This document shows positions 1 to 50,884 of a stretch of DNA of 50,884 bases, piece by piece. The DNA is from Acidobacteriota bacterium (lineage in GTDB: Bacteria; Actinomycetota; Acidimicrobiia; Acidimicrobiales; Ilumatobacteraceae). The DNA lies in assembly GCA_018969685.1 (NCBI GenBank), contig JAGWXX010000006.1, positions 1-50,884 on the forward strand, given 5' to 3'. A model generated the notes under the pieces. The model saw nothing but the letters and a program-made list of their open reading frames with translations, searched no databases and had not been told where the DNA came from. How positions within the stretch are numbered: the first letter of the stretch is position 1; each line of letters opens with the position of its first letter. A program made the position numbers and the translations under genes.

Positions 1-119
1 TCTGGTGAACGAACCGCCGCACACCGGTTGCAGTGCGGCATCGGTTCGGCGAACTCTTGGTAACCCGACATCGGCAAGAACCGGCGCCGACCTGCCGGGG
101 GGAGCAGGCGACGCCGGTT

Positions 120-153
120 CGAACCCGGCACCCGTGCGCGGGTGCCGGGTTCG
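120..153 (-). terminator. Perfect 15-bp stem / 4-nt loop hairpin downstream of phoX
   Basis: CGAACCCGGCACCCG-TGCG-CGGGTGCCGGGTTCG, just past the phoX stop (170) on the minus strand; no clear U-tract. Confidence 0.6.
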
Positions 154-169
154 CAGCGACCGGGGACCG

Positions 170-2002
170 CTACGAACCGATCACCCCGCCATCCCTGCGG
201 GTGATCACGATCGTGCAGTCGCGCGGCACGGGACCAGCCGCACCCGTGAACTGCTCCGGGAAGTTCGTCACCGACGCCTTGCCGTCGCCGGGGTGCTGCA
301 GGTTGACGAACATCGTCCTTCGGTCCGGCGTGACGGCGACGCCCGTCACTTCGCAGCCCTTGACGCCCGTGAACAACCGCTTGAACTCCCTGGTCCTCGC
401 GTTCGCGACGAGCATCTGGTCGTTGGAGCCTCCCGGCTGCGTTCCGTCGGTCTGCACGAACAGTCTTCCGTCACGATCCGCCCAGATTCCGTCGGGAGAG
501 CCGTACATCTGCCCACCCGCATCCGCGACGTCCTTGGAGACCGCGAAGATGTCCCAGGTGAAGCGGAGGCCGACGTGGTTGTTGGCGTCCTTCCACCGGA
601 CGATGTGTCCATCGGCGTTGGCCGCCACCGGATTTGCGGCGTCGACTGGGGCCCGACCGGCGGTTCCACGCTGGGAGTTGTTGGTGAGGGTGACGTAGGC
701 GGAACCGTCAGGACCGACCGTGATCCATTCGGGGCGGTCCATCTTGGTCGCGCCCGCGACATCAGCGGCGAGCCGCGTGTACACGAGGATCCAGTCCATC
801 GTCCGGTCGGCGAGCAGCGGGTTCGCGGTGGAGAGCTCGAGCCAGTCGCCCGTGCCGTCGGCATTGAACCGAGCAACGTACAGCGTTCCCTCGTCCAAGG
901 GGCTGACGCCCTTCTTCACCATCGTCTTCCAGTCGCGTGCCGAGACGAACTTGTAGATGTAGTCGAACCGTTCGTCGTCGCCCATGTAGACAACGATCCG
1001 GCCGTCCTTGCCCTCGACGACCTCGGCACCCTCGTGCTTGACGCGGCCGAGCGCAGTGCGCTTGACCGGCCTCGACTTCGGCTTGTTCGGATCGATCTCC
1101 ACGACCCATCCGAACCGGTTTGCCTCGTTCCCGTACGCCGTGTTGGACACGTCGAATCGGGGGTCGTGAAGGTGCCAGCCATAGCCGAACCCAGCTGCGT
1201 TGATGCCGTACCTCGACTGCTCCGCACTCGCCTTCCACGCGGTCGACGACGTGCCGAAGTACCCGTTGAAGTTCTCCTCGCACGTCAGGTACGTCCCCCA
1301 CGGCGTGTAGCCGTTCGCGCAGTTGTTGAGTGTTCCGAGCGTGGGGTTGCCCGCAGCGTTGCGCAGGAACGCGCTCTCCGCGGCGGGTCCGCTGAAGGCG
1401 ACCGGCGTGTTGACGTGGATCCGGCGGTTTCTCCGGTCCTTCGCGACCCTCCAGCCACCCTTCGCACGCTCGATCGCCACGACCGACACGCCGTGTGCAG
1501 CCTGCGACAGCTGCACGTCGGCGGCGCTTGCCGCGTTGACGCGGCCGTACACGTGCTCGTTCGTGCCGTACTCGTGGTTGATGCACAGGAGTCCGCCGCG
1601 CTCGTTCCCGAAGTACGTCATCCCGTCGTGGCCGATGCCGATGCTCCGGTTCTGCTGGTCGGCCGTGAAGCCGGCGTACTGGAACGACTCGCCGGAACCA
1701 TCGAGCTTCTCCCGCCACGGGATCAGCACGCTGTATCGGTACTCCGGGGCGATGGTCGGCATGGGACCGCTCTGGAGGGGAATCGACGTGAAGCCGATCA
1801 GCGGCTTCGTGGCGGCTGGGGAAGCCGGGACGGCTGCGCCGGTCGGTGCAGCACTCGCCGCGGGACTCAGGGCGAAGTAGGTGGTCGCCGCCGTTGCGAG
1901 ACCTCCGACGATCAGTCCGCGCCTGCTGACGTACTGGTCCAGGATGCTCGCGAACGTCGGATTGTCCGAGTTGTTGCTGATGCCATCGTCACTGACGTCC
2001 AT
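170..2002 (-). CDS. phoX: PhoX/DUF839-family alkaline phosphatase, Tat-exported
   Basis: PhoX-like protein with twin-arginine signal ([26 protein letters not shown]); start moved to MDVSDDG at 2002, preceded by AAGGAG. Confidence 0.85.
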
Positions 2003-2197
2003 GGTGTGGTCTCCTTGTTGCTCAGGGAGTCGCGGCTGCAACCCCACGCGGCCGAAACGTAGGAAACGAGTCCGACGGGATGGTGACCCCTTGGCGACAC
2101 CGGCGACATCAGCGGGTGAATTCCTGGCACCGGCCCATTTCCACCCGAGCGACAGGCGCATCCCGACCCAGACTGGAATACCGGATCAATACAAGAC

Positions 2198-2226
2198 TTG
2201 GACAATGTCCGGATTACCGCTAATCT
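2198..2226 (+). promoter_or_regulatory. furA promoter: TTGGAC-N17-TAATCT, leaderless
   Basis: -35 at 2198-2203, 17-nt spacer, -10 at 2221-2226, ATG at 2235. A GGACA-A-TGTCC palindrome (2200-2210) overlaps the -35/spacer. Confidence 0.6.
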
Positions 2227-2234
2227 CGCTCGCG

Positions 2235-4891
<2,657 letters not shown>

Positions 4892-4908
4892 CGAACCACT
4901 GAACGACG

Positions 4909-4946
4909 GAACGGCCGCCGGGGGCACCTGCCCCCGGCGGCCGTTC
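4909..4946. terminator. Bidirectional hairpin terminator between convergent katG and DUF805 gene
   Basis: Perfect 18-bp inverted repeat GAACGGCCGCCGGGGGCA/TGCCCCCGGCGGCCGTTC with 2-nt centre. Confidence 0.85.
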
Positions 4947-4957
4947 TGCGTTCCGGC

Positions 4958-5332
4958 TCAGCCGGGGTACTTCGGCGACGCCCCGTACGTGTTGGATCCC
5001 TTCGCGCTGTCGCTCGCGAGGAAGACGATCAGGATGATGACGCCGACCAGCGGGATCAGGCCGATGAGGAGCATCCACCCGGACCTGCCCGTGTCGTGCA
5101 GGCGGCGGATCGCCACGGCGAGCGACGGGATCAGCGTCCCCAGCCAGTAGACCAGCGCGACGAGTCCTGTCACCGCGTTCAGCCCGTCGCTGATCGAGCC
5201 AACGACGTTGAGCACGATCGACACGATCACGCCGGTGAGCGCGAACCACCAGTACTCCGAGCGCCTCGCCCGGCCCGAGAACGTCGCGTAGTTCCCGAGC
5301 ACCACCGTCTTCCATGCGTTGACCAGTTGCAT
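4958..5332 (-). CDS. DUF805 family membrane protein
   Basis: FSGRARRSEYWWFAL ... RRLHDTGRSGWM motifs typical of DUF805; GGAGG SD. Confidence 0.85.
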   Translation of the reverse strand: MQLVNAWKTVVLGNYATFSGRARRSEYWWFALTGVIVSIVLNVVGSISDGLNAVTGLVALVYWLGTLIPSLAVAIRRLHDTGRSGWMLLIGLIPLVGVIILIVFLASDSAKGSNTYGASPKYPG

Positions 5333-5352
5333 ATCCGTCCCTCCGTTTCGAT

Positions 5353-5374
5353 GTCCGACCCCCTTGGGTCGGAC
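5353..5374 (-). terminator. 9-bp stem hairpin between lipoprotein gene and DUF805 gene (terminator or 5'-end mRNA hairpin)
   Basis: GTCCGACCC-CCTT-GGGTCGGAC; a TAGTGT -10-like hexamer (5387-5382, minus strand) would place the TSS at its edge. Confidence 0.5.
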
Positions 5375-5420
5375 GGAGCCGACACTACCGTTGCGCGAAC
5401 GTCGGAGGTTCGGATCGCGG

Positions 5421-6608
5421 TCAGCCCCAGCTGGGCGCCTCGGGTGCCCACGCCATGTCCATCACGACCGGCGCCATCATGGTCGGCCACGGCACCCGCT
5501 CGAGGATCGCGCCGTCGGGCGACACCACCCAGAACCCCGACTCACCGCTCGAGAGCATGACATAGACCAGCACGACCCGACCGTCCGGCGACCAGACCGG
5601 ATTGGCCCCCATCCACTCGGGATCGTCGACGAATCCCTCGGGGAGCAGCGGCCGCAGACCCGTTCCATCGGCATTGACGACGAACGGCTCGTCCCGTCCT
5701 TCCGGACCCCGGTTGCCTTCGAAGACGACCATCGATCCGTCCGGCGACCAGGACGCCGTCCCCGACGTAGCGCACACGGCCTCGTCTTCGTTCGGCGTCC
5801 CGCGACCCGTGATGCGCACCTGCTCCAGCGAGGGCACCTCCAGCCGGATGAGACCCGTGCACTCGTCGTCGCTGTAGGCCATCAAGGCCGAGCCAGTGGG
5901 CGACCATCGGAAGCCGTCGAGATCGGCCGGTGAGTACATCACTCCTTCCGCAGGCTCCCCACCGTCCACGACGGGCGGCACGCCGGTAGGCGAGATGAAG
6001 AGGCCGCGGGGGGAGACGGTTCGGACGTATCCATACCACTTGCCGTCGGGGGACGTCGACCACCACGGTCGAACCGGGTCGTCCACGGCCGACGACGGCG
6101 AGCCGTCGAGGTTCACCGCGCGCCACGTTCGGTCCGTGAACCTCCCGAGACTCCCGTCGGCGTCGAGCTCGACGAAGTACAGGGTCGATCCGTCGTAGGT
6201 AAACCCGGGAGAGCCGGAGTTCTGGCCGGGTTTGGACGCGACGATCACCTCGCTGCCGTCCGGCTTCACCAGGCACACCTGAAACGACATGTCGAACACG
6301 CCCTCCACGAGCGATATCGCCTCGTCCACGCTGTCAACACCCGACAGGTCCTCTCCCGCCAACGCCGTCGGATCCGATCCACAACCCGGTCCGGCAATCG
6401 CAAACATCCCCGGAAGCCCTGACAGGGAGAACCCCTCCGCGGCGGTCGTCCCGGACGGGGCATCCACGCCCGTTTCCCCTGCGACGGATGTCGATGGGAC
6501 GGGCGCGCCAGCCTCGTCGCCGCCGCCCACGCCGCACGCCCCCGCCGCTGCGGCACCGACCACCACCACGATCGCCCAGCCACACCTTCGCCGCGTTCGA
6601 TGAGCCAT
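5421..6608 (-). CDS. Lipoprotein with TolB/PD40-like beta-propeller repeats
   Basis: Signal peptide plus lipobox (GAAAAGAC), repeated 'SPDGxxVxY' blades; start at ATG 6608. Confidence 0.75.
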   Translation of the reverse strand: MAHRTRRRCGWAIVVVVGAAAAGACGVGGGDEAGAPVPSTSVAGETGVDAPSGTTAAEGFSLSGLPGMFAIAGPGCGSDPTALAGEDLSGVDSVDEAISLVEGVFDMSFQVCLVKPDGSEVIVASKPGQNSGSPGFTYDGSTLYFVELDADGSLGRFTDRTWRAVNLDGSPSSAVDDPVRPWWSTSPDGKWYGYVRTVSPRGLFISPTGVPPVVDGGEPAEGVMYSPADLDGFRWSPTGSALMAYSDDECTGLIRLEVPSLEQVRITGRGTPNEDEAVCATSGTASWSPDGSMVVFEGNRGPEGRDEPFVVNADGTGLRPLLPEGFVDDPEWMGANPVWSPDGRVVLVYVMLSSGESGFWVVSPDGAILERVPWPTMMAPVVMDMAWAPEAPSWG

Positions 6609-6614
6609 GCGGCG

Positions 6615-6621
6615 TACAGTA
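6615..6621. promoter_or_regulatory. Symmetric bidirectional -10 element (TACAGT forward / TACTGT reverse)
   Basis: GTACAGTAC core; exactly 7 nt from forward hexamer to GTG 6628 and 7 nt from reverse hexamer to ATG 6608. Confidence 0.65.
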
Positions 6622-6627
6622 CCGATC

Positions 6628-6975
6628 GTGGTCGACGCCTTCCGACACGTTCGATGCAGCCCTGTCGCCGCGGTCGCCGCCGCGCTCATCCTCGCCGCGT
6701 GTGGCGCGGCCGACGGTGCCGAGCCGTCCGACACCGCCGTCGCAGAGTGCCCGGCCGCGGATCCGTCCGACGCAACCGCCATCTCCGACGAGCGCGCGGC
6801 GGTCCTGGTCGGCCTGTCGGAGGCCGACGCCGAGCACTGCGCGACGGAACTCGGCTGGGGATGGCGGGTCGGCGAGCGCGACGGCGAGGCCTTCGCACTC
6901 ACCGCCGACTACTCCCCTTCTCGGGTCACCGTCACCGTCACCGACGGGACGGTGACCGCGATCGTCGTCGGCTAA
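6628..6975 (+). CDS. Small putative lipoprotein (hypothetical)
   Basis: VVDAFRHVRCSPVAAVAAALILAACG: signal peptide with LAAC lipobox; GTG 6628 preferred over ATG 6607 from promoter geometry. Confidence 0.65.
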   Translation: MVDAFRHVRCSPVAAVAAALILAACGAADGAEPSDTAVAECPAADPSDATAISDERAAVLVGLSEADAEHCATELGWGWRVGERDGEAFALTADYSPSRVTVTVTDGTVTAIVVG

Positions 6976-8207
6976 CCGACCCGCGAGCGTGCGGCGCGGG
7001 CGACGAACGCAGCGGCGAGCGCCGACACGAGCGAGGCCGCGAGGATCGCAACCCGCGCATCCCGGAGGAGCAGCGGATCGTCGAAGGCGAGGCCGCTCAC
7101 GAAGAGCGACACCGTGAACCCGATGCCGGCGGCATGTCCGGTCGCCGCCAGGTCGCGAAGGCCGAGCGACGGCGCAACTCCGCCCGGCCGGACACGTCCC
7201 GCCACCGCCGCGGCCGACAGCACGCCGAGCGGCTTGCCCACCACCAGGCCGAGGAACACACCCCACGCCACCTTCGACTCCACCGCACGCCCGATCGTCG
7301 CCGACGACACCTCCACCCCGGCGCTCGCAAGCGCGAACAACGGCAGCACGGCGAAGCTGCTGAACGGATGCAGGCGGTGCAGCAGCCACTCGACGACCGA
7401 CACCGACCCCTCCGCGGACGGGCGCTTCGGGTCCTCCGCGTCGACGAGGCGGGTGCCGCGCTTCGGCGTCACCGGCGCCAGCAAGCCCATCGCGACGCCG
7501 GCGAGCGTGGCGTGCATGCCCGCAGACTTCAGGGCCAGCCACAGCACCAACCCGAGGAACACGTAGGCCGGGACTGCCTGCACCCCTGCCCGTCGTACGA
7601 CGATCGCGGCGACGACCGTCACCGCCGCGAGCGCAAGCCACGCGAGGTGCACACCGTCGGAGTAGACGAACGCGATCACCAGGATCGCGCCAATGTCGTC
7701 GATCACGGCGAGACCCAGGAGGAAGGCCCGTGCGGCCTGGGGGACGGAGCGCCCCAGCACGGCGACCAGCCCGACGGCGAGCGCGATGTCCGTCGCGATC
7801 GGGACGCCCCAACCGGCCGGTGCCGCGCTGCCCGCCACGGCCAGATACAGGCCGGCAGGGACGACCATGCCCCCCACGGCGGCGACGAGCGGGATCGCGA
7901 GCGCACGGCGGGATGCGAGGTGTCCCGAGGTCGCCTCACGCTTGATCTCGAGGCCGACGACGAGGAAGAAGACCGTCATCAACCCCTCGCTCACCCAGTG
8001 GGCGAGATCCATCCGCAGGTGCAGCGACGCCACGTCGGCGCCCACCACCAAGGACCACAGCGATGCGTGCGAGGCGCGCCACGGCGAATTCGCCCAGACG
8101 AGGGCCACGACGGTGGATGCGAGCAGCACGACGCCGCCCGCGGCCTCGGTGCGCAGGAAGTCGCGCAACGGGGCAATTGACGGGCGGCTCAGGCGTGGCT
8201 CGGACAT
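6972..8207 (-). CDS. nhaA: Na+/H+ antiporter NhaA
   Basis: Full-length NhaA (FFLVVGLEIKRE, PIATDIALAVG, LAVIDDIGAILVIA). Confidence 0.95.
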   Translation of the reverse strand: MSEPRLSRPSIAPLRDFLRTEAAGGVVLLASTVVALVWANSPWRASHASLWSLVVGADVASLHLRMDLAHWVSEGLMTVFFLVVGLEIKREATSGHLASRRALAIPLVAAVGGMVVPAGLYLAVAGSAAPAGWGVPIATDIALAVGLVAVLGRSVPQAARAFLLGLAVIDDIGAILVIAFVYSDGVHLAWLALAAVTVVAAIVVRRAGVQAVPAYVFLGLVLWLALKSAGMHATLAGVAMGLLAPVTPKRGTRLVDAEDPKRPSAEGSVSVVEWLLHRLHPFSSFAVLPLFALASAGVEVSSATIGRAVESKVAWGVFLGLVVGKPLGVLSAAAVAGRVRPGGVAPSLGLRDLAATGHAAGIGFTVSLFVSGLAFDDPLLLRDARVAILAASLVSALAAAFVARAARSRVG

Positions 8208-8309
8208 GGTGATCTCCCCTGCCGACCAGACTTCCCGGCGAACCCAAAGGTCATTGTGGCACGCGTGGACCGTGCCGGGACGGCGCTGCGCTCCGCGCCT
8301 CGACCGGCG

Positions 8310-9059
8310 CTAGCTCGTGATGCGCTCGCGCAGGTGCACCGGCTCGGCCGGCGGCCGGCCCTTCCGACGGACGCCGATCTGGACGACCTCGACGAACACC
8401 GAGAACATCATGGCCGCGTAGATGTAGCCCTTCGGGATCTTCTGTCCGAGGCCCTCCGCCATCAGCGTCGTGCCGATCAGCAGCAGGAACGCGAGCGCGA
8501 GCACCTTCACCGACGGGTGGCGGTTCACGAAGCGGTAGATCGCACCGGACGCGGCGAGCATGACGAGGACCGCAGCCACCACCGCGACGACCATCACGGG
8601 GACATGATGCGTCATGCCCACCGCCGTGATCACCGAGTCGATGGAGAACACGAGGTCGAGCAGCAGCACCTGGCCGATGACCGCCGCGAAGGAGACCGCC
8701 GCCTTCCCGCCGCTTCCGTGCTCCTCGCCCTCGAGCTTGTGGTGGATCTCGCGGGTCGCCTTGAAGATCAGGAACAACCCGCCCGCGAGCAGGATCAGGT
8801 CCTTGCCGCTGAACCCGACGCCGAGCACCTCGAACAGCTCCGTCTTCAGCGTGATGACCCAGCCGACCGCCAGGAGCAGCAGCACGCGCATGCCGCCCGC
8901 CGCGAGCAACCCCGTGCGGCGCGCGCGGTCCTGCTGGTCGGCCGGCAGCTTGGAGGCGAGGATCGAGATGAAGATGACGTTGTCGACGCCGAGCACCACC
9001 TCGAGGGCGAGCAGGGCGGCGAGTGCCGACCAGGCGTCGGGATCGGAGAGCCAGGACAT
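8310..9059 (-). CDS. TerC family integral membrane protein
   Basis: LEVVLGVDNVIFI ... DLVFSIDSVITAVGMT motifs of TerC; TAGCAT-N7-ATG upstream. Confidence 0.93.
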   Translation of the reverse strand: MSWLSDPDAWSALAALLALEVVLGVDNVIFISILASKLPADQQDRARRTGLLAAGGMRVLLLLAVGWVITLKTELFEVLGVGFSGKDLILLAGGLFLIFKATREIHHKLEGEEHGSGGKAAVSFAAVIGQVLLLDLVFSIDSVITAVGMTHHVPVMVVAVVAAVLVMLAASGAIYRFVNRHPSVKVLALAFLLLIGTTLMAEGLGQKIPKGYIYAAMMFSVFVEVVQIGVRRKGRPPAEPVHLRERITS

Positions 9060-9104
9060 GCAGGCGATGCTAGGCGGGAGCCCGTGCGGCGGACCGGAAT
9101 GCCG

Positions 9105-9854
9105 TCAGCGGTCGCCGGCGACGACCCGCCACAGCGGACCGGGCAGGGCGCGCAGCACGGCGAACACCGGCCGCAACACCCACGGCACATACCACGTGCG
9201 GGACCGCCGTGCGCCGAGCGCCCGCACCACCGCGCGCGCCGCGCGGTCGGGGCCGATCGTGAACGGCGCCTCCTCCAGCCCGCGCGTCATGCGCGTGCGC
9301 ACGAAGCCGGGGCGCAGCACCTGGACGCGCAGCGAGGGGTGTGCACCGGCGAGGCCGCGCGCGAAGGCGTCGATCGCCGACTTGGCCGCTCCGTAGGGGT
9401 AGTTCGACCGCCGCGGGCGCAGTGCGGCGACCGACGACAGCACGACGATCGACCCGCCTCCGCGCGCCGACATCGCGCGCGCGACCGCGGCCAGTGCCGC
9501 GGCCGGACCTGCCGCGTTCGCCGTCATCAACGACCAGACGTCGGCTGCGCCGGCCTCCCCCGACGCGTGCCCGAGGCTGCCCACGGCGCAGATCGCCGCG
9601 TCCAGCCCGCCGAGCACCTCCACCGCGGCTGCGACCGCCGCGTCGTGACGATCGGCCTCGCGCGCGTCCCACGTCGTCGCCCCCACCACCGCGCGCTCTG
9701 CACCCAGTTCGGCGGCGCGGGTTCGCGCGGCCGGCGCGTCGCGCGCGGCGAGCACGCACCGCACGTCGCGCTCCGACGACAGCCGTGCCACGGCGCGCAG
9801 CGCGATCTCGCTGCCCCCGCCCAGCACGAGCACGCGCAGCGGATCAGCGCCCAC
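9105..9854 (-). CDS. dprE2: Decaprenylphosphoryl-2-keto-ribose reductase (SDR, DprE2-like)
   Basis: SDR fold (YGAAKSA) immediately downstream of, and overlapping, the DprE1-like gene. Confidence 0.82.
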   Translation of the reverse strand: MGADPLRVLVLGGGSEIALRAVARLSSERDVRCVLAARDAPAARTRAAELGAERAVVGATTWDAREADRHDAAVAAAVEVLGGLDAAICAVGSLGHASGEAGAADVWSLMTANAAGPAAALAAVARAMSARGGGSIVVLSSVAALRPRRSNYPYGAAKSAIDAFARGLAGAHPSLRVQVLRPGFVRTRMTRGLEEAPFTIGPDRAARAVVRALGARRSRTWYVPWVLRPVFAVLRALPGPLWRVVAGDR

Positions 9855-11184
9855 GGTGGCTCCCCCGCAGGCCGAGCCGACGGTCGAGGTCGCTCGTCAA
9901 CCTGCGGTCCGGATCGAGCCGGTCGGCGATCCGGCGCCACTCCGTGAGCTTCGGGTACATCGACGGCAGGTGCCGCGGCCGCATGCGCGCATCCTTCGCG
10001 AGGTAGGTGCGGCCGCCCGCCTGCACCACCATCTCGTCGAGCGAGTCGAGCAGCGCGCGGGCCTCCGGGCCGTCTGCCAGGTCGGCGGCGAGCGTCCATC
10101 CCGTCCGCGGGAACGACAGCAACCCCTCGCCCGCGGGACCGAACCGCTTGAGCACGCCGAGCATGCCGGGCGCGCCTCCGTCGGCGAGCCGTTCGACCAC
10201 GTGACGGAGCGTCCCCTCGCGGCCATCGGGCAGCACGAACTGGTGCTGCAGGAACCCCCGCCGCCCGTAGAGCCGGTTCCAGTCGCGCAGGGCATCGAGC
10301 GGATGGAAGAACGGCGCGATGCCGACGAGCTCGCCGTCGCGCCTGCGAGGTGCACGACGGAACCACGCCTCGTTGAACGCGCGCCCCACCGGGCGGTTGA
10401 GCACGAATCCGGGCACGGCGTCGGGGACGCCCGCGCGCACGCGCGGCGCGTACGCCAGCGGATCGGCGCGCCGCGCGGCATCGAGGTCGGCCACCGTCGC
10501 GTGGTCGCCGGCCGACACCACGCCGCGGCCGAGCGACGCTCCGCGCGCCAGCAGGTCGATCCACGCGACCGAATACCGGTTGCGGCCGTCGGCCTCGGCG
10601 AGGCACGCCAGCATGTCGTCGATGCCGTCGACGCGCCGCGTCCCCACCGCCATCCACGACGTCGCGATGCGCAGCATCCGCACGTCGGCATCCAGCACCA
10701 CGCCCGTCAGCCCCATGCCCCCGGCCGTCGCACGGAAGACGTCGTCGCCCGGGCGCGCGACCACCGTGCCCTCGCCGGGTGTCGCGACGCGCATGCGCCG
10801 CACGTGCGCGCAGAACGAGCCGTCGCGGTGGTGGTTCTTGCCGTGCACATCCGCGGCGATCGCGCCCCCGACCGTGACGAACCGCGTGCCGGGCGACACC
10901 GGCACGAACCACCCCTGCGGCACCGACCAGCGGAGCAGCTCGTCGATGCTGGTCCCCGCGTGCACGCGCACGGTTCCCGCACCGCGCCACGACGGCTCGG
11001 GCACCGGCGCCGACGGCACGAGCACGGCTCCCCCGTCGATCTGGGCCGCGTCCCCGTAGCTGCGGCCGAGCCCGCGCGGCACCCCCGCCCTCGGCCACGC
11101 CGTCGGCACGCCCGCGACGATGGGAACCTCCGTCACCTCCGCCCACGACGTCCGGCCCCAACCGCTGACCCGCACGCCGTTCAC
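9844..11184 (-). CDS. dprE1: FAD-linked decaprenylphosphoryl-ribose oxidase (DprE1-like)
   Basis: GLGRSYGDAAQ, GRRGFLQHQFVLP, SFPRTGWTLAAD, TYLAKDAR, YPKLTEW; GTG start overlaps the ubiA TGA (GTGA). Confidence 0.87.
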   Translation of the reverse strand: MNGVRVSGWGRTSWAEVTEVPIVAGVPTAWPRAGVPRGLGRSYGDAAQIDGGAVLVPSAPVPEPSWRGAGTVRVHAGTSIDELLRWSVPQGWFVPVSPGTRFVTVGGAIAADVHGKNHHRDGSFCAHVRRMRVATPGEGTVVARPGDDVFRATAGGMGLTGVVLDADVRMLRIATSWMAVGTRRVDGIDDMLACLAEADGRNRYSVAWIDLLARGASLGRGVVSAGDHATVADLDAARRADPLAYAPRVRAGVPDAVPGFVLNRPVGRAFNEAWFRRAPRRRDGELVGIAPFFHPLDALRDWNRLYGRRGFLQHQFVLPDGREGTLRHVVERLADGGAPGMLGVLKRFGPAGEGLLSFPRTGWTLAADLADGPEARALLDSLDEMVVQAGGRTYLAKDARMRPRHLPSMYPKLTEWRRIADRLDPDRRLTSDLDRRLGLRGSHRGR

Positions 11185-12026
11185 CACCCGATGCCGACGG
11201 CGAACAGCAGCGCCCACGCCGCGCCCGCTGCGGCGAGCACGCGGTCGGAGAGGATCGCCTCCTCGGGCGCCTCCGTGCGGCCGTGCGCCGACAGCAGCAG
11301 GTAGCGCAGCAGCGCGAGCGCGAAGGGCACCGCCGACAGCTCGACGGCCAGCGAGCCGTCGCCGCCCGACAACTCGAACGCCCACAGCACGTACGCGACG
11401 AGCGCACCGCCCGCGCCGAGCGTCTGGACCTGCGCGAGGAACCCGGGGGTGTAGTCGCGCAGCACCGAGCGCCCCGCATCACCCGCACGCGCGAGTTCGC
11501 TCGCGCGCTTTCCGGCGGCGACCGCAAGCGCAGCGAACGCGACCACGGCCATGAACCACGACGACACCGGCACGTCGGCGGCAGCCGCTCCCGCCGCGGC
11601 ACGCAGCACGAAGCCCGACGCCACCATCATCACGTCGAGCACCGCCACGTGCTTGGCCCCGAGCGAGTACGCCGCGTGCACCGCGAGGTACGCACCGACG
11701 ATCCACGCCGCGCCCGCGTCGACCAGCGCCGCGCCGACGAGCGCCACGGCCGCGAGGACGGCCGATGCGACCAGCGCCACCGGCGCGGGAAGCGCACCGC
11801 TCGCCACCGGGCGCCCCGACTTCACCGGGTGGGTGCGGTCGGCCGCGGCGTCCGCGACGTCGTTCGCGAGGTACACCGCCGAGGACGCGGCGCAGAAGAC
11901 CACGGTCGCCGCGAGCACCGACGGCCAGCGCGCGTCGAGCACTCCGGCGGCCGCCGGTGCGGCGAGCACCAGCAGGTTCTTCATCCACTGCCGCAGGCGC
12001 AACGACGAGATCAGACCGGCGACCAT
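11181..12026 (-). CDS. ubiA: UbiA-family prenyltransferase, decaprenyl-phosphate phosphoribosyltransferase-like
   Basis: YLANDVADAAADRTHPVKSGRPVASG motif of DPPR synthase; operonic with dprE1/dprE2. Confidence 0.85.
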   Translation of the reverse strand: MVAGLISSLRLRQWMKNLLVLAAPAAAGVLDARWPSVLAATVVFCAASSAVYLANDVADAAADRTHPVKSGRPVASGALPAPVALVASAVLAAVALVGAALVDAGAAWIVGAYLAVHAAYSLGAKHVAVLDVMMVASGFVLRAAAGAAAADVPVSSWFMAVVAFAALAVAAGKRASELARAGDAGRSVLRDYTPGFLAQVQTLGAGGALVAYVLWAFELSGGDGSLAVELSAVPFALALLRYLLLSAHGRTEAPEEAILSDRVLAAAGAAWALLFAVGIGW

Positions 12027-12106
12027 GACGGGATCATTCTGCCCGACGAGGCGAGCACGACGCTGCCCGCGCGGCGCGCGCCCCCGGATCGCTATGGTCG
12101 CGAGCC

Positions 12107-12853
12107 GTGGAGACCCTGATCGCGCAGATCTCCGACCCCCACATTCCTGCGGCTGGCGCACCGGCTCCGGTTGGCACGACGCCACGGGCCAACCTCGAAG
12201 CGGCGGTCCGCGACGCCGGTCTGCGGGCTGCCGCCATCCTCCTGACCGGCGACGTCGCCGCGAAGACGGGATCGAACGAGGAGTACGCCGAGGTCGCGGC
12301 CGCCGTCGCGTCGTCCACGGTCCGCATTCTTCCCTGCTCGGGGAACCACGACGACCCGGGTCGGCTCGCCGCGCTCTTCGGCGTGCCGATGCGCGGCGAC
12401 CGGCTCGACTACGCCGTCGACATCGGCGACGTCCACGTCGTCGTCCTGGACTCGTCGCGTCCCGGCACGGTCGCCGGCACGGTCGACGACGCGCAGCTCG
12501 ACTGGCTCGACGGACAGCTCGCCGCGCACCCCGGCTCGCTCGTGGCGCTGCACCACCCGTCGGTCGACATCGGCGACGCGATGTTCGACCAGATCAGGCT
12601 GGACGACCGCGCGGCTGCGGGGCTCGCCGCGGTGTGCGAGCGGCGCCGCCCCGTCGCGGTGCTGCACGGCCACGCCCACCAGGCGCACCGTTCGACCATC
12701 GGTGGTGCGCCGCTCTTCGTATGTCCATCGAGCGCCTACGGATTCGACTCCTCGGGTCCGCGGCTCGTGCCGGTGCCGCACGCACCCCGCTGGGCGCTGC
12801 ACCGCATCGCAGACGGCCGCATCGTGACGGACGTCGTCGACGTGCCTGCCTGA
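12107..12853 (+). CDS. Calcineurin-like metallophosphoesterase (CpdA-like)
   Basis: ISDPHI ... LLTGDVA ... CSGNHDD ... LHGHAHQ metal-binding motifs. Confidence 0.88.
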   Translation: METLIAQISDPHIPAAGAPAPVGTTPRANLEAAVRDAGLRAAAILLTGDVAAKTGSNEEYAEVAAAVASSTVRILPCSGNHDDPGRLAALFGVPMRGDRLDYAVDIGDVHVVVLDSSRPGTVAGTVDDAQLDWLDGQLAAHPGSLVALHHPSVDIGDAMFDQIRLDDRAAAGLAAVCERRRPVAVLHGHAHQAHRSTIGGAPLFVCPSSAYGFDSSGPRLVPVPHAPRWALHRIADGRIVTDVVDVPA

Positions 12854-12899
12854 TCCGTCACGTCGACACGTGCGACGCGCGGAACCGCGAACCGGCCGG

Positions 12900-13229
12900 T
12901 CAGCCGCCGACGACCATGTAGACGAGCAGCATCTCACCGAGCACCAGGACCGTGAACGCGACGTACGCCACGACCTTCGCCACCGAGGCGAGCGCTCCGC
13001 CGGACGACCCCGCGCGTCGCGCACGCAGGAATGCGGTGACGGGAAGTGCGGCGGCGGCGAGCCCGAGCAGACCGAACACCAGGAGGACGAGCCACGTCTC
13101 CGCGGTGTCGTCCCACAGGACCATGAACTGGAGGAACATGAGCACCGGGGACACCGCCATCGAGACGATGGCGAGCACGAGGGTGATCACGGACGAGGCG
13201 GCCCGGGGGGCCTTGGGATCTTCGGTCAT
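12900..13229 (-). CDS. Small multi-TM membrane protein, unknown function
   Basis: About 109-aa hydrophobic ORF (MTEDPKAPRAASSVITLVLAIVSM...). Confidence 0.55.
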   Translation of the reverse strand: MTEDPKAPRAASSVITLVLAIVSMAVSPVLMFLQFMVLWDDTAETWLVLLVFGLLGLAAAALPVTAFLRARRAGSSGGALASVAKVVAYVAFTVLVLGEMLLVYMVVGG

Positions 13230-13275
13230 GCGCCACTCTGCCACGAGCCGCAGCTCATCCCCGACATCCCGGTCG

Positions 13276-13310
13276 GGCCCGTCCCGTCGGCGTCGCCGAC
13301 GGGACGGGCC
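13276..13310 (-). terminator. Hairpin terminator downstream of amt
   Basis: Perfect 16-bp stem GGCCCGTCCCGTCGGC-GTC-GCCGACGGGACGGGCC just past the amt stop. Confidence 0.75.
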
Positions 13311-13328
13311 AGGTGCGGACGGCGCAGG

Positions 13329-14567
13329 TCAGTCCGCCACGTAGGCGTGCTCGCCGTGCTCGGTTGCATCGAGGCCGGCGTCCTCCGATCCCTCGTCGGC
13401 GCGCACGCCGACCGTCGCCTTGAGCGCCAGCATGATCAGCGCCGTCACGACGAACGAGTACACGATGACCGCGCCGTTCGCGAGCAGCTGTTCGAGCAGG
13501 AGCGACGCTCCGCCGCCTGCGAGCAGTCCCGCCTTGTGCGAGGCACCGAAGTAGCCGGGATCCGCGAACACGCCGACGAGCAGCGACCCGAGCAGGCCGG
13601 CGACGAAGTGCACGCCGACCACGTCGAGTGCGTCGTCGTAGCCGAGCCGTACCTTGATGCCGACCGCCAGTGGGCAGACCGCACCGGCCACGATCCCGAT
13701 GGCCACCGCCGACATGCCCGTCACGTACCCCGCACCGGGCGTCACCGCGACGAGGCCGGCAACGATGCCCGAGGCCACCGCGACGTTCGTCGCCTTTCGC
13801 CCGCGCAGCGCGTCCACAGCCAGCCATGCGAGGCCACCGCTCGCGGCGGCGAGGAACGTGTTCATGAACGCCTGGATGGCGGTGCCCATGCTGGCGAGGG
13901 CGGCGGGCGCCGACCCGGCGTTGAAGCCGAACCAACCGAACCACAGGATGCCCGCACCGATCATGACGAGCGGCAGCGAGTGCGGCGCGGGGACGCGGTC
14001 GGGGAACGCGCGGCGGCGCCCCAGCACCAGCACGCACGCCAGGGCCGCGATGCCGGCGTTCACGTGAATGGCCGTGCCACCCGCAAAGTCGAGCGAGCCG
14101 CGCGACCCGAGCCAGCCGCCGTAGATCCACTTGAACACCGGCACGTACACGAGCAGCACCCACACCGGCACGAACACCGCCCACGCGCGGAAGCGCATCC
14201 GTCCGGCGACGGCCCCGGAGATGAGCGCGGGCGTGATCACGGCGAACATCCCGAGGAAGGCCACCACCATCAGGGCGAAACCGCCGTCCTCGCCCGTCAC
14301 CCCGAGCCCGCGCAGGAACGCGTGGTCGAAGCCGCCGATCCATCCGGCGTCGAACGGCACCTGTGCGAGCGAGAAGCCGAGCACCACCCACAGCACCGGC
14401 ACCACCAGCAGGCACCAGAAGTTCATCATCATCATGTTCGCGAGGTTCCGCCCGCGGTCGAGGCCCCCGTAGAAGAGGGCGAGACCCGGTGTCATGAACA
14501 GCACGAGCGCCGCCGAGACCAGGAGCCACGCGTTGCCCGCCGTGCTCCAGATGCCGTCGATGTTCAT
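13329..14567 (-). CDS. amt: Ammonium transporter
   Basis: Full-length Amt/Mep protein (FYGGLDRGRN, DFAGGTAIHVNAGIAALA). Confidence 0.95.
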   Translation of the reverse strand: MNIDGIWSTAGNAWLLVSAALVLFMTPGLALFYGGLDRGRNLANMMMMNFWCLLVVPVLWVVLGFSLAQVPFDAGWIGGFDHAFLRGLGVTGEDGGFALMVVAFLGMFAVITPALISGAVAGRMRFRAWAVFVPVWVLLVYVPVFKWIYGGWLGSRGSLDFAGGTAIHVNAGIAALACVLVLGRRRAFPDRVPAPHSLPLVMIGAGILWFGWFGFNAGSAPAALASMGTAIQAFMNTFLAAASGGLAWLAVDALRGRKATNVAVASGIVAGLVAVTPGAGYVTGMSAVAIGIVAGAVCPLAVGIKVRLGYDDALDVVGVHFVAGLLGSLLVGVFADPGYFGASHKAGLLAGGGASLLLEQLLANGAVIVYSFVVTALIMLALKATVGVRADEGSEDAGLDATEHGEHAYVAD

Positions 14568-14624
14568 CGTCGTTCCTCCCTGTCGTCCGGGCGCCGCCCG
14601 GTGCGGCGCGCCGGCGGGAATGGT

Positions 14625-14651
14625 GTTCCACGGATGTTTCGCCCGCGTTGC
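14625..14651 (-). promoter_or_regulatory. Three GlnR-like half-sites at 11-nt period upstream of amt
   Basis: Minus strand GCAAC-N6-GAAAC-N6-GGAAC, about 58-84 nt upstream of the amt ATG. Confidence 0.35.
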
Positions 14652-14719
14652 GGGCGCGCGGAACCGACGTGAACTCCGTGTGTCGGCACGTGCCCTGCGC
14701 GTGACGGGAGCGTTTCGGG

Positions 14720-16063
14720 TCAGAGGAACGCGTCGCGCACCGCGAGCAGGCGCCGGGCCGGACGGCGGGTCCGCGACTCCACGGCGTCCGCGAGCGAGGT
14801 GAGCGCCAGGAGCCCGTTGATGCCCACCCAGCGCAGCGGCTCGGGCTCCCAGCGCGGACCGGGCGCCGCCAGCAATGGCGAGCCGAGCAGCTCATGGCCG
14901 TCGTCGAGCACCGCGTGCGCAGCCGTGCGGCCCGCGAGGTACGACAGGGCAACGCCGTCGCCGACGTACCCGCCCACCGCGACCCCGTCGCCGGTGCGCA
15001 CGACGCGCGCCCGCCAGTCCCGCGGCGCCGCCAGCGCACCGCCCCACTCGTGCGTGATCGACGCGCCCGATGCGGCGGGGAACAGATCTCGTATGGCATC
15101 GGCGAGGCGGCGGTGCACCGGGCGCACCGCGTCGTACCGGTCGCGCACCCGCGAACCGAGGTGGTACGGCGCGCCGCGGCCGCCGAACGCGATCCGGCCG
15201 TCGGCCGTGCGCTGTGCGTAGGTGACCATGTTGCGCCCGTCGGCGACGGCGACCCGTCGCGCCCAGCCGATCTCGTCCCACACCGGGGGCGGCAACGGCT
15301 CGGTCGCCACCATCAGCGAATAGAGGGGCACGAACCTCCGGTCGCGCCCGCCGTACGCCTCCGTCGCACGGATGATCCTCCCCGCGCGGACGCGTCCCCG
15401 TGGCGACTGCAGCACGCCGGGCGCGACGGCCGAGACGGGCGTGCGCTCGTGGACCGTCCCGCCCCGCGACTCGACCGCGCGGGCGAGGCCGTCGACGAGC
15501 TTGCGGGGGTGCAGCACCGCGCAGTGCGCGTTGAAGAGCCCGCCGTGCACCTCGGCCGTCCGCACGCGCGCCGCGACGGCTTCGGGCGGCTCGAACCTGA
15601 CGTCGTCCGGCCCCACCCCGTGCCGTCGCCACGCGGCCTCCGCGGCCCTGAGCCGCTCCACGTGCGCGGGGTTGCTGGCCACGACGAGGCTCCCCTCCTT
15701 CGCCCAGTCGCACTCGATGCCGTCGGCGGCAGCCGCGGCACCCACGCCATCGACTGCGGCGAAGGCGTCGAGCTGCAGGCGCAGCGCGGCGTCGCGTCCC
15801 ACCGCATCCGACAGTTCGTCGAGCGTCACCGGCAGGTCGCCGCTGCACCAGCCCCCGTTGCGCCCGCTCGCGCCGAACCCCACCTCGCGCGCCTCCAGCA
15901 CCGCCACCCTGAGGGACGGAACGCACGACAGCAATTCGCGCGCGGCCCACAGTCCGCTGCAGCCCGCGCCCACGACCGCCACGTCGACCTCGAGGTCGCC
16001 CTCGAGCGCGGGCCGCCGGACGCCGTCGCAGGCCTCGCTCCACAGCGGGCGCGCGACGGCCAC
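14720..16063 (-). CDS. FAD-dependent oxidoreductase, DAO family (glycine oxidase / gamma-glutamylputrescine oxidase-like)
   Basis: VDVAVVGAGCSGLWAARELL Rossmann; SGRNGGWCSGDLP; C-terminal GGYVGDGVALSYLAGR. Confidence 0.83.
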   Translation of the reverse strand: MAVARPLWSEACDGVRRPALEGDLEVDVAVVGAGCSGLWAARELLSCVPSLRVAVLEAREVGFGASGRNGGWCSGDLPVTLDELSDAVGRDAALRLQLDAFAAVDGVGAAAAADGIECDWAKEGSLVVASNPAHVERLRAAEAAWRRHGVGPDDVRFEPPEAVAARVRTAEVHGGLFNAHCAVLHPRKLVDGLARAVESRGGTVHERTPVSAVAPGVLQSPRGRVRAGRIIRATEAYGGRDRRFVPLYSLMVATEPLPPPVWDEIGWARRVAVADGRNMVTYAQRTADGRIAFGGRGAPYHLGSRVRDRYDAVRPVHRRLADAIRDLFPAASGASITHEWGGALAAPRDWRARVVRTGDGVAVGGYVGDGVALSYLAGRTAAHAVLDDGHELLGSPLLAAPGPRWEPEPLRWVGINGLLALTSLADAVESRTRRPARRLLAVRDAFL

Positions 16064-16074
16064 GGCGCGCCGGT

Positions 16075-17280
16075 CTACTGCAGGACCGCGGGGGTCTCGC
16101 CCATCTCGAGGCCGAGCTGTGCGCCGGTGTAGGGGTGTGCGCGCGCCACGTCCTCGTCGAGCTCGACGCCGAGACCCGGTTCATCGGACGGGATGACGAA
16201 CCCGTCCTCGAAGCGGATCGGCTTCTTCAGGATCCTCGCATGGAAGCCGTCCCAGCGCTGGATGCTCTCGAGGATGAGGAAGTTCGGCGAGCACGCGGCG
16301 AGCTGGATGTTGGCCGCGCCGACGACCGGGCCGCAGTACAGGTGCGGCGCGAGCTGCGCGTGGAACACCTCGCACATGCCGGCGATCTTCTTCGCCTCCA
16401 GCAGGCCGCCGCACCGGCCGAGGTTCATCTGGATGATCGACGCCGCGCCCGTCGACAGCAGCCGGTGGAACTCGTACTTGCTCGTCAGCCGCTCGCCCGC
16501 CGAGATCGGGATGCTCGTCGCGCGCGCGACCTTGGCCATCTCGTCCGGGCTGTCCGGCGGCACCGGCTCCTCGAACCACAGCGGGTCGTACGGCTCGAGC
16601 CTGCGGGCGAGCCGGATGGCACCCGATGCGGTGAACTGGCCGTGCGTGCCGAACAGGATGTCTGCGCGGGTGCCGACCGCCTCGCGCACCGCGCGCACCA
16701 TCTTCTCGGAGCGGTCGATCGCCTCGAGCGCCGGCTGGCGCCCGTCGTACACCGTGTAGCGGCCGGCCGGGTCGAACTTGACGCCGGTGAACCCCTGCTC
16801 GACCGCGCGCACCGCCGCCTCGGCCGCCGCGTCGGGGTCGCTGTACACGGGGTGGTCGGCGTACACGTCCACGTCGGACGGTGGGTAGAGGTACGTGTAG
16901 CAGCGCAGGCGCTCGTGCACGCGCCCGCCAAGCAGCTCGTGGACCGGCTTGCCGGCCTCCTTGCCGCAGATGTCCCACATCGCCATCTCGAGCCCGCTGA
17001 CGATTCCGCCCGTGGTGAGGTCGGGGCGCAGCGAGTAGCCACGGCCGTAGACCTCGCGGGTCATCGCCTCGATGCGCCACGGCTCGCGCCCGATCACGTG
17101 CCGCTCGGCCACCTCGACCGCCATCTGTGCGACGAGGTGCGGCGAGTAGGTCGCCGTGTAGATCTCGCCGACGCCCGTGACGCCGGTGTCGGTGACGAGC
17201 TTGACGAAGATGAAGTAGCGCCCGCCGTGCCGCGGCGGCGGGTTGCCGACGACGAACGTCTCGATGCCGGCGACCTTCAC
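16075..17280 (-). CDS. Mandelate racemase/muconate-lactonizing enzyme family (enolase superfamily; sugar-acid dehydratase or epimerase-like)
   Basis: MR/MLE fold: GVKFDPAG, LFGTHGQFTASGAIRLA, WFEEPVPPD, ISAGERLTS, APHLYCGP. Confidence 0.85.
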   Translation of the reverse strand: MKVAGIETFVVGNPPPRHGGRYFIFVKLVTDTGVTGVGEIYTATYSPHLVAQMAVEVAERHVIGREPWRIEAMTREVYGRGYSLRPDLTTGGIVSGLEMAMWDICGKEAGKPVHELLGGRVHERLRCYTYLYPPSDVDVYADHPVYSDPDAAAEAAVRAVEQGFTGVKFDPAGRYTVYDGRQPALEAIDRSEKMVRAVREAVGTRADILFGTHGQFTASGAIRLARRLEPYDPLWFEEPVPPDSPDEMAKVARATSIPISAGERLTSKYEFHRLLSTGAASIIQMNLGRCGGLLEAKKIAGMCEVFHAQLAPHLYCGPVVGAANIQLAACSPNFLILESIQRWDGFHARILKKPIRFEDGFVIPSDEPGLGVELDEDVARAHPYTGAQLGLEMGETPAVLQ

Positions 17281-17281
17281 G

Positions 17282-18367
17282 TCAGAACACCACGACGTTG
17301 CGGAGGGCCTCGCCGCGCTTCACGGCGGCGATCGCCTCGTTGATCTCCTCCAGCGGATACGTCTTCGTCACGAGCTCGTCGAGCAGCACGCGGCCCTGGC
17401 CGTAGAGGTCGACGAGGTTCGGGATGTCCACCTGGATCCTGGCGGAGCCCATCTTCGAGCCGAGGATGTTCTGGCTGTAGGCCGCCATCGTGCCGGGGTC
17501 GATCTCCGACATCACGCCCGACGCCGGCATGCCCACGAGCACGACCGAGCCGGCCTTCGCGAGCAGCCCGTACGACGAGTCGAAGGCCGCCTTCGCGCCG
17601 ACGGTGACGAAGACGTAGTCCGCGCCGTGACCGCCGGTGATCTCGAGCACGCGGGCGGCGACGTCCTCCGAGGACGACACCACCCCGTGCGTCGCGCCGA
17701 AGCGCGTCGCAGCCTGCACCTTCGACGCCGAGATGTCCACTGCGACCACCGTGCGCGCGCCGGCGACGCGCGCTCCCTGGATCGAGTTCAGCCCCACCCC
17801 TCCCGTGCCGATGACGACGACGTGGCTGCCGGCGGGGACCTTCGCGGTGTTCGTCACCGCACCGAAGCCCGTGATGACGCCGCACGCCAGCAGCGCCGCC
17901 GAGGCAGACGGCACGCGCGCGGGGATCGCCACGCACTGCGACTCGTGCACGAGCACCTGCTCGGCGAAGCCGCCCGTGCGCATGACCTGCGCGACCGGCT
18001 TGCCGTCTGCGTCGCGCAGCGGCGTCTCGGCATCGAGCCGGAACTGCGTCGAGCACGTGACGGGGCGGCCCATGCTGCACCCGTGGCAGTGGCCGCACGA
18101 GCGGATCAGCGTCACGACCACGGTGTCGCCCGGGCGCACCGTGGTGACGCCCTCGCCGACCTCCTCGACCGTGCCCGCGCACTCGTGGCCGTAGACGGCG
18201 GGCAGCGAGCCGCCCCAGGCGCCGTCGATGTACGAGATGTCGCTGTGGCAGATCGCCACCGCGGCGATCCGCACCCGCACCTCCCCCGGGCCGGTCGCGG
18301 CGAGCGACAGCTCCTCGATGCGCAATGGCGCGCCGAACTCCCTGCACACGGCAGCCTTCATGTCCAC
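17282..18367 (-). CDS. Zn-dependent alcohol dehydrogenase (MDR family)
   Basis: CHSDISY, GHECAGTVEEVG, SCGHCHGCSMGRPVTC zinc lobe, GTGGVGLNSIQGA. Confidence 0.88.
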   Translation of the reverse strand: MDMKAAVCREFGAPLRIEELSLAATGPGEVRVRIAAVAICHSDISYIDGAWGGSLPAVYGHECAGTVEEVGEGVTTVRPGDTVVVTLIRSCGHCHGCSMGRPVTCSTQFRLDAETPLRDADGKPVAQVMRTGGFAEQVLVHESQCVAIPARVPSASAALLACGVITGFGAVTNTAKVPAGSHVVVIGTGGVGLNSIQGARVAGARTVVAVDISASKVQAATRFGATHGVVSSSEDVAARVLEITGGHGADYVFVTVGAKAAFDSSYGLLAKAGSVVLVGMPASGVMSEIDPGTMAAYSQNILGSKMGSARIQVDIPNLVDLYGQGRVLLDELVTKTYPLEEINEAIAAVKRGEALRNVVVF

Positions 18368-18395
18368 TCCCTCCTCCGGCCCCTCGGCCGGACGG

Positions 18396-19511
18396 TCATG
18401 CGCCGACGGCCCGCTCCAGGATCGCCAGGCGGCCGTACAGCTCGTCGAGCTCGATGTAGCACGACTGCAGGTGGCGGTTGCCGCCCTTGGTGAACCCCGT
18501 TCGACCGTGCATCACGCGCCGGTTGTTCACCATGTACATCTCGCCCGCGCCCATCGGCACCTGGATGCGGAAGCGCGGATCCTCGCGCATCGCACCGAAG
18601 GCCGTGTAGGCCCCGTAGAACGCCTCCATCCTGTCGGCGGGCAGCAGGAACGGCTGGCAGGAGTGGTTGGAGAAGCGGACCTCGCGCACCTCGCCCGAGA
18701 CGTCGAGCTCGATGAGCGGCGCATGGTTCTCGAGCACGATGTCCGAGTCGACGAACTCGAAGGACAGCTCGGTCTCGCACAGCAGGCGGAACTTGTCCGG
18801 CGCCGTGCGGCGCAGCTCGTCGGCGACCCGGAATCCGTCGACGAGCGTGGCGTCGCCGCCCTCGGCCTCGCTGACGAGGAAGTGCTGCAACTGGACCGTC
18901 GGCGCCGGGTCGCGGTAGCCCTCATCGGTGTGCAGCACGAGCGGCAGGCTCGTGTAGGCGACCGAGTTCGCGTTCGCAATGGACTTCACGTCGAACACGC
19001 GCCCCCAGCTGGTGTCGCGCACGCGGCCCAGCCGCTCGCCCACCTCGGCGACGGTTCCCTCCGTGTTTGGCATGTCCGTCATGAACGCGACGCCGTCGCG
19101 CCGGAACGCACGGATCCAGCCCACCAGCGCCTTCGGGTCGTCCAGCAACTGCTGGTACGAGATCCTGGCAACCTTCGGCGCGTAGGTGCCGTCCCAGAGG
19201 TTCGGTTCGTCGCGCCGGCGGCTCGCCCCGTTGGAATAGTCGTGGCGCGACAGCCACTCGGCGGGGAACGACGACACGTGGCCGTCGGCCCACGTCACCT
19301 CGATGCCCCCGTCGGCGGCGGCCACCGCCCCGGACGGACGGATGTCGAGCGGGATCGACGACGTCTCCACGACCCGGTGCCCCGTCTGGGCGTGGCGCAG
19401 CTGCGGGCAGTTGTCGCGCAGCCACACGTGGTGGAACGCGCTCGCGCGGCCGTCGCTCCACGTCGCCGAGACGTGGCGGGGGTGCAGCTCGACCGACTGG
19501 ATTCTCGACAT
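18396..19511 (-). CDS. TauD/TfdA-family Fe(II)/2-oxoglutarate dioxygenase with DUF971 N-terminus (gamma-butyrobetaine hydroxylase-like)
   Basis: N-terminal DUF971-like VWLRDNCP; HTDEGYRDPAP; C-terminal NNRRVMHGRTGF ... HLQSCYIE. Confidence 0.82.
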   Translation of the reverse strand: MSRIQSVELHPRHVSATWSDGRASAFHHVWLRDNCPQLRHAQTGHRVVETSSIPLDIRPSGAVAAADGGIEVTWADGHVSSFPAEWLSRHDYSNGASRRRDEPNLWDGTYAPKVARISYQQLLDDPKALVGWIRAFRRDGVAFMTDMPNTEGTVAEVGERLGRVRDTSWGRVFDVKSIANANSVAYTSLPLVLHTDEGYRDPAPTVQLQHFLVSEAEGGDATLVDGFRVADELRRTAPDKFRLLCETELSFEFVDSDIVLENHAPLIELDVSGEVREVRFSNHSCQPFLLPADRMEAFYGAYTAFGAMREDPRFRIQVPMGAGEMYMVNNRRVMHGRTGFTKGGNRHLQSCYIELDELYGRLAILERAVGA

Positions 19512-19515
19512 CGCG

Positions 19516-20259
19516 TTACCTCCTGTACTCCGGTTCCTCGTCGTCGAGGATCTCCATCAGCGCCGACAGGTGCAGGTCGGCGAACTCCGGGTACTCGCGC
19601 CATTGCGTGCACGCGAGGGCCGCGACCTCGTCGGGGACGAGCTGCAGCGGCCGTCCGGTCGACAGCGCGAGCACCTGCAGCTGCGAGGCGCGCTCGAGGT
19701 AGTACAGCTCGTCGAAGGCCTGGGCGACGGTCTCGCCCACGACGATCACGCCGTGGTTGCCGAGGAACAGCACGTCGTGGCGGTCGCCGAGCAGCGACGC
19801 GACGCGCTCGCCCTCGGTCGGGTCGAGGGCCATGCCCGCGTAGTCGCGGTCGTAGGCGATGCGCCCGTGGAAGCGGCACGCATTCTGGTCGAGCATGAGG
19901 AACTCGAAGCCCGACAGGCACGCCAGCGCTGTGGCGTGCGGCATGTGGGTGTGGAGGATGCAGCGCGCGCGCGGCACGTTGCGGTGCAGGTAGCCGTGCA
20001 GGATCCACGCCGTCGGGTCGACGTCGTGGTCCATCGGGTCGTCGGCGAGGTCGCGGGAGCGCACCTTGACGAGGTCGGACGCGCGGACGCGCGAGAAGTG
20101 CGCACCGCGCGGGTTGATGAGGAACTCCTGCCCGTCACCGGACACCGCGGCGCTGAAGTGGTTCGCGGTCGACTCGTGCAGGCCGAACCGGGCGGCCCAG
20201 CGGAACGCGGCAGCCAGCTCGCGCCTCGTGCGCTTCGTCTCGCCCATCCCGCGACCCAT
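19516..20259 (-). CDS. Class II aldolase/adducin family protein
   Basis: HESTANHFSAAV, ILHTHMPHATALAC, LFLGNHGVIVVGETVAQAFDELYYLER. Confidence 0.87.
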   Translation of the reverse strand: MGRGMGETKRTRRELAAAFRWAARFGLHESTANHFSAAVSGDGQEFLINPRGAHFSRVRASDLVKVRSRDLADDPMDHDVDPTAWILHGYLHRNVPRARCILHTHMPHATALACLSGFEFLMLDQNACRFHGRIAYDRDYAGMALDPTEGERVASLLGDRHDVLFLGNHGVIVVGETVAQAFDELYYLERASQLQVLALSTGRPLQLVPDEVAALACTQWREYPEFADLHLSALMEILDDEEPEYRR

Positions 20260-20271
20260 CGTATTGCCCGG

Positions 20272-21183
20272 CTACTCCAGCTCGGCCGGAAAGCCGGGGG
20301 CGCGCAGGTCGGTGCCCAGGGCATCCTCCAGCAGCTTGACGACCTGCGACGACCAGGCCCCGCCGCCGTAGGCCTCCTTGGCCCGGATGAACGTCTGGTA
20401 GGTCATGCCCGCGAGGTCGAGGGGCACCCCGGTGTCGCGGCCCATCGACATCGCGAACCCGAGGTCCTTCAGCGCGAGGTCCATCGTGAAGTTGATGTTG
20501 TACGAGCCGTTGAGGATGACCTGGCTCTCCGTCTCGTGCACGAAGCTGTTGCCCGACGAGTTCCTGATGGCCTCGAACGCCGTCGCGAGGTCGAGCCCTC
20601 CGCGCTTGGCGAGCATCAGCGCCTCGCCCGCCGCCACGAGGTGGATGAACGCCAGCATGTTCGTGATCACCTTGATCACCGCCGCCTTGCCGAGCGGTCC
20701 GATGTAGAGGACGGGGTTGCCCATCGCCGCCAGCACCTCCCGGCGCGACTCGAAGAGCGCCTCGTCGCCGCCGACGAGGACCGTGATGTCCCCGTGCGCC
20801 GCCTTGTGCACGCCCCCGGTCACCGGCGACTCGAGCACGCGGATGCCCTTCGACGCCGCGAGCGCGCCGAGGCGCAGGGTCTCGGACTGGTCGTTCGTGC
20901 TCATGTCGACCCACGCCGCACCGGTACCCGCGAGCGACTCGAGCACGCCGCCCGGCCCGGCGACGACCGCGTCGATCGCCCTCGGCGACGGGAGGCACGT
21001 GAACACCGTCTCGCGCCCGCGGCACGCGTCCGCGATCGACGGAGCCCAGGTCGCGCCCCTCGCCACGATGGGCGCCGCGGCCCCCTCGTCGAGGTCGTGC
21101 ACCGCGACGTCGTGCCCCGCGCGCACGAGGCTCGACGCGAGGTGCTTGCCGATGTTGCCCAGTCCGATGAATGCGCAGCGCAC
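20272..21183 (-). CDS. NAD(P)-dependent beta-hydroxyacid dehydrogenase (HIBADH-like)
   Basis: FIGLGNIGKHLASSLVRAGHDV; VESPVTGGVHKA; KVITNMLAFIHLVAAGEAL; GTG start 21183 with GGGGAGG SD. Confidence 0.87.
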   Translation of the reverse strand: MRCAFIGLGNIGKHLASSLVRAGHDVAVHDLDEGAAAPIVARGATWAPSIADACRGRETVFTCLPSPRAIDAVVAGPGGVLESLAGTGAAWVDMSTNDQSETLRLGALAASKGIRVLESPVTGGVHKAAHGDITVLVGGDEALFESRREVLAAMGNPVLYIGPLGKAAVIKVITNMLAFIHLVAAGEALMLAKRGGLDLATAFEAIRNSSGNSFVHETESQVILNGSYNINFTMDLALKDLGFAMSMGRDTGVPLDLAGMTYQTFIRAKEAYGGGAWSSQVVKLLEDALGTDLRAPGFPAELE

Positions 21184-21194
21184 GTCGGCCTCCC

Positions 21195-22691
21195 CTACAG
21201 CTGGATCCAGGTGGTCTTCAGGTTGGTGTAGCCCTCGATCGAGTGCAGCGAGCGGTCGCGGCCGGTGCCCGACTGCTTGAACCCGCCGAACGGGGTCGTG
21301 ATGCTGCTGCGGTCGAAGGTGTTGACCCACACCGTGCCCGCGCGCAGCTGGCGCGCGATGCGGTGGGCGCGGCTCACGTCGCGCGTCCACACCGCGGCGC
21401 CCAGCCCGTACTGCGTGTCGTTGGCGACCCGCACGGCCTCCTCCACGCCGTCGACGCGGACGGAGGCGAGCACCGGCCCGAAGATCTCCTCGCGCTCGAT
21501 GCGCATGCCCGGCGTGACGCCCTGGAAGATCGTCGGCGGGATGAAGACGCCGCCCTTGACCGGCTCGACCGGCTCCCCGCCGGTGTGGAGCTTCGCGCCC
21601 TCGTCGCGGCCGACCTTGATGTACTCGTTGATGCGGTCGAACTGGGTCCGGTCGACGATCGTCCCCATCGCGGTGGACGGGTCGTAGGTGTCCCCCGGCA
21701 TGATCGAGCGCGACACGTCGCGCACCCGCTCGAGCAGCTCGTCCTCGACACGCGAGTCGACCAGCACGCGGGTGCCCGCGTGGCACGTCTGGCCGGCGTT
21801 GTAGAACACGCCCCACGCGATCGCGCTCGCCGCGGCCGCCAGATCCGGGCAGTCGTCGAGCACGAGGTGCGGCGTCTTGCCGCCCAGCTCGAGCGACACG
21901 GCCTTGGCGTTGCTCTCGGCGGCGTACTTGAGGAAGTACTTGCCGACCTCGGTGGAGCCGGTGAACGCCAGCTTGTTCACGTCCATGTGGCGGCCGAGGG
22001 CCGCACCCGCGGTCGGGCCGAATCCGGTGACGACGTTGAGCGCGCCGTCGGGGAGGCCCGCCTGCGCGCCGAGCTCGGCGAACAGCAGTGCCGACAGCGG
22101 CGACTGCTCCGCCGGCTTCAGCACGACCGAGTTGCCGGCAGCGAGCGCAGCACCCACCTTCCACGACGTGATGATGAGCGGGTAGTTCCACGGCACCACC
22201 GCGCCGACGACGCCCATCGGCTCGCGCTCGATGATGGCGATGGAGTCGCGCGGCACCGGGGCGACCTCGCCGTACAGCTTGTCGATCGTCTCGGCGTACC
22301 ACTGCACGTTGTTCGCGCACGACGCCACGTCGACGTTGAGCGAGTCGCTGATCGGCTTGCCGCAGTTCATGGTCTCGAGGATCGCCAGCTCCTCTGCGTG
22401 CTCGCGGATGAGCGCGGCCCAGCGCAGCATGACGTTCTTGCGGTCGAGCGGGGCCATCTCGCTCCACGCGCCGGAGTCGAAGCATCGGCGCGCCGCGGCG
22501 ACCGCACGGTCGACGTCGGCGGCGTCGCCCTCGGCGACGCGCGCGATGAGCCCCCCGTCCCGCGGGTTGACCGAATCGAACGTCTTGCCGCTCGCCGCGT
22601 CGACGAACGACCCGCCGATCCACAGCTTCGTGCGCGACACGGGCCTGCCCGCGCGCTCGGTCCACTGTTCCTTCGTCAGCGTCGACGACAT
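21195..22691 (-). CDS. Aldehyde dehydrogenase (betaine-aldehyde / gamma-aminobutyraldehyde dehydrogenase-like)
   Basis: [47 protein letters not shown] catalytic Cys. Confidence 0.9.
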   Translation of the reverse strand: MSSTLTKEQWTERAGRPVSRTKLWIGGSFVDAASGKTFDSVNPRDGGLIARVAEGDAADVDRAVAAARRCFDSGAWSEMAPLDRKNVMLRWAALIREHAEELAILETMNCGKPISDSLNVDVASCANNVQWYAETIDKLYGEVAPVPRDSIAIIEREPMGVVGAVVPWNYPLIITSWKVGAALAAGNSVVLKPAEQSPLSALLFAELGAQAGLPDGALNVVTGFGPTAGAALGRHMDVNKLAFTGSTEVGKYFLKYAAESNAKAVSLELGGKTPHLVLDDCPDLAAAASAIAWGVFYNAGQTCHAGTRVLVDSRVEDELLERVRDVSRSIMPGDTYDPSTAMGTIVDRTQFDRINEYIKVGRDEGAKLHTGGEPVEPVKGGVFIPPTIFQGVTPGMRIEREEIFGPVLASVRVDGVEEAVRVANDTQYGLGAAVWTRDVSRAHRIARQLRAGTVWVNTFDRSSITTPFGGFKQSGTGRDRSLHSIEGYTNLKTTWIQL

Positions 22692-22809
22692 CGTGTGCTC
22701 CCCTCGGATTGCCTCCGTGCCGGCTCGCGACGCTACCAGTGCGCGAACCGCACGACCGGCTCGAGGCGGTGCGCCGGCCATGCCTCGGCCGTTCCGTAGG
22801 ATCGCCGCG

Positions 22810-23598
22810 GTGGCGCCCGACCGGATCCTCGTCATCGCCTCCGTCGAGCGGACGGGCAGCACGCTGCTGTGCTCGGTGCTCCGCGCCACCGGCGTCGCGG
22901 GCAACCCGATCGAGTACGCGAACATCCACACGCGCAACTTCCTGCGCCTCGCCGACGAACTGGGCGCACCGCGGCTCCGTGCAGGACGGCGCACCATCGG
23001 CCGCCTGCGGCGCGCCGCCGGCAGGTACCCGTGGCGGGACGCGTCGTGGTTCGAGGACGGGTCGTTCGCGGAGTACCTGCGTGCCGTCGCCGCGGCGAGG
23101 GCCACGGCGAACGGCGTCTTCGGCATGAAGGTGCACTGGAACCAGTACCGGCAGCACCTGCTCGACCTCGGGCTCGACGCCGGCTCGTGGGGCGCGCCGG
23201 TCTCGTGGGTCCGGCTGACCCGGCGCAACGAGGTCGCCCAGGCCGTGTCGTTCGTGCGGGCGTCCCAGACGCGGTCGTGGAACAGCAACATGGAGGTGCG
23301 CGCCGGCGCCTCGTACGACGCGGATGCGATCGAGGCCGCGCTCGGGCGCATCGCCGATGAGAACGCGAGCTGGGACCGCTACCTCGCCGGCATCGGCGCC
23401 GATCCCCTCCACGCGACGTTCGAGGACCTCATCGGCGACCTGGACGGCACCGTGCGCCGGATCCTCGCCACCGTCTCCGCCGAGGCCACGGTCGTCCCGG
23501 CGCCGACCACCGAGCAGCAATCGGGCTCGAGCAGCCGCGGGTGGATCGAGCGGTTCCTCTCGGAGCGCCCGCAGCACCGCCACCGCGCCGGGGGCTGA
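22810..23598 (+). CDS. Stf0-type sulfotransferase
   Basis: IASVERTGSTLLCSVLRATGVAGNPIEY (PAPS 5'-phosphosulfate loop and Stf0 signature); TAGGAT-N7-GTG leaderless promoter. Confidence 0.82.
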   Translation: MAPDRILVIASVERTGSTLLCSVLRATGVAGNPIEYANIHTRNFLRLADELGAPRLRAGRRTIGRLRRAAGRYPWRDASWFEDGSFAEYLRAVAAARATANGVFGMKVHWNQYRQHLLDLGLDAGSWGAPVSWVRLTRRNEVAQAVSFVRASQTRSWNSNMEVRAGASYDADAIEAALGRIADENASWDRYLAGIGADPLHATFEDLIGDLDGTVRRILATVSAEATVVPAPTTEQQSGSSSRGWIERFLSERPQHRHRAGG

Positions 23599-23636
23599 GC
23601 GGTGGCGCCGGCGCGCCCTCCTGCGACACTGGGGAC

Positions 23637-24542
23637 ATGAACCCCGTCTCGGAGATCTTCGACCCGTCCGCCTGGCGCGAGGTCGCCGGGTTCTCCTTCG
23701 AGGACATCACGTACCACCGCAGCACCGGGCACGGGACCGTCCGCGTCGCGTTCAACCGGCCGGAGGTGCGCAACGCCTTCCGACCCCGAACGGTCGACGA
23801 GCTCTTCGTGGCACTCGACCATGCCCGGCAGACGAGCGACGTCGGGTGCGTCCTGCTGACCGGCAACGGCCCGTCGCCGAAGGACGGCGGCTGGGCGTTC
23901 TGCAGCGGCGGCGACCAGCGCATCCGCGGGCGCGACGGGTACAAGTACGCGAGCGGCGACGACCCGACGACGATCGACGCGGGCCGCGCGGGGCGCCTGC
24001 ACATCCTCGAGGTGCAGCGGCTCATCCGCTTCATGCCGAAGGTCGTCATCTGCGTCGTCCCGGGCTGGGCGGCCGGCGGCGGGCACAGCCTGCACGTCGT
24101 GGCCGACCTGACCATCGCCAGCCGCGAGCACGCGCGCTTCAAGCAGACCGACGCCGACGTCGCCAGCTTCGACGGGGGCTACGGCTCGGCCTACCTCGCC
24201 CGGCAGGTGGGCCAGAAGTTCGCGCGCGAGATCTTCTTCCTCGGCCGCGAGTACTCGGCCGAGGACGCGCACCGGATGGGGATGGTGAACGCCGTCGTGC
24301 CGCACGCCGAGCTCGAGCGCACCGCGCTCGAGTGGGCGCGCGAGGTGAACGGCAAGAGCCCCATGGCGCAGCGGATGCTGAAGTTCGCCTTCAACCTCGT
24401 CGACGACGGGCTCGTCGGCCAGCAGCTGTTCGCGGGCGAGGCGACGCGTCTCGCCTACATGACCGACGAGGCCGCCGAGGGGCGCGATTCGTTCCTCGAG
24501 AAGCGTCCTGCCGAGTGGAACGCCTTCCCCTGGCAGTACTGA
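23637..24542 (+). CDS. menB: 1,4-dihydroxy-2-naphthoyl-CoA synthase
   Basis: Crotonase fold with MenB signatures (GWAFCSGGDQRIRG, DADVASFDGGYGSAYLARQVGQK, C-terminal FLEKRPAEWNAFPWQY). Confidence 0.93.
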   Translation: MNPVSEIFDPSAWREVAGFSFEDITYHRSTGHGTVRVAFNRPEVRNAFRPRTVDELFVALDHARQTSDVGCVLLTGNGPSPKDGGWAFCSGGDQRIRGRDGYKYASGDDPTTIDAGRAGRLHILEVQRLIRFMPKVVICVVPGWAAGGGHSLHVVADLTIASREHARFKQTDADVASFDGGYGSAYLARQVGQKFAREIFFLGREYSAEDAHRMGMVNAVVPHAELERTALEWAREVNGKSPMAQRMLKFAFNLVDDGLVGQQLFAGEATRLAYMTDEAAEGRDSFLEKRPAEWNAFPWQY

Positions 24543-25337
24543 GTGGCTGAGCGCGCGGCTGGCGCGGACGACCCGCGCCTCGCGCCGCTGCGCATGCGCG
24601 AGCGCCAGCTGACCACCATCGCCGACCGGCGCTCGGACGCCGCCGCGGGGCGGTTCGTGGCGGAGGGCGACCTCGTCGTCGAGCGCGCCGTCGCGGCGGG
24701 GTGCACCCCCGAGGTGCTGCTGTGCGGCGATGCCGAGGCGGCGCGGCTGGAGCCGCTCGTCGCGGGCTCCGGCTGCACGGTGCTCGTCGCCGGCGAGGAC
24801 GTGCGACGCGAGGCCACCGGGCTCGGCGTCGCCCTCGGCGCGATCGGCGCGTTCCGCAGGCCCGCGCCGCGCACGGCGACGGACGTGCTCGCCGACGCGA
24901 GGCGCATCGTCGTGCTCGACCGCGTCGACAACCCCGGCAACGTCGGCGCGATCGCGCGAACCGCGGTGGCGCTCGGGTGGGACGCGCTCCTGCTGGAACG
25001 GACGAGCGCCGACCCGCTCGCACGACGGGCGCTGCGCACCAGCATGGGTGCCGCCCTGTCGCTGCCGTGGGCGCGCACCGACGACCTCGCCGGCACCGTG
25101 GCGGGCCTCGTGCGCGACGGCGTCGACGTCGTGGCCCTCGACCCCGGCGGACCGGCGGATGCGTCGGCGCTGCCGGCGGCGGCACGACGTGCCGTCGTGC
25201 TGGGCGCCGAGCGGGAGGGCGTCGATCCCGACGTGGCCGCAGCGTGCTCGACCGTCGCGCGGATCCCGATGGCGGCGGGCACCGACTCGCTGAACGTGGC
25301 GGCGGCCGCCGCCGTCGCATGCTGGCTGCTGCGCTGA
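24543..25337 (+). CDS. TrmH/SpoU family RNA methyltransferase
   Basis: RVDNPGNVGAIARTAVALG, VLGAEREGVD, IPMAAGTDSLNVAAAAAVA. Confidence 0.92.
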   Translation: MAERAAGADDPRLAPLRMRERQLTTIADRRSDAAAGRFVAEGDLVVERAVAAGCTPEVLLCGDAEAARLEPLVAGSGCTVLVAGEDVRREATGLGVALGAIGAFRRPAPRTATDVLADARRIVVLDRVDNPGNVGAIARTAVALGWDALLLERTSADPLARRALRTSMGAALSLPWARTDDLAGTVAGLVRDGVDVVALDPGGPADASALPAAARRAVVLGAEREGVDPDVAAACSTVARIPMAAGTDSLNVAAAAAVACWLLR

Positions 25338-25338
25338 C

Positions 25339-25737
25339 TCAACCCGCGCGGTTGACCATGTGCTCCGCGGCGCGCGCGAAGTAGTCCGCCATCTCGTCGC
25401 GCAGCTCCGGCGCGACGGCCCGTTCGGCCGCCGTGGCGTCCAGCGCGGCGAGCATGTGCACCATCCACCGGTCGCGCTCGACCGCGCCGATCGCGAACGG
25501 CGCATGGCGCATGCGCAGCCGCGGGTGGCCGCGCTCCTCGCTGTACGCACCGCTGCCGCCCCAATACTGGACGAGGAACATCGCCAGCCTCCGCCTCGCC
25601 GCCGACAGGTCGTCCCGCTCGGGATACAGCGGCAGCAGCACCTCGTCGCCGGCGACGCCCTCGTAGAAGCGCTCCACCAGCCGCTCGAAGAACGCGTCCC
25701 CGCCGACCGCCCCGTGGAGTCCGTCACCCCCGCTCAC
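25339..25737 (-). CDS. Truncated hemoglobin group II (GlbO-like)
   Basis: FFERLVERFYEGVAGDEVLLPLYP ... LVQYWGG ... GHPRLRMRHAPF; GTGA overlap with upstream gene. Confidence 0.85.
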   Translation of the reverse strand: MSGGDGLHGAVGGDAFFERLVERFYEGVAGDEVLLPLYPERDDLSAARRRLAMFLVQYWGGSGAYSEERGHPRLRMRHAPFAIGAVERDRWMVHMLAALDATAAERAVAPELRDEMADYFARAAEHMVNRAG

Positions 25738-26606
25738 TGGAAGCCGGGCTCCTCCATCCAGGGGAGGACGTCCGGCAGCCCGTCGCTGACGCGGTCGACG
25801 AAGCGCGGCGGGCGCTTCTCGAGGAAGCTCGTCACGCCCTCCGCCGCATCGGCCGACCTGCCGCGTGCCTGCATCCCGCGCGAATCGGCGCGGTGCGCCT
25901 CCATCGGGTGCGCGGCGCCGAGCATCCGCCACAGCATCCTCCGCGCAAGCGCCACCGACACCGGTGCGGCGTTGTCCGCGATCTCCCGCGCCAGTGCGCG
26001 CGCGTCGTCGAGCAGCCGGTCGGGGGCGTGCAGGCTGCGCACCAGTCCCCCGGCCAGCGCCTCCTCGGCGCCGAACACGCGTCCGGTCGCGACCCACTCC
26101 TGCGCGCGGGAGATGCCGACGATCCGCGGCAGGAACCACGACGAACAGGCCTCGGGCACGATGCCGCGGCGCACGAAGACGAAGCCCATCTTCGCGTCCG
26201 TCGACGCCATGCGCACGTCCATCGGCAGCGTCATCGTGATGCCGACGCCGACCGCGGGGCCGTTGATCGCGGCGATGACCGGCTTGGTGCAGTCGAAGAT
26301 CCGCAGCGACACCGTCCCCCCGCCGTCGCGGCGCACCCCGTCGCCGCCGTCCTCGCTCAGCTCCGGTCCCGCGAACGTGCCGCCACCCCCGCCCAGGTCG
26401 GCACCCGCGCAGAACGCGCGCCCCGATCCCGTCACGATCACCGCCGAGACGCCGTCGTCGGCGTCGACGAGGTCGAAGGCTGCGATCAACTCGCGCATCA
26501 TCGTGCCCGTGAAGGCGTTCAGCCGTTCCGGACGGTGCAGCTCGATCGTCGCGACGCGGTCCTCGACCCCGTAGCGGATGTGCTCGAAGCCGGCCACGTG
26601 CGTCAC
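25734..26606 (-). CDS. Enoyl-CoA hydratase/isomerase family protein
   Basis: Crotonase motifs [50 protein letters not shown]. Confidence 0.87.
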
Positions 26607-27504
26607 ACGTCGAGGAAGCGGGACGCGGCGATCGCCGAGCCGACCGCGCCGACGAGCGCGCCGGTCGCCAGCAGGACCAGCATCGTGGTCGTGAGGTACG
26701 ACGACGGCACGACGAGCGAGGAGATGCCCGTGCCGGGCTTGAATCCCGCCACGCCGTTGGTCCACGCGGCGTTGAGCGCCCACAGGCCGCCGCACGCGAC
26801 GAGCGAGCCGATGAGCCCCTGCAGCAGGCCCTCCAGCATGAAGGGAATGCGGATGAACCAGTTGGTCGCGCCGACCAGCTTCATCACCTCGATCTCGCGG
26901 CGCCGGGCGAACATCGCCGTTCGGATGGTGTTCCAGATGAGGCCGACGGCGACGACGAGCAGCACCATCGACATCACGAGCGTGACGTTCCGGACGAACC
27001 CCGACAGCGTCGAGATCACCTCGAACTCGTCCTCCGCCAGCGCCACGTCCTCGACCCCCGGGAGCGTGCGGAACTGGTCGGCGAGCGAGCGCACGAGCGC
27101 GGGGTCCTGCGTCAGCGGAACGACCTTGAACTGCGACGGGACGTTCTCCGGCGTGAGGAGGCTGAGCGTGACGGGGTCGCCGGCGAAGATCCGGGTCGCC
27201 TCCTCGTAGGTTCCGATCTTGTCGACGTACTCCAGGCGGTTGGCGTCGACGACGGTCGAGGCCTGGCGGATGGAGCCGTCGATGAACGAGATCTGCTCCG
27301 GCGTCGCGTCTGCCCGGACGAACACGATCATCTCCACGTCGCCGCGCCACTGGACGAGGAGGTTCGAGAAGCCGCGCTGGATGAGGAACGTCGCACCCAC
27401 GAGGAGGAGCGCGATCGCCGAGGTGAGCACGGCCGCCACCGTCAGCGTCAGGTTCCGGCGGAAGCTCGCCCACGTCTCGCGGAACGCGTATGCGACGCGC
27501 GAGA

Positions 27505-27508
<4 letters not shown>
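26603..27508 (-). CDS. ftsX: Cell division ABC transporter permease FtsX
   Basis: [58 protein letters not shown] overlap with ftsE. Confidence 0.95.
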
Positions 27509-28182
<674 letters not shown>

Positions 28183-28206
28183 CGATCCCCCTTCTCGGGC
28201 GTCATC

Positions 28207-29316
28207 CTAGGTTTGCGGGCCCCCGCTGGACCGTCGCCACCGGAGGTAGGCCTCCATGAACTCGTCGAGGTCGCCGTCGAGCACCGCCGCGACGTTGCCG
28301 CTCTCGGTGTCGGTGCGCAGGTCCTTCACCATCTGGTACGGCTGCAGCACGTACGAGCGGATCTGGCTGCCCCAGCCCACGGTCGCCTGCGCGCCGGCGA
28401 TGCGTCGCATCTCCTCCTCGCGCTCCTCCTCCACCTTCGCGGCGATCATCGTCTTGAGACGCTTCATCGCGTTCTCCCGGTTCTGCAGCTGCGACCGTTC
28501 CTGCTGCGACGACGCCACGAGCCCCGTCGGCTCGTGGATCAGGCGCACCGCCGACGACGTCTTGTTCACGTGCTGCCCGCCCGCACCCGACGCGCGGAAG
28601 ACCTCCATGCGGATGTCGCCCTCGTTCACCTCGACGTCCGGCTCGTCGAGCACCGGCCACACCTGCACGCTCGCGAAGCTCGTCTGGCGGCGGCCCTGGT
28701 TGTCGAATGGGCTGATGCGCACCAGGCGGTGCACGCCGCGCTCGGACGTGAGGAGCCCGTAGGCCCAGCGGCCGCGGATCGTGAAGTCGGCGGAGAGGAT
28801 GCCGGCCTCGGTGCCCTGCGACACGTCGCCGATCTCGACGTCGAAGCCGCGGCGCTCCGCCCACCGCGCGTACATGCGCAGCAGGATCTCGCTCCAGTCC
28901 TGGGCGTCCACGCCGCCGTCCTTCGCGTTGATCTGCACGATCGCGTCGGCGACGTCGTGCGGGCCGGTGAAGAGGCTGCGCAGCTCGAGGTCGTCCAGCG
29001 ACCTGCGCGCGGCCGCGATGCCGGCGTCGAGCTCCGGCTCCTGCGACTCGTCGTCGGCCTCGCGGGCCATCTCGTGCAGCACCTCGAGGTCCTCGACCGA
29101 CCGCTCCAGCCGCGCGAACCCGTCCAGGTCGTCGCGGAGGCCGGAGTACTCGCTGTTCACGCGCTTGGCGTGCTCCTGGTCGTCCCAGAGGTCGGGACGC
29201 GCCACCTCCACCTCGAGCACCGCGATGCGCGAGCGCGCCTCGTCGATCTTCAGGTATGCGCGGGCCTCGTCCACCCGACGGCGCACCTCGGCGAGGTCGG
29301 TCGTGAAGTCGCGCAC
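28207..29316 (-). CDS. prfB: Peptide chain release factor 2
   Basis: SPF and GGQ motifs (ISPFDNQGRRQTSFASV; RASGAGGQHVNKTSSAVRL); single uninterrupted frame. Confidence 0.95.
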   Translation of the reverse strand: MRDFTTDLAEVRRRVDEARAYLKIDEARSRIAVLEVEVARPDLWDDQEHAKRVNSEYSGLRDDLDGFARLERSVEDLEVLHEMAREADDESQEPELDAGIAAARRSLDDLELRSLFTGPHDVADAIVQINAKDGGVDAQDWSEILLRMYARWAERRGFDVEIGDVSQGTEAGILSADFTIRGRWAYGLLTSERGVHRLVRISPFDNQGRRQTSFASVQVWPVLDEPDVEVNEGDIRMEVFRASGAGGQHVNKTSSAVRLIHEPTGLVASSQQERSQLQNRENAMKRLKTMIAAKVEEEREEEMRRIAGAQATVGWGSQIRSYVLQPYQMVKDLRTDTESGNVAAVLDGDLDEFMEAYLRWRRSSGGPQT

Positions 29317-29326
29317 GGTCGTGGCC

Positions 29327-32074
<2,748 letters not shown>

Positions 32075-32087
32075 GCCGCTGGCCAGC

Positions 32088-32675
32088 CTACCGTCGGCTT
32101 CCGAGCGGGACCGTGGCGGCCACCGCCACGCACGACACGCCGTCGGCTCCGGCTGCGAGCAGCGCCGCGCGCGCGGCACGGAGCGTCGCACCCGTGGTGA
32201 CGACGTCGTCGACCACGAGCACCCGCACGCCGCGCAGGTCGCGTCGCGCCGCGAAGCGCGGACCGCGGAGCCGTTCGGCCCTCGACGCGCCGGTCTGCAC
32301 CGTGGCGTCGCACCGCGCGAGCAACGGGCGGGCGCGAAGGCCGAGCCGCGCAGCGACGTGCCGGGCGAGGAGCGGCGCATGGTCGATGCCGCGGGCGGCG
32401 ACGCGTCCTCGGTCGGATGGCGGCCAGGTCACGACGTCGGCGCGCGGCATCCCGGTCGCAACCGCCGCAACCGCCTCCGCGAGCACGCCGGCGACCGGCG
32501 ACTGGCGCCCGTACTTCAGCGCAACCACGAGGCTGCGCACCGTCCCGTCGTACGCGACCGCCGCAGGGAACGGCGCACCGTGCGGCCGTGGGGAGCAGAG
32601 CAGCACGGTTCGACACTGGGCGCACGCGCCGCGCGCAACCGTGCCGCACGCCGCGCAGCGCCGGGTCAGCAGCAC
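32088..32675 (-). CDS. ComF family phosphoribosyltransferase
   Basis: [15 protein letters not shown] zinc finger; [24 protein letters not shown] motif. Confidence 0.87.
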
Positions 32676-32709
32676 GCCCGAAATCCCCGGCGCGAAGTAG
32701 CGTGCGGCA

Positions 32710-33390
32710 GTGGCCGAAGCGATCCCGCAGCCGTTCCGTGCATCGTTCGTGGCGTCGCTCGCCGACCGTGGCGTGCAGCGCACCGTGCGATGTGTGGGCG
32801 GACTCGTGCTGTTCGGCGGCGGCGTCGGGCTGCAGAAGCAGGCGGCGCTCGGCCTTCCTCCGTGGGACGTCTTCCACGAGGGCTTCTCGGAGACGATCGG
32901 CTGGCCGTTCGGCCGCGCGCTCATCCTCACCAGCTTCATCGTGCTGCTGCTGTGGATCCCCCTGCGCCAGCGCCCCGGCCTCGGGACGCTGCTCAACGCC
33001 GTGGAGATCGGACTCGTCGCCGACGTCATCATCGCCCACGTCCCGCAGCCGGACGCGCTCGGTCTGCGCATCGCCATGATGGCGACGGGCATCGCCCTGG
33101 TGGGCGTCGGATCGGGGTTCTACATCGGCTCGGGGCTCGGACCCGGCCCACGGGACGGGTTGATGACCGGACTCGCGGCACGGGGATGGCGCGTGTCGCG
33201 CGCGCGCACGTCGGTGGAGGTCGCGGTGCTGCTGATCGGCTGGCTGCTCGGCGGTTCGGTCGGCGCCGGCACGCTGGTCTTCGCCGTCGTGATCGGACCG
33301 ATCGTGCAGCGCACGATCCCCGCGCTCAGCATCCGCCCGGCCGGTCCGCCGCCCCCGGGCGCGGACGACCGCGCCCCGTGGACGGAGTGA
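32710..33390 (+). CDS. YczE/YitT-type multi-TM membrane protein
   Basis: GLGPGPRDGLMTGLA motif, multiple TM segments; TAGCGT-N6-GTG. Confidence 0.75.
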   Translation: MAEAIPQPFRASFVASLADRGVQRTVRCVGGLVLFGGGVGLQKQAALGLPPWDVFHEGFSETIGWPFGRALILTSFIVLLLWIPLRQRPGLGTLLNAVEIGLVADVIIAHVPQPDALGLRIAMMATGIALVGVGSGFYIGSGLGPGPRDGLMTGLAARGWRVSRARTSVEVAVLLIGWLLGGSVGAGTLVFAVVIGPIVQRTIPALSIRPAGPPPPGADDRAPWTE

Positions 33391-33396
33391 CCCCGC

Positions 33397-34845
<1,449 letters not shown>

Positions 34846-34925
34846 GCACGCTCCTTCTCAGGCCGGTCACCGACTGTACCGCACGGTGCACCGGCGAACC
34901 GGTGCCGCACCGTGGCAGGCGCGCG

Positions 34926-35147
34926 TCAGCCGTGCGCAGCGGCCCGGCGCACGGCGTCATCGTGCGCCGCAGCGTCGAGGACGGTGGACTCGCCGACCAG
35001 CATGACGGGGATCCCGTCGCGCACGTCGTAGCGGCGGCGCAGGCGCGGGTTGTAGAGGAACTCCCCGCCGGCGTCGTCGACGTACAGCAGCGCGCCCTTG
35101 TCCTCCGGGCACGCGAGGATGGCGAGCAGCGCGGGATCGAGTGCCAC
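34926..35147 (-). CDS. Trm112-like / DUF343 small protein
   Basis: VALDPALLAILACPEDKGALLYV ... LYNPRLRRRYDVRDGIPVMLV; TACCAT-N6-GTG upstream. Confidence 0.8.
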   Translation of the reverse strand: MALDPALLAILACPEDKGALLYVDDAGGEFLYNPRLRRRYDVRDGIPVMLVGESTVLDAAAHDDAVRRAAAHG

Positions 35148-35170
35148 GCCGCGATGGTACAGGTGGGCGG

Positions 35171-36526
35171 CTAGCGGCCGCCGACGACCGCGAGCACCTC
35201 GGCGGTGCGCGCGTCGCACTCGGCGCGGTTCGGCGCCTCGAGGTTGAGGCGCAGCAGCGGCTCGGTGTTCGAGGCCCTCACGTTGAACCACCACGGCCCG
35301 CAATCGACGGTCAGGCCGTCCAGGCGGTCCTGCGTGTGCGACGACCAGTGCCGCGCGACGCGCTCCAGCACCGCGGGGATGTCGTCGACCACCGTGTTGA
35401 TCTCGCCGCTCGCCTCGTAGCGCTCGTAGGGACGGCGGAGCTCGGAGAGCGGCTGCCCGCCGCGCAGCATCTCCCCGAGGATGCCCATCGTGGCGACGAG
35501 CCCGCTGTCGGCCCGGTAGTTGCCGGCGAAGTAGTAGTGGCCGGAGTGCTCCCCGGCGAACACGGCACCCGTGTCCGCCATGACCTGCTTGATGAAGCTG
35601 TGCCCGTTCTTCGTGCGCACGCCGGTGCCGCCGTGCTCGGCGATGACCTCGCGGACGGCGCGCGAGCAGATGAGGTTGTAGAGCACCGTCGCGCCCGGCT
35701 GCTGGCGGAGGAACCGCACGGCGAGCATCGCCGTCGTCGTGCTGCCCGACATGCCGCGCCCCTGCTCGTCGACGAGGAACACGCGGTCGGCGTCGCCGTC
35801 GAAGGCGAGCCCGACGTCGAACCCGCCTGCGAGCACGCGCTCGCGCAGGTCGCGCTGGTTCTCGGGCTGCAGCGGGTCGGCCGGGTGGTTGGGGAACGTG
35901 CCGTCGAGCTCGGGATACATCACCTCGAGGTCGAAGCCCTGCAGCCTCTCGAAGACCGCGGGGACCACGAGCCCGCCCATGCCGTTGGCCGTGTCGGCGA
36001 CCACGCGGAGCCGGCGCCCCGTGTCGCCCGCGAGGAAGCCGACGACGTGGTCCGCGAACTCGGCGAGCAGCGTGACGCGGGAGAGGGTGCCCGACCTGGG
36101 CGCGGCGGCAGGACCGCGGCCCTCGAGCACGTCGGCCGCGGTGCGCTGCATGTCGCGCAGGCCGCTGTCGATGCCCACCGAGCGCGCACCCGCGAGGCAC
36201 ATCTTGATGCCGTTGTACTGGGCGGGGTTGTGCGACGCCGTGAACATCGCCCCCGGCGCGTCGAGACGACCGGACGCGAAGTAGAGCAGGTCGCTCGACG
36301 CGAGGCCGATGTCGACGACGTCGGCGCCGTGCGCCATCGCACCGCGGACGAACGCGTCGACGAGCTCCGGCCCGCTCGGGCGCATGTCGCGGCCGACCAC
36401 GATCCTCGGCGCCCCCGTGAAGCGCGCGAACGCGACGCCGAATGCGTGGGCCGCATCCGCGTCGAGCTGGTCGGGGACGGTGCCCCGGACGTCGTACGCC
36501 TTGACGATCGCCTGGAGATCCGGCAC
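35171..36526 (-). CDS. manB: Phosphomannomutase/phosphoglucomutase
   Basis: IVKAYDVRGTVPDQL; TASHNPAQYNGIKMC phosphoserine loop; FDGDADRVFLVDE; GEHSGHYYF. Confidence 0.93.
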   Translation of the reverse strand: MPDLQAIVKAYDVRGTVPDQLDADAAHAFGVAFARFTGAPRIVVGRDMRPSGPELVDAFVRGAMAHGADVVDIGLASSDLLYFASGRLDAPGAMFTASHNPAQYNGIKMCLAGARSVGIDSGLRDMQRTAADVLEGRGPAAAPRSGTLSRVTLLAEFADHVVGFLAGDTGRRLRVVADTANGMGGLVVPAVFERLQGFDLEVMYPELDGTFPNHPADPLQPENQRDLRERVLAGGFDVGLAFDGDADRVFLVDEQGRGMSGSTTTAMLAVRFLRQQPGATVLYNLICSRAVREVIAEHGGTGVRTKNGHSFIKQVMADTGAVFAGEHSGHYYFAGNYRADSGLVATMGILGEMLRGGQPLSELRRPYERYEASGEINTVVDDIPAVLERVARHWSSHTQDRLDGLTVDCGPWWFNVRASNTEPLLRLNLEAPNRAECDARTAEVLAVVGGR

Positions 36527-36537
36527 GGATCCGGAGG

Positions 36538-38961
36538 CTACCGACGCCTGCGGCGCGCCCGGATGCCGACCGCGGACAGGACGATCGCACCTGCGAAGGT
36601 CGTCGCGTACGACGCACGGTCGCGCAGCGACGGACCGAACTCGAGACGGACGTCCCGTTCCGTCGGCACGACGACCATCATGTTCGGGGCCGCGCGCCAG
36701 GGGCCGAGCGCACCGTCGGCGCGCCAGTTGGGGAAGTAGCTCACGCGGACCAGCACGGGGACGCCGGTGCGGTCGACCGAGAACGACACCGACTCGCGGC
36801 CGACCACGACGTCCGACACCTCCACGTTCGGCAGGCGGACCGGCTCGATCCTCGTAGCCGGCACCACCACGTCCACGCTGCGCCACGATTCTCCCGGCAG
36901 CCCTTCGCGGCGCGCCTCGTCCACCACGGCACCGACGCGCTGCCACGAATCCGGGCCGCCGTCGACGGGCCGGGCCGACCAGTCCCCCGGATTCTGGAAC
37001 CAGCTCGTGCCGACCTCGAGCCAGCGCTCGCGCGGGTCGCCGGGACGGTGCTCGACGTCCACGGGCTGCACGTCGAGCGGCACCACCAGCTCGGTGCCCC
37101 CGACCTCGAACACGCGCCACGGCCCCGCCGACGCGACCTCGACGAGTCCGTCGACGCCGCGCGCCGCCGCGACGGCCTCGGGCGTGAAGCCGAGGAAGTA
37201 GCGCACGCCGAGCTCGCGCAGGTACCGCACGCCGCGCTGGGCGTCGTTGTCGTCGTAGCGGAGCTCGCGAACGGGGTTGCTGCTCTGCTTCGACATCGCC
37301 GCAGCCGCGATGAAGTGGTACGGCGTCGTCCCCGACGCCTCGAAGAAGAGCCCCTCCATCGATCCGATGCAGCCGTCGGTCCAGAACGGCAGGAGCATGA
37401 GGCCCATGGTCGTGCCGTACGCGTTCGTGGCGGAGTTGTTCTCCCACAGTGCGCGACCGCAGCCGTGCGACGGATCGGCGCCGAGCCCTGCCATCGTCTG
37501 CACCACGTCGTGGTACTCGCCGTAGGCGGACTTGCCCTCGTAGCCGGAGAAGTTCCAGCGCGCCCAGCCGTCGACGAACCCGTCGTTCGACGACTTCGTC
37601 GAGAACGGTCCCCACTGGTAGCGGCTGGTGCCGTCGGCTGCCGCCACCGTCCGGCCGAACGGCAGCTCCTGGAAGCGGAACCCGATGGCCAGCGCCGTCA
37701 CGATCGCGAATGCGGCGAGGAAGCCGACGGTGAACCACGGCTTGTCGTCGACGCGCGGCGGGCGCACGACGACCGTCCGCACGACGGGCGCCTCTGGCGC
37801 GACCGGCTCGGGATCGGGGATCTGCACCTCGCGATCGAGCATCAGCGACCGCACGAGGAATGCGCACGCTGCGACGCATCCCTGCGCGAACAGCAGGTAC
37901 CGCACGAGATAGAGGAACGGCAGCACCCTGGGGTTCCACAGCAGCCCGATGACGGGCAGGCTCTCGCGCGCGACCCACACCGCCGCCGCCAGGACCGCGG
38001 CGTACACCGACAGCCATGCACCGACTCGGCTGCGCCGCCGGATGAACGAGGCGGCACCGACGACCGCGAGCACGGTGATCAGCGCGTCGAGCGACGGGTG
38101 CAGCGGGAAGAACATCTTCCAGAACGAGTCGGTCGCGCCGCTCGGCCGCGGCTCGTACTTCATGTCGGTCATGTAGGCGTGGTTCGAGACGAACGGCAGC
38201 ACCCAGAACGCCGACAACAGCGTGCCGAACAGGATCGTGCCCGCGCCGAAGCGCAGGGCCTGCCGGTTCGGCCAGAACGGCAGCATCAAGGCGACGCCGC
38301 CGAACACGAAGAGCAGCACGATGCCGTGGCTCAGCGCGGACAGCGCGAGCACCACCGATGCAAGAACCATCCCGCGACCCGTCTCGAGCCCGCGGACCAC
38401 CAGGCCGAGCGCGAGCATCGCCAGCGCGAGCGCGATCGCGAAGGAGTACTCGCCCGCCATCGTCGAGGCGATGTTGCCGCCGTAGATGGTGAAGCTCTCG
38501 TCGAAGAGGAAGATCGTCGACGCGACCGCGAACGCCTCCGGCACCGGGAACGGCAGCCGCGCGAGCCGCCCGAAGCGCCACGCGCACCACGGCAGCGCCA
38601 CCGGTCCCGCGACGGCGACGATCTTCATCGCGACGCCGTACGGCACCAGGGCGTCGAGCGCCACGATCGCCAGCGCCGGCACCACCATGTAGAAGCGGTA
38701 CGTCGGCAGGCCCGCGTACCAGTCCATGCTCCACCCCGTGAGCCGCGGCAGGAGGTGGTCGCGCAGGTAGGCGGGCCCCCACACGTGGGCGCCGAAGTCG
38801 CCGCCGGTGGGCGTGTTGTCCGCGACGATCAGGCGCGGGTGCAGCGACAGCAGCACCGCGAGCATCGCGCCGCCGACCGTGACGACCGTGGCGAACCGCT
38901 GCCAGTAGCGGGAGGCCGGCGTCCCCGCCACGGGCGTGGGATCGGATGTGTCGGCCTCCAC
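36538..38961 (-). CDS. Large multi-TM membrane protein (predicted glycosyltransferase-like or membrane-bound sugar-processing family)
   Basis: About 800 aa, polytopic N-terminal half, periplasmic C-terminal half; TAGGCT-N8-GTG start at 38961. Confidence 0.6.
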   Translation of the reverse strand: MEADTSDPTPVAGTPASRYWQRFATVVTVGGAMLAVLLSLHPRLIVADNTPTGGDFGAHVWGPAYLRDHLLPRLTGWSMDWYAGLPTYRFYMVVPALAIVALDALVPYGVAMKIVAVAGPVALPWCAWRFGRLARLPFPVPEAFAVASTIFLFDESFTIYGGNIASTMAGEYSFAIALALAMLALGLVVRGLETGRGMVLASVVLALSALSHGIVLLFVFGGVALMLPFWPNRQALRFGAGTILFGTLLSAFWVLPFVSNHAYMTDMKYEPRPSGATDSFWKMFFPLHPSLDALITVLAVVGAASFIRRRSRVGAWLSVYAAVLAAAVWVARESLPVIGLLWNPRVLPFLYLVRYLLFAQGCVAACAFLVRSLMLDREVQIPDPEPVAPEAPVVRTVVVRPPRVDDKPWFTVGFLAAFAIVTALAIGFRFQELPFGRTVAAADGTSRYQWGPFSTKSSNDGFVDGWARWNFSGYEGKSAYGEYHDVVQTMAGLGADPSHGCGRALWENNSATNAYGTTMGLMLLPFWTDGCIGSMEGLFFEASGTTPYHFIAAAAMSKQSSNPVRELRYDDNDAQRGVRYLRELGVRYFLGFTPEAVAAARGVDGLVEVASAGPWRVFEVGGTELVVPLDVQPVDVEHRPGDPRERWLEVGTSWFQNPGDWSARPVDGGPDSWQRVGAVVDEARREGLPGESWRSVDVVVPATRIEPVRLPNVEVSDVVVGRESVSFSVDRTGVPVLVRVSYFPNWRADGALGPWRAAPNMMVVVPTERDVRLEFGPSLRDRASYATTFAGAIVLSAVGIRARRRRR

Positions 38962-38983
38962 GCTCGGCGAGCCTACGCCCCGG

Positions 38984-39724
38984 TCAGAGCAGCACGACGA
39001 GCAACAGGCCCGTCGCATTGAACGCGACGTGCGCCGCCACCGCCATCCCGAGCCGGCCGGTCCGCGCCGCGCAGAGTCCGAGCACGAGCGAGAACGCGAA
39101 CAACCCGGGGAACTCCGGCGGCGAGAGGTGCACGAGCGTGAACCACGCGGCGGCAACCAGCAGCGACGCCGCTGCACCGATCCGCGGCGCGAGACCGAGC
39201 TGGATGAATCCCCGGTACACGAGTTCCTCCACGACCGGCGCGCCGACGACCACGACGAGCGCGAGCAGCACGATCCACGGCCCGCTCGCCATGTCCGCGA
39301 GTCCCCGCGCCCGCTCCTCCACGCGCTCGGCGCTGAACGAGTCCGGAAAGAGCCGCGTGAAGGGAAGGGTCACCAACGGGACGAGGACCAGCTGCGACGC
39401 CACCCCGATCGGCAGTCCGAGCAGGTCGATCCACCTCGCGCGCAGGCCGAAGTCGCGCGCCCACGATCCCGTGCCGCGCGCGCGGGACACCAGGACGAGC
39501 GCCACGAGGGCGGGGATCCACAGCGCCGCTGCCGACGCCGACACCACCCAGGTGGGCATCTCCAGCGGATCCGTGTCCCCGTGGCCCGCGGCGATCACCA
39601 CGACGGCGCCGATGACGTTGCCCGCGAGCCACCCGGCGAGCCACGTGCCGACGACGAGGGGGACGGAAAACCCCCGCTGCGCGGGGCGGGCGGGCGGGAC
39701 CGCCGGCGGCGGCCAGACGGTCAT
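38984..39724 (-). CDS. CPBP family intramembrane metalloprotease
   Basis: APVVEELVYRGFIQLGL (EExxxR) and HLSPPEFPGLFAFSLVLGL motifs; ATGA overlap with upstream gene. Confidence 0.87.
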   Translation of the reverse strand: MTVWPPPAVPPARPAQRGFSVPLVVGTWLAGWLAGNVIGAVVVIAAGHGDTDPLEMPTWVVSASAAALWIPALVALVLVSRARGTGSWARDFGLRARWIDLLGLPIGVASQLVLVPLVTLPFTRLFPDSFSAERVEERARGLADMASGPWIVLLALVVVVGAPVVEELVYRGFIQLGLAPRIGAAASLLVAAAWFTLVHLSPPEFPGLFAFSLVLGLCAARTGRLGMAVAAHVAFNATGLLLVVLL

Positions 39725-39951
39725 CCGGCGATTCTGTCGGGAAACCCGTGGCTGTGCCGGCGACGACGGTCCTCGAGGTGCCATCCCGTCGGCGCCGTCA
39801 CCCGCTCGCCGTGCTTCGGGCACAGGTCGTACGAGTGCGGGTCCGCCTCGTCCAGGAGGTCGTCAATCCAGACGACCGCACGGTTGTACTGGAACGACAA
39901 GGTGACGGTCGGCCTCGCGCTGCACGCGGTGCGAGAGCACTTCCGAGCCAC
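39721..39951 (-). CDS. DUF3499 family protein
   Basis: VARKCSRTACSARPTVTLSFQY ... DPHSYDLCPKHGERVTAPTGW; GTG 39951 preferred (TAGCGT-N7-GTG). Confidence 0.8.
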   Translation of the reverse strand: MARKCSRTACSARPTVTLSFQYNRAVVWIDDLLDEADPHSYDLCPKHGERVTAPTGWHLEDRRRRHSHGFPDRIAG

Positions 39952-40039
39952 GTGAAAAACGCTACTCATGCTCGCGAATTGGATGGTGGATGCCCGTCAC
40001 GCGGACGGCTCCGTCGGACACCCCGGAAGTGACCGGTCG

Positions 40040-40045
40040 TAGGCT
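40040..40045 (+). promoter_or_regulatory. Leaderless -10 (TAGGCT-N6-ATG) of ftsH
   Basis: TAGGCTgaccgcATG at 40040-40054. Confidence 0.6.
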
Positions 40046-40051
40046 GACCGC

Positions 40052-41980
<1,929 letters not shown>

Positions 41981-41987
41981 GGCGCCG

Positions 41988-42422
41988 TCAGGAGCAGGCT
42001 GGCGCGGCTCCGCCGCCGTCGCGCACCCGGGCGACCGCCGCCCACAGGTCGGCGGCGCTGACCGGGCCGAGGAACGTCGCGGCAGCGGTGCCGTCCGCAC
42101 CGGCGAGCACGAGCGACGGGACGGCGTCGATCGCGTACTTCGCGTGCAGTGCGCGCTGCGCGCCGTACTCGACCTCCTGCACCGCAACGTCGGCCGACTC
42201 GAGGACCGCCGCCTTGCGCGCGACGTCCGCGCACGTCGAGCACGTCGCAGACGTGAAGGCCACCACGAGCCACGGTGCATCCGGCCGCGCGAAGTCGGAT
42301 CGGTCGAGCCGCGACGGCAGCGCGCCGGGCGTGCGCACCGGCACGGCCGTCCGGCGCGCGAACAGGGTGCGAACCGCCAGCGCGACGGCGACGACCGCCG
42401 CGACGACCGCGAGGCGGATCAC
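41988..42422 (-). CDS. Membrane-anchored thioredoxin-family protein (CSTC active site)
   Basis: N-terminal TM then WLVVAFTSATCSTCADV; cis-Pro AVPSLVL; GTGA overlap with DUF5719 gene. Confidence 0.78.
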   Translation of the reverse strand: MIRLAVVAAVVAVALAVRTLFARRTAVPVRTPGALPSRLDRSDFARPDAPWLVVAFTSATCSTCADVARKAAVLESADVAVQEVEYGAQRALHAKYAIDAVPSLVLAGADGTAAATFLGPVSAADLWAAVARVRDGGGAAPACS

Positions 42423-43969
42423 TGTGCCGCCGCCGACGGCGTCGGGAGGTGCGGCAGCATCAGCGCGGCGGCACGGCCGGGCATCCCGTCGCCGCGCGTG
42501 AGCAGCCGCTGGACCACCACCGGCTGCGTCGCCCGCACCACCACCTCGCCTGCGGGCAGACCGGCCGGCGCCGCCACCACCACCAGCGCACCCGGCGGGA
42601 GCGCGACGGACTCGAGCCCGCCCAGTGCGACCGACCCCGCCGGTCCGACCTGCTCGACGCTGAACGTCGCCTCGAGTGGGGTGACGTTCAGCACGAGCAG
42701 CGCGTCGGAGAGCCCCGGCGTCAGCCCGGACGGCGCGCTCCACGTGCTGCTCGAGGAATCCCCCGGAGCCCCGGCGACGATGGACGTGCCCGTCCTCCCG
42801 TCGACGCGCCTCGTCACCACCTGCTCGACGACGACGCCCGGCTCGTCAGACCCGTCGGTGAGCGACACGTTCACCGCGTAGCGGCCCGGCAGCCCGGGCA
42901 CCACGTCCGTGTCCAGCACCGTGACGCGCCCCGCAGGGGCCGCGACGACGAAGGGCTCGCCGAGGGCCTGGCCGTTGACGAACGCGACGCTCACCGTGCG
43001 CTCGTCCTGTCCGGGGTTGAAGATGACGATCTCCTCGGCGATTCCCTCGCCGCGCTCGCCGTCGGGGATCCACCACTCCCGCGCGAGCCCGGGGGAGCCG
43101 AGCCGCATCGTGTAGCCGAGCCTGCCGTCGCCCAGGTAGTGCTGCGAGCGGCCCGCGACGACGCGACCGGCCGACGTCCTGATCGACACCGCGAGGATCG
43201 GCTCGTTGCGCGCACCCTGATCGGCCATGTCGAGCACCACGAGCGACCGGGGACCGACGACGAGGCCCTGCAGGTTCGACGGCCGGCGGCCCGACTCGCG
43301 CGTCACGAACTCGACGTCGACGACGCTCGCGTCCGCGAACGGGTTCACCACGACCACGTCGTCGATGCTGTCCACGGAGGTGAAGCCGTCGGCGAAGTAC
43401 CACTCGTCCGAGGTCCTGTTCGCGCACGCAACGGTGGCGATACCCGCCGGGTGGCTGGTGACCTGCTCGACGGATCCGGCCGGTCCGCTGATCTCCACCA
43501 CGTTGGCCACGAAGGGCGACTTGATGCCGCCGCCCGCGTCGACGTCGAGCGTGGAGCGCGCCGGCACCACGACCGAGATCGCCGTCGCGGCGACGTCCGG
43601 CGTGATCCGCGTGACCGTCGCCGCGAGGTCGGCGTCGGTCGGATTGGCGATGACGACCGTGCCGGTGATGCGCGGATCGTCGCCGGGAACCCCCGGGCAG
43701 AACCACGCGGTCGAGAGCGGCGCGGCCGATGAGACGAACGGCAACGGTGCCTCGCCGGGTGGCGACGCGGCGCCGTCCGGCAGCTCCTCGACCGTGGCGA
43801 CACCCTCGAGGAGCGGATCGACCGCGCCGGCACCGCCCGCGCCGCGACGGTCGACCGACACCAGGCTGGCGACCGCCGCGAGGCAGGCGACGGCGACCAC
43901 GAGCTGGCGGACGGTGAGGTGCTCCGCCCCCCGGTGGCCCGCGCCGCGCTCGCCCATCGGGTCGCTCAC
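42419..43969 (-). CDS. DUF5719-like secreted protein
   Basis: Signal/TM anchor then repeated VVVANPTDxxAxVTV-like beta domains; directly downstream of the GT2/TM gene, GTGA overlap. Confidence 0.7.
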   Translation of the reverse strand: MSDPMGERGAGHRGAEHLTVRQLVVAVACLAAVASLVSVDRRGAGGAGAVDPLLEGVATVEELPDGAASPPGEAPLPFVSSAAPLSTAWFCPGVPGDDPRITGTVVIANPTDADLAATVTRITPDVAATAISVVVPARSTLDVDAGGGIKSPFVANVVEISGPAGSVEQVTSHPAGIATVACANRTSDEWYFADGFTSVDSIDDVVVVNPFADASVVDVEFVTRESGRRPSNLQGLVVGPRSLVVLDMADQGARNEPILAVSIRTSAGRVVAGRSQHYLGDGRLGYTMRLGSPGLAREWWIPDGERGEGIAEEIVIFNPGQDERTVSVAFVNGQALGEPFVVAAPAGRVTVLDTDVVPGLPGRYAVNVSLTDGSDEPGVVVEQVVTRRVDGRTGTSIVAGAPGDSSSSTWSAPSGLTPGLSDALLVLNVTPLEATFSVEQVGPAGSVALGGLESVALPPGALVVVAAPAGLPAGEVVVRATQPVVVQRLLTRGDGMPGRAAALMLPHLPTPSAAAQ

Positions 43970-46900
43970 TGCGCACCTCCGTCGAGCACGATGCGCCGGC
44001 CGTCGTCGTCTCCCTCGACGAGCACGACCGGCGCGGGACGCAGCGAGAGCGAGCGGCGGCGGTAGCGGCCGAGGTCGGCGGCCGCGACGAGTGCCGCGAC
44101 CCAGACGAACGCCTGCAGCGCGACGAGCGCGCGGTGCGATCCCTCGGTGCGGAATTCGAGGCGCGCCACCCCCGACACGGGCGAGTCGAACGCCGTCGTT
44201 CCGCCGAACGCGATGCGCGACTGCACCTTCACCCCGCCGACGTTGAGCGCCATCCGCTCGCTGAACGGCGACGCGAGGTGCACCGTCCACCGGTCGACGA
44301 AGGCCGGCGAGCTCGAGGTCGCGCCGAGCATCTGGATCGGGCCGCGGATCGCGATCTGCCCGGTGAGCAGCTCGTCGGCGCCCGCGCGCGTGCTCAGCAC
44401 CGCCGAGTCGTCGTCCAGCACCGACATCAGCGGGATCCACGCGCGGTTCTCGAAGATCGCGAGGCTCGACGAGGAGAACACGCGCCGCATGTCGAGCTGG
44501 CCCGACAAGCCGTCGAGGACGCGCGCGAGCTCGGGACCCGGCTCGGCGGCGGCCTCGCCGGGCGGGGCGATGGGGACCACCACGTAGCGCACGGCGAGCG
44601 GCGCCAGGAGCCGCCCGGCGCGCACCGTCGAGGTGTCGATCGCCGCGACGAGCGCGGCGTCGAGCGAGTCGATCAGCGCGTTGTCGAGCGGCTGCCAGTA
44701 GTCCGACGCCGACACCGGCCCGTCGTCGGCGACGGCGACGTGCAGGTCGCCTGTGAGCGGGTGCCCGGAGACCGGCAGCATCCCGCGCGCCCCGACATAC
44801 GCGACGTGGAAGTCGCCTTCGGGCGGGTCGACCGGCAGCTGCGCGAGCAGCTGCGCGGACGTGGTCGACGGCTGGTTCCAGCGTCCGTCGACGGTCGCGA
44901 GCACGACGGGCACCGCCGCGACGGTGGCCACCGTCACCGCGAGCACTGCGACGACGCGCTGCGCCCTCCGGATGCCGGCCAGCACCCCGTCGACGAGCTC
45001 GCCCACGAGCGCCATCGCACCGAGCGCCGCACCGAGCCCGACGACCGGAAGCAGGTACGCGACGTCCGGCAGCACCGCGCCGGCGGTCCCTCGCCCGATC
45101 GCGAGCGCCGCTGCCAGCGACGGCACGACGAGGAACGCGCCCCGGATCGCCCACAGCGCGCGCTCCGCACGGGAGACGAAGAGGGAGAGCGCCAGCGGCA
45201 GCAGCGCAAGCGCCGCGAGCGCGCCGAGGGTCATCGACGCGCCACCGATCTGGACCACCGACCAGAGACCCGCGGCCGTCGACGTCTCGTCGGGCGCACC
45301 GAAGGTGCGCAGCGCCCAGTTGTCGCCGAAGAACGTCAGCGACCACGGCACGTTCAGGACGATCGCACCGAGCAGTGCGACGGCCGCGAGCCGCGCGACC
45401 CGCAGCACCGACCGCACCGGCACGCCGGCGACGGCATCCGCCGCGCCCCACGTGAGGGCCATTGCGCCCATCAGCACCGCGGCCGTCGGGTTGAAGGCCG
45501 CCGCGCAGGACGTCGCCAGGATCGCAGCCGCGAACGACTGCGTGAGCCGTGCACCGACCGGTCCGCGCCCCGCGACGACGAAGCACCTCGCGAACCACGG
45601 CACCGTGGCGTAGACGACGAGCACCGACCAGCGCCCCTCGGCGAAGGCCTGGTACGGGACGGGGAGCGCCGCATAGAGGAGCGTGCCTGCGAGCCGCGCC
45701 CGCGGACCGAAGGCGCGGTTGCCAAGCGCCCACGCGCCGCCCCACCCGAGGAACAGCGTGGCGAGCACCGACCAGGTGGTGAGGGCACCGAAATTGCCGA
45801 ACGACGCCAGTCCGCCGACGGCGAGCAGCGCGAGACCCGTCGGGTTCGCCGACTGTTGGCCGAATCCGGCGGGCCACCACCCGCTCACGTAGCTGGCGAA
45901 CAGCGCCCCGGGCGACTCGGCACCCGCCGTGATCGGCAGGAAGTCGCCGACGGCCGAGACCCCGCCGAAGATCCAGTTGCGCGAACCGACGAGGACGAGT
46001 GCCGCCGCCGCCGCGATCCCCCCGAGCACCGCGCGCCCATGGCCACGGTCCGCGAACGACCCGTCATCGGACGATGCACGGGTGCGCCGGCGGCGGACGA
46101 AGGACGAGATCCGCGCGCTTCCCCGCAGCATCAGCTTCGCCACCTCGTCGGGGCGGACGGCGCGCTGGTGCCGGACGTCGAGCCGGCGGGAGAGGATGTA
46201 CGGCGCGTCGAAGACCACGCCGAAGGTCGCGCGCAGCCCGGCGACCGCGTCGCGCACCCTGCCGGTGAGCGCGCCCACCACCACCGACGCCGCGGAGAAC
46301 GCCGCCATCTGCGCGAAGACGACCGGCACGCGCCACCGGCCCGTCAGGACGGCGACGGTGCGCACGCGGTTGCGCGCCGCGGCGACGGCACCCGCCGCGG
46401 CGGGGTTGCGCTCGGCGAGGCGCCCACGGTGCCGCGCGCGTGCAGCCGGTGCGAGCAGCACGCGCGCGCCGAGGAGGTGCGCGCGCCAGCACAGGTCGAC
46501 GTCCTCGCCCTGGTAGTCGATCTCGGCGACGAAGCCGCCGAGGTCGCGGAACAGGTCGGCCCGCACGAGCATGCACGCGCTCGACACCGCGAAGCAGTCG
46601 CGCACGGCGTCGTGCTGGCCCTGGTCCTTCTCGCGCGGCTCGATCAGCGGGTCGACCTCGCCGAACCGGTCGACGTCGAAGCCGACGTGCTGCAGGATCG
46701 TCGGGTCGTCCCAGTCGACCACCTTGGGCGATGCGACGCCGGCCCCCGACCGCTCGGCCTCGTCGACCAGCAGCGACACCGTCGAGCGCTCGAGCGCGAC
46801 GTCGTCATGGCAGAAGAGGAACCAGCCCGAGGCGCCGTCGACGAGGCGCAGCACCTCGTTGGCGACCGGGCCGAAGCCCGGGTTCCCGGCCACCTGCCGG

Positions 46901-47142
46901 ACGACCGCGGACGGCACCACGGCGCGCACCCGCTGGGCCACGTTGGCCGATACGTCGGGACGGTCGGGCACCTGGGCGACCAGCACGAGGAGCTGCAGGT
47001 TCGGGTAGTCCTGGCGCGCAATCGAGCCGAGGACCGTCTCGAACCACTCGCCCGGTGCGTGGGCGACCATGGCCATCACGACCGGAGGGGCAACGGCGGG
47101 GCGCGCCCCCGCGGCGTCCGAGCGGCGGGCGGAGTCGGACAC
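43966..47142 (-). CDS. Glycosyltransferase family 2 fused to large multi-TM domain (1058 aa)
   Basis: GT2 N-terminus (VVMAMVAHAPGEWFETVLGSIARQDYPNLQLLVL ... FLFCHDDV ... EDVDLCWRAHLLG) followed by many TM helices. Confidence 0.85.
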   Translation of the reverse strand: MSDSARRSDAAGARPAVAPPVVMAMVAHAPGEWFETVLGSIARQDYPNLQLLVLVAQVPDRPDVSANVAQRVRAVVPSAVVRQVAGNPGFGPVANEVLRLVDGASGWFLFCHDDVALERSTVSLLVDEAERSGAGVASPKVVDWDDPTILQHVGFDVDRFGEVDPLIEPREKDQGQHDAVRDCFAVSSACMLVRADLFRDLGGFVAEIDYQGEDVDLCWRAHLLGARVLLAPAARARHRGRLAERNPAAAGAVAAARNRVRTVAVLTGRWRVPVVFAQMAAFSAASVVVGALTGRVRDAVAGLRATFGVVFDAPYILSRRLDVRHQRAVRPDEVAKLMLRGSARISSFVRRRRTRASSDDGSFADRGHGRAVLGGIAAAAALVLVGSRNWIFGGVSAVGDFLPITAGAESPGALFASYVSGWWPAGFGQQSANPTGLALLAVGGLASFGNFGALTTWSVLATLFLGWGGAWALGNRAFGPRARLAGTLLYAALPVPYQAFAEGRWSVLVVYATVPWFARCFVVAGRGPVGARLTQSFAAAILATSCAAAFNPTAAVLMGAMALTWGAADAVAGVPVRSVLRVARLAAVALLGAIVLNVPWSLTFFGDNWALRTFGAPDETSTAAGLWSVVQIGGASMTLGALAALALLPLALSLFVSRAERALWAIRGAFLVVPSLAAALAIGRGTAGAVLPDVAYLLPVVGLGAALGAMALVGELVDGVLAGIRRAQRVVAVLAVTVATVAAVPVVLATVDGRWNQPSTTSAQLLAQLPVDPPEGDFHVAYVGARGMLPVSGHPLTGDLHVAVADDGPVSASDYWQPLDNALIDSLDAALVAAIDTSTVRAGRLLAPLAVRYVVVPIAPPGEAAAEPGPELARVLDGLSGQLDMRRVFSSSSLAIFENRAWIPLMSVLDDDSAVLSTRAGADELLTGQIAIRGPIQMLGATSSSPAFVDRWTVHLASPFSERMALNVGGVKVQSRIAFGGTTAFDSPVSGVARLEFRTEGSHRALVALQAFVWVAALVAAADLGRYRRRSLSLRPAPVVLVEGDDDGRRIVLDGGAQ

Positions 47143-47281
47143 GGTCCCCGCAGGCTAGTTCTGCACCGCAGGAGGCCGGGGTCGTCGCACCCGCGAACGG
47201 GTTCGGCGCACGCCGCGACGCGGCACAGCGGCACGGGATACCCTCCGGCACGCGCGCAGCGCCGCCGTCGAAAGGACCGTC

Positions 47282-47605
47282 GTGCCGAACCTCCCCCTCC
47301 CCTCCCGCATCGACCTCACGAAGGTCGACGTCCGTGCGATCGTGCCCGGCGCGCTCCGGAAGGTCCGGCTGCCGGACGTGGACGCCGACCGGGTGGTCGC
47401 CGCGGCGAAGGACGCCGGCTACACGGCGGTGGGCGCCGCGGTGCTCGCGTTCCAGCGCGCGCAGGTCCGCCGCCGCGGGATCGAGTCGTGGGTCGCACGC
47501 CACGTGCCGCAGGCCTCGGACGCGCTCGTGCGCGCGGGCGACGCGGCAGAGCAGGTCGTCGCAACGGTCGCCAAGGCCGTCCGCAGGGAGCCCGCCCAGA
47601 ACTAG
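47282..47605 (+). CDS. Hypothetical small protein
   Basis: 107-aa ORF with AAAGGA SD; stop TAG overlaps a -10 hexamer (47603-47608). Confidence 0.6.
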   Translation: MPNLPLPSRIDLTKVDVRAIVPGALRKVRLPDVDADRVVAAAKDAGYTAVGAAVLAFQRAQVRRRGIESWVARHVPQASDALVRAGDAAEQVVATVAKAVRREPAQN

Positions 47606-47608
47606 CCT
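47603..47608 (+). promoter_or_regulatory. -10 hexamer TAGCCT, N6 to ATG 47615
   Basis: TAGCCTcgctgcATG; leaderless geometry. Confidence 0.55.
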
Positions 47609-47614
47609 CGCTGC

Positions 47615-47644
47615 ATGCGACGGAGCCGGCGGCACGGGGCGTGA
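47615..47644 (+). CDS. Candidate leaderless leader peptide MRRSRRHGA
   Basis: 9-codon ORF whose TGA overlaps the methyltransferase GTG (GTGA); 6 nt after TAGCCT. Confidence 0.45.
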   Translation: MRRSRRHGA

Positions 47645-48390
47645 CCGAGTGGTGGCGCCCGGAGCACCTCGCAGAGGCCGAGCGCCGGTCGCGGGAGTCT
47701 GACCCCGACGCGACGACGGTCGAGAGCGACTTCGGCTCGTACCGGCGCATCGCCGCGGGTGGCGACCTCGTCGCATCGGGCCTCGCGCTGCACAACGACC
47801 TCGACCCCGGCACGAAGGTGGAGCTGGTGGCACGCCGCGCCGGCCTGATGCGCGGATCCGCGCCGTCGTCGGTGCTCGACGCGGGGTGCGGCGCCGGCTA
47901 CACCACGGCCGCCCTCGCCCGGCTCTTCCCCTCGGCACGGGTGACCGGCGTGGACATCTCGCACGACGCCGTGGCGTACGCCCGTGCGACCCATTCCGGC
48001 GCGGACTTCCGCGCAGAGGCGATCTCCCCGTCGTCGCCGCCCGAGGGGACGTTCGACGCCGTCTTCTGCTTCGAGTTCTACCCGTTCACGCGCAACGCCG
48101 ACGCCGCGGAGCAGGCCGGCTACCTGCGCGCATTCGCGTCGCGGCTCGCCCCCGGCGGGCGCATCGTCGTCTACCAGACGTGGCGCAACCCGAACTCGCT
48201 CGGCGCGGTCTACCGCGAGGTGCGCGCCGCGCTGCCCGACCTCGCGTTCCGCAAGCGCCTCACCGCGCACCCACGGCTCGCGGCTCGGCTGCCGATCGCG
48301 CTCGCGTGGGCGGCATCGTGGGCCGGGACCGTGCTCGCACGGCGCGACTGGCTGAAGCCGATCGTCGTCGTCACGAGGCGCGGCGGGTGA
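47641..48390 (+). CDS. SAM-dependent class I methyltransferase
   Basis: VLDAGCGAGYTTAALARLFPSARVTGVDIS, FDAVFCFEFYPF, LAPGGRIVVYQTW. Confidence 0.85.
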   Translation: MTEWWRPEHLAEAERRSRESDPDATTVESDFGSYRRIAAGGDLVASGLALHNDLDPGTKVELVARRAGLMRGSAPSSVLDAGCGAGYTTAALARLFPSARVTGVDISHDAVAYARATHSGADFRAEAISPSSPPEGTFDAVFCFEFYPFTRNADAAEQAGYLRAFASRLAPGGRIVVYQTWRNPNSLGAVYREVRAALPDLAFRKRLTAHPRLAARLPIALAWAASWAGTVLARRDWLKPIVVVTRRGG

Positions 48391-49649
48391 CGACGGGCGC
48401 CGTCGGGCGGCTCCGTTCCTCGCTGCCCGAGGGCACGGCCGTCGTCGGGGCGGGACTGTTCGTCGGCGGCGCATCGGCGTACGTCTTCTTCAAGATCGGG
48501 CAGCTCGCGCTCGGCCAGGACGGCTTCAAGCCGATCGTCGCCCTGTGGTTCGTCCTGTTCACGCTGGCGCCGGGCTTCCTGCTGCCGATCGAGCAGGAGG
48601 CGAGCCGCGCAATCGCCCACCGGCGCGCGACCGGAACGGGGTACGGACCCGTCGTGCGGCGCATGGCGGGACTCGCCGCGGTCGTCGTCGCCGTGCTCGT
48701 CCTGCTCGTCGCGGCGGCGTCTCCCGCACTGACCGACCATCTCTTCGAGGGCTCGTCGGTGGTGACGCTCTGCCTCGTGCTCTCCCTCGTCGCCGCCGCG
48801 CCGATGCACCTCCTGCGCGGCACCAGCTCGGGCGGCGGTGCGTTCGGTTCGTACGCCGCGATCGTCGCGCTCGACGGCGGGGTGCGGGTCGCGGCGTGTG
48901 CGGCGCTGTGGCTCATGGGCGTCGAGGGACCGGGTCCCTACGCGCTGGCCGTCGCGGCATCGCCCCTCGTCGCCGCGGCAGCCGTCGCGGGCGCGCGCCG
49001 TCCCCCGCTCGCCGACGGCCCGCCGGCGGCGCTGGCGGACGTGGCGCCGAACCTCGGGTGGCTGCTCGTCGGGCAGCTCTTTGCCTCCGCGCTCATCAAC
49101 GCCGGGCCGATCACCGTCGACCTGCTCGGCACGGGCTCCGACCCGGCGTCCGTCACGCGCTTCGGCAACGCGGTCATCTTCGCCCGCATCCCGTTGTTCC
49201 TGTTCCAGGCGGTGCAGGCCGCGCTGCTGCCGAAGCTCGCCTCGCTCGCGGCGGCCAGCGACCTGACGGAGTTCCGCGACGGACTCCGGCGGCTCGTGGC
49301 CGTCGTGTCGGCCATCGGGGCGGCAGGCGTCGCCGGCGCGTGGGTCGTGGGGCCACCGGTCCTCGAGCTCGTCTACGACACCACGGTCGACGGCAGGACG
49401 CTCATGCTGCTCGCGCTGTCCAGCGCGCTCGTGATGCTCGCGCTGTCGATCGCCCAGGCCGTGGTCGCGCTCGGAGGACACTCCCGCGTCGCCCTCGCAT
49501 GGGTCGCCGCCTTCGCGTGCTACGTGCTCGTCGCGTGGCTCGCGGCCGACGGCCTCTATCTGCGCGTCGAGCTGGCGCTCGTCGCCAGTTCGGCGACGGT
49601 GCTCGCGGTGCTCGCGCTGTCGCTGCGCCGACTGCTCGCGTCGCGCTGA
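48387..49649 (+). CDS. Polysaccharide/lipid flippase-like multi-TM protein (MOP superfamily)
   Basis: About 12 hydrophobic segments, oligosaccharide-flippase-like; GTGA overlap with methyltransferase gene. Confidence 0.7.
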   Translation: MTTGAVGRLRSSLPEGTAVVGAGLFVGGASAYVFFKIGQLALGQDGFKPIVALWFVLFTLAPGFLLPIEQEASRAIAHRRATGTGYGPVVRRMAGLAAVVVAVLVLLVAAASPALTDHLFEGSSVVTLCLVLSLVAAAPMHLLRGTSSGGGAFGSYAAIVALDGGVRVAACAALWLMGVEGPGPYALAVAASPLVAAAAVAGARRPPLADGPPAALADVAPNLGWLLVGQLFASALINAGPITVDLLGTGSDPASVTRFGNAVIFARIPLFLFQAVQAALLPKLASLAAASDLTEFRDGLRRLVAVVSAIGAAGVAGAWVVGPPVLELVYDTTVDGRTLMLLALSSALVMLALSIAQAVVALGGHSRVALAWVAAFACYVLVAWLAADGLYLRVELALVASSATVLAVLALSLRRLLASR

Positions 49650-49650
49650 G

Positions 49651-50637
49651 TCAGCGCCGCAGGCGCGCCGACTCGTAGGCCAGGTCGTGCTCGACCATCA
49701 TGGCCACCAGCTCGCGGAACCCCACCTCGGGCCTCCACCCCAGCTGCTCGCGCGCCTTCGTCGGATCGCCGATCAGCAGGTCGACCTCGGCCGGACGGAA
49801 GAACTTCGGATCCTGCCGGACGTACGGGCGCCAGTCGCCCATTCCCAGCTGCTCGAACGTGAGCTCGAGGAACTCCTCGACCGAGTGCGTCTCGCCGGTG
49901 GCGATGACGTAGTCGTCGGGCTGGTCCTGCTGGAGCATGAGCCACATCGCCTTCACGTAGTCGCCGGCGTAGCCCCAGTCGCGCTTGGCGTCGAGGTTGC
50001 CGAGCACCAGCTCGCGGTCGACGCCCAGCTTGATGCGCGCCGCGGTGTTCGTGATCTTGCGGGTGACGAACTCGAGGCCGCGCTTCGGTCCCTCGTGGTT
50101 GAAGAGGATGCCCGAGCACGCGTAGAGGCCGTAGCTCTCGCGGTAGTTGACGGTGATGTGGTGGCCGAACACCTTGGCCACGCCGTACGGCGACCGGGGA
50201 TGGAACGGGGTGAGCTCGTTCTGCGGCACCTCGCGCACCTTGCCGAACATCTCCGACGAGGAAGCCTGGTAGAAGCGGATCGGGTTGTTCTGCGGCCCGC
50301 CGACGATGCGCACCGCCTCGAGCGCGCGCAGCACGCCGAGGCCCGTCACGTTCGCCGTGAGCTCTGCCTGGTTGAACGACATCGCGACGAACGAGATCGC
50401 GCCGAGGTTGTAGAACTCGTCGGGCTGCACCTGCTCGATCGCCTTGACGAGGCTGGTGAGGTCGTTGAGGTCGCCGGGCACCACCTCGACGAACGGCAGC
50501 TCGTCGCGCAGCATCTCGGCCCGGGGGTTGTGCTGCCCCTTCATCATCCCGCAGACGCGGTAGCCCCTGCCGTGGAGGAACTCGGCGAGGTGCCGCCCGT
50601 CCTGTCCGGTGATGCCGGTGATGAATGCGGTCGGCAT
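49651..50637 (-). CDS. gmd: GDP-mannose 4,6-dehydratase
   Basis: [74 protein letters not shown]. Confidence 0.95.
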
Positions 50638-50679
50638 GGGCGTGACGAATCTACCAGTGCCCATCGTTACGATCGGCGC

Positions 50680-50884
50680 GTGGTCACCGTGCTCGCTGGA
50701 GGCGTCGGCGCGGCGCGCTTCCTCCGCGGGCTCTCCATGGCGACCGGCCCCGCGTCGATCGTGGCGGTCGTCAACACCGGCGACGACGCCGTGCTGCACG
50801 GCCTGCACGTCTCGCCGGACATCGACACCGTCGTCTACACGCTGGCATCCGCGATCGACCGGGACCGCGGCTGGGGGCTGTCGG
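50680..50884 (+). CDS. cofD: 2-phospho-L-lactate transferase CofD/FbiA (F420 biosynthesis), partial at window end
   Basis: [20 protein letters not shown]...[36 protein letters not shown]6-GTG upstream. Confidence 0.9.

Follow-up and report, generated by a model that had tools for sequence, protein, structure and literature searches.

How translation of a methyltransferase gene is initiated when no SD sequence is well placed before its start codon is the question raised by a gene junction in the 50,884-nt stretch of DNA analyzed here (the window). The genome to which the window belongs comprises 1.96 Mb in 124 contigs, with 71.6% GC in the part read; its host is not a mycobacterium but a member of the Ilumatobacteraceae, i.e., of another class of Actinomycetota. 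The initial annotation had proposed that a nine-codon open reading frame (mini-ORF) just upstream of the methyltransferase gene is leaderless, is translationally coupled to that gene and may sense arginine. The coordinates it gave for the TAGCCT hexamer, the ATG, the TGA and the GTG were all found to be correct when the sequence was re-read, and the junction contains the following features.

47282..47605, + strand: gene for a 107-aa protein, with GTG start and TAG stop, kept in 23 of 23 genomes of the genus
47603..47608, + strand: TAGCCT, predicted -10 element of a leaderless promoter, found in the same place and form in relatives
47615, + strand: predicted transcription start (+1), the A of the ATG
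47615..47644, + strand: nine-codon mini-ORF MRRSRRHGA with its TGA, read from the sequence; counterpart VPRSSCQ in the related genome G021
47622..47625, + strand: GGAG, SD-like but weak, with 15 nt between it and the methyltransferase GTG
47641..47644, + strand: GTGA overlap of the mini-ORF TGA (47642-47644) and the methyltransferase GTG (47641-47643)
47641..48390, + strand: SAM-dependent class I methyltransferase (Methyltransf_25/11), 249 aa
48387..49649, + strand: MurJ-like flippase of 420 aa, overlapping the methyltransferase gene in a second GTGA (48387-48390)

The stop codon of the 107-aa gene is thus the TAG of the TAGCCT hexamer (47603-47605), which is separated by a 6-nt spacer (CGCTGC) from the ATG at 47615-47617; the mini-ORF reads ATG CGA CGG AGC CGG CGG CAC GGG GCG TGA, and the gap between the 107-aa gene and the methyltransferase gene measures 35 bp.

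The methyltransferase matches Pfam Methyltransf_25 (E 2.5e-18), and the local coding score is 125 in its frame and negative in the other five frames; our rough gene caller skipped the gene because this frame is open far upstream. In four homologues from the same genus, the start codons, which are GTG or ATG, fall a few residues before a conserved Trp-Trp (V-T-E-W-W-R-P in the window as compared to V-N-S-K-E-W-W-R-P in L006, M-S-K-Q-D-W-W-R-P in L007, M-S-D-N-D-W-W in L008 and M-A-E-N-D-W-W in L009), and there is no other ATG, GTG or TTG in the methyltransferase frame from 47603 to 47641. These homologues confirm the GTG at 47641 as the correct predicted start. A search of genome contigs recovered two close relatives of the methyltransferase, both already among the genome-search matches, and a search of viral contigs for further relatives recovered none. 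The strongest SD pairing before the start is that of the GGAG (-5.8 kcal/mol), and, with the best pairing at such a distance, the earlier statement that the gene has no well-placed SD is a fair one. In the predicted fold of the leader both the GTG and the GGAG are mostly paired, which would favor coupling, in a fold that is no stronger than expected from composition (z -0.79); no special RNA fold of the leader beyond composition was found. The leader region showed no Rfam match beyond chance or near a family's cut-off, and a riboswitch or other known RNA as the leader was therefore rejected. No terminator was found between the 107-aa gene and the methyltransferase gene.

In high-GC Actinobacteria, leaderless genes are marked by a TANNNT motif located approx. 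12 bp ahead of the start codon (Zheng et al. 2011, PMC3160421). We counted RTG codons (i.e., ATG or GTG) behind this motif in 1.43 Mb of the window genome and found 170, 176 and 90 at spacings N6, N7 and N8 (i.e., with 6, 7 or 8 bases between hexamer and start codon), as compared to approx. 27 at each offset elsewhere; by coding score, three quarters of the RTG codons at N6-8 open genes. The best leaderless hexamer was TAGCCT, which had an RTG 5-9 nt downstream in 44 cases against 9 expected. Whole-genome counts of TAGNNT-N6-RTG as compared to TAGNNT-N13-RTG were 101 and 13 for the window genome, 128 and 21 for G021, and 113 and 37 for G013. The base at position -1 is C in 77% of the N6 leaderless starts of the window genome, and position 47614 is also a C; a C before the start is likewise preferred at mycobacterial transcription starts (PMC4633059). 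As a class, leaderless starts occur far beyond chance in the window genome. As TANNNT-N6/7-RTG is the dominant signature in the window and sister genomes, and a C is found at -1, these data support the proposal that 47615 is a putative leaderless start. A sigma-70 consensus scan of the locus found no promoter, which is expected because the leaderless signature has no -35 element.

Short ORFs in this position are another matter. Genome-wide, 36 ORFs of ≤50 codons were observed at N6-8 as compared to approx. 27 expected, and 13 short ORFs at N6-8 were coupled by RTGA to a gene as compared to 6.2 expected (P ~0.01); the neighboring offsets 5 and 9-10 were also raised for short or coupled ORFs. 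On these counts alone, support for a class of short leaderless ORFs is weak. One of the 13 coupled candidates, upstream of a TrkA-like gene (L172), is doubtful: an in-frame ATG shortly before the called start suggests that this start is wrong. When the leaders were shuffled, a coupled RTG at N6-8 arose in 1.7% of cases for the window and in 2.9% for G021. As a short ORF at leaderless spacing is not rare by chance, the single case at 47615 needs comparative support.

Such support was sought in the 23 genomes of the genus. In 21 of these, the 107-aa gene is followed directly by the flippase gene; only in the window genome and in G021 does the methyltransferase gene lie between the two. All 21 genomes without the methyltransferase at this place (L036-L049, L051-L057) have a flippase gene opened by TANNNT-N8-TTG. 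In nine of them the hexamer (TAACCT, TAACAT or TAATAT) uses the stop codon of the 107-aa gene, in two it is TAGTCT located just behind that stop, and in the remaining ten it is TAACCT inside the 3' end of the 107-aa gene, with the flippase start also inside that gene. The TTG codons are predicted near-leaderless starts, and it is unusual for TTG to be conserved at a leaderless start; L051 has a further in-frame ATG at the flippase start. In another genus (L160) the junction reads TAGCCTCGCTCGG-GTG, where the small gene likewise ends in the TAG. As read from these junctions, a predicted leaderless start occupies the junction of the 107-aa and flippase genes across the genus and beyond, while its sequence changes.

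The sole relative with the same gene order as the window, G021, reads TAGTGT-CGTGCC-GTG CCG AGG AGC AGC TGT CAG TGA. Its mini-ORF thus has seven codons, as compared to nine in the window, and encodes a different peptide, and the leaders differ in length by 6 nt; the TGA nevertheless overlaps the methyltransferase GTG in the same manner (GTGA). The GTGA between methyltransferase and flippase is also present in G021, and the counterpart of the window GGAG is a GAGGAG located 9 nt before the methyltransferase GTG. As the two methyltransferases are 50% identical, the leader had ample time to change. Judged by this one relative, the architecture (i.e., RTG at N6, frame and GTGA) appears to be conserved although the peptide is not. 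The initial annotation had called for an alignment of ATG, TGA and Arg codons in relatives; G021 keeps the start position (as GTG), the frame and the TGA overlap, which supports predicted translational coupling, and does not keep the Arg codons (four of nine codons in the window, one of seven in G021).

The 107-aa protein can be detected in 115 of the 222 family genomes, and its gene adjoins that of a MurJ-like flippase in this genus; it weakly resembles CwsA (E 0.008, below the Pfam cut-off) and is possibly an envelope factor. The window's own flippase copy is too diverged to match Pfam MurJ, but 11 of 14 relatives do match (best 3e-7), so that "flippase" is a fair name for the window gene. 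Near its N-terminus this protein carries an LPEGT motif, of which PEGT is invariant in the 14 aligned relatives.

Two further coupled mini-ORFs in the window genome were compared among relatives. An EamA-like transporter gene (PF00892; L104:16088-17042, G000:C46) is preceded by TAGCGT-N8-GTG, three codons and a TGA that overlaps its ATG, and this locus has no evident SD. The four-codon peptide is VVVR in the window genome, VITL in G006, G007, G012, G018 and G020 (the G018 copy being known from the pattern search alone), VIAL in G016, and VMTQ in G001 and G013. When the 222 family genomes were searched, the pattern was found in 9 of the 23 genus genomes and in one genome of another genus, while the reversed control gave one match among the 23 genus genomes. 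In most other members of the genus, the EamA-like ATG lies directly 9 bases behind TAGCGT, without a mini-ORF. Among the four-codon ORFs the inner codons vary but start codon, length and overlap do not, as selection for ribosome handover would give. A photolyase-related (DPRP) gene (L119:15731-17268, G000:C61) is preceded by a leaderless coupled mini-ORF of 12 codons in the window genome, and in several relatives it starts directly leaderless. As its mini-ORF occurs in the window genome only, this gene was rejected as a conserved second example; it may represent the same kind of change, seen once.

The arginine proposal, under which stalling at the Arg codons of MRRSRRHGA would adjust methyltransferase expression, draws on the high share of Arg codons noted above, one of them CGA. 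Arg is, however, common in random sequence of 72% GC, so that four Arg in eight codons is only mildly unusual (P 0.02-0.06), and G021 lacks a conserved run of Arg codons. Moreover, the mini-ORF runs straight into the methyltransferase gene, and thus no terminator or antiterminator can lie between them; no such element and no special sequestering structure was found. An arginine attenuator was rejected on these two grounds, and we regard arginine sensing in any form as very improbable. We know of no link between the methyltransferase-flippase pair and arginine. Even less probability, next to none, attaches to an assembly error in which the ATG would be the true methyltransferase start and a G would have been lost from the GGGG at 47636-47639. 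One extra base would indeed join both frames, but the independently assembled G021 shows the same frame relation and overlap, and the homologues start at the GTG position and not further upstream; a frameshift in the assembly was rejected for the first of these reasons.

The remaining alternatives accept the assembled sequence and differ in what they make of the promoter and of the mini-ORF. If the promoter is real and the mini-ORF incidental, the mRNA would have a 26-nt leader on which the GGAG helps 30S subunits to start directly at GTG 47641, and the RTG at +1 would reflect a preference of RNA polymerase or be left over from an ancestral leaderless start. The alignment of the GGAG with the well-placed GAGGAG of G021, which could serve the methyltransferase there without a mini-ORF, speaks for this possibility, as do the near-background number of short ORFs at leaderless spacing and the report that many 5'-terminal uAUGs of E. 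coli affect the downstream gene only slightly (PMC4965119). In the window, however, the GGAG is far from the GTG for a usual SD, and both are mostly paired in the predicted fold, even if that fold does not exceed what composition gives; G021 has kept the GTGA and the in-frame RTG despite the difference in leader length, and the EamA-like locus keeps the same architecture with no evident SD. Overall, an incidental mini-ORF appears unlikely to us. It is considerably less likely still that TAGCCT is no more than a stop codon plus chance and that the only mRNA to yield methyltransferase is that of the 107-aa gene, on which ribosomes would reinitiate after the TAG at 47603. The short gap without a terminator fits such a reading, and the ten genomes in which the flippase start lies inside the 107-aa gene indicate that read-through probably occurs as well. 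Yet no leaderless signature of the window genome is better than TAGCCT followed by an RTG at N6, and a -10-like element with a start at leaderless spacing is found at this junction genus-wide and in another genus with its sequence changed.

We therefore prefer, as the probable explanation, that the leaderless coupled mini-ORF is an initiation adaptor for the methyltransferase. The hexamer at 47603-47608 would act as the -10 element, and the mRNA would start at A47615 and hence open with AUG. A ribosome would initiate on this leaderless AUG, read nine codons, stop at the UGA and reinitiate on the overlapping methyltransferase GUG; the second GTGA would then pass ribosomes to the MurJ-like flippase. 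Read-through mRNA from the 107-aa gene probably also exists, because no terminator lies in between, and ribosomes ending at the TAG at 47603 could restart at ATG 47615. The position, frame and stop of the mini-ORF would matter under this mechanism, and the peptide would not; a constitutive initiation adaptor suffices for the methyltransferase-flippase pair. With regard to its origin, the methyltransferase gene probably came between the flippase gene and an ancestral leaderless start, which would still serve the flippase in the other members of the genus.

It is tempting to extend this explanation to the Ilumatobacteraceae in general, where leaderless promoters would carry their start codon along, and where insertion of a gene or a change in distance would leave an RTGA-coupled mini-ORF of 4-12 codons that functions, regardless of its peptide, as a general initiation device and not as a regulatory peptide (with the methyltransferase, EamA-like and photolyase-related genes as examples). 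We offer this generalization tentatively, as a possibility that falls somewhat short of likely. The EamA-like locus, with its four different four-codon ORFs, constitutes a natural test of whether translation, and not the peptide, is selected. These cases also provide a warning that amino-acid-rich mini-peptides in GC-rich leaders should not be taken for sensors.

The closest known systems are the leaderless small ORFs of M. tuberculosis and M. smegmatis whose stop shares an RTGA with the start of the following gene (Shell et al. 2015, PMC4633059). In M. tuberculosis, 23 of 220 leaderless small ORFs are coupled, and sometimes placement and coupling alone are conserved (PMC4633059). The window mini-ORF resembles these in being short, in having an RTG at the first base of the transcript (predicted here) and a TGA within the next RTG, and in that the linkage is conserved and the peptide is not. 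RNA-seq, Ribo-seq and mass spectrometry served to map the mycobacterial ORFs, whereas the present one is predicted from sequence, in another class and before unrelated genes. Thus, the device is already known in mycobacteria, and the window case shows its sequence characteristics in a new class of bacteria; among the papers searched for leaderless genes in Acidimicrobi-, nothing was found on such ORFs there. The comparative results, with position, frame and overlap kept and the peptide free to vary, would extend this type of coupled mini-ORF from mycobacteria to a further class of Actinomycetota.

Other known systems share single elements with the window locus. In mycobacteria, cysteine-rich leader ORFs with a regulatory role (Canestrari et al. 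2020, cited in PMC9094748) are similar in that a short ORF rich in one amino acid lies upstream of a gene; in the window the amino acid is not kept, and no regulatory structure separates the ORF from the gene. TANNNT-led leaderless genes (PMC3160421) likewise have TANNNT approx. 12 bp before a start codon, but there the signal precedes the gene itself, while here it precedes the mini-ORF. AUGs at the 5' end of an mRNA, upstream of the normal start, can bind 70S ribosomes, with consequences for the downstream gene in some cases (Beck et al. 2016, PMC4965119). These E. coli uAUG ORFs are similar to the window mini-ORF in that an AUG at the mRNA 5' end is followed by a further start downstream, and removal of the ptrB uAUG strongly lowers downstream expression (PMC4965119); unlike the window transcript predicted here, the E. 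coli mRNAs have conventional SD sequences, and an RTGA overlap is not their defining property.
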